This document shows, piece by piece, positions 1-54,578 of a stretch of 54,578 nt of DNA (its first letter is position 1; each line of letters begins with the position of its first letter). Source of the DNA: Alphaproteobacteria bacterium (GTDB lineage: Bacteria > Pseudomonadota > Alphaproteobacteria > UBA828); assembly GCA_022826665.1 (NCBI GenBank), contig JAJDUK010000027.1, positions 1 to 54,578 on the forward strand, read 5' to 3'. The position numbers were made by a program, and so were the translations under genes. The notes beneath the pieces were generated by a model that saw only the letters and a program-made list of their open reading frames with translations, searched no databases and was not told the DNA's origin.

Positions 1-1
1 C

Positions 2-556
<555 letters not shown>

Positions 557-617
557 GGCCGGCGGCGTGGTCGGGCCGGACGAGGCCGTCGACCCAACTC
601 AGCCGCAGAGGTGCGAC

Positions 618-1112
618 ATGACGATTCACATGAGAGTTTTCGCCGCCATCCTGCTGCTCGGCGGCGCCGTGGCCATGCTTCCCGTGTCGGACGCGACGGC
701 TGCGGGGAGCTCCAGCAGCACGAGCAACGCAGCGTCCCAGGCTGACCAGCGCAACATCGAGCGCGGCAAGCAGGCGATCGAGGCCGGCAACTGGGAGCGC
801 GCTGCGGCAGTCCTTGAGCGCGCGGCCGAGTCCAATCCGCGCAACGCCGACGTCTTCAACCTGCTCGCCTACAGCTACCGTCATCTCGACCGGCTCGACG
901 ATGCCTTCGAGAATTACGGGCGGGCGCTCGACCTCGACCCCCGGCACCTCGGCGCCCACGAATATATCGGCGAGGCCTATCTGATCGTCGGCGATCTGGC
1001 CAAGGCCGAAGGACACCTCGCGACCCTGCAGGAAATCTGCGCGTCTTGCGAAGAGACCGAGGAGCTGGCGGAGGCCATCGCCCAATTCAAGGAAGGCGCC
1101 GCGTCGGAGTAG
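618..1112 (+). CDS. Secreted TPR-repeat protein
   Basis: 164-aa protein with an N-terminal hydrophobic signal peptide (about residues 6-30, ending around SDATAA) and then a Ser-rich linker. From about residue 50 to 140 there are two to three tetratricopeptide repeats with typical A/L/Y spacing, for example AFENYGRALDLDPRHLGAHEYIGEAYL. A CASC pair lies near the C-terminus. It is probably a periplasmic protein-protein interaction module. I chose the ATG at 618 because it starts the signal peptide; an in-frame ATG-less extension back to 567 adds a non-signal-like leader. It follows guaB by 61 bases. No specific partner can be inferred. Confidence 0.8.
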   Translation: MTIHMRVFAAILLLGGAVAMLPVSDATAAGSSSSTSNAASQADQRNIERGKQAIEAGNWERAAAVLERAAESNPRNADVFNLLAYSYRHLDRLDDAFENYGRALDLDPRHLGAHEYIGEAYLIVGDLAKAEGHLATLQEICASCEETEELAEAIAQFKEGAASE

Positions 1113-1221
1113 GTTGGGCGGACGTTCCGCGCGGCAGGGATTGGCGGGCGCTTGACCGCCGCGGGAGTGCTTTCGAGAATGTCCCGTCAGTACGACGTCG
1201 CCTGACCCGCAGGGGGATACG

Positions 1222-1998
1222 ATGAGCGCGCCGCCGCTGATCGAGATGCGCAACATCTACAAGAGCTTCGGCGGCACCCACGCGGTCGAGGATGTCTCGG
1301 TCACGGTCCAGGGCGGCGAGGTGCTCGGTGTCGTCGGCCACAACGGGGCCGGCAAGTCGACGCTCATCAAGATTCTCGCCGGCGCCTACCGCATGGACAG
1401 CGGCGAGATCTACATGCAGGGCGAGAAGGTCTCGATCCACAATCCCCGCGACGCCAGGGACCTCGGAATCGAGACGCTCTATCAGGACCTGGCGCTGGCC
1501 GACCATCTCGACGCGGTCGCCAATCTGTTTCTCGGCCGCGAGATCATGACCCGCTGGGCAACCCTCGACGGCAACGCCATGGAGAAGGCCACCCGCGAGG
1601 TCATCGCCCGCATCAACCCCAACTTCGTCAACCTGCGCGAACCGGTGCAGCGGCTTTCAGGCGGCCAGCGTCAGTCGGTGGCCATCGGGCGGGCGCTCTA
1701 TTTTGACACCAAGGTCCTGATCATGGACGAGCCAACCGCTGCCCTCGGGCACCGCGAGACTGCGGTCTTCAAGGAGCTGGTGATCCGGCTCAAGTCGGAG
1801 GGGATCGGCATGGTCCTGATCTCCCACGACATCCACGACGTGTTCGATCTCTCGGACCGGATCACGGTGATGACGAACGGCCGCCAGATCGGCACCCACC
1901 GCACCGCCGAGGTCACCAAGGATCAGGTGCTGAGCATGATCATTCTTGGCAAGCAGCCCGGCGAGGAGACCGCCGAGGACATCGCGACGCTGCATTGA
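1222..1998 (+). CDS. Sugar-type ABC transporter ATP-binding protein (single NBD)
   Basis: 258-aa cytoplasmic ATPase of the carbohydrate importer class (FrcA/single-domain RbsA-XylG type). Walker [10 protein letters not shown] is at about residues 39-47, the signature LSGGQRQS near 145, Walker [12 protein letters not shown] near 165, and the H-loop is within LISHDIHDV. It is one NBD long, whereas RbsA-like proteins carry two, so it matches FrcA-type length. No permease or substrate-binding protein is encoded on either side (TPR gene upstream, aspS downstream), so its partners must lie elsewhere. The substrate cannot be told from the sequence. The start ATG at 1222 follows GGGGGA. Confidence 0.88.
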
Positions 1999-2132
1999 TG
2001 TGACTTGAGCGGCGCCGCGACGCCAGCGTGGGGCCGTGCTTGACAAGGCGGCCGGTTCCATGCGCTTTTCCGGCCCGGCTCGGCCCGCTCCGGGCATCAC
2101 CCGCCACCTCACGCACCACGGGGCCTCCCGCC

Positions 2133-3932
2133 ATGCATCGATTTCGAACGCATACCTGCGGCGCGCTCAGGCCGTCCGATGTCGGCTCGACCGTGCGCCT
2201 CTCCGGCTGGGTCCATCGGGTGCGCGATCACGGCCATCTCGTCTTCGTGGACCTGCGCGACCACTACGGCATCACCCAGTGCGTCGCCGAGACCGGTGAG
2301 CCGCTGTTCGATGCGGTGACGGCGCTGAAGCCGGAGACGGTGGTGACGCTGACCGGCCCCGTCGTGACGCGCGATGAAGAGACGGTGAACCCCAAGATTC
2401 CCACCGGCGAGGTCGAGGTGCGGATCGCCGAGCTCCAGGTGCAGAACGCGGCCGAGACCCTGCCGCTGCCGGTTCACGGCGAGCACGACTATGGCGAGGA
2501 GGTGCGGCTCCGCTACCGCTTCCTCGACCTCAGGCGCGAGCGCATGCACCAGAACATGGTGCGCCGCAGTGCTATCGTCGCCAGCATCCGCCGGCACATG
2601 GTCGAGCAGGGCTTCATGGAGTGCCACACGCCAATCCTCACCGCGAGCTCGCCCGAGGGCGCGCGGGACTTCCTGGTGCCGAGCCGGCTGCATCCTGGCA
2701 CCTTCTACGCGCTGCCGCAGGCGCCGCAGCAGTTCAAGCAGCTGGTCATGGCGTCCGGCTTCGACCGTTACTTTCAGATCGCGCCCTGCTTCCGTGACGA
2801 GGACGCGCGCGCCGACCGCTCCCCCGGCGAGTTCTACCAGCTCGATGTCGAGATGGCGTTCGTCGAGCAGGAGGACGTGTTCGACGCGCTGGAGCCGGTG
2901 ATGCACGGTGTCTTCACCGAGTTCACCGAACGCGCGGTCACCAAACCGCCGTTCCCGCGCTTCGCCTACAAGGATGCGATGCTGCGCTTCGGGACCGACA
3001 AGCCGGACCTGCGCATCCCCATCGAGATCGTCGACCTCACCGAGCAGTTCGGGCGCGAGGAGGTGACGTTCAAGGCCTTCAAGGGGACAATTGCCAAGGG
3101 GGGCGTCGTGCGCGGCATTCCGGTGAAGGGGATCGCCGACCGGCCGCGCAGCTTCTTCGACCGGATGATCGGGTTCGCTCAGGACCTGGGCGCGCCCGGC
3201 CTCGGCTACATCACCTTTGCCGACGGGGCCGGCAAGGGGCCGATCGCGAAGTTCGTGCCGGACGCGGTACAGGAGGAGATACGCTCGATCGCGGGCCTTG
3301 AGGACGGCGATGCGGTCTTCCTGAGCTGCGACAAGCCGGATGCTGCCGCGCGCTATGCCGGCGCTGTGCGGCTCGAGCTCGGCAAGCGGCTGGACCTGAT
3401 CGACGAGGACAGGTTCGCGTTCTGCTGGATCGTCGACTACCCGATGTTCGAGCGCGACGCGCAGACCGGTGCCATCGGCTTCAGCCACAACCCCTTCTCC
3501 ATGCCGCAAGGCGGGATGGAGGCGCTGGAGAGCGACGATCCGTTGGGCGTACTCGCCTACCAGTACGACATCGTTTGTAACGGCGTGGAGCTTTCCAGCG
3601 GCGCGATCCGCAATCACCAGCCCGATCTGATGGTCAAGGCGTTCGAGATCGCGGGCTACGGCGAGGACGAGGTGAAGCGCCGCTTCGGCGCGCTCTACCA
3701 CGCCTTCCAGTACGGCGCGCCACCCCACGGCGGCATCGCGCCCGGTATCGACCGGATCGTCATGCTGCTCTCGGACGAGCCCAACATACGCGAGGTCATC
3801 ATGTTCCCTCTCAACCAGACGGCGCAGGACCTGATGATGGGGGCGCCGGCGACCGTGCCGGACAGGCACCTCAAGGAGCTGAGCCTCAAGCTCGACCTGC
3901 CGCCCAAGCGGGAGACGGGGGATGAGGGGTAG
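2133..3932 (+). CDS. aspS: Aspartyl-tRNA synthetase
   Basis: 599-aa class IIb aminoacyl-tRNA synthetase of bacterial length. The N-terminal OB-fold anticodon domain (about 1-110; [22 protein letters not shown]) is followed by motif 1. Motif 2 contains [19 protein letters not shown], a bacterial GAD-type insertion sits at about 290-410, and motif 3 is [14 protein letters not shown]. It charges tRNA-Asp; whether it also charges tRNA-Asn cannot be told here because no gatCAB is in the window. The open frame runs back to 2028, but the ATG at 2133 gives the family N-terminus ([12 protein letters not shown]). Confidence 0.97.
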
Positions 3933-3976
3933 AGGCTCATTTGTCCCGGCGGCGTGCCACCTGGGCGGTTATTCAC

Positions 3977-4006
3977 TTGTAGATTTCCTCAGCCCATCTA
4001 TATAAT
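3977..4006 (+). promoter_or_regulatory. Sigma70-like promoter of the toxin-antitoxin operon
   Basis: -35 TTGTAG (3977-3982), an 18-base spacer, and a perfect -10 TATAAT (4001-4006) in otherwise GC-rich DNA. The -10 lies inside the left arm of a 30-bp palindrome. Transcription would begin near 4013 and the antitoxin GTG is at 4033. Confidence 0.7.
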
Positions 4007-4023
4007 GATCATTATATAGATGG
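3994..4023 (+). repeat. 30-bp perfect palindrome, probable TA operator
   Basis: The two 15-base arms (left CCATCTATATAATGA, 3994-4008) are exact reverse complements with no spacer. The palindrome is very AT-rich compared with its surroundings. It covers the TATAAT box and reaches the first bases of the antitoxin Shine-Dalgarno (TGGAGG, 4021-4026). AbrB/MazE-type antitoxins usually repress their own operon at such palindromes, so this is the expected operator. Use as an operator is inferred. Confidence 0.75.
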
Positions 4024-4032
4024 AGGTTTCCT

Positions 4033-4260
4033 GTGCTCTCCTTCAAGATCACCACCGTCGGTGCATCGTCTGGCGTCATCCTCACCAAGGAGGCGATGGC
4101 GCGCCTTCGCGTGAAGAAGGGCGATACGCTCTATCTGACCGAAGCGCCGGACGGCGGCTACCGGCTAACCCCGTACGACCCTGACTTCGCGCGCCAGATG
4201 GCGCTTGCCGAAGAGGTCATGCACGACGACCGCGAGGTGCTGCGGGCGCTCGCGAAGTGA
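4033..4260 (+). CDS. AbrB/MazE-family antitoxin (Doc partner)
   Basis: 75-aa protein with an N-terminal swapped-hairpin AbrB/MazE-type DNA-binding domain (SFKITTVGASSGVILTKEAM; KKGDTLYLTEAPDGG) and a short acidic helical tail (about 50-75) that would wrap the toxin. It matches the 'putative addiction module antidote' group that pairs with Doc. Start GTG at 4033 with GGAGG seven bases upstream. Its TGA overlaps the toxin GTG in GTGA (4257-4260), so translation is coupled. It likely neutralises Doc and represses the operon at the palindrome. Confidence 0.88.
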   Translation: MLSFKITTVGASSGVILTKEAMARLRVKKGDTLYLTEAPDGGYRLTPYDPDFARQMALAEEVMHDDREVLRALAK

Positions 4261-4655
4261 GCGCAGAAGGTCATGATTCTTGGAACTGGATCGGTCTGAA
4301 TGTTGTCTTGGCCATCCATGACCGTCAAATTGCCGAGCACGGCGGCTCAGACGGCATACGCGATCTTGGAGCAATCGAGTCGGCCTTAGCCCGCCCGGTG
4401 AATCTCGCGGCGTACGACGATCCCGATGCCGCCGCGCTGGCCGCCACCTACATGTATGGGTTGGCCAAGAATCACGGGTTCGTCGACGGCAACAAGCGAG
4501 TGGCCTGGGTCGTCGGGCGCCTGTTTTTGCTGGATAACGATTACCGCCTCGTCTTCGATCCTTTGGAAGCGATCCGCATAATGGAGAGCGTCGCGGCCGG
4601 CCACGCCGGTGAGGCTGAACTTGCCGAGTGGTTGCAGGCTCGCTTGCTCGATTGA
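4257..4655 (+). CDS. doc: Doc-type Fic toxin (death on curing)
   Basis: 132-aa Fic-fold protein. The motif HGFVDGNKR (H73, D77, N79, K80, R81) fits the Doc/Fic signature HxFx(D/A)GNKR. In phage P1 Doc this motif phosphorylates EF-Tu and stops translation. The length matches Doc (about 126 aa). It starts at a GTG that overlaps the antitoxin stop. The conserved His, Asp, Asn and Arg are all present, so the toxin looks functional. The identity of the target here is taken from the family. Confidence 0.9.
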   Translation: MSAEGHDSWNWIGLNVVLAIHDRQIAEHGGSDGIRDLGAIESALARPVNLAAYDDPDAAALAATYMYGLAKNHGFVDGNKRVAWVVGRLFLLDNDYRLVFDPLEAIRIMESVAAGHAGEAELAEWLQARLLD

Positions 4656-4676
4656 TCGAGACGGAAGCGCTTCCCC

Positions 4677-5000
4677 TCAGTGCTGCGGGTTGAAGTGCAG
4701 CGGGTCGCAGGCCTCGATGACGTCGCGGCGCTTGTAAATCTCCACCAGGTTGGAAACCTCCACGAGTGAGAGGGTGATCAGGTAGAGGCGGTGCGCCGGT
4801 GCCGGCCTGTTGTCGCTTGGAACGCCATCCAGGTAGGCGATGATCTCCTCCATGCGCGGCATCATCACATCGTAGAAGGCGCGGAGCTCCTCCATCGAGG
4901 ACTCGGTTTTCTTCGCCGTGCGGGCGCGCTCGGGCTCCAGCGCCCAGCCGAGCCAGGGGGCGAGGTCCTCGAACCCGTCCGGCAACACGGCGTCGGCCAT
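4677..5000 (-). CDS. Uncharacterised 107-aa protein beside a Rieske oxygenase
   Basis: I do not recognise this family. The protein is soluble, largely helical and Trp/Glu/Arg-rich near the N-terminus (LAPWLGWALEPERARTAKK), with a central helix EELRAFYDVMMPRMEEIIAYL and a C-terminal segment LVEVSNLVEIYKRRDVIEACDPLHF. There is no signal peptide, membrane segment or Cys/His cluster for a cofactor. It lies 31 bases downstream of the oxygenase on the same strand, so it is probably co-transcribed and may be an accessory to that enzyme (inference). The ATG at 5000 follows GGAAAGGAAC. Confidence 0.65.
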   Translation of the reverse strand: MADAVLPDGFEDLAPWLGWALEPERARTAKKTESSMEELRAFYDVMMPRMEEIIAYLDGVPSDNRPAPAHRLYLITLSLVEVSNLVEIYKRRDVIEACDPLHFNPQH

Positions 5001-5031
5001 CGTGCGCGTTCCTTTCTTCCGCCAGCGCCGC

Positions 5032-6222
5032 TCACGCGTTCCGGTAGAACTCGCAGTAATCTTCCAGAACCTTGTGGAAGTAGCGGATCGGCGCCTCCTC
5101 GTCTTGCAGGATCACGTGCGACTTCGCGTGCGAGGCGAGACCCGCATGAATGTTCTCGTGCGCGAATGCGTCCTCTTGCAGCGCATCGCGAATGATGCAC
5201 TTGAAATACTCCTGCTGCAGCCGCTCACGCGTGGACCTGGGTTCCCTGAAGTGCATGCGGATCTCCCAGATCGTCCGGTCCACGGCGAGCGGCCAAAAAT
5301 TGTAGCTGATGTAGCTCGTCGAATTGCCGACATCGAACAGCAGCAGCACGAAGTTCGGAAACACCACGAAGAAATCGAACTCGCCGATCATCTGCGGGAT
5401 GCGGATCACGGGCGCCTCGTCGTCGCCGTCGAACAGCATGCTCTCCAGCGGTGGCAGTGCGCGGGTCGGGTTGTTCTCGCACGACCAGACGCTGTGATAG
5501 TTGTAGAGATTGACGTCCTGGAAGCGAATGAGGCCCTTGTCGTTCTTAACGAAGGCATCACCCACGATCAGGCGGTGCTGGAACGGCAGGTGATAGAGCT
5601 CGTTCTGCGCGTCGAGCGCCACCTTCCAGTTGGCTTGCTCCTCCACCTTGTAGGTCTGCATCAATCTCATCTCGTGGAACGGGCAGCCGTCGAGTTGGTC
5701 GGCGACGCCGCCGAGATATTGCCGCAGCGTCTCCGCAGGTTCCGGTTCAAGGTGGACGAAGACGAAGCCCTCCCAGAAATCCGTGTTGACCGGGGTGAGC
5801 CCATGGTCGCGCTTGTCGAGGTCGAAGAAGTTCTCCTCGTCGGGCACGCGGATGAGCTCGCCCGTGTCGCTGTAAATCCAGTTATGGAAGTGGCAGTAGA
5901 CGCTGCCGGGGCACGAGCCGCGTTCGTCCAGCACCAGCGTGTTGCCGCGGTGCGAGCAGACGTTGTGGAAGCCGCGCACGACGCCGTCCGAGCCCCGGAT
6001 GATCAGCACGGAGACTTTGCAGATGGCGATCTCGCGCACGAAGTAATCGCCCGGCTCGGGGATTTCGTCGACACGGCCGACGTTGATCCAGCATCGGCGG
6101 AAGATGCGCTCGCGCTCGAGGGCGTAGTGTTCGTCCGAGTAGTAGGGCTCGGTGGGCACCGGCTCGGTCCCGAGGTCGGGATACTTCTCCGCCCACTGCT
6201 TGTTCCGCACGACCGTCTTCAT
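5032..6222 (-). CDS. Rieske non-heme iron oxygenase, alpha subunit
   Basis: 396-aa oxygenase. The Rieske [2Fe-2S] ligands are C89-x-H91 (NVCSHRG) and C110-x2-H113 (CHFH). The mononuclear iron site is NELYHLPFQH with H211 and H216. The residue that normally bridges the Rieske and iron centres (Asp three residues before the first His) is Glu here (E208), as in carnitine monooxygenase CntA. That suggests the alpha-only quaternary-amine or related demethylase branch rather than alpha-beta aromatic dioxygenases. No reductase gene is adjacent. The start ATG at 6222 follows GGGAGGGAGACCG. The substrate is unknown. Confidence 0.88.
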   Translation of the reverse strand: MKTVVRNKQWAEKYPDLGTEPVPTEPYYSDEHYALERERIFRRCWINVGRVDEIPEPGDYFVREIAICKVSVLIIRGSDGVVRGFHNVCSHRGNTLVLDERGSCPGSVYCHFHNWIYSDTGELIRVPDEENFFDLDKRDHGLTPVNTDFWEGFVFVHLEPEPAETLRQYLGGVADQLDGCPFHEMRLMQTYKVEEQANWKVALDAQNELYHLPFQHRLIVGDAFVKNDKGLIRFQDVNLYNYHSVWSCENNPTRALPPLESMLFDGDDEAPVIRIPQMIGEFDFFVVFPNFVLLLFDVGNSTSYISYNFWPLAVDRTIWEIRMHFREPRSTRERLQQEYFKCIIRDALQEDAFAHENIHAGLASHAKSHVILQDEEAPIRYFHKVLEDYCEFYRNA

Positions 6223-6419
6223 CGGTCTCCCTCCCGCGCCCCGGCGCGGCCTCCGGTCGGCCCTCGCTGTCGCAGAGTGTGACGGTAGCACGCCGGCCCG
6301 TCCGGGGATCAAGCTCGGCGCCGGTGATGCGGCTCTTGTGGGCCGGGAGAAAAGCCTATACGGGGTCCGTGTCCGGCGGAATCGGCCGAGGGGCCGCAAG
6401 GGACCGGGAGGGAGCACGA

Positions 6420-6794
6420 ATGAGCAACAGCTACCAAGAGATCACCGATGTGGTGCAGGTCTATTTCGACGGGCTATACGAGTGCGACACCGAAAAGCTC
6501 GCCACGATCTTTCACCCGTCCAGCCGCCTCTTCGCGAACATGGACGGCAAGTTCGTCGACTGGCCGCGCGAGGAGTGGTTCGAGATCGTGAGGGGCCGCG
6601 TGCCGCCGGCGTCGACGGGGCAAGCCCGCTTCGACAAGATTCTCTCCATTGACATGTCGGACGAGAACACCGCCGTCGTGACCTGCGAGTGCGCGATTCA
6701 TCCGCGCTACTTCACCGACTTCCTGAGCCTGGTCAGGATCGACGGCGACTGGAAGATCGTCTCCAAGTCCTTCCGCTTCGACGTTCACGAGTAG
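6420..6794 (+). CDS. NTF2-like (putative lumazine-binding/SnoaL-type) protein
   Basis: 124-aa protein of the NTF2-like cone fold. A helical start (YQEITDVVQVYFDGLYECDTEKLATIFHP) precedes beta strands (NTAVVTCECAI, DFLSLVRIDGDWKIVSKSFRF). It best resembles the putative lumazine-binding/DUF4440 group. It is transcribed divergently from the Rieske oxygenase gene. NTF2-like proteins also form beta subunits of ring-hydroxylating oxygenases, but this one lacks the length of those subunits (about 160-180 aa). ATG at 6420 follows GGGAGGGA. A possible promoter (TTGTGG then TATACG, 15-base spacer) lies about 60 bases upstream. Confidence 0.75.
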   Translation: MSNSYQEITDVVQVYFDGLYECDTEKLATIFHPSSRLFANMDGKFVDWPREEWFEIVRGRVPPASTGQARFDKILSIDMSDENTAVVTCECAIHPRYFTDFLSLVRIDGDWKIVSKSFRFDVHE

Positions 6795-6830
6795 CGGCGT
6801 TCGGTCGCCGCCGGCTAAGCCGCCGTGCGC

Positions 6831-7532
6831 TCAAGCGCCGCCCGCGCGGTGCCAGGCGGCGAGGGAGGCGAGGTCGGTGAAGGTGATGTCAGGCTCCACG
6901 TCCACCGGCGGCGTCGCACCACCGGGGCGGCCTGCACGGCGGTCGATCCAGCAGGTGGCGAAGCCGGCGGCGCGGCCGGGCTGCACGTCGTGGAACAGAC
7001 TCTGGGCCACGTGGAGCACCTCGCCGGGCGCGATCCCTTCGTCCGCGAGCAACGTCTTGGCACGCTCGAAGTGCGCGGGCGCGGGCTTGTAGCTGCCGAC
7101 ATCCTCGGCTGTGACGACGGCGTGGAAGGGATCGCCCAGGCGCCGGGCGCTCACGGCGAAGGACGCGCGGTCCACGTTCGAGAGCACCACCAGCAACCCG
7201 TGCTCGCGCAGGTAGGCGAGGGCCTCGACCGAATCCGGGAAGGGCGGCCAGTCGGCGATCGAGGCACCGAAGGCGGCGGCCTGCTCGTCCGCCGCAGCCT
7301 GGCCGAAGTCGGCCGCGATCGCCTTGCAGGCGCGACTCAACACCTCGGGGTAGCGCATGGCCGGGTTCTGCTCCTGGATCGTGTGCTCGTGCCGGGCGAA
7401 GGCGGCGAGCAGTGCCTCGTCGTCGCCGTCGATTCCAGCGAGCGTGCGGAGCGCCCGGAGCATGCCCTGCTCCCAGTCGATCAGGGTGCCGTAGCAATCG
7501 AAGGTGAAGGCGCGGAAGGCGCTCGGCGTCAT
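6831..7532 (-). CDS. HAD-superfamily hydrolase, 2-haloacid dehalogenase type II-like
   Basis: 233-aa cytoplasmic HAD hydrolase. Motif I is FDCYGTLID with nucleophile Asp12; the Tyr and Leu next to it are typical of (S)-2-haloacid dehalogenases. Motif II is LSNVDR, motif III the Lys of GSYKPAPAHFERA, and motif IV HVAQSLFHDVQPGRAAG. The wide open frame upstream to 8000 is not coding. The ATG at 7532 gives the family start (MTPSAFRAFTFDCYG). It might act on 2-haloacids or on phosphoesters; the sequence does not settle this. Confidence 0.88.
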   Translation of the reverse strand: MTPSAFRAFTFDCYGTLIDWEQGMLRALRTLAGIDGDDEALLAAFARHEHTIQEQNPAMRYPEVLSRACKAIAADFGQAAADEQAAAFGASIADWPPFPDSVEALAYLREHGLLVVLSNVDRASFAVSARRLGDPFHAVVTAEDVGSYKPAPAHFERAKTLLADEGIAPGEVLHVAQSLFHDVQPGRAAGFATCWIDRRAGRPGGATPPVDVEPDITFTDLASLAAWHRAGGA

Positions 7533-7603
7533 CGTTCCCTCTTGCCGTGATGGGTGCGGTCGAGGCGTGGGACGGGCAGGCCCTAGCCGGTCGGGCCGAG
7601 AGA

Positions 7604-8545
7604 CTAATCGTTCATCGCGAAGGCGGCACGCAAGATGTTTCCAAAGCCCGAGTGGCCTGCGGCGTCGACTCCCGCGCTGGCCGTGGCCGGGTACGGCCCG
7701 CCAAGATGTTTCGCGAAGAAGGCCAGCATGCGAGCCTGCGAATCTCGCCGAGCCGTAGAGTTGCCTGCCACCGTATGGAAGCGGCCATTCATGCCCTCCA
7801 CGTAGTAGGGCCCCTGCATGGGCAGGTCGAAGGAATGGTGCGCGTCGGGGTAGACCTCTAGCTCCAAATCGGGTTGAAACGTCGCCTTCTCGGCAAGAGA
7901 GTGCATGGCGGTACAACGCGACGCAGGTGTCCAATCGTCTTCCGCGCCGATTAGAATCATCACGGGACGCTTCAAGGCGTAGGCCCAGGCAGCCTCGCAC
8001 CAGGGATAGTAGGCGACGAGTGCTGTGTAGGACCCTTGCCCCTCTCTGGTGCGGGAATCGACGCTCGACCCCATCGCCAGCCGCAGCGCGGTGCCGCCAC
8101 CCAGCGAGAGACCGACAAAGCCGATCCGCTCATCGTCCACGAAGGGCAGAGAGGCCAGGTGATCGAAGGCGGCATGGGCGTCGCTGACCTGCACGGGGTA
8201 GTACTTTCCGCCGGTCTGGCAGCCATCGGTAATGCGCCGTGCTCCGAAACTGTCGACGATGAGCGTGACGTAGCCGTAGTCGTTCAGCAGAGCGGCATGG
8301 CCGTTCAAGCCACGCCAGACCGTCTGATGTGACGTGTTTCTCTCGGTCCCGCTGCAGCCGTGCAGCAGAACGACGGCAGGGAAGGGGCCCTCGCCGTCGG
8401 GCTTGGCCAGCCAGGATGTGAACGTCGCCTCTCCCGTGTCGGTGACGAGCGAGGTCATCGTTCCGGACGTCTGACACGCCGCGAGGCCCATCACCAGAGC
8501 CACAGCCAAGGTGCCTAGCAAGCCTAGTCTCTTGGTGATGCTCAT
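7604..8545 (-). CDS. Dienelactone-hydrolase-family lipoprotein
   Basis: 313-aa alpha/beta hydrolase with a lipoprotein signal (SITKRLGLLGTLAVALVMG, then lipobox LAAC). The fold follows: VVLLHGCSG, nucleophile elbow GLSLGGG with Ser (true dienelactone hydrolases use Cys), the acid in GAEDDWTP and the catalytic His in DAHHSFD. It is therefore a membrane-anchored periplasmic or outer-membrane esterase-like enzyme. The ATG at 8545 begins the signal peptide; 18 upstream in-frame residues are not signal-like. It lies 71 bases upstream of the HAD gene on the same strand. Substrate unknown. Confidence 0.85.
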   Translation of the reverse strand: MSITKRLGLLGTLAVALVMGLAACQTSGTMTSLVTDTGEATFTSWLAKPDGEGPFPAVVLLHGCSGTERNTSHQTVWRGLNGHAALLNDYGYVTLIVDSFGARRITDGCQTGGKYYPVQVSDAHAAFDHLASLPFVDDERIGFVGLSLGGGTALRLAMGSSVDSRTREGQGSYTALVAYYPWCEAAWAYALKRPVMILIGAEDDWTPASRCTAMHSLAEKATFQPDLELEVYPDAHHSFDLPMQGPYYVEGMNGRFHTVAGNSTARRDSQARMLAFFAKHLGGPYPATASAGVDAAGHSGFGNILRAAFAMND

Positions 8546-8676
8546 CGGTGTGCCTCTGCTCAAGCCTCCTAATGGTGCCGCCGACGACTGCTTCGGCATT
8601 CAATTCTGATATATCGTTGTCACTCAGGCCGCTTGACGGCTCCGGCAAAGGGCGCTGCAATAGGTGGAGGAAAGAA

Positions 8677-8703
8677 GGGGAGTGCGCATTGCACGCACTC
8701 CCC
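8677..8703 (-). terminator. Rho-independent terminator of nrdJ
   Basis: A perfect 10-bp stem (GGGGAGTGCG / CGCACTCCCC) with a 7-base loop lies about 40 bases past the nrdJ stop. On the minus strand it is followed by TTCTTTCC, a short U-rich tract. It also separates nrdJ from the hydrolase gene downstream. Confidence 0.75.
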
Positions 8704-8741
8704 AGTGCCAGTGGTTCATGACCGCGGGAGATGGACGGTCG

Positions 8742-11700
8742 TCAGGAACAACCACTGGTAGCGCCACAAGTCACACACTTCATGCAGGTCCCGTTACGGA
8801 CCAGCGTGAAATTTCCGCAATCGCCGCAGGCCTCGCCCTCGTAACCCTTGCCACGCGCCTGGTGTAGGGGCGCGCGGCCGCCCGCCGTCGCCGCACCGCT
8901 CGCCGCAGGCTCGCTCCGCCGCTCATGCCGGGGCCGCACTGCGGCAAGCTCGGCGTCGTGCGTCGTGCCCGCGCGGCGGGCGGTTGCCCGGCCGGCCTCG
9001 TCGTCGCCCGCGCCGCCGGCACCGCCGTTGAGCACCAGCAGGTTGGAGCGCACGTAGCCGGCGCTCACCGGGTCGTCGGTGCCGCCGTTCGCACCGGCAC
9101 GCCCGCCTCTGTCGAGCAGCATGGGTGCGCGCACGGTTTGCTCCTCGCCGCCGCCGATGGTGTCCGGCAGCAGGTCCTCGGCCTCGGCATGGGCGAGGTC
9201 GCTGCGCCCGAGATAGGAGATGGCGAGCTCGCGGAAGATGTAGTCGAGGATGGACGTGCTCATCTTGATGGCGTCGTTGTTGACCACCATCCCCGCCGGC
9301 TCGAACCGGGTGAAGGTGAAGGCGTCCACGTACTCGTCCAGCGGCACGCCGTATTGCAGCCCGATCGAGATCGAGATCGCGAAGTTGTTCATCAGACTGC
9401 GGAAGGACGCGCCCTCCTTGTGCATGTCGATGAAGATCTCGCCGAGTCCGCCGTCCTCGAACTCGCCGGTCCTGAGGTAGACCTTGTGCCCGCCGACGAT
9501 GGCCTTCTGGGTGTAGCCGCGCCGTCGATGGGGCAGGCGCCGCCGCTCACCCTCGCGGATGACCTGCTTGACGATGCGCTCGGCCACGGCGAGCGGGTCA
9601 GGTCGGCTGGCCACGGCCGGCGGCGCGTCGGCTGTCTCTTCCTCCGCCGCCTCGTCGAGCCCGTCGCCGAGGGCGAGCGCGGTCAGCGGCTGGGAGAGCT
9701 TGGAGCCGTCGCGATAAAGCGCGTTGGCCTTGAGGCCGAGGCGCCAGGAGAGCTCGTAGGCTCGGCGGCAATCCTCGACGGTGGCGTCCATCGGCAGATT
9801 GATGGTCTTCGAGATCGCGCCCGAGATGAAGGGCTGGGCCGCCGCCATCATGCGCACGTGGCTCTCGGTCGAGAGGCAGCGGTTGGAGCCGGTGCGCCCG
9901 CAGGGGTTGGCGCAGTCAAAGACCGGCAGGTGCTCGTCCTTGAGGTGCGGCGCGCCCTCGAGCGTCATGGCGCCGCAGCAGTAGAGCGTGGCCGCCTCGA
10001 TCTCGCGCGCGCTGAAGCCGATGGCGCTGAGCAGGTCGAAGTCGGGCCGGTCGAGATCGCCGGCGTCGAGGTCGAGCGTGCCGGTGCAGAAATCCTCGCC
10101 AAGCGTCCACTTATTGAACGCGAGGTTGAGGTCGAAGGCGGCATCGAGAGCGCCTTCGACCTGCGCGATGGCGGCCGGCGTGAAGCCCTTGCGCGCGAGC
10201 GCCGCGTGGTCGATTGCCGGCGCCCCTTTCAGGGTGCCGCTGCCGACGGCATAGGCGACGATCGCGCGAATCTGCGGCGCCGTGTAGCCGAGGGTCTTCA
10301 GCGCCTTCGGCACCGTGCCGTTGATGATCTTGAAGTGCCCGCCGCCGGCGAGCTTTTTGAACTTGACCAGGGCGAAATCGGGCTCGATGCCGGTGGTGTC
10401 GCAGTCCATCACGAGGCCAATGGTGCCGGTGGGCGCGATCACCGTCGCCTGCGCATTGCGGTAGCCGTGCTTCTCACCGAGCTTCACGGCCCGGTCCCAC
10501 GCACGCTTCGCGGCCTTTCCGAGTGCCTTGTCGGGCAGGTTGGCATGATCGAGCGGCACCGGCCGGATATCGAGGCCTTCGAATTTCCCCGTCTCGCCGC
10601 GGGCGGCCGCGCGGTGGTTGCGCATGACCCTGAGCATGGCGTCGCGGTTATCGTCGAATGCGGGGAAGGAACCGCGTTCGCCGGCCATCTCCGCCGAGGC
10701 CGCGTAGGAGGTGCCGGTCATGAGCGCGCTGATGGCGCCGCCAAGTGCCCGGCCCGCCTCGCTGTCGTAGGAGAGCCCGAGCGACATGAGAAGACCGCCG
10801 AGATTGGCGAAGCCCAGTCCCAGCGTGCGGTACCGATAGGACCGGAGCGCGATCTCGCGCGAGGGGAACTGCGCCATCACCACCGCGATTTCGAGCACGA
10901 CGGTCCAGAGCTTGACCGCGTGCTCGAAGCCCTCGATGTCGAAGCTGCCGTCCTCGCGCCTGAAGGTGATCAGGTTGAGCGAGGCGAGGTTGCACGCCGT
11001 GTCGTCCAGGAACATGTACTCGGAGCAGGGGTTCGACGCGTTGATCCGCCCCCCTGCTGGGCAGGTGTGCCAGGCGTTGATGGTGCTGTCGAACTGGATG
11101 CCGGGGTCAGCCGAGGCCCAGGCCGCCTCCGAGATCTGGTCCCAGAGTCCGCGCGCGTCGATGATCTTCGCCACCTTGCCGTCGGTGCGGCGGATCAGGT
11201 CCCACGTGCCGCCGGCCTCCACCTGCCGCAGGAAGGCATCGGTCACGCGAATCGAGTTGTTGGAGTTCTGGCCCGATACCGTGAGATAGGCCTCGGACTG
11301 CCAGTCGGTGTCGTAGATGCGGAAGTCGATCTCGGTGAAGCCCTGCTCGGCCCAGCGGATCGCGCGGTGGATGCAGGTCTCGGGCACCAGCGCCTTCCGT
11401 GCCTCGCGAACCGCGTCGCTGAGCGCCGGGTTGGACTTGGGCTCGAAGCGATCGGCGCCGCTGCCCGCGTGGCAGGCATCGACGATGGCGTTGAGGCGGG
11501 TGTGCAGCAACTGTGATCCACTGACCAGCGCCGCGACCTTCTGCTCCTCCACCACCTTCCAGGAGACGAAGTCCTCGATGTCGGGGTGGTCGACATCGAC
11601 GATGACCATCTTGGCGGCCCGCCGGGTGGTACCGCCCGACTTGATGGCGCCGGCGGCGCGGTCGCCGATCTTGAGGAAGCTCATCAGGCCCGAGGACTTG

Positions 11701-12443
11701 CCCCCGCCGGAGAGCGACTCGCCCTCGCCGCGCAGGTTGGAGAAGTTGGTGCCCGTGCCCGAGCCGTACTTGAAGAGCCGCGCCTCGCGCACCCAGAGGT
11801 CCATGATCCCGCCGTCGTTGACGAGATCGTCCTGGATGCTCTGGATGAAGCAGGCGTGCGGCTGGGGATGCTCGTACGCCGATTCGGCCTCATTCAGATC
11901 GCCGCTCTCGTGATCGACGTAGTAGTGACCCTGGGCCGGGCCATCGATGCCGTAGGCCCAGTTCAGGCCGGTGTTGAACCACTGCGGCGAGTTGGGCGCG
12001 GCGACCTGGAGCGCCAGCATGGCGACCAGCTCGTCGTAGAAGGCGCGGGCGTCCGATTCGGCATCGAAGTAGCCGGCCTTCCAGCCCCAGTAGGTCCAGG
12101 TGCCGGCGAGGCGGTGAAACACCTCCTTGGCCGAGCGCTCACCGCCGGTGGGGCGCTCGTCGTCGGCGCCGGCGCTCTCCGGGTCCGGCTCGCTGCGCCA
12201 CAGCCACTCGGGCACGTCGGCCTCGGGCACGGGCTGGCGGCGGGCCGCGATGCCGGCCTTGCGGAAATACTTCTGGGCGAGAACGTCGCAGGCGACCTGC
12301 GACCAGCCGGCCGGAACCTCGACGTCCTGCTGCGCGAACACCACCGAGCCGTCGGGATTGCGGATCTCGCACGAGGTCGTGCGGTATGCGACCTCCTCGC
12401 GCGGCGCTCCGTCGTCCGTCGTATAGTGGCGCTGGATGCGCAT
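8742..12443 (-). CDS. nrdJ: Vitamin B12-dependent (class II) ribonucleoside-diphosphate reductase
   Basis: 1233-aa adenosylcobalamin-dependent ribonucleotide reductase, which makes deoxyribonucleotides with or without oxygen. Visible are the N-terminal region with [11 protein letters not shown], the active-site segment [21 protein letters not shown], the loop [34 protein letters not shown], and a C-terminal zinc-ribbon-like tail with [13 protein letters not shown] and a final SGCS that would reduce the active-site disulfide. The linker before the tail (about 1130-1200) is low-complexity and Ala/Arg/Gly-rich. ATG at 12443. No class I nrdAB is in the window. Confidence 0.97.
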
Positions 12444-12540
12444 GGACTACCCCCAGATGACCGGCCTGAGCCGAAGAACAGCGCGGCCACCACCTCAACG
12501 ACATATAGCTCATCAAGGCGACAGTACCGCAACCTATGGT

Positions 12541-12570
12541 ATGAAATGCCAAGTGTCGTGGGGCTGTCAA
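12541..12570 (-). promoter_or_regulatory. Candidate nrdJ promoter
   Basis: Read on the minus strand, a perfect -35 TTGACA (12570-12565) is followed after 18 bases by TTTCAT (12546-12541), a weak -10. An AT-rich inverted repeat AACAA-AA-TTGTT (12572-12583) sits directly upstream. It lies about 100 bases before the nrdJ ATG in a 196-base gap that I see no other gene in. Confidence 0.45.
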
Positions 12571-12639
12571 CAACAATTTTGTTACGACTTGCTGGGTCAT
12601 GTTCCGCGTCCAACGCTTCGAACTGCCGGTCGACGCGCC

Positions 12640-13908
12640 TCACGCTGACCCTCCAATTCGCAGGCTGACCTCGAAGCTGGCGCCGCCGCCTTCGCGCGCG
12701 AGGCAGCGCGCTTCGCCGCCGTGGCGGCGGGCAATCTGGCGCACCAGGCTGAGCCCGAGCCCGACTCCCCGGTCGTCGTCCTCGTCCTCGCGCCGGCCCT
12801 CGCGACGGTAGAAGGGCTCGAAGATGCGCTCGCGCTCGTCTTCCGGCACGCCGGGGCCGCGATCGGAGACGCGCAGAATGGCAAGGCCGCCCTGCACTTC
12901 CAGCTCGACCAGAGCCGGGCTGCCCGGCGCGTGATGCGCGGCATTCTCAAGCAGGTTGCGGATCAGGCGAGCGAGCAGCCGGCCTTCGCCTTCCACCGTC
13001 GCGGGCCCACCGGCGAAGTCGGCCCCGGCACGCGCGGCTTCCTCGGCGCAGAGCGCTTGGAGATCGATTCGCTCCAGATGCGCGGGTCGCTCCAGGGTGC
13101 TGAGGCGGCTCGCCAGCAAAATCTCCTCGATCAGCTCGTCGAGGTCCTCGATGTCGCGCTCGACGCGCGCACGGAGCGCGGGATCGCCGTTCTCCGCCAG
13201 CAGCTCCACGGCCATGCGGATGCGCGCGAGCGGAGAGCGTAGCTCGTGGGAGGCGGCGGCGAGGGTGTCGCGCTGGGCCTCGACGAGGGCCTGGATGCGC
13301 TCGGCCGCGCTGTTGAAGCTGCGCGCGAGCGCGGCGATCTCGTCCTTGCCCTCGACGTCGACCCGGGCGGCGAGATCGCCCGCGCCCAGGGCTTCGACTC
13401 GGGCCTGGAGGCGCTCCAGCCGCCGTGCGAGGCGGCGGGCGAGCGGCCAGGCGCCGACGGCGACGACGACCGCGAGCAGAGCAAGGGCCGCGAGAAAGCC
13501 GATCGTCTTCGTGCCAGAGCGGTCACGATCGGGGCGAAAGAGCACGAAGCGCCCGTCGGGAAGCGGCATGCCGAAGCCGTGACTGCGTCCGCCGCGCCAG
13601 CCGGAGGTGCGCTCTTCGGGCAAGGGCAGGGGCGGGCCCAGGCTTGCGAGCAAGTCGCCCTCCGGCCCGAAGACGCTGATGCGGCCCGCCACATGCTCGC
13701 TCAGCCGGTCCAGCACGGCATCGATCTCGGACGGAGGCGCGCCGGGCTGCGGCAGTGCTTCCGCTACCAGCGCGCCGATACCCTGGCGGAGTCCCGTCCT
13801 CGGGCTGTCGTCGCGGCTAAGCCACCAGCCGACAAAGACCAGCACGACGAACAGCACGACGATGCCGAGCATCGTCAAGTAGATCTGCAGGAAGAGGCGC
13901 CGTCTCAC
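12640..13908 (-). CDS. Membrane sensor histidine kinase (RstB/CpxA-like)
   Basis: 422-aa kinase. TM1 is at about 7-28, a periplasmic sensor loop at about 30-135, and TM2 at about 136-156. A HAMP domain follows (PLARRLARRLERLQARVEALGAGDL), then the HisKA box with His221 (SHELRSPLARIRM), N box RNLLENAAHHA, G1 SDRGPGVPEDER, F box EPFYR and G2 GVGLGLSLV. It starts at a GTG that overlaps the response-regulator stop (GTGA, 13908-13905), so the two are translationally coupled. It would autophosphorylate and pass phosphate to the regulator. The signal is unknown; see the upstream Spy/CpxP-like gene. Confidence 0.93.
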   Translation of the reverse strand: MRRRLFLQIYLTMLGIVVLFVVLVFVGWWLSRDDSPRTGLRQGIGALVAEALPQPGAPPSEIDAVLDRLSEHVAGRISVFGPEGDLLASLGPPLPLPEERTSGWRGGRSHGFGMPLPDGRFVLFRPDRDRSGTKTIGFLAALALLAVVVAVGAWPLARRLARRLERLQARVEALGAGDLAARVDVEGKDEIAALARSFNSAAERIQALVEAQRDTLAAASHELRSPLARIRMAVELLAENGDPALRARVERDIEDLDELIEEILLASRLSTLERPAHLERIDLQALCAEEAARAGADFAGGPATVEGEGRLLARLIRNLLENAAHHAPGSPALVELEVQGGLAILRVSDRGPGVPEDERERIFEPFYRREGRREDEDDDRGVGLGLSLVRQIARRHGGEARCLAREGGGASFEVSLRIGGSA

Positions 13909-14624
13909 GCGTCGTCGTCCTGGCTGCGGGTGAAGAGATAGCCGGCGCCCCGCAGGGTGACGATGCGGCGCGGGTTCTTGGGGTCATCCTCGATCGCCGC
14001 GCGGATGCGCGAGATATGCACGTCGATGCTGCGGTCGAAGGCCTCGAGCGATTCGCCCCGCACCCGGTCCATGAGCTGCTCGCGGCTAAGCACGCGACCG
14101 GCGCTCTCGGCCAATGCGCAGAGCAGGTCGAATTGGTGGCCGGTCAGCGACCGTTCCTCGTCGTCGACCAGCACACGCCGCGCTGCGCGGTCGATGACGA
14201 GACGGCCGAAGCGCAGTGTCTCGCCCGGCCTGGCCCGGCTGCCTGGGGTGCGGCGGCGCAGGATGGCGCGCAGGCGAGCCAGCAGCTCGCGTGGGTTGAA
14301 GGGCTTGGGCAGGTAGTCGTCGGCGCCGATTTCGAGGCCCACGATGCGGTCGGCCTCCTCGCCCCGCGCCGTCAGCATCAGGATCGGCACGTCGGAGCGG
14401 GCGCGGATCGCCCGGCAGATCTCCAGCCCGTCGCCGTCGGGCAGCATCAGGTCCAGCACGACGGCGTCGTAGCCGCCTTGAAGGGCGGCGGCGAGGCCCG
14501 CCTCGGCGCTCTCCCGATGGTCGAGGGTCATGCCGGCGCGGCCGAGATAGGTGGCGACCATCTCGGCGAGCGCGCGGTCGTCCTCGATCATCAAGAGGCG
14601 GGTGGAGGCGCCATGGCCCTTCAT
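13905..14624 (-). CDS. OmpR-family response regulator
   Basis: 239-aa two-component regulator. The receiver domain (about 9-120) has acidic pocket EDD (14-16), phosphoacceptor Asp58 in VVLDLMLPDGDG, a conserved Thr in LMLTARG and Lys in DYLPKPFNP. A C-terminal winged helix (about 140-235) follows, with SLTGHQFDLLCALAE and VHISRIRAAIEDDP...GAGYLF. The open frame extends upstream, but the ATG at 14624 overlaps the stop of the GH3 gene (ATGA, 14624-14621), which places all three genes in one coupled transcript. It probably controls its own operon and others; its targets are not visible. Confidence 0.93.
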   Translation of the reverse strand: MKGHGASTRLLMIEDDRALAEMVATYLGRAGMTLDHRESAEAGLAAALQGGYDAVVLDLMLPDGDGLEICRAIRARSDVPILMLTARGEEADRIVGLEIGADDYLPKPFNPRELLARLRAILRRRTPGSRARPGETLRFGRLVIDRAARRVLVDDEERSLTGHQFDLLCALAESAGRVLSREQLMDRVRGESLEAFDRSIDVHISRIRAAIEDDPKNPRRIVTLRGAGYLFTRSQDDDA

Positions 14625-16204
14625 TGCCGTGCCGTCCCTTCCCCGTGCTCCCCGTAAGTGTCGGCGAACCGGATTAGCCCGGCGAAGAGCGCCCGGTCGT
14701 TGACGATGCGGGGCACCTTGTTCTGCCCGCCGAGCTTGCCGCGGCTCTCCATCCAGGCGGCGAAGGCGCCGGGCGGGAGGAAGCGCACGCGCGGAGCATC
14801 CATGCCGTAGCCGCCCGCGCGGTGGGTCTCGTAATCGTCGTTGAGGCGGCAGAGCGTCGAGTCGAGCGTGGCGCCGAAGCACGCGTGAGACTCGACATCG
14901 AGACCGTTTGCTCCGCGCTCCGCGCCCAATTCGACGATGTAGAGGTGCCCGCCGAGTGTGCCGGTCTCGTCGGGAAACAGGCTTCCGGCCGCGAAATCGG
15001 TGACGGTCGCGCCGATCGCCCGCGCCGCCGCCGCGACGGCCTGTTCCACCTCACTGCCGATCACGTGCTCGCCGAAGGCGGAGAGCATGTAGCTCGTCCG
15101 CCCGGTGACGAGGACGCGCGGGGGATCGCGCTCGACCACGGTCACGGTGTCGCCCACGAGGTAGCGCCAGAGGCCGGCGCAGGTGGTCACCGCCAGCGCG
15201 TAGTTGACGCCGGGCTCGACGTCACCGATCCAGCGGCAGTCCGGCTGCGGGTTGTCGAGCTGGTCGAGGGGGATGAACTCGTAGAAGATACCGGCGTCGA
15301 GCCGCAGCCGGAGACCCTCGGCGTCTCCGCCGTCGGCGATGGCGAAGAAGCCTTCGCTCGCCGGATAGACCTCGCGCGTCTCCGCGCGGCTGCCTTCGAG
15401 CAGGGCTGCGAACCGGTCGCGGTAGGGCGCCCAGGCGACGCCGCCGTGTGAAAGCAGTTCGAGATCGGGATAGATGTCGGCGATCCGGCGCCCCGCCCTG
15501 CCTCGCCGGGTAGCGGCGAGTTCGGCCAGGCGCTCGAAATAGATCAGCAGCCAGCTCGGGGTGCCGGCGACCGCGCTGATCTCCGTATCCAGGGAGCGTT
15601 CGGCGAAGCGGCCGATCTTGATCTGCCAGTCCTCGATGCGTTCGAGGTCGCGCGGCGGGAAGTAGCGCAGCCGTGCCCAGCCGGGCATGGCGGACGCCTC
15701 GATCCCGCTGATGTCGCCGCTGAAGACCCCAGATGCCTGGCGCACCAGGCCGGTCGAGCCGCCGAGCATGAAGACGCGCCCGGCGAGTACCCGGCTCTGG
15801 GGTCGATTGGCGAGATGGTGGGTCATCAGATCGGCGCCCGCGCGCACGTTCGACTGGTGCATCTCCCGGCTCACGGGGATGTATTTCGTGGTGCCGGTCG
15901 CCGTGCCCGACGACACGGCGAACCAGGGGATGAGGCCGGGCCACGTGCAATCAGTGAGGCGGGGAAAGGGCGCCTGCCAATAGGCTTGCCAGAACGCGTC
16001 GTAATCGCGCAGCGGCACCTGCGCGCGGTAATCGTCGAGGGACCAGGCGGTCGAAAACCCGTGGTCTCGCCCGAATTGGGTGCGGCGGCCGCGGCGAATG
16101 AGGGACGAGAGCACGCGGCGCTGCGTCTGCTGCGGCTCCATCGCCTCAAGCTGGCGAAGGCGTCGCCGGGCATAGAGCCGCAGCATCCAGGTTGCGTCGT
16201 ACAT
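14621..16204 (-). CDS. GH3-family acyl-adenylate-forming enzyme
   Basis: 527-aa protein of the GH3 auxin-responsive-promoter family, adenylating enzymes that in plants conjugate acyl acids such as indole acetate or jasmonate to amino acids. The nucleotide motif SSGTATGTTKYIP is at residues 98-110, YPASEGFF is motif 2, and LWRYLVGDT is motif 3 (consensus YRxGD). The C-terminal GGQNKVPR corresponds to the family's QxKxPR Lys/Arg motif. All three ATP motifs are intact, so it should adenylate a carboxylate. Bacterial substrates are essentially unknown. It sits 30 bases downstream of an N-acyl-amide hydrolase gene and overlaps a two-component system. Confidence 0.88.
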   Translation of the reverse strand: MYDATWMLRLYARRRLRQLEAMEPQQTQRRVLSSLIRRGRRTQFGRDHGFSTAWSLDDYRAQVPLRDYDAFWQAYWQAPFPRLTDCTWPGLIPWFAVSSGTATGTTKYIPVSREMHQSNVRAGADLMTHHLANRPQSRVLAGRVFMLGGSTGLVRQASGVFSGDISGIEASAMPGWARLRYFPPRDLERIEDWQIKIGRFAERSLDTEISAVAGTPSWLLIYFERLAELAATRRGRAGRRIADIYPDLELLSHGGVAWAPYRDRFAALLEGSRAETREVYPASEGFFAIADGGDAEGLRLRLDAGIFYEFIPLDQLDNPQPDCRWIGDVEPGVNYALAVTTCAGLWRYLVGDTVTVVERDPPRVLVTGRTSYMLSAFGEHVIGSEVEQAVAAAARAIGATVTDFAAGSLFPDETGTLGGHLYIVELGAERGANGLDVESHACFGATLDSTLCRLNDDYETHRAGGYGMDAPRVRFLPPGAFAAWMESRGKLGGQNKVPRIVNDRALFAGLIRFADTYGEHGEGTARQ

Positions 16205-16234
16205 GGTCCCGGTGCGGGCGCCTCCGCCACGCTG

Positions 16235-18517
16235 TCAGTTCTTCAGGGAGAGTACGTGCGGGAAGCTCGCGCGCACCTCGTCGAGCGTCAGCGGCACGCG
16301 GACGTAGTCGCCGCGGCGCCAGAGCTCCCACTGATCCAGGATGGTCGTGCTGTTGAACCAGCCGTCCTGACCGCCCAGCAGCGCGAAATAGTTCTCGTCC
16401 GGGTCCGTCATGTCGGAGATGTGCCGCGCGTTGGAGCCGTAGTTGACGGTGTGACGCTCGGCGGTGGGATCGTGCGCGGTCTTCATCAGCGTGGCCGAGC
16501 TCCCACCGACGCCGGCTTCGACGAACTCGTAGCGGCTGCCGATCAGCGGGACGTAGGAGAGCGGATGCGCGAGGCTGAGGCGGTGCATTTCTCCCCAGTC
16601 GGCGAACGACTCCAAGCCATCGACAGCCGCCTCCAGCCCTGTGGCAAGGGCCGCGCGCAGCGTCTTCTCATCGGCGGTAGCGATCTCCTCGCCCAGCAGC
16701 GCCGTGCGCCGGTCGACCGAGGCGAATGCCTGCCCGTCGTCCTCTCCATAGAGCTGGGTGTAGAAGCGGGTGGTGAAGCCGTGGCGGAATTGCTCGAACG
16801 TCACGGCTCCGCGCGAGTCGGCCCGGTATTCTCCGTCCCAATCGCGCAGCCGTTCGATTGCGTTCTTGCCCTTGGCGTCGGCTGCCGCGGCCATTCCCAG
16901 CGCGTCGAGCTTGGCGATGAAGAGGTCACGTAGCGCCACCGACGACGCCATGTAGACGTCCTGCTGCACCGCCTTGAGCGTCTCGACGCCCACGGTGGTC
17001 TCGGCCTCGATGAGGGCGTGCATGCGGTTCACCCGGTCGTCGCGCGAGAAGAAGAATCCCACCGGGATGCTCGTCGCCGGCGGCCGGTCGTTGGCGGAGA
17101 CCAGGTAGCCCGCCTCGGGATTGTAGCTGAAGGGCAGGTCCGCAGCGGTGCGCATGGCGCTCCACGAGGCGTCGTGGCCGGCCGTGTCGAGGGCGATATC
17201 GGCGGGCGGGCCGTTGCGGCTGGGGAGCCGCACTGCCAGCACCCTGCCGATATTCCCGTCTGCATCCGCGTAGAGCATGTTCTGGCCCGGCACCGCGAAG
17301 CCGTCGAATGCCGCGCGGAACTCGTCGAAGGTGCGCGCCCGGCTCACCGCGAGCATGGCGCCGATCTCGTCGCTCGCATCGTGACCGGTCCATCGCAGCG
17401 CGAGCGGCGGCAGGTCGAAGTCGGCGAGGAGCGGTACGTCGGTGACGATCGGCCCCCACTCCGATTCGCGGACGGTCACGTCGCTGTCGAACCACCAGCG
17501 CACGCCGATGCTCTCGCGCCGCTCGTCGATCTCCGAGACCGGCACATCGCTGACATCGTAGAGGTCGCTCGAGGCTGCGCGCATGTTCGTGCCACCCCAG
17601 GCGATGTGCGGATTGCGGCCGATGGCGAAGATCGGCAGCCCCGGCGCCATCAGTCCCACCGCGTGATAGGAGGGCGATTTGATTCCGGCGATCAGCCAGA
17701 CGTTGGGAACGAGAATGCCGAGATGGGGGTCGTTCGCCATGAGCGCGCCGCCCGTATCGGTGCGATGGCCTGCAACGGCGAGGCTGTTACTGCCGGACTT
17801 CGAGAGCCCGCCGAGCCAGCGCTGCATCCGGGCCGTGTCCCCGCCGCCGTCGGATCCCGCGACCGAGACCGCGCCGCCCTCCACCAGGCGCGCCCAGAGC
17901 TCGTCCCAGCCGGCCCGCGCGCGCAGCGGGAGCAGGTCCATCCAGACCAGCCAGTTGACGTCCGTGCCGGCGAGGCGCCCCATGGCGAACACGTCCTCGA
18001 CCGTCCAGGGCTCGGGCTCCAGGTTGAGAACGTCGAAGTCGTGCGGCAGCGTGGCGGCGGTGTCCTGGTAGTGGTTGATGCCGTCCACGAAGCGCTGGAC
18101 CCAGAGCCGCGTCGCCGCATCCATGCCGCGCTCGATTTCAGGCGCCGCGCGACCGAAGTCGAGGGTGCGCAGGCCGTGGTCGATGTCGACCCCGAGGGGG
18201 CCGATCATCTCCGACACGCGCCCCCGCGCGATCATCCGCATGGTCGCCATCTGGCCGAGCCGCAGGTGGGCGTGCACGAGGCCGAGCGCGAACGCCGCGT
18301 CGCCGTCGCTCTCCGCCTCGATGAACGGGATTTGTTGCTCGCTCCAGTGGACCGTCACGGCCCCGTCGAGCGGCAGGCCGGCGGTGGGGAAGGCCGCCAG
18401 ACGCTCGGCGACATCCTTCTGCTTCGGCAACGGCGTGAGCAGCGCGCACGCCGACAACGCGACCATCGCCGTCCCGAGGGCAAGCCAGACGGCGAGGGGG
18501 GAAAGAAAGGAAACCAT
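16235..18517 (-). CDS. Penicillin-acylase-family Ntn-hydrolase, lipoprotein
   Basis: 760-aa precursor with a lipoprotein signal (hydrophobic 5-23, lipobox LSAC with Cys24). An alpha-chain region (about 30-220) and spacer precede the self-cleavage point G242/Ser243 in SGSNSLAVAG, the N-terminal nucleophile of the beta chain in this family. The beta chain also carries ANDPHLG and NPHIAWGGTN, both typical. Family members hydrolyse N-acyl amides such as beta-lactam side chains, acyl-homoserine lactones or acyl peptides. It acts in the periplasm or on the outer membrane. It is the first gene of the acylase / GH3 / regulator / kinase run. Substrate unknown. Confidence 0.9.
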   Translation of the reverse strand: MVSFLSPLAVWLALGTAMVALSACALLTPLPKQKDVAERLAAFPTAGLPLDGAVTVHWSEQQIPFIEAESDGDAAFALGLVHAHLRLGQMATMRMIARGRVSEMIGPLGVDIDHGLRTLDFGRAAPEIERGMDAATRLWVQRFVDGINHYQDTAATLPHDFDVLNLEPEPWTVEDVFAMGRLAGTDVNWLVWMDLLPLRARAGWDELWARLVEGGAVSVAGSDGGGDTARMQRWLGGLSKSGSNSLAVAGHRTDTGGALMANDPHLGILVPNVWLIAGIKSPSYHAVGLMAPGLPIFAIGRNPHIAWGGTNMRAASSDLYDVSDVPVSEIDERRESIGVRWWFDSDVTVRESEWGPIVTDVPLLADFDLPPLALRWTGHDASDEIGAMLAVSRARTFDEFRAAFDGFAVPGQNMLYADADGNIGRVLAVRLPSRNGPPADIALDTAGHDASWSAMRTAADLPFSYNPEAGYLVSANDRPPATSIPVGFFFSRDDRVNRMHALIEAETTVGVETLKAVQQDVYMASSVALRDLFIAKLDALGMAAAADAKGKNAIERLRDWDGEYRADSRGAVTFEQFRHGFTTRFYTQLYGEDDGQAFASVDRRTALLGEEIATADEKTLRAALATGLEAAVDGLESFADWGEMHRLSLAHPLSYVPLIGSRYEFVEAGVGGSSATLMKTAHDPTAERHTVNYGSNARHISDMTDPDENYFALLGGQDGWFNSTTILDQWELWRRGDYVRVPLTLDEVRASFPHVLSLKN

Positions 18518-18582
18518 GCGCTCCTCCAGGCGACGATGTGCCCACTGTTATACGCCCAATGCCGGGCGTTCGGAGAGAGACA

Positions 18583-18664
18583 GGCGGAGCCCCCCTTTAC
18601 GCAGGGAGGGTCATAAGAGGGCTCCGCCCGCGCCGGCACCGTGCGGAGGGAGATGCCGCACGGT
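18583..18664 (-). other. Tandem strong hairpins with CUCCC loops (terminator or small RNA)
   Basis: Within the 183-base gap after the Spy-like gene there are two perfect stems. One is 9 bp (ACCGTGCGG / CCGCACGGT, 18638-18646 and 18656-18664) with a 9-base loop. The other is 10 bp (GGCGGAGCCC / GGGCTCCGCC, 18583-18592 and 18619-18628) with a 26-base loop. On the minus strand both loops carry C/U-rich CTCCC or CCCTCCC, complementary to Shine-Dalgarno sequence. No T-run follows. They may end the Spy transcript, attenuate the acylase operon, or form a small RNA. Confidence 0.5.
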
Positions 18665-18700
18665 ACCTTCCACGCCTTACTTCGGCTGGGGTGAGGGCGC

Positions 18701-19219
18701 TCAGTCGTGCCGATGGTGGTGCCGCCAGTGGGACTCCAGTTCCGCCGCGAGTTCCTGGCGCTGAGCAGGGGTCAGGACCTCGGCCGCGTCGGCGAGCGCC
18801 GCGAGCAGGCGCTGGCTGGCGCGGTCGGCCGTCGCGAGCTTGTTCTGGCGCAACGCTTCGAGCGCCTCGCGGTCGACGGTCTCCTGGGTGAGCGCCTCGA
18901 CCAGCGCCTGCCGGCCCTCGCGCTTGAAGTCGCGGAACTCCTCCATGTCGGCCAGAGCGGCGGTCGTGATCGCACGCACCTGCTCGCGCTGCTCGTCGGT
19001 GGCGTCGACCTCGTCGAGCATGCCGTCGATCTTCCACTCGACGAAGCGCTCGATCTTGTCGCCGTCCCACGACTTGCCGGAATAGGCCACCGCGCTCCAG
19101 GTCATGCCGCCGACGACCATGACGAGGGCGCCGGCAATGCTCATCAGGATCCAGCGCGGGCGCGCCTTGCGGCGGGTGGTGCGGTCGGGGGTGTTTTCCG
19201 TCTTGTCGTCGTCGGTCAT
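18701..19219 (-). CDS. Spy/CpxP-like periplasmic heavy-metal/stress protein
   Basis: 172-aa protein with a cytoplasmic basic stub, one membrane anchor or uncleaved signal (about 24-48, ILMSIAGALVMVVGGMTWSAVAY) and an all-helical periplasmic domain. The helical domain resembles the LTxxQ family: ATDEQREQVRAI near residue 78 and LTPAQRQEL near 150. The protein ends in a His-rich tail HWRHHHRHD that could bind metal. In CpxP-like proteins this domain senses misfolded protein or metal and inhibits a sensor kinase. It lies upstream of, and on the same strand as, the acylase / GH3 / two-component run. Confidence 0.8.
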   Translation of the reverse strand: MTDDDKTENTPDRTTRRKARPRWILMSIAGALVMVVGGMTWSAVAYSGKSWDGDKIERFVEWKIDGMLDEVDATDEQREQVRAITTAALADMEEFRDFKREGRQALVEALTQETVDREALEALRQNKLATADRASQRLLAALADAAEVLTPAQRQELAAELESHWRHHHRHD

Positions 19220-19349
19220 GTCTTCGCTTCTCTCTTGCTATGGGGTGTCGGACATGACTCAAGATGGGGATGGGCGGTTTCCTGCCGGTTTCCGGCAGGT
19301 AAAGAATTGTAAAGGCCGGCCGCGCGCCAATCAGCCGCCGACGTACCGC

Positions 19350-19811
19350 CTACTGGACGCTTCGGCGTCGCCCGAGCCAGCGTCCGACTTTTCGGCAATA
19401 GGCGTCGTAGCGCTCGCCGAACTGCCGGCGCATCGCGCGCTCCTCGTAGGCGATGTACCAGTAGCGAACGATGAGCGCGTAGGCCGCGGCCAGGATGACC
19501 CCCGCCAGCGTCGCGGTGATCAGCGCGGCTCCGAGGCCCGCCAGAACCATGCCCACGTACATCGGGTTCCGGCTGATGGCGTAGGGCCCGTCGGTGACGA
19601 GCACGCCGGGCTCCTTGAAGGTATGGAAGTTGGTTCGTGCCCGTCGAAACCGCAGCATCGCGGGCCCCGCGATGCAGACGCCGAGAACCACGATCGCCGC
19701 GCCCGCCCAGAGGAGACCGGGCGGGTCGAACCGGATCAAGGGCAGCAACGTGTCGGCCCCGACCATCAAGCCGACCAGGATGCAGAGCAGTATCGGTGGG
19801 ATGATTCGCAT
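19350..19811 (-). CDS. Isoprenylcysteine carboxyl methyltransferase (ICMT) family membrane protein
   Basis: 153-aa membrane protein with about four transmembrane segments (about 5-22, 32-50, 82-100, 102-118). The conserved ICMT/PEMT C-terminal SAM site is visible: VTDGPYAISRNPMYVGM, then EERAMRRQFGERYDAYCRKVGRWL. Bacterial members are SAM-dependent methyltransferases of mostly unknown substrate, since bacteria lack prenylated CaaX proteins. The start ATG is at 19811. It is followed on the same strand, after 130 bases, by the Spy-like gene, so shared transcription is possible but unproven. Confidence 0.85.
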   Translation of the reverse strand: MRIIPPILLCILVGLMVGADTLLPLIRFDPPGLLWAGAAIVVLGVCIAGPAMLRFRRARTNFHTFKEPGVLVTDGPYAISRNPMYVGMVLAGLGAALITATLAGVILAAAYALIVRYWYIAYEERAMRRQFGERYDAYCRKVGRWLGRRRSVQ

Positions 19812-19982
19812 GACTTACCCTCAGAATAGCGGCACTTGGCGGTTGCCGTAGATCGGATTCTTTGGGCAGGGGCAGGGACCGGGTGGATCAGGGGCGACCG
19901 CGGTCTCTGGACGGGTGGCGGGCGGCCGTGGCATAAGCGGCGGCGTCGGGCTGAAACGGATGCGGGAGCACCGGCGGGAACG

Positions 19983-20366
19983 ATGGCGACGATCGGCACA
20001 CGGCTCTACACCAAGCTCTGCGGCGCGCTGGTGGGCGAGGACGACGCCGGCAATCGCTACTACCGCGAGCGGTGGGGACGGTCGGGGCCTGGCGAGCGCG
20101 AGCGGCGCTGGGTCGTCTACGAGGGCGAGGTAGAGGCGTCGCGGGTGCCGCCGGAGTGGCACCGCTGGCTCCACCACAGCACCGACGAGCCGCCGACGGA
20201 GGCGCCGCTTCGCGCGCAGCCCTGGGAGAAGCCGCACCAGCCGAACCTCACCGGCACCGCCGCCGCCTACCGGCCGCCGGGTCATATCCTGGGCCGGGGC
20301 AGGCGCGACCGCGCGACCGGGGACTACGAGCCCTGGCAGCCCGACGAGGGGCCGGCCAACGGCTGA
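19983..20366 (+). CDS. NDUFA12-family complex I accessory protein
   Basis: 127-aa homologue of the NADH:ubiquinone oxidoreductase 17.2 kDa subunit (NDUFA12/B17.2), a supernumerary complex I subunit shared by alphaproteobacteria and mitochondria. Diagnostic segments are VGEDDAGNRYYRE, RRWVVYEGEVEASRVPPEWHRWLHH and the Pro-rich C-terminal PWEKPHQPNLTGT. It would bind the peripheral arm at the membrane. The nuo operon is not nearby. The ATG at 19983 is preferred over the open frame starting at 19836 because it matches the family N-terminus. Confidence 0.92.
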   Translation: MATIGTRLYTKLCGALVGEDDAGNRYYRERWGRSGPGERERRWVVYEGEVEASRVPPEWHRWLHHSTDEPPTEAPLRAQPWEKPHQPNLTGTAAAYRPPGHILGRGRRDRATGDYEPWQPDEGPANG

Positions 20367-20386
20367 GTGCCGGAGGTCCGATAGGA

Positions 20387-20407
20387 GCGCGCCGGGGACT
20401 GGCGCGC
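20387..20407. terminator. Hairpin between convergent genes
   Basis: A 7-bp perfect stem GCGCGCC / GGCGCGC with a 7-base loop lies in the 46-base gap between the NDUFA12-type gene and tyrS, which converge. It probably acts as a two-way terminator. No U-tract is visible on either strand. Confidence 0.5.
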
Positions 20408-20412
20408 GGGGG

Positions 20413-21660
20413 CTAGGCCGGGCGGATCAGGGCGTGGCGCTTCTTGCCGGCGGAGAGCTTGATCCGGCCGTCGTCGCCGATGTCGCCGAGGCCGACGGTG
20501 CGCGTTTCCGACTCGATCACCGCGCCGTTGATGCGCGCGCCGCCGCCCCGGATGAGCCGCCTTGCCGCGCCGCCCGATTCGCAGAGCCCCGCCGTCTGAA
20601 ACAGCGCGATGGCGGGGATGCCAGCTTCGAGCTCGCTCCGCGCGGCGTCGAAGACGGGCAGGTCCGCACCGGCGGCGCCCTCCTCGAAGGTTTGACGCGC
20701 TGTCTCGGCGGCGTTGGCGGCGGCGTCTGCGCCGTGGCAGAGGGCCGTCGCCTGGTTCGCCAGCAGCTTCTTCGATTCGTTCAGCTCGGCGCCTTCGAGC
20801 GCCTCGTGACGCGCGATCTCGTCCAGCGGAAGCTCGGTGAAGAGCCGCATGAAGCGGCCGACGTCCGCGTCGTCGGTGTTGCGCCAGTACTGCCAGTAGT
20901 CGTAGGGCGAAAGCCGCTCGGCATTGAGCCAGACGGCGCCTTGCGCGGTCTTGCCCATCTTCGCGCCGGAGGCCAGCGTGATGAGCGGCGTGGTGAGCCC
21001 GAAAACCTGGCGACCGTCGATGCGGCGCGCGAGCTCCACGCCGTTGACGATGTTGCCCCACTGGTCCGAGCCGCCCATCTGCAGGAGGCAGTCGGCGCGG
21101 CGGGACAGCTCCAGGAAGTCGTAGGCCTGGAGGATCATGTAGTTGAACTCGAGGAAGCTCAGCGGCTGCTCACGGTCGAGCCGCAGGCGCACGCTGTCGA
21201 AGGTCAGCATCCGGTTGATCGAGAAGTGGGCGCCGATGTCGCGCAGCAGGGGGATGTAGCCGAGCCCGTCGAGCCAGTCGGCGTTGTCCACGAGCAGCGC
21301 GTCGGTGGACCCGTCGCCGAAGCTGAGGAAGCGGTCGAACGAGCGGCGGATGCCCTTCTTGTTCGTCACGATGGCGTCTTCGCTGAGCAGCGAGCGCGAT
21401 TCGTCGCGCCCGCTCGGGTCGCCGATCTTGGTGGTTCCGCCGCCGAGAAGCACGATGGGCCGATGCCCGGTGTTTTGGAGCCAGCGCAGCATCATGATCT
21501 GCACCAGGCTGCCCACGTGCAGGCTGTCAGCGGTGCAGTCGAAGCCGATGTAGGCGCTCAGGCGTCCCTGCGCGGCGAGCCCGTCGAGCCCCGTGTCGTC
21601 GGTGCACTGGTGGATGTAGCCGCGCTCCGACAGCACGCGCATGAAATCGGAGGAGAACAC
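20413..21660 (-). CDS. tyrS: Tyrosyl-tRNA synthetase
   Basis: 415-aa class I synthetase that charges tRNA-Tyr. The HIGH motif appears as HVGS ([15 protein letters not shown]) and the KMSKS loop as KMGKT ([15 protein letters not shown]), the usual bacterial TyrRS variant. [15 protein letters not shown] is the tyrosine-binding helix, and a C-terminal S4 RNA-binding domain begins at about residue 345 ([15 protein letters not shown]). Length and ends are normal. The ATG at 21660 is the start; it is divergent from anmK. Confidence 0.97.
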
Positions 21661-21782
21661 CGTCGCTCGACCCGCTGGCTGCCGTTCCGCCCGGCGGCCC
21701 GCGCGGGGCGCCGAGGCGCGCGGTCATGTATCACACGGCCCGCGCGCGGACAACGCGGCGCCCGGCCTGCCGCAAGGCACCG

Positions 21783-22880
21783 ATGAGCGGCGCCTTGCCG
21801 GATGGGCCCGTCTGGGCCCTCGGCCTGATGAGCGGTACCTCGCTCGACGGCGTCGATGCGGCGCTGATCGAGACCGATGGCGTCACTGTCTCGGGCTTCG
21901 GACCGTGGCGCACCGCGCCCTATCCCGCCGCGCTGCGCGCGCAACTCCGGGCGGTGATCGAGGGGCGTGGCGCGCGGGAGGACACGGAGCGCGCGCTCAA
22001 CGCGTTCCATGCGGATGTTGCCGAGGCGTTGCTGGCCGAAGCCGGTGTGGCCAGGCAGGAGGTCGCTGTCGCGGGCTTCCCCGGCCATACGGTCCGTCAC
22101 GAGCCCGAGGCCGGGCTGACCGACCAGATCGGCGACGGCGCGGCGCTCGCCCGCCGGCTCGGGATCGACGTGGTGAACGATTTTCGCAGCAACGACGTCG
22201 CCGCAGGCGGGCAGGGGGCGCCGCTCGTGCCGCTCTTCCATGCGGCGCTCGCCCGGCGCAGCGGGCTCGCCGCGCCGCTTGCCGTGCTCAATCTCGGCGG
22301 CGTCGCCAACGTCACCTGGATCGGCGGGCCTGCCGACGTGGACCTGCTGGCCTTCGACACAGGGCCGGGCTGCGCACTGATCGACGACTGGGTGCTCGGC
22401 ACGACCGGGGCCGCCCTCGACCATTACGGCAGGCTCGCGCGCTCGGGCACGGTCGACTCCAGCGCTCTGGATGCCCTGCTGGCGCACCCCTACTTCGACG
22501 CGCGGCCGCCCAAGTCGTTGGATCGCAACCAATTCGACCCGACGCCCGTCAGCGGCCTGTCGGCGGGCGATGGCGCCGCGACCCTGGTCGCCTTCACGGC
22601 GGAAGCTGTGCGCCGCGCGCTCGCCCACGTGCCGGCGGCGCCTCTGCGCTGGCTGGTGACCGGCGGCGGGCGACACAATCCGACGCTCATGGCGGCGCTC
22701 GGCGAGCGTCTGGGCGCACCCTGCGAGCCGATAGAGGCGGTCGGCTGGCAGGGCGACGCGCTGGAGGCGCAGGCCTTCGGCTATCTCGCCGTGCGCAGCC
22801 GTCGCAGCCTGCCGCTCAGCCTGCCGCGCACCACGGGCGTTCCCCACCCGGTGAGCGGCGGGGTCTTCCATCCGGCGTAA
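21783..22880 (+). CDS. anmK: Anhydro-N-acetylmuramic acid kinase
   Basis: 365-aa sugar kinase of the ASKHA fold. It phosphorylates and opens 1,6-anhydro-MurNAc in peptidoglycan recycling. The start motif GLMSGTSLDGVDAALIETDG is the family hallmark. VLNLGGVANVTWI, the catalytic-region FDTGPGCALIDDW and VTGGGRHNPTLM (nucleotide site) follow. The ATG at 21783 has AAGG upstream; an in-frame ATG at 21726 would add a basic leader that the family lacks. The gene diverges from tyrS and ends six bases from the convergent hydrolase gene. Confidence 0.95.
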   Translation: MSGALPDGPVWALGLMSGTSLDGVDAALIETDGVTVSGFGPWRTAPYPAALRAQLRAVIEGRGAREDTERALNAFHADVAEALLAEAGVARQEVAVAGFPGHTVRHEPEAGLTDQIGDGAALARRLGIDVVNDFRSNDVAAGGQGAPLVPLFHAALARRSGLAAPLAVLNLGGVANVTWIGGPADVDLLAFDTGPGCALIDDWVLGTTGAALDHYGRLARSGTVDSSALDALLAHPYFDARPPKSLDRNQFDPTPVSGLSAGDGAATLVAFTAEAVRRALAHVPAAPLRWLVTGGGRHNPTLMAALGERLGAPCEPIEAVGWQGDALEAQAFGYLAVRSRRSLPLSLPRTTGVPHPVSGGVFHPA

Positions 22881-22886
22881 GGGGAG

Positions 22887-23525
22887 TCAGTCGACGCGGC
22901 GGGCGACGTAGCGCTCGACGATCTCGGCCATGGTGTCGAGCTCGCGTTCGTAAAAGTGGCCGGCGCCCTCGATCACTTCGTAGTCGATTTCGATCTGGCG
23001 CTGGCTCTGCAGCTTCGTCGCAAGCTCCGCCACTTCGGGCTCGGGCACCAGGTCGTCGGCGCCGCCGTGGACGATCAGGCCCGACGAAGGGCACGGCGCG
23101 AGGAAGGTGAAGTCGAACTTGTTGGCCGGCGGGGAGACCGCGACGAAGCCTTCGATCTCCGGCCGGCGCATGAGCAGCTGCATGGCGATCCAGGCGCCGA
23201 AGGAGAATCCGGCGATCCAGCAGCGGTCGGCGCCCGAATTCTGTATCTGCAGCCAGTCGAGCACCGAGGCCGCGTCGCTCAGTTCGCCCTGCCCGTGGTC
23301 GTACTGGCCCTGGGAGCGGCCGACGCCGCGAAAGTTGAACCGAATGACCGAGAACGACTGCCGGAGGAAGGCGTGGTAGAGCGCGTGGACGATCTTGTTG
23401 TTCATCGTGCCACCGTGCTGCGGGTGCGGGTGCAGCATGAGCGCGATGGGTGCACGAGGGTCCTCGGCCTGCTGGTAGCGCGCCTGCAGGCGACCCTCTG
23501 GCCCGTTGATCATCACTTCCGGCAT
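22887..23525 (-). CDS. Alpha/beta hydrolase
   Basis: 212-aa cytoplasmic alpha/beta hydrolase of the small KANL3/Tex30-like 'dienelactone-like' group common in Proteobacteria. Features are LMLHPHPQHGGTMNNKIV (oxyanion region with HPHPQ), FNFRGVGRSQG, nucleophile elbow GFSFGAW with Ser, VHGGADDLVP with the acid, and a late His in GAGHFYERE. No signal peptide. It diverges from cysE. Substrate unknown. Confidence 0.88.
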   Translation of the reverse strand: MPEVMINGPEGRLQARYQQAEDPRAPIALMLHPHPQHGGTMNNKIVHALYHAFLRQSFSVIRFNFRGVGRSQGQYDHGQGELSDAASVLDWLQIQNSGADRCWIAGFSFGAWIAMQLLMRRPEIEGFVAVSPPANKFDFTFLAPCPSSGLIVHGGADDLVPEPEVAELATKLQSQRQIEIDYEVIEGAGHFYERELDTMAEIVERYVARRVD

Positions 23526-23632
23526 GGGCGACTCATGGGCTCCGAACGCTGCTGAACAGGATCACGGTGCGACAGGTGCCGGCTACGCATGGCGGCCACG
23601 CCTCCCCGCCCAGCATGGCGCAGCGGAGATAC

Positions 23633-23661
23633 TTGACCCCTAGAGTCGGGAACTCTATATC
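23633..23661 (+). promoter_or_regulatory. Candidate cysE-operon promoter
   Basis: -35 TTGACC (23633-23638), a 17-base spacer, and -10 TATATC (23656-23661). A second perfect TATAAT lies at 23678-23683 but has no good -35. The GAC-N7-GTC element (23635-23647) and the inverted repeat at 23641-23657 overlap this promoter, so it should be regulated. Confidence 0.55.
23641..23657 (+). promoter_or_regulatory. Inverted repeat in cysE promoter, possible Rrf2/IscR-like operator
   Basis: TAGAGT-CGGGA-ACTCTA is a perfect 6-bp inverted repeat with a 5-base spacer. It sits between the -35 and -10 elements and ends within the -10. The operon encodes an Rrf2/IscR-like regulator (24503-24988), the obvious candidate to bind it. 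The binding is inferred. Confidence 0.45.
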
Positions 23662-23680
23662 CCGTCCGTCACACGGGTAT

Positions 23681-23713
23681 AATGGCCGGCGGCGGCGCCC
23701 CGCGCCGGCCATT
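23681..23713 (+). other. Strong hairpin in the cysE leader
   Basis: An 11-bp perfect inverted repeat (AATGGCCGGCG / CGCCGGCCATT) with an 11-base loop lies about 20 bases before the cysE ATG and overlaps the end of the TATAAT at 23678. It could influence cysE translation or mRNA stability. No riboswitch class is recognised. Confidence 0.5.
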
Positions 23714-23733
23714 GATATACGGACGGCTGCGCC

Positions 23734-24480
23734 ATGTTCAAGCGTATTTGGGAAGATATCGGCTGTGTGTTCGGCCGCGACCCGGCGGTCCGCTCCAGGA
23801 TCGAGGTGTTTTTCTGTTATCCAGGGTTCCACGCGCTGCTGTTCTATCACGTGTCGCACTGGCTCTGGCAAAGCGGCTTCCGCCTGCTCGGCCGCTTCGT
23901 GTCCCACGTGGGCCGGATTGTCACGGGCATCGAGATCCATCCCGGCGCCCAGATCGGCCGCCGCCTCTTCATCGACCACGGCATGGGCGTGGTCATCGGC
24001 GAGACCTCGGTGATCGGCGACGACGTGACGCTCTACCACCAGGTGACACTCGGCGGGGTCACCTGGTCGCCGGGCAAGCGGCATCCGACCGTGGGCGACG
24101 GCGTGGTGGTGGGGGCGGGCGCCCAGGTGCTGGGCCCGATCACGGTCGGACGCGATGCGCGCATCGGCGCCAACGCCGTGGTGCTCAAGGACGTGCCGCC
24201 CGGCGCCACCATGGTGGGCATCCCCGCGCGCGCTGCTGGGCCCACGGCGGCGAAGCAGGAGGCATCGCAGTTCGATGCCTACGGTACGCCGTCCCCCGAT
24301 ATCGCCGACCCGACCACCCGCGCCGTCGATCGGCTGCTGGACGAGGTCCGCACGCTCAGGGATCGCGTGGAGGAACTGGAGCAGGCCGCCGCCAAGCCGG
24401 AGGCCGCGCCGCCGTCCGACAGCGAAGCCGAAGCCGAAGAGGCCGCGACGCCGCTGGGCCGCCGCGCCGCGGGCGGCTAG
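23734..24480 (+). CDS. cysE: Serine O-acetyltransferase
   Basis: 248-aa enzyme that makes O-acetylserine, the direct precursor of cysteine. It is the short-N-terminus type (about EpsC/Bacillus length). A helical region (1-65) is followed by the left-handed beta-helix with hexapeptide repeats: [37 protein letters not shown] spans catalytic His/Asp. Acceptor loop is [13 protein letters not shown]. After about residue 175 there is an unusual Ala/Glu-rich, partly coiled-coil tail ([17 protein letters not shown]) in place of the usual short C-terminus. It heads the Rrf2 / desulfurase / ferredoxin genes. Confidence 0.93.
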
Positions 24481-24502
24481 ACGCAGCGCGAGGAGGCGGG
24501 GC

Positions 24503-24988
24503 GTGAAGCTCGGCACCAAGGGCCGCTACGCGGTGATGGCGATGGTGGAACTGGCGATGCGCTCCGGCGGCGCGAGCGAGGCCAAGCCCGTGACGCTCGC
24601 CGAGATCGCGGCGCGGCAGGAGATCTCCCAATCCTACCTGGAGCAGCTTTTCGGCCGCCTGCGCCGCGCGGGCCTGGTGCGGAGCGCACGCGGGCCGGGC
24701 GGGGGCTACCGGCTGGCGCGGCCTGCGGCGCAGCTCCGCATCGTGGATATCGTCGTCGCGGTGGACGAGAACCTGCGCGCGACGCGCTGCCCGCCGAACA
24801 CGGGGCAGGGCTGCATGAAAGACGCGAAGCGCTGCGTCACCCACGATCTGTGGGACGAGCTTGGCCTCCACATCCACGGCTTTCTCAGCGCCGTCTCGCT
24901 CGAAGACGTGTGCGCGCGCCGGGTGCTCGGCATGAGCGACCGGCTCTCGGGCGGCGGGCGCGGGCTCGTGGAGCAGGCGGCGGAATGA
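24503..24988 (+). CDS. Rrf2-family regulator, IscR-like
   Basis: 161-aa winged-helix repressor. The DNA-binding domain starts MKLGTKGRYAVMAMVELAM and has ISQSYLEQLFGRLRRAGLV as recognition region and GPGGGYRLARP as wing. Three cysteines and a His (C96, C104, C111, H114; spacing x7 and x6) match the [2Fe-2S] ligand set of IscR, though IscR spacing is x5 and x5. It should sense Fe-S status and control the cysE operon. Start GTG at 24503 with GAGGAGG upstream. Its stop overlaps the desulfurase ATG (ATGA). Confidence 0.88.
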   Translation: MKLGTKGRYAVMAMVELAMRSGGASEAKPVTLAEIAARQEISQSYLEQLFGRLRRAGLVRSARGPGGGYRLARPAAQLRIVDIVVAVDENLRATRCPPNTGQGCMKDAKRCVTHDLWDELGLHIHGFLSAVSLEDVCARRVLGMSDRLSGGGRGLVEQAAE

Positions 24989-26139
24989 GCGATTCGGGCC
25001 CGATCTACCTCGACTACAACGCCACGGCGCCAATCAAGCCGCAGGTGGTGGAGGCGGTGGCCGAGGCGATGACGCTGGCGGGCAATCCCTCGTCGGTGCA
25101 TGGCTTCGGCCGCGACGTGCGCAAGCGCATCGAGGACGCGCGCGAGCAGATCGCTGCGCTGGTCGACTGCACCCCGGCGGAGCTGGTCTTCACCGCAGGC
25201 GGCACCGAGGCCAACAACACCGCGCTGCGCGGCGCCGGCCGGCGGGCGCTCATCGTCAGCGCCATCGAGCATCCGGCGATCCTGCGCACGGCGGAGGCGG
25301 TGGCGGACAAGCTCATAGTCCTCCCGGTGAATGGCGACGGCGTGCTGGACATGGCGGCGCTCGATGCGGCGCTGGCGGCGCACGGACCGGAGGCGCTGGT
25401 CTCGGTGATGCTCGCGAACAACGAGACCGGGGTGATTCAACCGGTGGCCGAGATCGCGTCGCGGGCCAAGGTGGCGGGCGCGCTGGTGCATTGCGATGCG
25501 GTGCAGGCGCCGGGCCGGATTCCGGTCTCCTTCGCCGCGCTCGGCGTGGACATGATGAGCATTGCCGCGCACAAGTTCGCCGGCCCCAAGGGGATCGGCG
25601 CGTTGATCGTGCGCTCAGGCCTGGATGTTTCGCCTCTCATCACCGGCGGCGGGCAGGAACGGGGCCTGCGCGGCGGCACCGAGAATGCCGCCGGCATCGT
25701 CGGCTTCGGCGCGGCGGCGGCTCTTGCGCGGGACGACCTCGCACGGGCAGGCGAGATCGCGGCGCTCCGCGACCGGCTGGAGGCGCGGCTGCGCGAGACC
25801 GAGCCCGATGTCGTCATCTTCAGCGAAGGGGCCGCGCGCCTGCCCAACACCAGCTGCCTCACCATGCCGGGCGTGCAGAGCGAAACGCAGGTCATGGGCC
25901 TCGATCTCGCGGGCGTCGCGGTGAGCGCTGGCTCTGCCTGCTCCTCCGGCAAGGTGGAACCCAGTCATGTGCTGCGCGCGCTCGGTGCGCCCGATGGCAT
26001 CGGCGGTTGCGCCATCCGGGTCAGCCTGGGCTGGGCCACCACCGAGGACGAGGTCGAGCGCTTCCTGGGTGCCTGGCGGGCGCTCTACGCGGGCCTCACC
26101 AACCGCTGGAAGGCCGGCGTCTCGGCCGCTGCAGGATAG
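24985..26139 (+). CDS. Cysteine desulfurase (IscS/NifS family)
   Basis: 384-aa PLP enzyme that removes sulfur from cysteine for Fe-S cluster and tRNA thiolation. N-terminal IYLDYNATAP, PLP-Lys197 in AAHKFAGPKG, His96 in SAIEHPAI, and the mobile-loop active Cys319 in SAGSACSSGKVEPSHVL are all present. The long Cys loop marks it as group I (IscS/NifS) rather than SufS. It overlaps the regulator gene by four bases. No iscU or iscA follows; a ferredoxin does. Confidence 0.93.
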   Translation: MSDSGPIYLDYNATAPIKPQVVEAVAEAMTLAGNPSSVHGFGRDVRKRIEDAREQIAALVDCTPAELVFTAGGTEANNTALRGAGRRALIVSAIEHPAILRTAEAVADKLIVLPVNGDGVLDMAALDAALAAHGPEALVSVMLANNETGVIQPVAEIASRAKVAGALVHCDAVQAPGRIPVSFAALGVDMMSIAAHKFAGPKGIGALIVRSGLDVSPLITGGGQERGLRGGTENAAGIVGFGAAAALARDDLARAGEIAALRDRLEARLRETEPDVVIFSEGAARLPNTSCLTMPGVQSETQVMGLDLAGVAVSAGSACSSGKVEPSHVLRALGAPDGIGGCAIRVSLGWATTEDEVERFLGAWRALYAGLTNRWKAGVSAAAG

Positions 26140-26162
26140 GCGCAGCCCGACCCGTGCCCTCC

Positions 26163-26480
26163 ATGACCTTCATCGACCCCAATGGCACCCGCCACGAGGT
26201 CGAGGCGCCCATCGGCGACTCCGTGCTGGATATCGCCTTCCGCCACGGCATCGACATCGAGGGCGCGTGCGAGGGCGCGATGGCGTGCTCCACCTGCCAC
26301 GTCATCGTCGATGCCGCCTGGTACGGCAGGCTGGAGGAGAAGTGCGAGGACGAGGAGGACATGCTGGACCTCGCGCTGGGCCTCACACGCACGTCGCGCC
26401 TCGGCTGCCAGATCGTCATCACCGAGACGCTGGACGGGCTGGTGGTGACCCTGCCGGCAGAAACCAGCAACATGATGTGA
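26163..26480 (+). CDS. fdx: ISC-type [2Fe-2S] ferredoxin
   Basis: 105-aa adrenodoxin-like ferredoxin with cluster ligands C36-x5-C42-x2-C45 (CEGAMACSTC) and C82 (LGCQI). An acidic CEDEEDMLDLA segment would dock with partner proteins, and a C-terminal LPAETSNM is typical of bacterial Fdx. It supplies electrons for Fe-S assembly by the desulfurase encoded 23 bases upstream. The ATG at 26163 is preferred; a GTG nine bases earlier is also possible. A bulged hairpin lies just after the stop (26479-26501). Confidence 0.92.
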   Translation: MTFIDPNGTRHEVEAPIGDSVLDIAFRHGIDIEGACEGAMACSTCHVIVDAAWYGRLEEKCEDEEDMLDLALGLTRTSRLGCQIVITETLDGLVVTLPAETSNMM

Positions 26481-26529
26481 TGGGGTGCCCGGCGCACCAT
26501 CCCACGCGGGCCAGGCGGGACGCAAGACG

Positions 26530-27213
26530 ATGACGGAGGTAGAGGCGGGCTTCTTCGCGGGGCTGCGCGAGGCCGCCGGGGACGACTGGCGGGCGTATGT
26601 CGAGCATCCCTTCGTGCAGGGCCTCGGCGATGGCACTCTGCCGGAGGCCGCGTTCCGCCACTATCTGGTGCAGGACTACCTGTTCCTGATCCAGTTCGCC
26701 CGCGCCTACGGGCTCGCCGCCTACAAGGCGGACACGCTGGCCGAGATCCGCGCGGCGTCCGACGGCCTCAAGGCGCTGGTCGAGGTGGAGATGGACCTGC
26801 ACCGGGCCTACTGCGCCGACTGGGGAATCGTGGAGACAGACCTCGAAGCGGTCGAGGCCGATGGCGCGACCCTTGCCTACACGGCCTATGTGCTGGAGCG
26901 CGGGCTGGCGGGCGACCTGCTCGACCTGCGGGTGGCGCTCGCGCCTTGCGTCATCGGCTACGGCGAGATCGGGGCTCGCCTAGCGAGCGAGCCTGGGGCG
27001 CGCGGCGCGGGCAATCCCTACGGCCCCTGGATCGAGATGTATGCCGGCGACGAGTACCAGGCGTTCATGTGTGCCGAGATCGAGGCGCTGGGCGTGCTCG
27101 CTGGGCGGCGCGGCGGCGCCGCACGCTTCGCGCGGCTTGCCGAGACCTTCCGCACCGCGACACGGCTGGAGGCCGCGTTCTGGCAGGCCGGCCTCGACGC
27201 GACCGGGGCCTGA
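26530..27213 (+). CDS. tenA: TenA-family protein (aminopyrimidine aminohydrolase-like)
   Basis: 227-aa helical TenA/THI-4 family protein. TenA salvages the thiamine pyrimidine by hydrolysing aminopyrimidines. N-terminal HPFVQGLGDGTLPEAAFRHYLVQDYLFL is strongly conserved; the candidate active Cys lies in ALAPCVIGYGEIG and the acidic residues in YAGDEYQ. No TPP riboswitch is visible upstream. It lies 49 bases after the ferredoxin gene, same strand, perhaps in the same transcript. ATG at 26530. Confidence 0.9.
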   Translation: MTEVEAGFFAGLREAAGDDWRAYVEHPFVQGLGDGTLPEAAFRHYLVQDYLFLIQFARAYGLAAYKADTLAEIRAASDGLKALVEVEMDLHRAYCADWGIVETDLEAVEADGATLAYTAYVLERGLAGDLLDLRVALAPCVIGYGEIGARLASEPGARGAGNPYGPWIEMYAGDEYQAFMCAEIEALGVLAGRRGGAARFARLAETFRTATRLEAAFWQAGLDATGA

Positions 27214-27464
27214 CAAACACGCGCGACCCCGGAACATGGTGCGGCGCACGGTGCTTGGCGACTGTGCCAAGGTCGCGCCATGACGTGTGAAGGCAGACGG
27301 AATACGGCGGGTCGGAGGAGCGGGCGCTCCGCATCCGAAAGGCGGCCCCCTCGCAGTCTGCAACGCGGTCGTCGTCCCAGCGGAATCCTGCCGATCCCGC
27401 CGAATCCCGGCGTGTCCCGCAACAAAATTAAGGTTGTGTGTCCCACGTGAGACGCGGGAGGGGT

Positions 27465-27494
27465 GGTTGCGCCCTGCCCGCGCAACCCTATAGT
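27465..27494 (+). promoter_or_regulatory. Hairpin and possible promoter just before mnmA
   Basis: A perfect 8-bp inverted repeat (GGTTGCGC / GCGCAACC, 27465-27472 and 27480-27487) is followed by TATAGT (27489-27494) only eight bases before the mnmA ATG. TTGCGC in the left arm is 16 bases from TATAGT and could be a -35, giving an almost leaderless transcript. The rest of the 288-base gap after tenA holds a small hairpin (CTTGGC / GCCAAG, 27254-27271) and nothing else I recognise. Confidence 0.35.
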
Positions 27495-27501
27495 GCGCGC
27501 C

Positions 27502-28683
27502 ATGCTCACAGAGACCCTCGACCTCGGCCTCGCCAAGCCGCGCCGCGAGACGCGCGTGGTCGTCGCCATGTCCGGCGGCGTCGATTCGTCCGTGACCGCC
27601 GCCCTGCTGGCGGAGGCGGGCTACGAGGTGGTCGGCATCACGCTGCAGCTCTATGCGGCGGGCGGGCCACGCACCCGGCCTGGCGCCTGCTGTGCTGGGG
27701 AGGACATCTACGACGCCCGCCGCGTCGCGGATCGGCTCGGCATCCGCCACTACGTGCTCGACTACGAGACGCGCTTCAAGGAGGCGGTGATCGACGATTT
27801 CGCCGACTCCTACCTGCGCGGCGAGACGCCGATCCCCTGCGTGCGCTGCAACGAGCGGGTGAAGTTCCGCGATCTGCTGGCGCTCGCCCGCGACCTTGGC
27901 GCGGACGCGCTCGCCACCGGCCACTATGTGCGGCGGGTGGCGGGACCGGAGGGACCCGAGCTGCACCGGGCGGTGGATGAGGCGCGCGACCAGAGCTACT
28001 TCCTCTTCGCCACCACTCCGGAGCAGCTCGAATTCCTGCGCTTCCCGTTGGGCGACATGCCAAAGGAAGAGGTGCGCGCGCAGGCCGATCGCTTGGGCCT
28101 CGCCGTCGCGGACAAGCCGGACAGCCAGGACATCTGCTTCGTGCCGTCGGGCCGCTATGCCGGGGTGATCGAGCGGCTGCGCCCCGGTGCCGCCGAGCCG
28201 GGCGATATCGTGGACGAGGGCGGCCAGGTGCTGGGCCGCCACGAGGGCATCATCCACTACACCGTGGGCCAGCGGCGAGGGCTCGGCATCGCGGCGCCCG
28301 AGCCGCTCTACGTGCTCGCAGTGGATGCCGCGCGCCGCGCGGTCGTGGTGGGTCCGCAGGCGGCGCTGCTGCGTGACCGGGTCTTCACCGGGCCGCTCGC
28401 CTGGATCGGCGGCGACGCGCCCCAGCCGGGCGAGGCGCGCGCGGTGGTGGCGCGGCTCCGCTCCAGCCATCCCGGTGCGCCGGCGCGGCTGGTGCCCGCG
28501 GAGAACGGCATCGCCGAGGTCGTGCTGGATGAGTCGGAGCCAGCGACCGCGCCGGGACAGGCCTGCGTCCTCTATGACGGCGACCGCGTGCTCGGCGGCG
28601 GCTGGATCACCGGCACCGGGCGGAGCGGCGCGCTCGTCGAAAACGGTGGGCAAGCTCTGGCGGCCGAAATGGCCGCCGCCTGA
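27502..28683 (+). CDS. mnmA: tRNA-specific 2-thiouridylase
   Basis: 393-aa enzyme that thiolates U34 of Lys, Glu and Gln tRNAs, using sulfur that starts with a cysteine desulfurase. PP-loop [12 protein letters not shown] at 22-33. The catalytic cysteines are C116 (VRCNERVKF) and C212 (DICFVPSG), both present. The C-terminal beta-barrel (about 275-380) contains [12 protein letters not shown]. An extra CC pair (residues 63-64, [13 protein letters not shown]) occurs in the insertion after the first strand, as in other alphaproteobacterial MnmAs. It follows a desulfurase-containing run, which fits its sulfur need. Confidence 0.96.
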
Positions 28684-28739
28684 CGCCGGGTCGCGCTCGT
28701 GAATCTTGACGGCACGGCCTTCGCGCCCGGCGAGGGCCC

Positions 28740-29960
28740 GTGACCAAGCCCCGGCTGATTACCGAGAGCGCTCCGCTCGCCGCGCTCTGCGCGGCGTGGC
28801 GCGAGGCCGATTTCGTCACGGTCGATACGGAGTTCATGCGCGAGAGCACCTATCGCGCCAAGCTCTGCCTGCTGCAGATAGGCCCAGCCGAGGGGGAGCC
28901 GGTCGCGGTCGACCCGCTCGCGAACGGGATCGACCTCGCGCCGCTCTACGACCTGCTGGCGCGCGCGCCTGTACTCAAGGTCTTCCACGCAGCCAGGCAG
29001 GATGTCGAGGTGCTGCTGCCGCTCGCCGGCGGGGTGCCGCACCCGCTCTTCGACACCCAGATTGCCGCCATGGTCTGCGGCTTCGGCGATTCGGTCGGCT
29101 ACGAGACGCTGGTGGCGAAGCTCGCGCACGGGCGCATCGACAAGACCCAGCGCTTCACCGACTGGGCGCGCCGGCCGCTGACGGAGCGGCAGTTGCGCTA
29201 CGCGCTCTCCGACGTGAGCCACCTGCGCGTGGTCTACCAGAAGCTCGCGGCGAAGCTGGAGCGCACCGGCCGGCGCTCGTGGCTCGATGAGGAGCTGGCG
29301 ACGCTCACGGATCCCGCCACCTACGAGAACCTGCCCGAGGAGGCGTGGCGGCGGATCAAGGTGCGCGGTGGCAACCGGCGCTTCTTCGCGATCCTGCGCG
29401 AAGTCGCGGCTTGGCGCGAGACCGAGGCCGCCCGGCGCGACAAGCCCCGCCCCTGGGTGATGCGCGATACCGCGCTGAGCGAGATCGCGGCGCAGCGTCC
29501 GCGCACGGTGAAGGAGCTCGCCAAGCTGCGCTCGGTGAGCCAGCGAAGCGCCGAGAGCGCTACGGGCGCGGCGATTCTGGCGGCGGTGGAGCGCGGCCTC
29601 GCGCTCCCCGACGAGGACTGTCCCATGCTGCCGACCCGGCCCGAAAAATCTTCGGCGCCAGCGGCCTTGACCGATCTGCTCAAGGTGCTGCTCACCTTCA
29701 AGAGCGAGGAGTCCGGCGTTGCCCGGAAGCTGATCGCCAGCGCCGCCGACCTCGAGCGGATCGCCCAGGGGCAGACAAATGGGGTGCCGGCGCTGCAGGG
29801 CTGGCGGCGGGAGCTCTTCGGCGATGCCGCGCTCGATCTGGTGAACGGCCGGCTGGCGCTCACCGTGGAGCACGGCGTGCTTCGCCTGCTCGCCTGCGAC
29901 GGGGCCGGCGAACGCGAGCAAGCGTCGGTTCAGCCGCTGGCAGCAGCGGAGCGGCGGTGA
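28740..29960 (+). CDS. rnd: Ribonuclease D
   Basis: 406-aa 3'-5' exoribonuclease of the DEDDy family for tRNA 3'-end trimming. Exo I is VDTEFMRE (Asp29, Glu31), Exo II HAARQDVEVL, and Exo III YALSDVSHL with Tyr and Asp. An HRDC RNA-binding domain follows at about 215-290 (RPWVMRDTALSEIAAQRP). Start GTG at 28740, after a gap of 56 bases from mnmA. The last codons overlap the next gene start (GTGA, 29957-29960). Confidence 0.93.
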   Translation: MTKPRLITESAPLAALCAAWREADFVTVDTEFMRESTYRAKLCLLQIGPAEGEPVAVDPLANGIDLAPLYDLLARAPVLKVFHAARQDVEVLLPLAGGVPHPLFDTQIAAMVCGFGDSVGYETLVAKLAHGRIDKTQRFTDWARRPLTERQLRYALSDVSHLRVVYQKLAAKLERTGRRSWLDEELATLTDPATYENLPEEAWRRIKVRGGNRRFFAILREVAAWRETEAARRDKPRPWVMRDTALSEIAAQRPRTVKELAKLRSVSQRSAESATGAAILAAVERGLALPDEDCPMLPTRPEKSSAPAALTDLLKVLLTFKSEESGVARKLIASAADLERIAQGQTNGVPALQGWRRELFGDAALDLVNGRLALTVEHGVLRLLACDGAGEREQASVQPLAAAERR

Positions 29961-30790
29961 ACGCGCGAGCCGCCTGGTTCGATCCGTCGCGGCTCAGCGC
30001 CGACGACCCGCGGCCCTACTCCCGCATCGGGCCGGTCAGTGTTCATCCGCATTTCGTCCTGGTCTGCGACCACGCGAGCAACGCGGTCCCGGCCCACATG
30101 GAGCGTCTGGGCCTCGACCAGGCTGAGCTCGACCGTCACATCGGCTGGGATATCGGTGCGGCGATGGTCACCAGATCGCTCAGCGCCTGGCTCGACGCGC
30201 CGGCGTACTTCTCCGGCTATTCGCGCCTGGTGGTCGATTGCAACCGCCCGGTGGGGAGCCCCACGGCGATGCCCGCGGTAAGCGACGGCACGGTCGTGCC
30301 GGCCAATCAGTCGATCTCTCCGGAGGAGGCCGCGGCGCGGACCGACGCGTTCTTCCGCCCCTATCACGACGCCATCGCCGCATGCCTCGACCGGGCGATC
30401 GGCTTTGGCGCGGCGCCGATCCTGGTGGCGGTCCACAGCTTCACGCCGGTCTTCGACGGCTTCGCCCGGCCCTGGGAGGTGGGGCTGCTCTACGAACATG
30501 ACGACCGGCTCGTCCAGCCGCTAAAGGAGGCGCTCGTTGCTCTCCGCCCGGGACTCACCATCGGCGACAACGAGCCCTACGCCATCGTCGGTCCGTCCGA
30601 CTACTCGATTCCGGTGCATGGCCAGGGGCGCGGCCTGCCCCATATCGAGATCGAGCTGCGTCAGGACCTGATCGGCACGGAGGAGGGCGCCCGGTCCTGG
30701 GCCGAGACTCTTGCCGTCGCGTTCAAGCAGGTGCGAACAGCGTTGACGCCGCTCGCCATAGAGAACCGGGTGCCGCCGGGCGCCGGATGA
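29957..30790 (+). CDS. N-formylglutamate amidohydrolase family protein
   Basis: 277-aa member of the FGase family (zinc amidohydrolases, the HutG end-step of one histidine pathway). LVCDHASNAVPAHM and HIGWDIGAAMVT, then VDCNRP, VAVHSFTPVFDG (metal-binding His) and HIEIELRQDLI near the C-terminus are all characteristic. No other hut genes are near, so the substrate could be another N-formyl or amide compound. Start GTG overlaps the rnd stop, hence coupled translation. Confidence 0.88.
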   Translation: MNARAAWFDPSRLSADDPRPYSRIGPVSVHPHFVLVCDHASNAVPAHMERLGLDQAELDRHIGWDIGAAMVTRSLSAWLDAPAYFSGYSRLVVDCNRPVGSPTAMPAVSDGTVVPANQSISPEEAAARTDAFFRPYHDAIAACLDRAIGFGAAPILVAVHSFTPVFDGFARPWEVGLLYEHDDRLVQPLKEALVALRPGLTIGDNEPYAIVGPSDYSIPVHGQGRGLPHIEIELRQDLIGTEEGARSWAETLAVAFKQVRTALTPLAIENRVPPGAG

Positions 30791-30791
30791 G

Positions 30792-30821
30792 CCCTCCGCC
30801 CGCAAGGACGCGAGCGGAGGG
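30792..30821. terminator. Bidirectional hairpin between convergent genes
   Basis: An 8-bp stem CCCTCCGC / GCGGAGGG with a 14-base loop sits in the 54-base gap between the amidohydrolase gene (+) and the peroxiredoxin gene (-). It probably terminates both. No long U-tract. Confidence 0.55.
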
Positions 30822-30844
30822 AATTGCCAATACGGAGCGTGCCG

Positions 30845-31504
30845 TTACTCGGGCTGCGGCACGATCCGGAGGTAGGGTTTTGGCGCCGTCCAGCCGTCGG
30901 GGTAGGCCTTCCTGGCCTCCTCGTCAGAGACCGCCGGCACGATGATCACGTCCTCGCCCTGCTTCCAGTTCACCGGCGTCGCCACCTTGTGCTTCGCCGT
31001 GAGCTGGCAGGAATCGAGCACGCGCAGCACCTCGTCGAAGTTGCGGCCGGTGCTCATCGGGTAGGTGAGGGAGAGCTTGATCTTCTTGTCAGGCCCGACG
31101 AGGAAGACGGTGCGGACGGTGAGGTTGTCCACCGCCGTACGCCCCTCGGAGGTGGTGCCGGCACCAGCCGGAAGCATTTCGTAGAGGGTCGCAATCTTGA
31201 GCTCGGGATCGCCGATCAGCGGGTAGTTGACCGCGTGGCCCTGCGTCTCCTCGATGTCCTTGGACCAGGCGTGGTGGTCGCTGACTCCGTCCACGCTGAG
31301 CCCGAGGACCTTGCAGTTGCGCTTCTCGAACTCCGACTTGAGGCCGGCCATGTAGCCGAGCTCGGTGGTGCAGACCGGCGTGAAGTCCTTGGGATGGGAG
31401 AAAAGAATCGCCCAGCCGTCGCCGATCCAGTCGTGAAAGTTGATCGAACCTTCGGTGGTGTCTGCCGTAAAGTTGGGTGCTTCGTCGCCAATCCGCAGTG
31501 CCAT
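30845..31504 (-). CDS. 1-Cys peroxiredoxin (Prx6 type)
   Basis: 219-aa thiol peroxidase that reduces hydrogen and alkyl peroxides in the cytoplasm. The peroxidatic Cys45 is in HPKDFTPVCTTELG, and the long C-terminal domain (about 165-219, KVATPVNWKQGEDVIIVP) is the Prx6 signature. There is another Cys (residue about 63) in RNCKVLGLSVD but no classical resolving Cys motif. ATG at 31504. It lies downstream of another peroxiredoxin gene on the same strand, separated by a terminator-like hairpin. Confidence 0.94.
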   Translation of the reverse strand: MALRIGDEAPNFTADTTEGSINFHDWIGDGWAILFSHPKDFTPVCTTELGYMAGLKSEFEKRNCKVLGLSVDGVSDHHAWSKDIEETQGHAVNYPLIGDPELKIATLYEMLPAGAGTTSEGRTAVDNLTVRTVFLVGPDKKIKLSLTYPMSTGRNFDEVLRVLDSCQLTAKHKVATPVNWKQGEDVIIVPAVSDEEARKAYPDGWTAPKPYLRIVPQPE

Positions 31505-31636
31505 TGCCTGGTGTCTCCTCCTGAGCGACCGCGCGCCGGCAGTTGTGCGGGCTGCGGTCTTGCCGAAACGGGGTCGAGCGGCTCCTCGCGCGCCTTAGCG
31601 GCCGCCGATAAACGACAATGTGGTGAGCGCAGCCCG

Positions 31637-31669
31637 CCGCGCAAGCGCCTTTTGCAGGCGCCTGCGCGG
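31637..31669 (-). terminator. Terminator hairpin of the Prx5-like gene
   Basis: A 14-bp stem (one G-U pair) with a 5-base TTTGC/GCAAA loop begins 12 bases after the peroxiredoxin stop at 31682. It is followed by GC-rich sequence rather than a U-run. It separates the two peroxiredoxin genes. Confidence 0.65.
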
Positions 31670-31681
31670 GAGCAGATCGAG

Positions 31682-32167
31682 TTAGAGCTGGGTGAGCATG
31701 TGCTCCGCGCTGCTCACGTCCATCTCCGCCGGGTTCTCCTCCACATTGAGGGTGGTGATCGTGCCATCGTCGACGATCATGGAGAACCGGGTCGTCCGCT
31801 CGCCGAGCCCGAAGCCGGTGCCGTCGAGGGTGAGCCCCGTGGCCCGTGCGAACTCGCCGTTGCCGTCCGCCAGCATGTCGATGGTATCGCCGGAGCCCGT
31901 GTCCTCGCCCCAGGCCTTCATCACGAACGCGTCGTTGACCGACACGCAGGCGATCTGGTCCACGCCCTTGGCCTTGAGCGCATCGGCCTGCGCCAGGAAG
32001 CTCGGCACGTGCTTGGCCGAGCAGGTCGGCGTGAATGCACCGGGGACGGCGAAGAGCGCCGTCTTCTTGCCCCCGAAATAGTCGTCGCTCGCTATATCGC
32101 TAAGCCCGTCTGCCGTCAGCATCTTGAAGTTGACCGACGGCACCTTGTCGCCCGCGCTAACTGCCAT
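31682..32167 (-). CDS. Peroxiredoxin, Prx5/redoxin type
   Basis: 161-aa Prx5-type peroxidase. Peroxidatic Cys49 is in LFAVPGAFTPTCSAKHVPSF, the classic Prx5 P-loop. FVMKAWGED and the C-terminal GTITTLNVEENP are also family features. Such enzymes are reduced by glutathione/glutaredoxin or thioredoxin. The ATG at 32167 is chosen because MAVSAGDKVPSV is the family start; the frame extends seven codons upstream. It diverges from the flavoprotein gene. Confidence 0.93.
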   Translation of the reverse strand: MAVSAGDKVPSVNFKMLTADGLSDIASDDYFGGKKTALFAVPGAFTPTCSAKHVPSFLAQADALKAKGVDQIACVSVNDAFVMKAWGEDTGSGDTIDMLADGNGEFARATGLTLDGTGFGLGERTTRFSMIVDDGTITTLNVEENPAEMDVSSAEHMLTQL

Positions 32168-32388
32168 TGTCTCCCTCTCCTCTGGCACGTTGGATCGCCG
32201 GGTCCACCCCGGTTGGCGCGCACTATGCGAAGAGCGTCGCGGGAATGCAAACCCCGCCGGTGCTGAAAGCGGCTACCGTATCGGCGTGTTCCGCCCGCTC
32301 CGTTTTCCGCCATGCGCGGCCGTGCTAGGGAATGCGGCGGCGGCGCGTGGTAGCGCGACAGGGAGGGCCCGGCGCGGGCGAGGGAGCG

Positions 32389-34836
32389 ATGACCGAGGCG
32401 TTACCGACTCAGGCCCAGGTAGTGATCGTCGGCGGCGGCATCATCGGCTGCAGCATGGCCTACCACCTGACCAAGCTCGGTCTGCGCGACGTGGTTCTTC
32501 TGGAGCGGGGCCATCTCACCGGCGGCACCTCATGGCACGCCGCAGGCCTGGTCAACCAGCTGCGCGCGACCTCGACCCTGACCGAGCTCGCGCGCTACGC
32601 AGTCGGCCTCTACGAGACGTTGGAGGCCGAGACCGGCCAGGCGACCGGCTTCCGCCGCAAGGGCAGTCTGCCCATCGCCCGCACCGAAGAACGGCTCACC
32701 GAGATCAGGCGCACGGCCGCGCTCGGCGACTGCTTCGGCGTCGAGGCCTACGAAGTCGGGCTGAACGAAGTGAAGGCGCTCTACCCGTTGATGGACGTCT
32801 CGCGGATCAGGGGCGCGATCTACATCCCCGGCGACGGCCAGACCAATCCGGTCGATACCGCGATGGCGCTCGCCAAGGGCGCTCGCGCTGGCGGCGCGCG
32901 CATCTTCGAGGAGACGGCCGTCACCGGCTTCGAGCGCAGGAACGGCGCGGTCTCCGGCGTTTGCACCGCGCAAGGCACAATCGCCTGCGAGACCGTCGTC
33001 AACTGCGGCGGTGTCTGGGCGCGCGAGATCGGGCTGATGGCGGGCGTGAACGTGCCGCTCTACGCCGCCGAGCACATGTACGTGGTCACCGAGCCGATCG
33101 AGGGGCTTTCTCCCGATGCGCCGATCGTCCGCGACACCGACGGCTACATCTACGTGAAGGAGGACGCGGGCCGCCTGCTCGTCGGCTCTTTCGAGCCGGT
33201 GGCCAAGCCGCTGCCGCTGGAGAAGCTGCCCGAGGGCGCCGAGTTCGTCGAGCTGCCCGAGGACTGGGACCACTTCGAGCTGCCGATGACCAACGCCATC
33301 GAGCTCCTGCCAGTGCTGGAGCGGGCGCCGATCCGCCGCTTCATGAACGGGCCCGAGAGCTTCACGCCGGACAACAAGTTCGTGCTCGGCGAGGCGCCGG
33401 AGCTTGCGCGCTTCTTCGTCGCCGCCGGCTTCAACTCGCAAGGCATCCTCACCGCCGCCGGCGCCGGCAAGGTGATGTCGGAGTGGATCGTCGAGGGTCA
33501 GCCCACGGTGGACCTCGCCGAGCTCGACATCTCTCGCTTCGCCCGCTTCCAGAACAACCGCCGCTATCTGGTCGACCGCACGAAGGAGAGCCTGGGCCTG
33601 CTGTTCCAGATGCATTGGCCGCATCGCCAGGTGGAGACCGCGCGGTCGGTGCGGCTCAGCCCGCTCCATGCCAGGCTTGCCGCCCACAACGCCTGCTTCG
33701 GCGAGGCGGCAGGCTGGGAGCGTGCCAACTGGTTCGCGCCCGACGGCGTGGAACCGGCCTACGACTACGCCTACGGCAAGCAGAACTGGTTCGAGGCCGT
33801 GCGGGAGGAGCACCGCGCCGTGCGCCAGGCGGTCGGTATCCTCGACATGAGCTCGTTCGCGAAATACCTGGTGCAGGGCCCGGATGCGGAGCGCGAGCTG
33901 CAGCGCCTCTGTGCCAACGATGTCGCGGTGCCGGCGGGCAAGATCGTCTACACGCAACTTCTCAACAGGCGGGGCGGGATCGAGGCGGACCTTACCGTGA
34001 CCCGGCTCGACGACGACCGCTATCTGGTGGTGACATCGGCGGCCTCCCAGACGCGCGATCTCACCTGGATCGAGCGGAACCTGAGTGACGGCGCGCGGGT
34101 CTATGTCACCGATGTGACCTCGGGCTCGGGCGTGCTCGCGGTGATGGGCCCCAACGCCCGGGCGTTGCTCGGGCAAGTCAGCGATGCGGACCTCTCCAAC
34201 GAGGCCTTCCCCTTCGGCACCTGCCAGGAGATCGATATCGGCTACGCGCACGCGAGGGCGATGCGGGTCTCCTACGTCGGCGAGCTCGGCTGGGAGTTGC
34301 ACATCGCGACCGAATACATGGTGCCGATCTTCGACCGGCTGCTCGAAGCGGGCGCCGACCTCGGTGTCGGGCTGTGCGGCATCCACGCGATGGATTCGCT
34401 CAGGAGCGAGAAGGGCTACCGCCACTGGGGCCACGACATCACCCAGGCCGAGACCCCGCTGGAAGCCGGTCTCGGCTTCGCCGTCTCCTTCAAGAAGGAT
34501 GCCGACTTCATCGGCCGCGCGGCTCTGGAACGCCAGCGAGAAGAGGGGCTCACCGCACGCCTCGCGCACGTGATGCTGGAGAAGCCCGAGCCCTTCATGT
34601 TCCACGACGAGACCATTTACCTGGACGACAGGGTCGCGGGCCGCATCACCTCTGCGGCCTACGGCTACGGCTTCGACCGGCCGGTCGGCATGGGCTACCT
34701 GCTGAGCGAGGCGCCGCGCCGCTGGCAAGCGCTCGACGAGGGAGCCTACGAGATCGATATCGCCGGCGAGCGCGTGCCCGCGACGATGTCGCTCACGCCT
34801 TTCTACGATCCGGCGGGCGAGCGGTTGCGGAGCTAA
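32389..34836 (+). CDS. Dimethylglycine/sarcosine dehydrogenase-like flavoprotein with GcvT domain
   Basis: 815-aa two-part enzyme. The N-terminal FAD domain (DAO fold, about 1-390) has the dinucleotide motif VIVGGGIIGCSMAYHL and GGTSWHAAGL with His50, the residue that binds FAD covalently in DMGDH and sarcosine dehydrogenase. The FAO_M linker and a C-terminal GcvT-like folate domain (about 430-815; MRVSYVGELGWELHI, RSEKGYRHWGHDI) follow. It would oxidise an N-methylated amino acid and hand the one-carbon unit to tetrahydrofolate. The exact methylamine is not determined. ATG at 32389 with GGGAG upstream. Confidence 0.88.
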   Translation: MTEALPTQAQVVIVGGGIIGCSMAYHLTKLGLRDVVLLERGHLTGGTSWHAAGLVNQLRATSTLTELARYAVGLYETLEAETGQATGFRRKGSLPIARTEERLTEIRRTAALGDCFGVEAYEVGLNEVKALYPLMDVSRIRGAIYIPGDGQTNPVDTAMALAKGARAGGARIFEETAVTGFERRNGAVSGVCTAQGTIACETVVNCGGVWAREIGLMAGVNVPLYAAEHMYVVTEPIEGLSPDAPIVRDTDGYIYVKEDAGRLLVGSFEPVAKPLPLEKLPEGAEFVELPEDWDHFELPMTNAIELLPVLERAPIRRFMNGPESFTPDNKFVLGEAPELARFFVAAGFNSQGILTAAGAGKVMSEWIVEGQPTVDLAELDISRFARFQNNRRYLVDRTKESLGLLFQMHWPHRQVETARSVRLSPLHARLAAHNACFGEAAGWERANWFAPDGVEPAYDYAYGKQNWFEAVREEHRAVRQAVGILDMSSFAKYLVQGPDAERELQRLCANDVAVPAGKIVYTQLLNRRGGIEADLTVTRLDDDRYLVVTSAASQTRDLTWIERNLSDGARVYVTDVTSGSGVLAVMGPNARALLGQVSDADLSNEAFPFGTCQEIDIGYAHARAMRVSYVGELGWELHIATEYMVPIFDRLLEAGADLGVGLCGIHAMDSLRSEKGYRHWGHDITQAETPLEAGLGFAVSFKKDADFIGRAALERQREEGLTARLAHVMLEKPEPFMFHDETIYLDDRVAGRITSAAYGYGFDRPVGMGYLLSEAPRRWQALDEGAYEIDIAGERVPATMSLTPFYDPAGERLRS

Positions 34837-34853
34837 GGGCGGCAGGGCGCGGC

Positions 34854-36506
34854 ATGGCTGATTGGTACCCGAAGGAGCGGCTTGGCGATCTGCCGGGGGA
34901 GGCGGCCCGGCGCTGGGGCGCACGCGAGGCGCTGGTCTGCGACGGCAAGCGCTGGACCTATCGAGAGTACGACCGGGAGGTGGATCGCGTTGCCAAGGGA
35001 CTGATGGCGCTCGGCGTCGAGACGGGCGAGCACGTCGCGCTCTGGATGAACAACCGGCCCGAATGGCTCTTCCTCACCTTCGCCATCGCCAAGATCGGCG
35101 CCGTGCTGGTGCCGCTCAACACCCGCTACCGCACCGACGACGTGGCCTACACGGTGCGGCAATCCGACAGCGGAACCTGGATCAGCGTCGACCGCTCTGG
35201 CCCGGTCGACTACGCGGCCATGCTGGCGGAGGTGCTGCCGGGGCTCGCAGGGCAGGACCCGCGCGCAGCCGCCATCGAGGGCTTTCCCCGACTCCGCCGC
35301 CTTGTCGTGGTGGGCGAGAGCGGCGTGCCCGGCGCGGTGGGCTGGGAGGCGATGCTTGCCGATGGCGACGCGGTAAGCGATGCCGCGCTTGCGGCCCGTG
35401 CCCAGGCGGTCGATCCCGACGAGCCGGTGATGATCGGCTACACCTCCGGCACCACCGGGCACCCCAAGGGCGTGCTCCACACCCACCTGATGATCCGCAA
35501 CATGCGCGAGCGGGCCAACCGCATCGGCCTCACCTTCGAGGACGTGATCGTCAACCCGCTGCCGCTCTTCCACATGTATGGCTTCAGCGAGGCCGGGCTG
35601 ATCGCCGTGATCGCGGGCAGCAAGCACGTGCTGCTGGACCGCTTCGACGCCGACGAGTGCATGAGGCTTGTTGAGGCCGAGAAGGGCACCATCACTCACG
35701 GCTTCGACACCCACTACAAGGAGTATCTCGATTCCCTGGAGCGGACGCCGCGGGACATCTCCAGCCTGCGCTTCGGCACCTTTCCCTCCGGCATGACCAG
35801 CTCGGCACGCATCGCACGGCGGGTGCAGACCGAGATGCTACCCACCTTCACCGGCTGGGGCATGACCGAGACCTTCACATTCGCCACGATGTCGTTCGGA
35901 AACTCGACGCCGGAGCAACGCTCGGACGCCTCGGGCTTCCCGGCGCCGGGCTTCGAGATCAAGGTCGTGGACCCGGAGACCGGGCAAGAGATCGCGGTGG
36001 GCGAGGAAGGCGAGCTGCTGATTCGCGGCTACATGATCACCCAAGGCTACTACAAGAAGCTCGAGGAGACCGCCGAGGCCATCGACGGCGACGGCTGGCT
36101 GCACACCGGCGACACCGTGGTGCTTCGCGCCGACGGGCACATTCGCTTCGTCGGCCGCTTCAAGGACCAGCTCAGGGTCGGCGGCGAGAACGTGTCGCCG
36201 GCGGAGGTCGAGGCCTTCCTCATGACGCACGAGGCGATCGACCAGGTGGCGGTGGTGGGCTATCCCGACCCCCGGCTCAACGAGGTCGCCGTGGCCTTCG
36301 TCGTCACCGCGCCGGGCGAGACCGTTACCAGCGATGAGATCGCCGCCTACTGCAAGGGCCGGATCGCGAGCTTCAAGAGCCCGCGCCACGTGTTGAGCGT
36401 CGATGCGTTCCCCATGACCGCGAGCGGCAAGGTGCAGAAGCACAAGCTGCGTGCTCTTGCCCTGGAACGGCTGGGCGACCCGACGGCCGATCAGGCAGCC
36501 GAATAG
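34854..36506 (+). CDS. AMP-dependent acyl-CoA synthetase/ligase
   Basis: 550-aa adenylate-forming ligase that activates a carboxylic acid to its CoA thioester. P-loop motif YTSGTTGHPKGV, A5 motif GWGMTETF, A7 GDTVVLRADG, A8 FKDQLRVGGENVSPAEVE and the catalytic Lys in TASGKVQKHKLR are all present. The acid substrate (fatty or other) cannot be read from sequence. It begins 17 bases after the flavoprotein stop and is surely co-transcribed, although a CoA ligase is not an obvious partner for a demethylating dehydrogenase. ATG at 34854. Confidence 0.93.
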   Translation: MADWYPKERLGDLPGEAARRWGAREALVCDGKRWTYREYDREVDRVAKGLMALGVETGEHVALWMNNRPEWLFLTFAIAKIGAVLVPLNTRYRTDDVAYTVRQSDSGTWISVDRSGPVDYAAMLAEVLPGLAGQDPRAAAIEGFPRLRRLVVVGESGVPGAVGWEAMLADGDAVSDAALAARAQAVDPDEPVMIGYTSGTTGHPKGVLHTHLMIRNMRERANRIGLTFEDVIVNPLPLFHMYGFSEAGLIAVIAGSKHVLLDRFDADECMRLVEAEKGTITHGFDTHYKEYLDSLERTPRDISSLRFGTFPSGMTSSARIARRVQTEMLPTFTGWGMTETFTFATMSFGNSTPEQRSDASGFPAPGFEIKVVDPETGQEIAVGEEGELLIRGYMITQGYYKKLEETAEAIDGDGWLHTGDTVVLRADGHIRFVGRFKDQLRVGGENVSPAEVEAFLMTHEAIDQVAVVGYPDPRLNEVAVAFVVTAPGETVTSDEIAAYCKGRIASFKSPRHVLSVDAFPMTASGKVQKHKLRALALERLGDPTADQAAE

Positions 36507-36545
36507 CCGGTTGCGGGCGGTGGACGGGCGCTCGGGCCTGCGTGC

Positions 36546-39242
<2,697 letters not shown>

Positions 39243-39432
39243 CGGGTTGCTCCTTCTTCCGGCACGACACGCAGGGCGGCTTCTTGCCGCGTGCGCGCGC
39301 CGCCGATAGGCTGGCATCCCCCAACTTCTAGGCTCGACCGGAGAGGGGTGCAAGATTCCCGGCCCGGCTAGCCCGCATACCTCACCAGAGCCACGCACTG
39401 CGCCGCGCGCCGCCTGTTTCGAGGCGCACGAC

Positions 39433-40080
39433 GTGGCCTGCATCCGCGGCGAGCGTCCGGTCTTCTCCGGAGTCTCGTTGCGCCTCGCCCGTGGCGGGGC
39501 GCTGACGCTCGTCGGACCCAACGGCGCCGGCAAGTCGAGCCTGCTCCGAATCCTCTGCGGCTTGTTGCGGCCGGCTAGCGGCACGCTCACATGGAAGGGC
39601 ACGCCGCTCGATCAGGACTGGGCCGCTCATCGCCAGCGGCTCCACTACGTAGGCCACCTCGATGCGGTGAAACCCACGCTCACGGCGGCGGAGAACTTGC
39701 GCGACTGGGCACGGTTCAGGGGGACGGCGCGGGCTGTGCCCGGTGCCCTCGAAGCGCTCGGAATCGAGGATCTTGCCGACGTGCCGGGGCGCTTCCTCTC
39801 GGCGGGGCAGCGACGGCGCCTCGCGCTTGCGCGTCTAGTGGCGGCGCCTGCGCCGCTCTGGCTCCTCGACGAGCCGACGGTGACGCTTGATGCCGACGCA
39901 TCGGCCCGCGTCGAGACCATGATTGCCGCGCACCGGGCGGATGGAGGCATGGCAATCGTGGCGACGCACGGTGAGATCGCCCTTCACGGTGCCGACCGGC
40001 TCGATCTCGGAGATCATGCGGTCCCCGCCGACATGCTGATGGCCGCAGACGACGGGGAGTCGGAGGAAGAGCAGTGGTAA
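39433..40080 (+). CDS. ccmA: Heme exporter ATP-binding protein CcmA (true start uncertain)
   Basis: At least 215-aa NBD of the CcmABCD heme-handling complex for cytochrome c maturation. Walker [29 protein letters not shown] (CcmA-specific), signature [14 protein letters not shown], Walker B LWLLDEPT, His in VATHGE. The first conserved strand ([13 protein letters not shown]) begins about six codons before this GTG, yet no ATG, GTG or TTG exists between the in-frame stop at 39307 and 39433. An ATT at 39355 behind GGAGAGGGG could be the real start. The stop overlaps ccmB. Confidence 0.9.
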
Positions 40081-40742
40081 GCGTCTTCCTCCGCCTCATC
40101 GGTCGCGAGCTAACGCTCGCGGTACGAGGCGGTATCGGCACCTTGATGGCGGTAGTTTTCTTCGTCATCGCGGTGACGCTGTTTCCGCTCGGGGTCGGGC
40201 CCGAGCTCGGCCTGCTCAGCCGCATCGCGGCCGGCGCCGTCTGGGTCGCGGCGCTGCTCGCGGCGCTCCTGTCTCTGGATCGCCTCTTCGTCGCCGACCA
40301 CGAGGACGGCAGCCTCGAGCAGCTGATGCTAGGCGTGCTGCCGCTGGAGTTCGTCGTGCTGGCCAAGGCCGTGGCGCACTGGCTCACGACCGGGCTCCCG
40401 CTGGCCGCCGCCGCGCCGGTGCTCGCGCTCCTCCTGAACATGAGCGTAGACGGGTTGGTCATCCTGATCGTCTCGCTTCTGCTGGGCACGCCGATCCTCA
40501 GCCTGATCGGTGCCGTGGGCGCGGCGCTCACCGTGGGCCTGCGCCGCGGCGGCGCGCTTATCGCGCTTCTGGTCTTGCCGCTCTATGTTCCGGTTCTCAT
40601 ATTCGGCGTGGGCGCGGTGGAAGGCGCCGTGCTCGACGTTGGCGTGCATGCGAACCTGTCGATTCTGGCGGGCGGGCTCGTGGGCGCTCTGGTGCTGGGA
40701 CCGCTGGCGGCGTCGGCGGCGCTGCGCATGACGGTGGAATAG
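40074..40742 (+). CDS. ccmB: Heme exporter membrane protein CcmB
   Basis: 222-aa integral membrane protein with six predicted transmembrane helices (about 22-42, 48-68, 95-118, 122-148, 156-180, 192-215). FVADHEDGSLEQLML and LSLIGAVGAALTVGLRRGGALIALLVLPLYVPVLIFG are CcmB hallmarks. With CcmA it forms the ATPase that releases holo-CcmE. Start GTG at 40074 overlaps ccmA by seven bases. Confidence 0.95.
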   Translation: MVSVFLRLIGRELTLAVRGGIGTLMAVVFFVIAVTLFPLGVGPELGLLSRIAAGAVWVAALLAALLSLDRLFVADHEDGSLEQLMLGVLPLEFVVLAKAVAHWLTTGLPLAAAAPVLALLLNMSVDGLVILIVSLLLGTPILSLIGAVGAALTVGLRRGGALIALLVLPLYVPVLIFGVGAVEGAVLDVGVHANLSILAGGLVGALVLGPLAASAALRMTVE

Positions 40743-40764
40743 GTCGGGTAGGTCGAGGCCAGGC

Positions 40765-41538
40765 ATGGCGACACGGACAACGGGCGCGACGAGGCGAGGG
40801 AGGGTTGGATGGACCAGCATCCACTTCTTCGCCAACCCGGCGCGCTTTCTCCGCGTGGCGCGAGCGACCTATCCCTGGGCGGCGGGTGCGACTGCGGCGC
40901 TGATCGTGGCCGGCTTGGTGCTCGGCCTCTACGTGGCACCGCCGGACTATCAACAGGGCGACGCCTACCGCATCATCTTCGTCCACGTGCCGGCGGCGTG
41001 GATGTCGCTCTTCGTCTATGTCGTGATCGCGCTTTGCAGCGTGGCCAGCCTCGTCTGGCGCCATCCGCTGGCGGATCTGGTGGCAAAGTCGAGTGCTCCG
41101 GTCGGCGCAGCCTTCACCTTCATCACACTCTTGAGCGGGTCGCTTTGGGGGCAGCCGATGTGGGGCACCTGGTGGGTATGGGACGCGCGCCTCACCTCGA
41201 TGCTGATCCTGTTCTTCCTCTATCTCGGCTACATCGCGCTGCACGCCGCCTTCGACGATCCGGCCAAGGGCGCCCGCGTCGCCGCGATCCTGGCGCTGGT
41301 CGGCGTCGTCAACGTGCCCATCGTCAAGTTCTCGGTCGACTGGTGGAACACGCTGCACCAGCCCGCGACCATCTCCAAGATCGACGCGCCGTCCATCGAC
41401 AGCTCCATGATCGCCCCGCTGCTGCTCATGGCGGCGGGTTTCATGGCCTACTACGTGACGGTGCTGATTCCGCGCGTGCGCGCCGAGATTGCAAGCAGGC
41501 GTATCCGAAATTTGCGACTGGCCCAGGTCTCTCGATAG
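40765..41538 (+). CDS. ccmC: Heme-handling protein CcmC
   Basis: 257-aa membrane protein with six transmembrane helices. It delivers heme to CcmE. The periplasmic WWD motif (WGQPMWGTWWVWDARLT) that binds heme is intact, as are two periplasmic His ligands (FVHVPAAW and TLHQPATI). It lies 22 bases after ccmB. No ccmD, ccmE, ccmF, ccmG or ccmH follows: only 33 bases separate it from the convergent accA. Confidence 0.95.
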   Translation: MATRTTGATRRGRVGWTSIHFFANPARFLRVARATYPWAAGATAALIVAGLVLGLYVAPPDYQQGDAYRIIFVHVPAAWMSLFVYVVIALCSVASLVWRHPLADLVAKSSAPVGAAFTFITLLSGSLWGQPMWGTWWVWDARLTSMLILFFLYLGYIALHAAFDDPAKGARVAAILALVGVVNVPIVKFSVDWWNTLHQPATISKIDAPSIDSSMIAPLLLMAAGFMAYYVTVLIPRVRAEIASRRIRNLRLAQVSR

Positions 41539-41571
41539 GGCCGCGCGGGTAAAGGTGAGGCGGGTGTCGCG

Positions 41572-42528
41572 CTAGCCTTCGGCGACGGCGCCCAGCTCCA
41601 GGTACTTCTCCCGCCGCTGACCACGCAGGGCCGCGCCGTCGAGGCCGCGCAGGTCGGCGAACGCTTCTTCCAGCGCCGAACCGGCCCGATCGATCGTGCT
41701 TGCCGCATCCCGGTGGGCACCACCCACGGGCTCCGGCACGATGCCGTCGATCACGCCGAGCGCGTGCAGGTCTTCCGCCGTTAACCGCAGCGCCTCCGCC
41801 GCCGTCTCCGCAAGGGCCGCGTCGCGCCACAGGATCGAGGCACAGCCTTCGGGCGAGATCACCGAATAAATCGCGTGCTCCATCATCAGCACGCGGTTGG
41901 CGACGCCGAGCGCAATCGCTCCGCCGGAGCCGCCCTCGCCGATAATGAGCGCAACCACCGGCACCCTGACATCGAGACAGGCTTCGATGCAGCGCGCGAT
42001 AGCTTCTGACTGTCCGCGCTCCTCAGCGCCGATGCCGGGATAGGCGCCCGGCGTGTCGATCAGCGTCAGCACGGGCACCTGAAAGCGCTCCGCCAGCCGC
42101 AGCAGGCGCGACGCCTTGCGGTAACCTTCGGGGTTGGCCATGCCGAAGTTGTGGGCGACCCGGCCCTCGGTATCGGACCCCTTCTCCTGGCCGATGACCA
42201 TGACGGTGTGGCCCTGGAAGCGCCCCAGCCCTCCGATCACCGCCCGGTCTTCGCCGAAGGCCCGGTCTCCGGCGAGTGGCAGGAAGTCCGTAATCAGGCG
42301 CGAAATGTAGTCGGAGCAGTGGGGCCTGAGCTGATGGCGGGCGACTAGCGTCTTCTGCCACGGGGTGAGGCGGCTGTAGGTCTGCTTGAGCAAGCGGTCG
42401 ACCTTGCCCTCGAGGCGCGAAACCTCGTCGAGCATGTTGACGCCGCTGTCGTCGCTGAGGTGGCGAAGCTCCTGAAGCTTGCCTTCGATCTCCGCGATCG
42501 GCTTCTCGAAATCGAGATAACTGTTCAT
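41572..42528 (-). CDS. accA: Acetyl-CoA carboxylase carboxyltransferase subunit alpha
   Basis: 318-aa alpha subunit of the carboxyltransferase that, with AccD, makes malonyl-CoA for fatty-acid synthesis. [20 protein letters not shown] and [20 protein letters not shown] form the CoA/carboxybiotin site. N-terminal [21 protein letters not shown] matches the family start, so I chose ATG at 42528 over the in-frame GTG at 42540. A likely promoter lies about 25 bases upstream. Confidence 0.96.
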
Positions 42529-42552
42529 CGACTCGCCCACTAACCCGCTTCA

Positions 42553-42580
42553 TGTATAGCACGAGGCAACGATTCGACAA
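42553..42580 (-). promoter_or_regulatory. Candidate accA promoter
   Basis: On the minus strand, -35 TTGTCG (42580-42575), a 16-base spacer, and -10 TATACA (42558-42553), ending 25 bases before the accA ATG. The remaining 140 bases up to the CNNM gene show no gene. Confidence 0.5.
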
Positions 42581-42721
42581 TCGGAACCTCGGATTATCGG
42601 CGCCCGTCTCTCGTCGCGACGGTCGCTCTTGGCAACCGGCCCCCGCTGATGGCGCCATATGGGGTGCGCACGGGCGACGTGCAACCAAACCTTTGCAGCG
42701 CGTGCGAGCGGGGCCGTTGCC

Positions 42722-44008
42722 TCAGGCGTCGTGGCCTCTGACGGCGCGGGAGCGCGGGATTACCCGGAGCCGGATGATCTGATTGCGCCTGCGGGCGCGG
42801 ATCTCAAATGTGAAGCCGTAGAGCGAGAAGGACTCGCCGATCTCGGGAATCTCCTGCGCCTCGTTCAGCACGAGGCCCGCGATGGTCGCGGCCTCCTCGT
42901 CGGGAAGATCCCAATCGTAACGCCGATTGAGATCGCGAATCGCGACGGTTCCCGGGATCAGGAACGAGCCGTCGTCGCTCTCCACCACCTCGCTGAGCGC
43001 GACGTCGTGCTCGTCGACGATCTCGCCCACGATCTCCTCGATGATGTCCTCCAGGGTCACGAGACCCATCAGTGAGCCGTATTCGTCGACGATCAGCGCG
43101 AAGTGAGCCCGACGCTCGCGGAACGAGTGGAGTTGCTCGTCGAGCGGCGTGGTCTCGGGCACGAACCAGGGCTCGGTCACGATCGACATGACGTCGAGTC
43201 GGTCAAGGTCGGCGAGGTTCGCATGCATCGCCCGCAGCAGGTCCTTGGCATGTAGAACGCCCACGATGTTGTCCGGCTCGCCCTTCCAGACCGGCAGGCG
43301 CGTGTGGGGGCTGCGGACGACCTGGTCGAGGATTTCGGCAGGCGCCGCGTCGGCGTCGATCATCTCCATGGTCTTGCGGTGAGTCATGACCGCGCCGACT
43401 TCGATCTCCTCCAGGTCGAGGATGCTGCGGAGCATGTCGCGCTCATGCTTGACCATGGCGCCTTCCTGCGCCTGCAGGGCGATGGTGCCCCGAAGCTCCT
43501 CCTCGGCGGCGCTCGCCGTCCTCGGTCCCTGGGAGGCCCCGGCCGCGCTAAGCGTGGCCGAGACGACCAGCCTTACGGCGCCGACGATGGGAGAGAGCAG
43601 CCACACGATGGGGCGCAGCACCGGCGCCACCCTGAGCGCGACCCGGTCGGCATCGCGGATCGCGTAGGTCTTCGGCAGCACCTCGGCGAAGACCAGAATG
43701 ACCAAGGTCATGCCGATCGTCGCGTAGGCCACGCCTGCATCGCCGACCACCGAAATCAGAACGCTTGTGGCCAGTGCGGAGGCAAGGATGTTGACGGCGT
43801 TGTTGCCGAGCAGAATCGCGCCGATCAGTCGCTCCCGATCGTCGGTGAGCCGCTCGACCGCACGCGCGCGCCTGTCGCCGGCGCCTGCCAGATGGTGCAT
43901 GCGCGGGCGGGAGGCTGCAGTGAGTGCGGTTTCGGAGCCTGAGAAGAAGCCCGATAGCGCGATCAGCAAGCCGATCGCGCCGATGGTGATGGCAGTCTCG
44001 GTCGTCAT
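42722..44008 (-). CDS. CNNM/CorC-family (hemolysin-like) membrane protein
   Basis: 428-aa protein. An N-terminal DUF21/CNNM transmembrane domain (about 1-150; SGFFSGSETALTAAS and GNNAVNILASALATSVL, then LVFAEVLPKTYA) is followed by two CBS domains (about 205-330; GVLHAKDLLRAM and DEYGSLMGLVTLEDIIEEIVGEI) and a CorC/HlyC C-terminal domain (about 345-425). Related proteins move or sense Mg2+ (or Co2+). The old name 'hemolysin' is not a function. It follows aroB by 51 bases on the same strand. Confidence 0.92.
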   Translation of the reverse strand: MTTETAITIGAIGLLIALSGFFSGSETALTAASRPRMHHLAGAGDRRARAVERLTDDRERLIGAILLGNNAVNILASALATSVLISVVGDAGVAYATIGMTLVILVFAEVLPKTYAIRDADRVALRVAPVLRPIVWLLSPIVGAVRLVVSATLSAAGASQGPRTASAAEEELRGTIALQAQEGAMVKHERDMLRSILDLEEIEVGAVMTHRKTMEMIDADAAPAEILDQVVRSPHTRLPVWKGEPDNIVGVLHAKDLLRAMHANLADLDRLDVMSIVTEPWFVPETTPLDEQLHSFRERRAHFALIVDEYGSLMGLVTLEDIIEEIVGEIVDEHDVALSEVVESDDGSFLIPGTVAIRDLNRRYDWDLPDEEAATIAGLVLNEAQEIPEIGESFSLYGFTFEIRARRRNQIIRLRVIPRSRAVRGHDA

Positions 44009-44059
44009 GGGTGCGTCGTGAGGATTGTGGAGGGATGTAATTCGGAGGCGCCGTGAACT

Positions 44060-45205
44060 TCATTCACCGAAAGCTTGGTCGAGCAGGGCAGCAAGCGCCT
44101 CCGTAGGCACGTCCCGGCTGAGGAAGGCGTGCCCGATGCCGCGTGTCAGGACGAACGTCATCCGTCCGCCCTGCACTTTCTTGTCATGTTTCATTTGCTC
44201 GATCAGCGCGGCTGAGTTCCACCGAATCGCGGGAAGGGCGTCTGGCTCGCTGGGCAGTCCGACCGCGCGGAAATGGGCCGCGACCCGCGCGGCGTCATCC
44301 TCGCTGCACAGGCCGAGGGCTGCGGAGAGTCGGTGCGCGAGCACCATGCCATAGGCCACTGCCTCGCCGTGCAGGAGCGATCCGTCGTAGCCGGCCTCCG
44401 CCTCCAGGGCATGGGCGAAGGTGTGTCCCAGATTGAGCAAGGCCCGGCTGCCGCTCTCGCGTTCGTCGGCGGCAACGATGCGCGCCTTGGCGCGGCACGA
44501 ATGGGCGACGGCGGTCCGCAGCACGTCCGGATCGCCGTCAAGGAGTGCCGCGCCGTTGGTTTCGAGCCAGGCGAAGAACGCCGGGTCGTCGATGAGGCCA
44601 TACTTCACGATCTCGGCGTAGCCTGCCCTGCGCTCGCGCAGCGGCAGCGTGGCGAGCGTTGCCACGTCGGCGAGCACCAGGCGCGGCTGGTAAAACGTCC
44701 CGATCAGGTTCTTGCCGTGGGTGCTGTTCACGCCGGTCTTGCCGCCGACACCGCTGTCCACCTGGGCAAGAAGCGTCGTCGGTATCTGAACGAAGGGAAC
44801 GCCGCGCAGCAGGATGCTCGCGGCGAAGCCGGTGAGGTCGCCAACGACCCCGCCGCCCAGCGCCACCAGCGCGGTCGACCGCTCGATCCCGCGGTCCAGG
44901 ATGTCGTCCAGCACGCCACCGAGCGTCGCCAGGTCCTTGCTGCGCTCCCCCGACTCGACGGTCAGGTGGGAGGGCGCGAAGCCGGCCGTCCGCAGGGCGT
45001 CGAGCGTCGCGTCGAGATAGAGCCCAGCCACGACGCGGTCGGTGACCACCACCGCCGAACGGCCTGCCAGAAGCGGCGCCATGAGCCGTCCCGCCTCGCT
45101 GACGAGGCCGGCACCCACCACGACGTCGTAGCTGCGCGGGCCGAGTTCGACACGCACCGTCTCCCGGTCACGGTCGATTCGTGGGTCAGGGTCCGCCGTG
45201 CTCAC
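44060..45205 (-). CDS. aroB: 3-dehydroquinate synthase
   Basis: 381-aa shikimate-pathway enzyme that cyclises DAHP to 3-dehydroquinate, using NAD+ and a metal. VALGGGVVGDLTGFAAS and IPTTLLAQVDSGVGGKTGVN bind NAD and substrate. Metal ligands lie in KYGLI, NLGHTFAHALE (His) and LLHGEAVAYGM (His). The frame is open further upstream, but GTG at 45205 starts four bases after the aroK stop and gives the normal N-terminus. It is coupled to aroK. Confidence 0.95.
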   Translation of the reverse strand: MSTADPDPRIDRDRETVRVELGPRSYDVVVGAGLVSEAGRLMAPLLAGRSAVVVTDRVVAGLYLDATLDALRTAGFAPSHLTVESGERSKDLATLGGVLDDILDRGIERSTALVALGGGVVGDLTGFAASILLRGVPFVQIPTTLLAQVDSGVGGKTGVNSTHGKNLIGTFYQPRLVLADVATLATLPLRERRAGYAEIVKYGLIDDPAFFAWLETNGAALLDGDPDVLRTAVAHSCRAKARIVAADERESGSRALLNLGHTFAHALEAEAGYDGSLLHGEAVAYGMVLAHRLSAALGLCSEDDAARVAAHFRAVGLPSEPDALPAIRWNSAALIEQMKHDKKVQGGRMTFVLTRGIGHAFLSRDVPTEALAALLDQAFGE

Positions 45206-45209
45206 CGGG

Positions 45210-45803
45210 TCAGGCCTCGATGCTCGCCGATGACGGATCGGGACCCGGCTCTCGCCGCTGCGCCTCGACATGCGCGCCGAGCGCGCCAAGCACCGCCTCC
45301 ACCGTCTGTTCGTGCGGTCCGTCCCCGCTCTCCACAACGACGTCGGCCTCGGCATAGATCGGGTGGCGCTCGTTCATCAGCCGCTGCAGGATTTCGCGCG
45401 GATCGCCGCCGGCCAGCAGCGGGCGATTGTTGCGCCGTGAGACGCGGGAGACCAGCAAGTCGAGGTCGGCGCGCAGCCACACCGATATGCCGCACGCCCG
45501 GATCGCCGCGCGCGTTTCGGGGTCCATGAACGCCCCGCCGCCCGTCGCCAGAACGTGCGGCGGGCGAGTCAGTAGCCGGGCGATGACCCGCCGCTCGCCG
45601 TCGCGGAATGCCGCTTCGCCGTGTATTTCGAAGATGTCCGAGATCAAGCATCCCGCGGCGCGTTCGATCTCTTCGTCCGCGTCGACGAACGGAATGCCGA
45701 GTCGACTGGCGAGGCGGCGGCCGATCGCGCTCTTGCCCGCACCCATCAGGCCCACGAGGACGACCGAGCAGTCTATCCGTGGGCACCCCAATTCTGCGGT
45801 CAT
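45210..45803 (-). CDS. aroK: Shikimate kinase
   Basis: 197-aa P-loop kinase that phosphorylates shikimate. Walker A GLMGAGKSAIGRRLA, Asp of the substrate site in FVDADEEIE, GGGAFMDPETR and the lid/RNNRPLL region follow in order. The C-terminus (about 175-197) is an extra non-conserved tail. ATG at 45803 is favoured over the 35-codon upstream extension. It lies just upstream of aroB (4-base gap), as in many Proteobacteria, and diverges from the miniprotein gene. Confidence 0.94.
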   Translation of the reverse strand: MTAELGCPRIDCSVVLVGLMGAGKSAIGRRLASRLGIPFVDADEEIERAAGCLISDIFEIHGEAAFRDGERRVIARLLTRPPHVLATGGGAFMDPETRAAIRACGISVWLRADLDLLVSRVSRRNNRPLLAGGDPREILQRLMNERHPIYAEADVVVESGDGPHEQTVEAVLGALGAHVEAQRREPGPDPSSASIEA

Positions 45804-45970
45804 CGGCTCAGCGGCACACTCCGCCCCGCCCGGCCGCGGGTCGTTGAAGCGCCGCGCCCGCGCCGATAGACTGCCACACCATCGCCATAATCCGATTCTA
45901 ACACACAAGCGTCGAATGCCTCGCGGCTGATTCAGCGTCGACGCGTGTTCAGGAGTGAAGGCACGTCCCG

Positions 45971-46099
45971 TTGAAAGTCCTCGTCATCATCCTCTTGCTC
46001 ATCATCGGCGGCGGAATCGGATTTCTTTTGACCTGGGACATCCCTCCGCCGCCCGGTCCGGTCGAAAAGGTGCTGTCCAATGATCGCTTCGAGAAGTGA
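45971..46099 (+). CDS. 42-aa single-pass membrane miniprotein
   Basis: A short frame with a TTG start (an in-frame stop at 45956 limits alternatives) gives MKVLVIILLLIIGGGIGF as a transmembrane helix. Then come LTWDIPPPPGP and a charged tail KVLSNDRFEK. The layout helix / TWDIP-P / VEKV-x3-DRF resembles, from memory, a tiny unnamed protein that sits beside aroK/xerD in other Rhodospirillales. Its TGA overlaps the next gene's GTG (GTGA, 46096-46099), which supports real translation. The Shine-Dalgarno is weak (AAGG). Function unknown. Confidence 0.7.
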   Translation: MKVLVIILLLIIGGGIGFLLTWDIPPPPGPVEKVLSNDRFEK

Positions 46100-47997
46100 G
46101 AGCACCCCCGGGTAGTCGGATGTTCCGACTGCCTCTTTGCCGCTCGCGAGTTGGCCGAAAGCCATGGTCCGCGCTTGTCGGCGCATTCCTTCCGGCTGTT
46201 CTGCTGCTGATCGCATCCGCGGGTGAAGGCATCGCTCAGGAGTCCGATGAGCCGTTGCGGCTGATCCCGCAGCAGCAGAGCGAGGACGTCGACGAGAGCG
46301 GCTCGGAGCCGGGCGGGGGCGAAGGCGCGTCCCCGAACATCGATTCGGTCGTAGGCGCAGAGGGCGACGACGCGACCGATTCGGCCGCTCCCGCATCGGC
46401 CGAAGGCGGCATCCGCGTGGGCGCGCTCGAGGCCATCGATCCTGATGCAGCTGGCATTCCGGTCGAGGGACTCGAGCCGTTTCCAGGCGATCTCTGGTCG
46501 GGCTCGCGTCGCTCAAGGATCGAAGCCTTGCTGCCGCGCCTGCCCGTCGCGGCGCCTTCCTTCGCCATGCGGCGGCTCGCGTTGGGGTTGCTCACCTCGC
46601 CGTCGCAACCGCCTGCGGGTGAGGGCGAGGCCGGTGCGCTCGCCCTCGCGCGGGCCGAGCGCCTGGTGGCCATGGGTGCGCGCGACGCTGCTCTTGCGCT
46701 GCTGGAGAGTGCCGGTCCGGCCGGGGCTCAGAGCCTCACCGCCCGGATCGAGAACGACCGCCTTCTCGCAGCGTTCGACCTCGACGCCGCCTGCGCGCAA
46801 ATCCTCGGCAAGGCAGGACGGGCCGGCGATGGTTATTGGCGCCGCGTGCGCATCCTCTGTCAGGCGCACGCCGGCATGATTGAGGCCGCGACGCTCGGCC
46901 TGGAGCTGCTGCTGGAAACCGATACCGCGTCCGACCAGGTGTTCGACGACACGATCTATGCCATGGCGGGGTTGGCCGAGCCGGTCGTGGATTCGATGGC
47001 CGATCCGACTCCCCTGCGCGTCGCCGCCTGGCGGCTTGCGCAGCTCCCGATCCCGGTGGAAGCGGTGGCGAGAGCAGCGCCCGATGTGCTGCCGGCAATT
47101 GTCGTCGCGCCCGAATCCCTGCCGGGGGCACGGCTGCTGGCGGCGGAGCGCGCGGCGGCGACCGGCACGCTCCCCATCGAAGCCCTTCGCGATCTCTATC
47201 GAACCATGTCGTTCTCGTCGGAGGAGCGCGCCGATGCCCTGGCGCAGGTCGAATCGCTGGAACCGCCGCTCGGCCGCGCCTTGATGCTCCAGGCGATCGA
47301 GACAGAGACGGCACCTGCGCTCAGGGCGGAGCTGCTGGCAGAGGCGCTCTTTCTTGCTGAGGCTCAAGGGGCTCATGGGACTGCGGCGCGCGCGTTCGCG
47401 CATCTGGTGGGCACGGTGCCGCCAGCGCCCGCGCACGTCTGGTTCGGCGCGGCGGCCGGGCGAGCTCTCATCGCGGCCGGCGAGCTCGATGCGGCTGCAC
47501 GCTGGTACGCACTGGCCACGGACCATGGCTCGCGCAACCCCGAAGCGTTACGCGCCTCGTTGCGGCTCTGGCCGTTGATGCTTCTGAGCGGCGATGACGA
47601 CCATCTGACGAAAGCCAAGTTCGACGCGTGGCTTGCGCTGCGGGCCGACGAGGGCGGTCGCACCGTGGCGGTCGCGCGAGCGAACTGGCTGGCGATTCTG
47701 GTCGATGGGCTCGGAGGGCGCGTGGACCCGCAGGTCTGGGATCGCCTGTTGCTCGACGAGCCACCTGTGGCAGCGCGGGGGCCGGCGCTGGCGCTGGCGA
47801 ACGGACTGCTGAAGGCGGCCGAGAGTAGGCAGCTCGGCGAAACCGTCCTGTTGGCGCTGCTCCTGCTCGGCGACGCCGGCCCTGCCGCTGCAGGCATCGC
47901 GACCGTCGGGCCCGTGGTCTCCAGCCTCGTTTCTGCCGACCTGCAGGAGGAGGCGCGGGCGATCGCCCTGGAAGCGGCGCTCGCGGCGGGGCTTTGA
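46096..47997 (+). CDS. Large secreted helical-repeat protein of unknown function
   Basis: 633-aa protein. The signal peptide is at about 22-47 (hydrophobic, ending SAGEGIAQ). A long acidic Gly/Ser/Asp-rich linker (about 50-115) follows, then about 500 residues of Ala/Leu-rich helices (for example ALARAERLVAMGARDAALALLESAG, ARWYALATDHGSRNPEAL) that look like degenerate TPR/SEL-type alpha-solenoid repeats. No catalytic motif is recognised. Start GTG overlaps the miniprotein stop, and its own TGA overlaps the xerD TTG, so three genes are chained. Probably periplasmic or outer-membrane associated. Confidence 0.82.
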   Translation: MRAPPGSRMFRLPLCRSRVGRKPWSALVGAFLPAVLLLIASAGEGIAQESDEPLRLIPQQQSEDVDESGSEPGGGEGASPNIDSVVGAEGDDATDSAAPASAEGGIRVGALEAIDPDAAGIPVEGLEPFPGDLWSGSRRSRIEALLPRLPVAAPSFAMRRLALGLLTSPSQPPAGEGEAGALALARAERLVAMGARDAALALLESAGPAGAQSLTARIENDRLLAAFDLDAACAQILGKAGRAGDGYWRRVRILCQAHAGMIEAATLGLELLLETDTASDQVFDDTIYAMAGLAEPVVDSMADPTPLRVAAWRLAQLPIPVEAVARAAPDVLPAIVVAPESLPGARLLAAERAAATGTLPIEALRDLYRTMSFSSEERADALAQVESLEPPLGRALMLQAIETETAPALRAELLAEALFLAEAQGAHGTAARAFAHLVGTVPPAPAHVWFGAAAGRALIAAGELDAAARWYALATDHGSRNPEALRASLRLWPLMLLSGDDDHLTKAKFDAWLALRADEGGRTVAVARANWLAILVDGLGGRVDPQVWDRLLLDEPPVAARGPALALANGLLKAAESRQLGETVLLALLLLGDAGPAAAGIATVGPVVSSLVSADLQEEARAIALEAALAAGL

Positions 47998-48992
47998 CGC
48001 GTCGTAGGCGGCCACGGACGGTCGAAGCCGCGCTCCGCGAGGGCGACGCGGCCGCTATCGAGGCGTTTCTCGAAATGGCTGCGGCAGAGCGCGGGCTCGC
48101 CCGCAATTCGATCGACGCCTACCGGCGCGACCTCGCCTGCTTCGCCGCCTATCTCGCGCCGTCGGGCGTGGCGCTGGTTGATACCGACACCGCGTCGATC
48201 CGGGGGTTTGTGGCGGAACAACGCCGCTCCGGCGTTGCGGCGCGCACCGCGTCGCGTCGGCTCTCTTGTTTGCGCCAATTCTATCGGTTCCTGCTGACCG
48301 ACGGCCGGCGTGACGACGATCCGACCGCGACGGTGGATTCGCCGGCGCTCCCTCGCATGCTCCCCGGCGTGCTCAGCGAGGCAGAGGTCGAGAGGCTGCT
48401 GGCGGCAGCGTGGCCTGAGGACGATAGAGCGGAGGCGTCGCCGAAGCGCGAGGCCGACGGGCTTCGCCTGCGGGCCATGATCGAGCTGCTTTACGGCAGC
48501 GGTCTCCGTGTCTCGGAGCTGGTGTCGCTGCCGCTCCACGCAGTCTCCGCCGAGACGCAGAGCTTGCTGGTGCGGGGCAAGGGCGACAAGGAACGTCTGG
48601 TTCCGCTCGGAGCGCCGGCCCGCCGGGCGCTGGACGCCTATCTCGCGGTGCGCGATCGTCACCTGGCGAACGGAGCGCCGTCCCGCTGGCTGTTCCCCTC
48701 GCGCGGCGCGAGCGGTCACCTGACGCGGCATCGCCTTGCGCAGATGCTCAAGGCGTTGGCGCAGGCAGCGGGGATCGAGCCGAGCCGGGTCTCGCCCCAT
48801 GCGCTCCGTCATGCCTTCGCCAGCCATCTGCTCGCCAACGGGGCGGACCTGAGGGCGGTGCAGAAGATGCTCGGCCACGCCGACATCGCGACGACGGAAA
48901 TCTACACCCATGTCCTCGACGAGCGGCTCAAGCGGCTGGTCGAGGCCGGGCATCCCCTCGCCGCCGCGGCCCGCGCGCGCTCGGGCGGCTAA
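47994..48992 (+). CDS. xerD: Site-specific tyrosine recombinase XerD
   Basis: 332-aa recombinase that, with XerC, resolves chromosome dimers at dif. SAM-like N-terminal domain (about 20-105). Catalytic residues R172 (GSGLRVSELV), K196 (GKGDKERLVPLG), H269 and R272 (PHALRHAFASHLL), H295 (LGHADIATTEIYTHV) and Tyr304 are all present. Start TTG at 47994 overlaps the preceding stop (TTGA). No integron or phage genes are nearby, so this is the housekeeping enzyme. Confidence 0.94.
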   Translation: MTRRRRPRTVEAALREGDAAAIEAFLEMAAAERGLARNSIDAYRRDLACFAAYLAPSGVALVDTDTASIRGFVAEQRRSGVAARTASRRLSCLRQFYRFLLTDGRRDDDPTATVDSPALPRMLPGVLSEAEVERLLAAAWPEDDRAEASPKREADGLRLRAMIELLYGSGLRVSELVSLPLHAVSAETQSLLVRGKGDKERLVPLGAPARRALDAYLAVRDRHLANGAPSRWLFPSRGASGHLTRHRLAQMLKALAQAAGIEPSRVSPHALRHAFASHLLANGADLRAVQKMLGHADIATTEIYTHVLDERLKRLVEAGHPLAAAARARSGG

Positions 48993-49178
48993 AGACATGC
49001 TCGAGCAGACATATTTCAGCCCTGTACCCAGGCCGCCGGTTGTCGGCCTGCGGCGCGCTGTACTAATGTGCCCGACTGCCGCGGGCCATGTTGACCGTCG
49101 CAGGGGAAGAGCCGTCTGGATGGGCCTGCGAGCGATCATGGAGCACAGACTCGGCGTTCCGGGGATGACGGACAGGCG

Positions 49179-50336
49179 ATGAGCGGGCAGCGGCCATTCC
49201 TGATTCGCATGAGCCTCTTCCTGGCCCTCGTGGTCGGGGTGGTGGTCGTGCTGAGCGACACCCTGGGCGATGCGTTCTTCGCCAATTCGATTCTGAACGG
49301 CGTCATCCTTGGCGCGCTGGTCATCGGCATCGTCTACAATTTCCGCCAGGTCCTGCTGTTGAAGCCGGATACCGCCTGGCTCGCGGCGGTGAAGAGCGAC
49401 GACGTGCCGGGCGCCGCGCCGCCGTCGTCCGCTCGCAAGCCGCGCCTGCTGGCGCCCCTGGCGACCATGTTGGCAGACCGGCGCGGCCGCATGACGCTCT
49501 CTGCCGTTTCGCTGCGCAGCCTGCTCGACGGCATCGGCTCGCGGCTCGACGAATCGCGCGATCTCTCGCGCTACATGATCGGCCTGCTGATCTTCCTGGG
49601 CCTGCTGGGTACGTTCTGGGGCCTGCTCCAGACCGTGACCTCGGTGGGCGACGTGATCGGCGACCTCTCGGTCGCCAATCAGGACATGCTCGGCGTCTTC
49701 GACGACCTCAAGGGCGGCCTCGAAGCCCCGCTCGAAGGGATGGGCACGGCCTTCAGCTCCTCGCTCTTCGGACTCGCGGGCTCGCTCATCCTCGGCTTTC
49801 TCGACCTCCAGGCGAACCAGGCGCGGAACCGCTTCTACAACGAGCTGGAGGACTGGCTCTCCTCCTATACCCGGCTTACCGGCGGCACGCTCGGCGTGGA
49901 GGGCGACCAGTCGGTTCCGGCCTACGTCAGCGCGCTCCTGGAGAAGACGGCCGACAGCCTGGAGGAGTTGCAACGAACGCTCGCGCGTGGCGAAGAGCAG
50001 CGCGCAGCCTCCTCGTCCAACCTCCTCTCGCTCACCGAGCGCTTGGCCACGCTCACGGACCACATGCGCTCCGAGCAGGACCTCATGGTCAAGCTGGTGG
50101 AGAATCAGCTGGAGATGCGGCCGGTGCTGGAGCGCCTCGCGGCGGGCGCCACCCGACAGGGCGGTCTCGACGAGCCCAGCCGCGCGCATCTGCGCAACCT
50201 GGACGTCTATCTCCAGCGGCTCCTGGAGGAGGTGGTTTCCGGCCGCGAGCAGTCGGTCGCCGAGCTTCGCAGCGAGATCAAGCTCCTCGCACGGACCATA
50301 GCGGCGGTCGCCGAGAACGATCGGCGCCAGAACTGA
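49179..50336 (+). CDS. MotA/TolQ/ExbB-like proton channel subunit with long helical tail
   Basis: 385-aa membrane protein with TM1 at about 10-30, TM2 at about 35-55, TM3 at about 131-152 (MIGLLIFLGLLGTFWGLLQTV) and TM4 at about 187-208 (GMGTAFSSSLFGLAGSLILGFLDL), the last two matching the MotA/ExbB channel helices. The cytoplasmic part (about 215-385) is predicted coiled coil (LEELQRTLARGEEQRA...). It pairs with the MotB-like gene 18 bases downstream. No flagellar or TonB genes are near, so this is not an obvious motility or uptake motor. ATG at 49179. Confidence 0.88.
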   Translation: MSGQRPFLIRMSLFLALVVGVVVVLSDTLGDAFFANSILNGVILGALVIGIVYNFRQVLLLKPDTAWLAAVKSDDVPGAAPPSSARKPRLLAPLATMLADRRGRMTLSAVSLRSLLDGIGSRLDESRDLSRYMIGLLIFLGLLGTFWGLLQTVTSVGDVIGDLSVANQDMLGVFDDLKGGLEAPLEGMGTAFSSSLFGLAGSLILGFLDLQANQARNRFYNELEDWLSSYTRLTGGTLGVEGDQSVPAYVSALLEKTADSLEELQRTLARGEEQRAASSSNLLSLTERLATLTDHMRSEQDLMVKLVENQLEMRPVLERLAAGATRQGGLDEPSRAHLRNLDVYLQRLLEEVVSGREQSVAELRSEIKLLARTIAAVAENDRRQN

Positions 50337-50354
50337 GCGCGGGAGGCCCGCCCG

Positions 50355-51785
50355 GTGTTTGCCGCATCGCGCCTGAAACGAAGGGGCTCTAGCGCCGACT
50401 ACTGGCCGGGCTTCGTCGACCTGATGTCGACGCTGCTCCTGGTGATGATCTTCCTGCTCGTCGTCTACATGCTGGCGCAGTACTTCCTGCAGCGCACCCT
50501 GTCCGAGGAGACCGAGGCGAAGGACGACCTCAACGCCCAGCTCAACAGTCTCGACGAGACGCTCGCCCTCGAGCAGCAGGCCAACGCGGATCTCAGGATC
50601 AACATCGCCCAGCTCGCGGATCAGCTTCAGTCCTCGCTCTCGGTCCGGGACCAGCTCATCGCCGAGCTTTCGATGATCACCGGCGAGCGCGACACGCTCC
50701 AGCTGCGTCTCAGGGAGATGACGGGGGAGGGGCAGTCCGCGCTCGCCGAAGCAGCCCAGGCCTCCATCAGGGCGGATGCCGGCGAGGAGAAGATCAAGGT
50801 CCTGCTCTCCGACGTCGAGCGCCTGCGCCGCGACATCGACGCGCTGAACGCGGTGCGCCGGGATCTCGAGTCCAAGGTCGGGATAATGGCGGCGGCGCTG
50901 ATCGAGAGCCGGGGCGAGCTCGGCCAGAGCGAAGAGGAGACGGCAGCCGTGCGGGCCGATCTCTCCGCGCAGCGCGACACCACGGCGGAGCTCGAAGCGC
51001 GCCTCTCCGACGAGCAGGAGCGCACGGTGCTCGCCCAGCGCACGCTGGAGGAGCGGGAAATCCGCCTCGCCGAAGTACAGGCTCTTCACCTCGCGGCCCA
51101 GTCCTCGTACGACAGCACCCAGGCGGCACTGGACGAGAACCGCCAGCTCAGCGCGCGCCAGCGCGACCAGATCGCCGTGCTCAACCAGCAGATCGACGCG
51201 CTCAGAGAGCAGCTCGGGCGCGTCGAGGAAGCCCTGCAGATCTCGGAGCGCAAGACCCAGGAACAGGATGTCACCATCGCCAACCTGGGACAGCGCCTCA
51301 ACATGGCGCTCGCCGCCAAGGTCGAGGAACTCGCCGCCTACCGCTCCGAGTTCTTCGGCCGGCTTCGGGAGGTGCTGAGCGACCGGCGCGACTTCACCAT
51401 CATCGGCGACCGCTTCGTCTTCCAGTCCGAGGTCCTGTTCGCCCCCGCCTCCGACGAGCTGGGCCCGGAAGGTCACGACAAGTTGGCGAAGTTTGCGCAG
51501 GTCCTCAGGGACGTGATGGTTCAAATTCCGTCTGACCTGCCCTGGATCCTGCAGGTCGACGGCCACACCGACAGCCGGCCGATACAGACGGCCCGCTTCC
51601 CGTCCAACTGGGAGCTCTCGGCGGCGCGCGCGATCTCGGTGGTGAACTTTCTCGTCGCCCTCGGCATCCCGCCCGAGCACCTGAGCGCCGCCGGTTACGG
51701 CGAATTCCAGCCCCTCGACGCGCGCGAGGACGAGATCGCCTATCGCCGTAACCGTCGCATCGAGCTTAAGCTGACTCAGCGTTAG
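50355..51785 (+). CDS. MotB/OmpA-like peptidoglycan-binding stator partner with long coiled coil
   Basis: 476-aa protein. A short cytoplasmic end is followed by one TM helix with the proton-binding Asp in the order GFVDLMSTLLLVMIFLLVVY (about residues 19-38, Asp near 22), as in MotB/ExbD. A very long periplasmic coiled coil spans about 50-315. A C-terminal OmpA-like domain follows (about 345-475: VDGHTDSRPIQ, SNWELSAARA with the peptidoglycan Asp and Arg, RRNRRIEL). Start GTG at 50355. Together with the MotA-like protein it should form an ion-driven motor tethered to peptidoglycan. Confidence 0.9.
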   Translation: MFAASRLKRRGSSADYWPGFVDLMSTLLLVMIFLLVVYMLAQYFLQRTLSEETEAKDDLNAQLNSLDETLALEQQANADLRINIAQLADQLQSSLSVRDQLIAELSMITGERDTLQLRLREMTGEGQSALAEAAQASIRADAGEEKIKVLLSDVERLRRDIDALNAVRRDLESKVGIMAAALIESRGELGQSEEETAAVRADLSAQRDTTAELEARLSDEQERTVLAQRTLEEREIRLAEVQALHLAAQSSYDSTQAALDENRQLSARQRDQIAVLNQQIDALREQLGRVEEALQISERKTQEQDVTIANLGQRLNMALAAKVEELAAYRSEFFGRLREVLSDRRDFTIIGDRFVFQSEVLFAPASDELGPEGHDKLAKFAQVLRDVMVQIPSDLPWILQVDGHTDSRPIQTARFPSNWELSAARAISVVNFLVALGIPPEHLSAAGYGEFQPLDAREDEIAYRRNRRIELKLTQR

Positions 51786-51786
51786 A

Positions 51787-51811
51787 GCGAGTCCGTCTTT
51801 GACGGACTCGC
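51787..51811. terminator. Hairpin after the MotB-like gene
   Basis: A perfect 10-bp stem GCGAGTCCGT / ACGGACTCGC with a 5-base loop (CTTTG) starts two bases after the stop codon. It probably ends transcription from the left and perhaps from the convergent ABC gene too. No U-tract. Confidence 0.65.
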
Positions 51812-51843
51812 GACAGGCCGCGACCGCGGCCCGCCGCTCCTGC

Positions 51844-51877
51844 GGCGCCCTCGCGGAGGCGCCGGCCGTAGGCCGGC
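51844..51877. repeat. Overlapping inverted repeats between convergent genes
   Basis: GGCGCC (51844-51849) pairs with GGCGCC (51858-51863), and an adjoining 7-bp stem GCCGGCC-GTA-GGCCGGC spans 51861-51877. The two share bases 51861-51863, so they are alternative folds. They follow the 51787-51811 hairpin and resemble the array at 53871-53918 in their short-loop style. Confidence 0.5.
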
Positions 51878-51905
51878 TGCCGTGAGCGACAAATGCTTCA
51901 AGGGA

Positions 51906-53780
51906 TCACCCGGCCGCGCTGCGGGGCGCGGCGGCGAGGGCGTCGTGCGCCGAATCCTCTTCGCGGCCGTCGTCGAACTGGAGCGCCGCGAGCCTGGCGT
52001 AGAGCCCGCCCCGCGCCATCAGCGCCCGGTGCGTGCCCTCGGCGACCACGCGGCCTTCGTCCATCACCACGATGCGGTCCGCCTTCTGCACGGTGGCGAG
52101 GCGATGCGCGATGACGATGGTGGTCCGCCCTGCCATCAGCCGTTCCAGCGCTGCCTGCACCGCGCGCTCGCTCTCGGCATCCAGCGCGCTGGTCGCCTCG
52201 TCGAGCAGCAGCACTGCCGGGTTGCGCAGCACGGCGCGGGCGATTGCGAGTCGCTGCTTCTGCCCGCCCGAGAGCCTGGTGCCCTTCTCGCCGAGGAAGG
52301 TATCAAAACCCTCCGGCAGACTGTCGAGGAAGGCCGCAGCACCCGCCGCCTCCGCCGCGGCGCGGACCTCGTCGTCGCTCGCCTCGGGCCGACCGAAGCG
52401 GATGTTCTCCCGCGCGCTCGTCGCAAACATCACCGCGTCCTGCGGCACCAGCGCGAAGGAGCGCCGCACCGCCTCGAGCGAGGCCTCCCGCAGGTCGACT
52501 CCGTCCAGCGCGACGCGCCCATCCTCGGGGTCGTAGAAGCGCAGCAGCAGGTTGAAGACGGTCGACTTGCCCGCGCCCGAGGGGCCCACCAGGGCGACCG
52601 TCTCGCCCGGCGCCACGGCGAGCGAGAAGCCCTCCAGCGCCGGCGCGTCTGGCCGGGCGGGGTAGTGGAAGGTGGCCCGGTCCAGCTTCACGGCGCCCTG
52701 TTGCGGCTCCAGCAGCGGCTTCGCCACCGCAGGCGAGGGCGCGAGCGCGGGCTCCTCGTTGAGCAGCTCGGCCAGCCGCTCGGCGGCACCGGCCGCATGC
52801 TGCAGGTCGCCGTAGACCTCGCTGAGCGAGCCCACCGAGCCCGCGACCACCACGGCGTAGAACATGAAGGCGGTCATCTCGCCGCCGGTCATCTCGCCCT
52901 GGAGCACCGTGGTGCCGGCGATCCAGAGCACGAGGCCCACGCCGCAGAAGACCAGCAGGATGACGATCGCGGTCAGCATCGCGCGGGCGCCGATGCGCCG
53001 GAGTGCCGCGCGGAACGCAGCCTCCACGTGGTCGCCGAAGCGCTCGCCGCTCCGCTCCTCCTGGCCGAAGGCCTGCACGGTGCGGATGCCGCCGAGCGCC
53101 TCCTCCATGTGGCCGCCGACATCGCCCACGCGGTCCTGGGCCACGCGGGAATAGCGGCGCACGCGCCGGCCGAGCACGACGATGGGGATCACCACCACGG
53201 GCACCATGAGCACCACGAAGCCGGTGAGCGTCGGGCTCGTCACGATAAGCATGGCGCTGGCCCCGAGGAAGAGCAGCAGGTTGCGCAGCGCCGACGACGC
53301 CTGCTGGCCGATCACGGTCTGCAGTAGGGTGGTGTCGGTGGTGATGCGCGAGAGCAGCTCGCCCACCTTGTTGATCTCGAAGAAGGCCGGGCTCAGCCCC
53401 ACCAGGCGGCGGAAGACCGCGCGCCTGATGTCGGCCACCACCCGCTCGCCAAGCCAGGAGACGAGGTAGAAGCGCGCAAACGAGCCGCCCGCCAGCAGCG
53501 CCACCATGCCCGCCATGTAGATCAGCGCATGGTGGAGCCGCGAGACCTCCTCCGCGCTGAGGCCGTCGTCGATCAGGACCCGGAGCCCCTGGCCCATCGC
53601 GAGCACCGCCGCGGCGCTGACGCAGAGCGCGAAGACCGCCGCCACGATCACTCCGCGGTAGGGCCGGAGGAAGCGGAACAGGTAGCGGATGCGGCGGATC
53701 TCGCCACGCGGCGGCAGGGCTGACGACGCCGGCGAATCGCCGGAGCGCCGCCGCCTCGCTTCCGATCCGAAGATGCTCAC
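51906..53780 (-). CDS. ABC exporter, TMD-NBD half-transporter (MsbA/ATM1-like)
   Basis: 624-aa half-transporter (634 if the upstream GTG at 53810 is used). Six TM helices span about 35-330; the NBD follows from about 370: Walker A GPSGAGKST, Q-loop VPQDAVMF, signature LSGGQKQRLAIARA, Walker B VLLLDEATSALD, H-loop IAHRL. Homodimeric exporters of this sort flip lipids or export drugs and peptides; the substrate is not decided here. Neither GTG has a strong Shine-Dalgarno, but 53780 (MSIFGSEARRRR) looks the better start. Hairpin arrays flank the gene at both ends. Confidence 0.92.
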   Translation of the reverse strand: MSIFGSEARRRRSGDSPASSALPPRGEIRRIRYLFRFLRPYRGVIVAAVFALCVSAAAVLAMGQGLRVLIDDGLSAEEVSRLHHALIYMAGMVALLAGGSFARFYLVSWLGERVVADIRRAVFRRLVGLSPAFFEINKVGELLSRITTDTTLLQTVIGQQASSALRNLLLFLGASAMLIVTSPTLTGFVVLMVPVVVIPIVVLGRRVRRYSRVAQDRVGDVGGHMEEALGGIRTVQAFGQEERSGERFGDHVEAAFRAALRRIGARAMLTAIVILLVFCGVGLVLWIAGTTVLQGEMTGGEMTAFMFYAVVVAGSVGSLSEVYGDLQHAAGAAERLAELLNEEPALAPSPAVAKPLLEPQQGAVKLDRATFHYPARPDAPALEGFSLAVAPGETVALVGPSGAGKSTVFNLLLRFYDPEDGRVALDGVDLREASLEAVRRSFALVPQDAVMFATSARENIRFGRPEASDDEVRAAAEAAGAAAFLDSLPEGFDTFLGEKGTRLSGGQKQRLAIARAVLRNPAVLLLDEATSALDAESERAVQAALERLMAGRTTIVIAHRLATVQKADRIVVMDEGRVVAEGTHRALMARGGLYARLAALQFDDGREEDSAHDALAAAPRSAAG

Positions 53781-53870
53781 CGCTGCCGCCCCCCGTTCTG
53801 GTGGCGGCACGATAGTACCCGCGCGCCAAATCTTGGGTAGTGCGACAGCTCGGCGCTTGGCTCCAGTCCC

Positions 53871-53918
53871 CCGGGCCGCAGGCCCGGACGGCGCGACTGC
53901 GCCGCGCGCGAATGCGCG
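53871..53918. repeat. Array of three short-loop hairpins
   Basis: CCGGGCC-GCA-GGCCCGG (53871-53887), CGGCGC-GACT-GCGCCG (53889-53904) and CGCGC-GAAT-GCGCG (53905-53918) lie almost end to end in the 287-base gap upstream of the ABC gene and before rpmE. Nearby GAGCG direct repeats (53936-53951) follow. They may act as mRNA-stability or insulator elements, or be a dispersed palindromic repeat. Nothing else is recognised in this gap. Confidence 0.5.
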
Positions 53919-54067
53919 TAGCCAAGCGAGCGGAGCGAGCGCCCGGCGATTGAGGGAAATGAATAAGTTGGGGGACAGGGGGAGGTGGGGCCTGCGCAGA
54001 GGTACACAGACGCTTGCGCCGGGCGCGCCGCGTCTATATGAAAGCCGCGCGACAAGCGGGGCCCGCC

Positions 54068-54292
54068 ATGAAGAAAGACATTCATCCCGATTACCACGAG
54101 ATCACCGTCGTCCGGACCGACGGCAGCACCTTTACCACGCGGTCCACGTGGGGCAAGGCGGGCGACACGCTCACCCTCGATATCGACCCGCTGTCGCACC
54201 CGGTGTGGACAGGTGGGGCCCAGCGCATCGTCGACCGCGGCGGCCAGGTCTCGCGCTTCAACAAGCGCTTCGGCGACTTCGGGCTGAACTAA
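54068..54292 (+). CDS. rpmE: 50S ribosomal protein L31
   Basis: 74-aa ribosomal protein, [19 protein letters not shown] start. It lacks the CxxC zinc ligands found in many bacterial L31s: [15 protein letters not shown] and [11 protein letters not shown] replace them. This is the zinc-free type usual in alphaproteobacteria. The ATG at 54068 is the family start; an 18-codon upstream in-frame extension is not conserved. A TTGCG/TATATG pair about 30 bases upstream may be its promoter. Confidence 0.95.
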
Positions 54293-54393
54293 GTCCCGCA
54301 CGCGCGAAGCGTGGTGCGAGCGCGGAATGTAGCGCGGGCCTGCAAGGTCATGCGCGAGAAACCAAGAGTCCCGAACGCCTGACTTCCCCCACC

Positions 54394-54424
54394 GTCATGG
54401 CCAGACTCATTCCGGCCATCCATG
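54394..54424. repeat. Dispersed palindromic (REP-like) repeat
   Basis: ATGGCC (54397-54402) and GGCCAT (54414-54419) form a short imperfect palindrome. Its wording, GTCATGGCC then TCCGGCCATCCATG, is the type of intergenic repeat often scattered in alphaproteobacterial genomes. Only one copy is visible in this window, so the repeat status is from pattern memory. Confidence 0.5.
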
Positions 54425-54438
54425 TCCCGCGCGTCTGA

Positions 54439-54578
54439 GAGCTTGTTCCTAAAGTCGCGGGTGGCCTCAAGACATGGTAATCCATCGGGTGTCGAGACCG
54501 ATATGGAGGGTACCATGGCTTGGACTGAGGCCACCCAGGTGAACTATAGACGAGCGCATGACCATCGACAAAACGATC
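54439..54578 (+). mobile_element. Left end of an IS5-like insertion sequence (truncated by window)
   Basis: Sequence from about 54439 (GAGCTTGTTCCTAAAG) has the look of an IS5-family terminal repeat, followed after about 75 bases by the transposase start. An 11-bp inverted repeat (GGGTGGCCTCA 54459-54469 / TGAGGCCACCC 54526-54536) brackets the ribosome-binding site and start codon. The right end and any target duplication are outside the window, so the exact boundary is uncertain. Confidence 0.55.
54514..54578 (+). CDS. Transposase, N-terminal fragment (3' end outside window)
   Basis: The first 21 codons, starting MAWTEATQVNYRRAHDHRQ, follow a good GGAGGG Shine-Dalgarno (54505-54510). The MAWTE opening is typical of IS5/IS1031-group transposases. 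Only this fragment is visible, so integrity of the DDE catalytic domain cannot be judged. Confidence 0.6.

Follow-up and report, generated by a model that had tools for sequence, protein, structure and literature searches.

The window, i.e., the whole 54,578-nt stretch of alphaproteobacterial DNA that was analysed, carries on its plus strand two genes arranged as a toxin-antitoxin operon. The first (positions 4033–4260) encodes an antitoxin of 75 amino acids and the second (4257–4655) a Doc toxin of 132 amino acids; both start with GTG, and the stop of the antitoxin gene and the start of the toxin gene share 4 nt (GTGA). The pair lies within a carrier segment, positions 3926–4668, whose ends were set by BLASTN of window positions 3801–5000. 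The gene upstream, ending at 3932, we take to be aspS. On the 3' side of the operon a convergent hypothetical gene on the minus strand (4677–5000) codes for a conserved 107-aa protein, which had no family match in Pfam or NCBIfam; within the genus its homologue adjoins what is presumably a Rieske-type oxygenase gene.

Ahead of the antitoxin gene is a perfect 30-bp palindrome (3994–4023), with arms CCATCTATATAATGA (3994–4008) and TCATTATATAGATGG (4009–4023) that are 100% complementary and have a spacer of 0. No longer perfect palindrome occurs in the 54.6-kb window, where the runner-up is 16 bp, and 60 first-order Markov simulations of the window produced none above 26 bp, the highest value reached, so that the palindrome is not accounted for by chance. 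Its G+C content is 27%, compared to 69% for the window, and the –10 hexamer TATAAT (4001–4006) lies inside it, as the original prediction had stated. The same prediction had the palindrome extend to the Shine-Dalgarno sequence of the antitoxin gene; the two do make contact, but only the first two bases of the Shine-Dalgarno sequence GGAGG (4022–4026, plus strand) fall within the palindrome.

Identity of the antitoxin and toxin

The antitoxin belongs to TIGR02609 (doc_partner; AbrB/MazE-like), scoring 62.7 bits against a curated cut-off of 55.9, and it has the Doc neighbour of that family, overlapping the TIGR01550 protein by 4 nt. Against Pfam MazE_antitoxin (PF04014) it reached 17.7 bits (E 0.0036), below the gathering score of 24.7, and no Phd-family profile in Pfam or NCBIfam matched it at E values up to 1, in agreement with the prediction of an AbrB-type rather than a Phd-type partner. 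The toxin exceeded the cut-offs of two profiles, with 65.2 bits for TIGR01550 (threshold 38.65) and 63.3 bits for Pfam Fic (threshold 24), and it matched structures of P1 Doc (best 3k33, E 2.2e-11). Its Fic/Doc motif HGFVDGNKR (4473–4499, plus strand) satisfies HxFx(D/N)(A/G)NKR and begins at residue 73, so the His73 named at the outset is where it was said to be. In PADLOC the toxin drew several candidate PDC models, the best of them at 38.1 bits, and the antitoxin drew none.

The AlphaFold model of the antitoxin (mean pLDDT 80.8, built with 19 sequences) has strands at residues 5–9 and 12–16, joined by a turn that includes residue 11, and closes with a long helix at the C-terminus (residues 50–74). 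The chains nearest to the model were MazE bound to DNA (2mru, Z 4.5, 2.2 Å over 50 residues) and VapBC2 bound to DNA (3zvk, Z 4.4); SpoVT, MazE, VapB and AbrB chains were also among the best, with Z at most 4.5. The tool itself rates matches with Z below 8 as weak, and the domain is small, so that these matches support an AbrB/MazE-type fold and do not prove it. Judging from the model, the antitoxin would share its class of DNA-binding fold with the antitoxins of MazEF and AbrB-type VapBC systems, whose toxins are RNases unrelated to Doc.

Relation to known systems

By its sequence the module is an AbrB/MazE-like antitoxin with Doc (TIGR02609 plus TIGR01550), and is TasAB-like. Treating an AbrB-type antitoxin as unusual beside Doc is outdated, since the pairing constitutes an NCBIfam family of its own, and TasA-TasB was described in 2006 as a composite mazE-doc system of wide distribution, whose toxin yielded clones in E. 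coli only when mutated (PMC1626090). TasA-TasB has the same two families in the same order as the window, with the AbrB/MazE-like antitoxin first, but in the clade to which the window belongs G-A-S replaces G-N-S, and the operator half-site differs as well. The terms "palindrom" and "inverted repeat" do not occur in that paper. A pneumococcal TIGR02609-Doc pair has been reported to limit recombinase transcription (PMC6265443).

The EFPhd-EFDoc system of E. faecalis (PDB 9VZC) likewise has an AbrB-like antitoxin, the same Doc motif and a palindrome near a TATA box. EFPhd is reported to bind, as a dimer, a single 10-bp palindrome, TGTATATACA, and to lose DNA binding in the triple mutant of Lys8, Arg10 and Asn14, while the full complex is described as not binding DNA (PMC13034048, 2026). 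The two toxins are only distantly related (9vzc_A, E 0.00019). In P1 Phd-Doc the toxin is homologous, the antitoxin gene comes first and repression at the promoter is expected as in the window, but the Phd antitoxin is from another family. The combination of antitoxin and toxin is thus already known, and the module itself is ordinary.

A conserved operator upstream of the antitoxin genes

Regions upstream of related antitoxin genes were compared in a set from which poor or pattern-only loci (L017, L020, L037–L040) were excluded by name, and from which loci with less than 60 nt upstream, exact duplicates and one row without a start codon (103 reduced to 102) were dropped. Among 86 representatives at most 90% identical, drawn from these 102 unique loci, 26, 34, 32, 29 and 19 loci had an inverted repeat that paired at 7 or more of 8 positions around a spacer of 0, 2, 4, 6 and 8, respectively; the odd spacers 1, 3, 5 and 7 gave 4, 2, 3 and 3 loci, and the shuffled means were 1.9–3.7. 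Even spacers share one axis, which indicates that a single dyad lies upstream of the antitoxin genes. A neutral core (WTATWA in each half-site, with the ends and the spacer left free) matched at 10 or more of 12 positions in 82 of 113 loci, versus 9–15 loci in ten shuffled sets, and on this basis the family operator is 8 bp + N4 + 8 bp. Its typical form is GTTATWAC-N4-GTWATAAC. The form in the window's clade is TATATAAT-N4-ATTATATA. An operator of the 8 + N4 + 8 design was not readable in 31 of the 113 loci, some of which have other spacings. Two loci with more distant antitoxins (L077 and L135) have a longer palindrome of other spacing, CGTTGTAC..5..GTACAACG, which suggests that spacing varies between subfamilies.

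Within the window this comparison places the conserved operator, CTATATAAT-N4-ATTATATAG, at 3998–4019 as the predicted antitoxin binding site. The left half-site (3999–4006, plus strand) is TATATAAT and holds the –10 TATAAT; the spacer, GATC (4007–4010), is at a position that is variable in the relatives; the right half-site (4011–4018, minus strand) is the same 8-mer inverted. Spacers found in the clade were GATC, GTTC, AATC, AGCT, ATTC, CATC, AGTC, GAAC, GCTT, GTAT, CAAT, AAAG, GTTT and GGAT, and only the window and L029, two of the 17 clade loci with a readable operator, have one that is fully self-complementary. The outer CCAT/ATGG extension is common only to the window and to L002 of the same genus. 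The palindrome therefore looks longer than the conserved element because GATC and the outer bases happen to pair: "spacer-less", as it was first described, is literally correct for the window but is not a conserved property, since the relatives vary in a 4-bp spacer.

When the operator pattern was searched for in IMG/VR, an antitoxin match was present at none of at least 120 loci, among the matches listed; with so high an AT content, the 20-bp pattern has no predictive value for an antitoxin gene in AT-rich viral DNA.

Promoter overlap and the question of an RNA hairpin

A weak –35-like sequence, TTGTAG (3977–3982, plus strand), begins 24 nt ahead of the –10, with 18 nt between the two, and agrees with the –35 consensus at 3 of 6 positions; a promoter scan reported no site at its threshold, the TTGTAG/TATAAT pair included. 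Across the 82 loci, TTG occurred 45 times at the six offsets that lie 20–25 nt ahead of the –10, compared with 30 times at all 19 remaining offsets scanned, and this enrichment at –35 distance makes the left half-site a plausible –10 in general. A divergent promoter was considered, as TATAAT is also present on the minus strand, and was rejected because that strand has no TTG peak at –35 distance; TTG counts there were highest at offsets 30–31. Transcription from the plus-strand hexamer would start near 4013, about seven bases after the –10 and inside the right half-site.

The original prediction was that a bound antitoxin, or an mRNA hairpin, could block both transcription and translation. Overlap of operator and promoter and conservation of the dyad support the first of these, as a means by which a bound antitoxin could repress; the hairpin did not fare as well. 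RNA from 3990–4050 does fold into a 13-bp hairpin (–16 kcal/mol, z –2.2) whose right arm holds two bases of the Shine-Dalgarno sequence, and RNA reading through from the upstream gene would have both arms. A transcript starting near 4013, as deduced from the –10, cannot form it, however, and the hairpin is absent when RNA is folded from 4012, approximately the predicted start. The palindrome reaches a Shine-Dalgarno-like sequence in only 3 of the 17 clade loci with a readable operator, such a sequence being outside the palindrome or not recognised in the others. Since the left arm would be missing from a transcript that starts at this TATAAT, and relatives rarely show an overlap with the Shine-Dalgarno sequence, a leader hairpin is unlikely; moreover, conservation extends to the primary sequence TATATAAT and not to pairing alone. 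That the palindrome serves mainly as a 5' leader hairpin hiding the Shine-Dalgarno sequence of the antitoxin gene is accordingly very improbable, and as a main function it was rejected on the start site and on the Shine-Dalgarno overlap not being conserved. A translational block is unlikely unless RNA reads through from the gene upstream.

A loop residue that may track the ends of the half-sites

The profile of the window's family aligns with EFPhd (9vzc_B, E 0.012), so that Lys8, Arg10 and Asn14 of EFPhd correspond to Lys5, Thr7 and Ala11 of the window antitoxin; two of the three residues thus differ (Arg10/Asn14 there, Thr7/Ala11 here). The codon for Ala11, the middle residue of G-A-S, is at 4063–4065 (plus strand). 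Loops of AbrB-type proteins are reported to read bases in the major groove (PMC3384007).

Among loci with a readable operator, Asn in the loop goes with C at half-site position 8 in 93 of 114 half-sites and with G at position 1 in 82 of 114; Ala goes with T at position 8 (31 of 32) and also at position 1 (26 of 32); and with Thr the half-site is A......T in 8 of 8. The three Ser members of the clade (L023, L027 and L266) together have 6 half-sites, 4 of which carry C at position 8, with the L027 operator scoring below the core threshold. Three Asn loci were scored as AT-ended, and their printed half-sites look misregistered. Over all 75 antitoxin positions, position 11 carried the most information on the class of operator ends (0.61 bits in excess, of 1.21), followed by position 18 (0.41 bits), where Thr versus Pro marks the same clade as the loop residue does. 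A later set of 20 loci left 18 for scoring (one lacked a start and one was already included), among which L260, whose loop (G-N-G) was misread, is to be disregarded; the operator was readable in 16, and of the 28 half-sites that go with Asn all had C at position 8 and 21 had G at position 1.

On the tree the changes that could count as independent are few (6 for the loop residue and 5 for the operator), and a test of independent pairs on 108 rows, the set left once near-copies and any row whose profile E-value exceeded 1e-12 had been removed, gave 2 pairs for, 0 against and 1 without difference, which is not significant. The sequences thus suggest that the G-x-S residue tracks the end bases of the half-site, in an association that is strong and that rests on few independent evolutionary changes. 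A stronger proposal is that across TIGR02609 a one-residue code sets the ends of the half-sites, and that the window's clade switched from Asn to Ala and became insulated from other modules; on the sequence comparisons we hold this to be conceivable, and a little more doubtful than probable.

The half-sites also bear on how many antitoxin dimers the operator would hold. One dimer might span the whole operator, its two subunits each contacting one of the 8-bp half-sites; in favour of this, half-sites in the window's clade have little symmetry of their own, 28 of 32 Ala-type ones pairing at 2 of the 4 internal pairs. Asn-type half-sites, most of which are self-symmetric (84 of 114 pair at 3 or 4 of the 4 internal pairs), speak against this arrangement, as does the E. 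faecalis dimer, which is reported to bind a single 10-bp palindrome (PMC13034048). The one-dimer arrangement is possible, and we regard it as the less probable one; one dimer on each half-site is the simplest reading. The single site reported for E. faecalis, and a complex there that does not bind DNA, leave both the two-dimer step and any corepressor step uncertain.

Distribution, mobility and decay

Of 191 relatives, 20 have the antitoxin, the window's own genome included, and a search of named genome contigs gave 15 loci. TIGR02609 was detected in 57 of 385 genomes of the class, 37 of them above the cut-off, in 51 of 398 genomes of the phylum, 43 of them above it, in 135 of 72,556 plasmid records and in 3 IMG/VR contigs, and in none of 50,697 phage records. 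A Doc motif lies downstream of the antitoxin gene in 84 of the 102 loci, and tblastn added Doc homologues at some of the remaining ones (e.g., L011, L012 and L028). Antitoxins 80–88% identical to that of the window occur in Martelella, on plasmids of Azospirillum, Rhodospirillum and Martelella, and in contigs binned as Gemmatimonadaceae, Chloroflexi, Acidobacteria, Proteobacteria and Gammaproteobacteria, although these bins may be contaminated.

In a genome of the same genus (G001, locus L123) the flanks are continuous, with about 21 bp instead of window positions 3926–4668; BLASTN matches between the two stop at 3925 and restart at 4669. The module is mobile on the evidence of this empty site. 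A second genome (G002, L126) has it between the same genes as the window. Another species of the genus (G006, L124) has a different segment, of about 850 bp, at the same intergenic site, so the place may be an insertion spot.

It is highly unlikely that the palindrome is the site of some other, host-encoded regulator, for the site travels with the antitoxin gene across different phyla and plasmids, and its end bases track an antitoxin residue. The inner 20 bp of the palindrome, furthermore, has one exact occurrence in its own genome (4.63 Mb, 106 contigs), and the 22-bp form CTATATAATNNNNATTATATAG is exact in 1 of 385 genomes of the class, namely that same genome. A wider regulon was considered and rejected: three further sites in the genome, each with 3 mismatches, equal the count of three from the reversed control.

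Decay is seen within the clade. The two eroded operators of the Ala/Ser clade are those of L025, where Doc is internally deleted, and L027, where no Doc was found. At L071 (positions 2501–4162; plasmid pAB510f of Azospirillum sp. B510) an IS630-like element splits Doc, and the operator is intact. At L028 (2734–3099) the Doc relative has the catalytic His of the Fic motif replaced by Arg, and is possibly inactive, with the antitoxin and operator intact. As L028 and L071 keep their operators, erosion after toxin loss is not general. With such decayed members (L025, L027, L028 and L071) in its clade, the window locus might itself be a decayed or non-toxic copy kept only as a regulator; both of its frames are open, however, and the Doc motif is complete and the operator intact, so that we think this unlikely.

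Proposed mechanism and significance

We consider it highly probable that the locus is a mobile type II toxin-antitoxin operon, in which the antitoxin, on two half-sites, represses its own synthesis at the –10, and Doc, once freed, arrests translation. The conserved 8 + N4 + 8 element, with the –10 in its left half-site, fits an antitoxin operator for such autorepression. The antitoxin would bind the two 8-bp half-sites that flank the 4-bp spacer, most simply as one dimer on each; with the –10 contained in the left half-site, binding would block RNA polymerase and keep the operon repressed. Degradation of the antitoxin would lift repression, and free Doc would then arrest translation, by homology through phosphorylation of EF-Tu, an activity reported for Doc (PMC4803016, PMC13034048). 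DNA binding, repression, the seating of one dimer on each half-site, toxicity and neutralisation are steps that we infer.

We found no earlier description of the family operator GTTATWAC-N4 or of a residue code in the literature covered, which took in few subscription journals. The useful part of the analysis is the predicted operator for a widespread antitoxin family, together with the hypothesis that one residue governs specificity. If the code is true, Asn would read G......C, Thr A......T and Ala T......T, and Ser would tolerate an inner C or T; the switch from Asn to Ala would have co-evolved with a site that doubles as the promoter –10; and the clade would be insulated from the common GTTATAAC-type modules, so that both could share one cell. 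The operator and the one-residue hypothesis could then allow cross-talk or insulation between such modules to be predicted from sequence.
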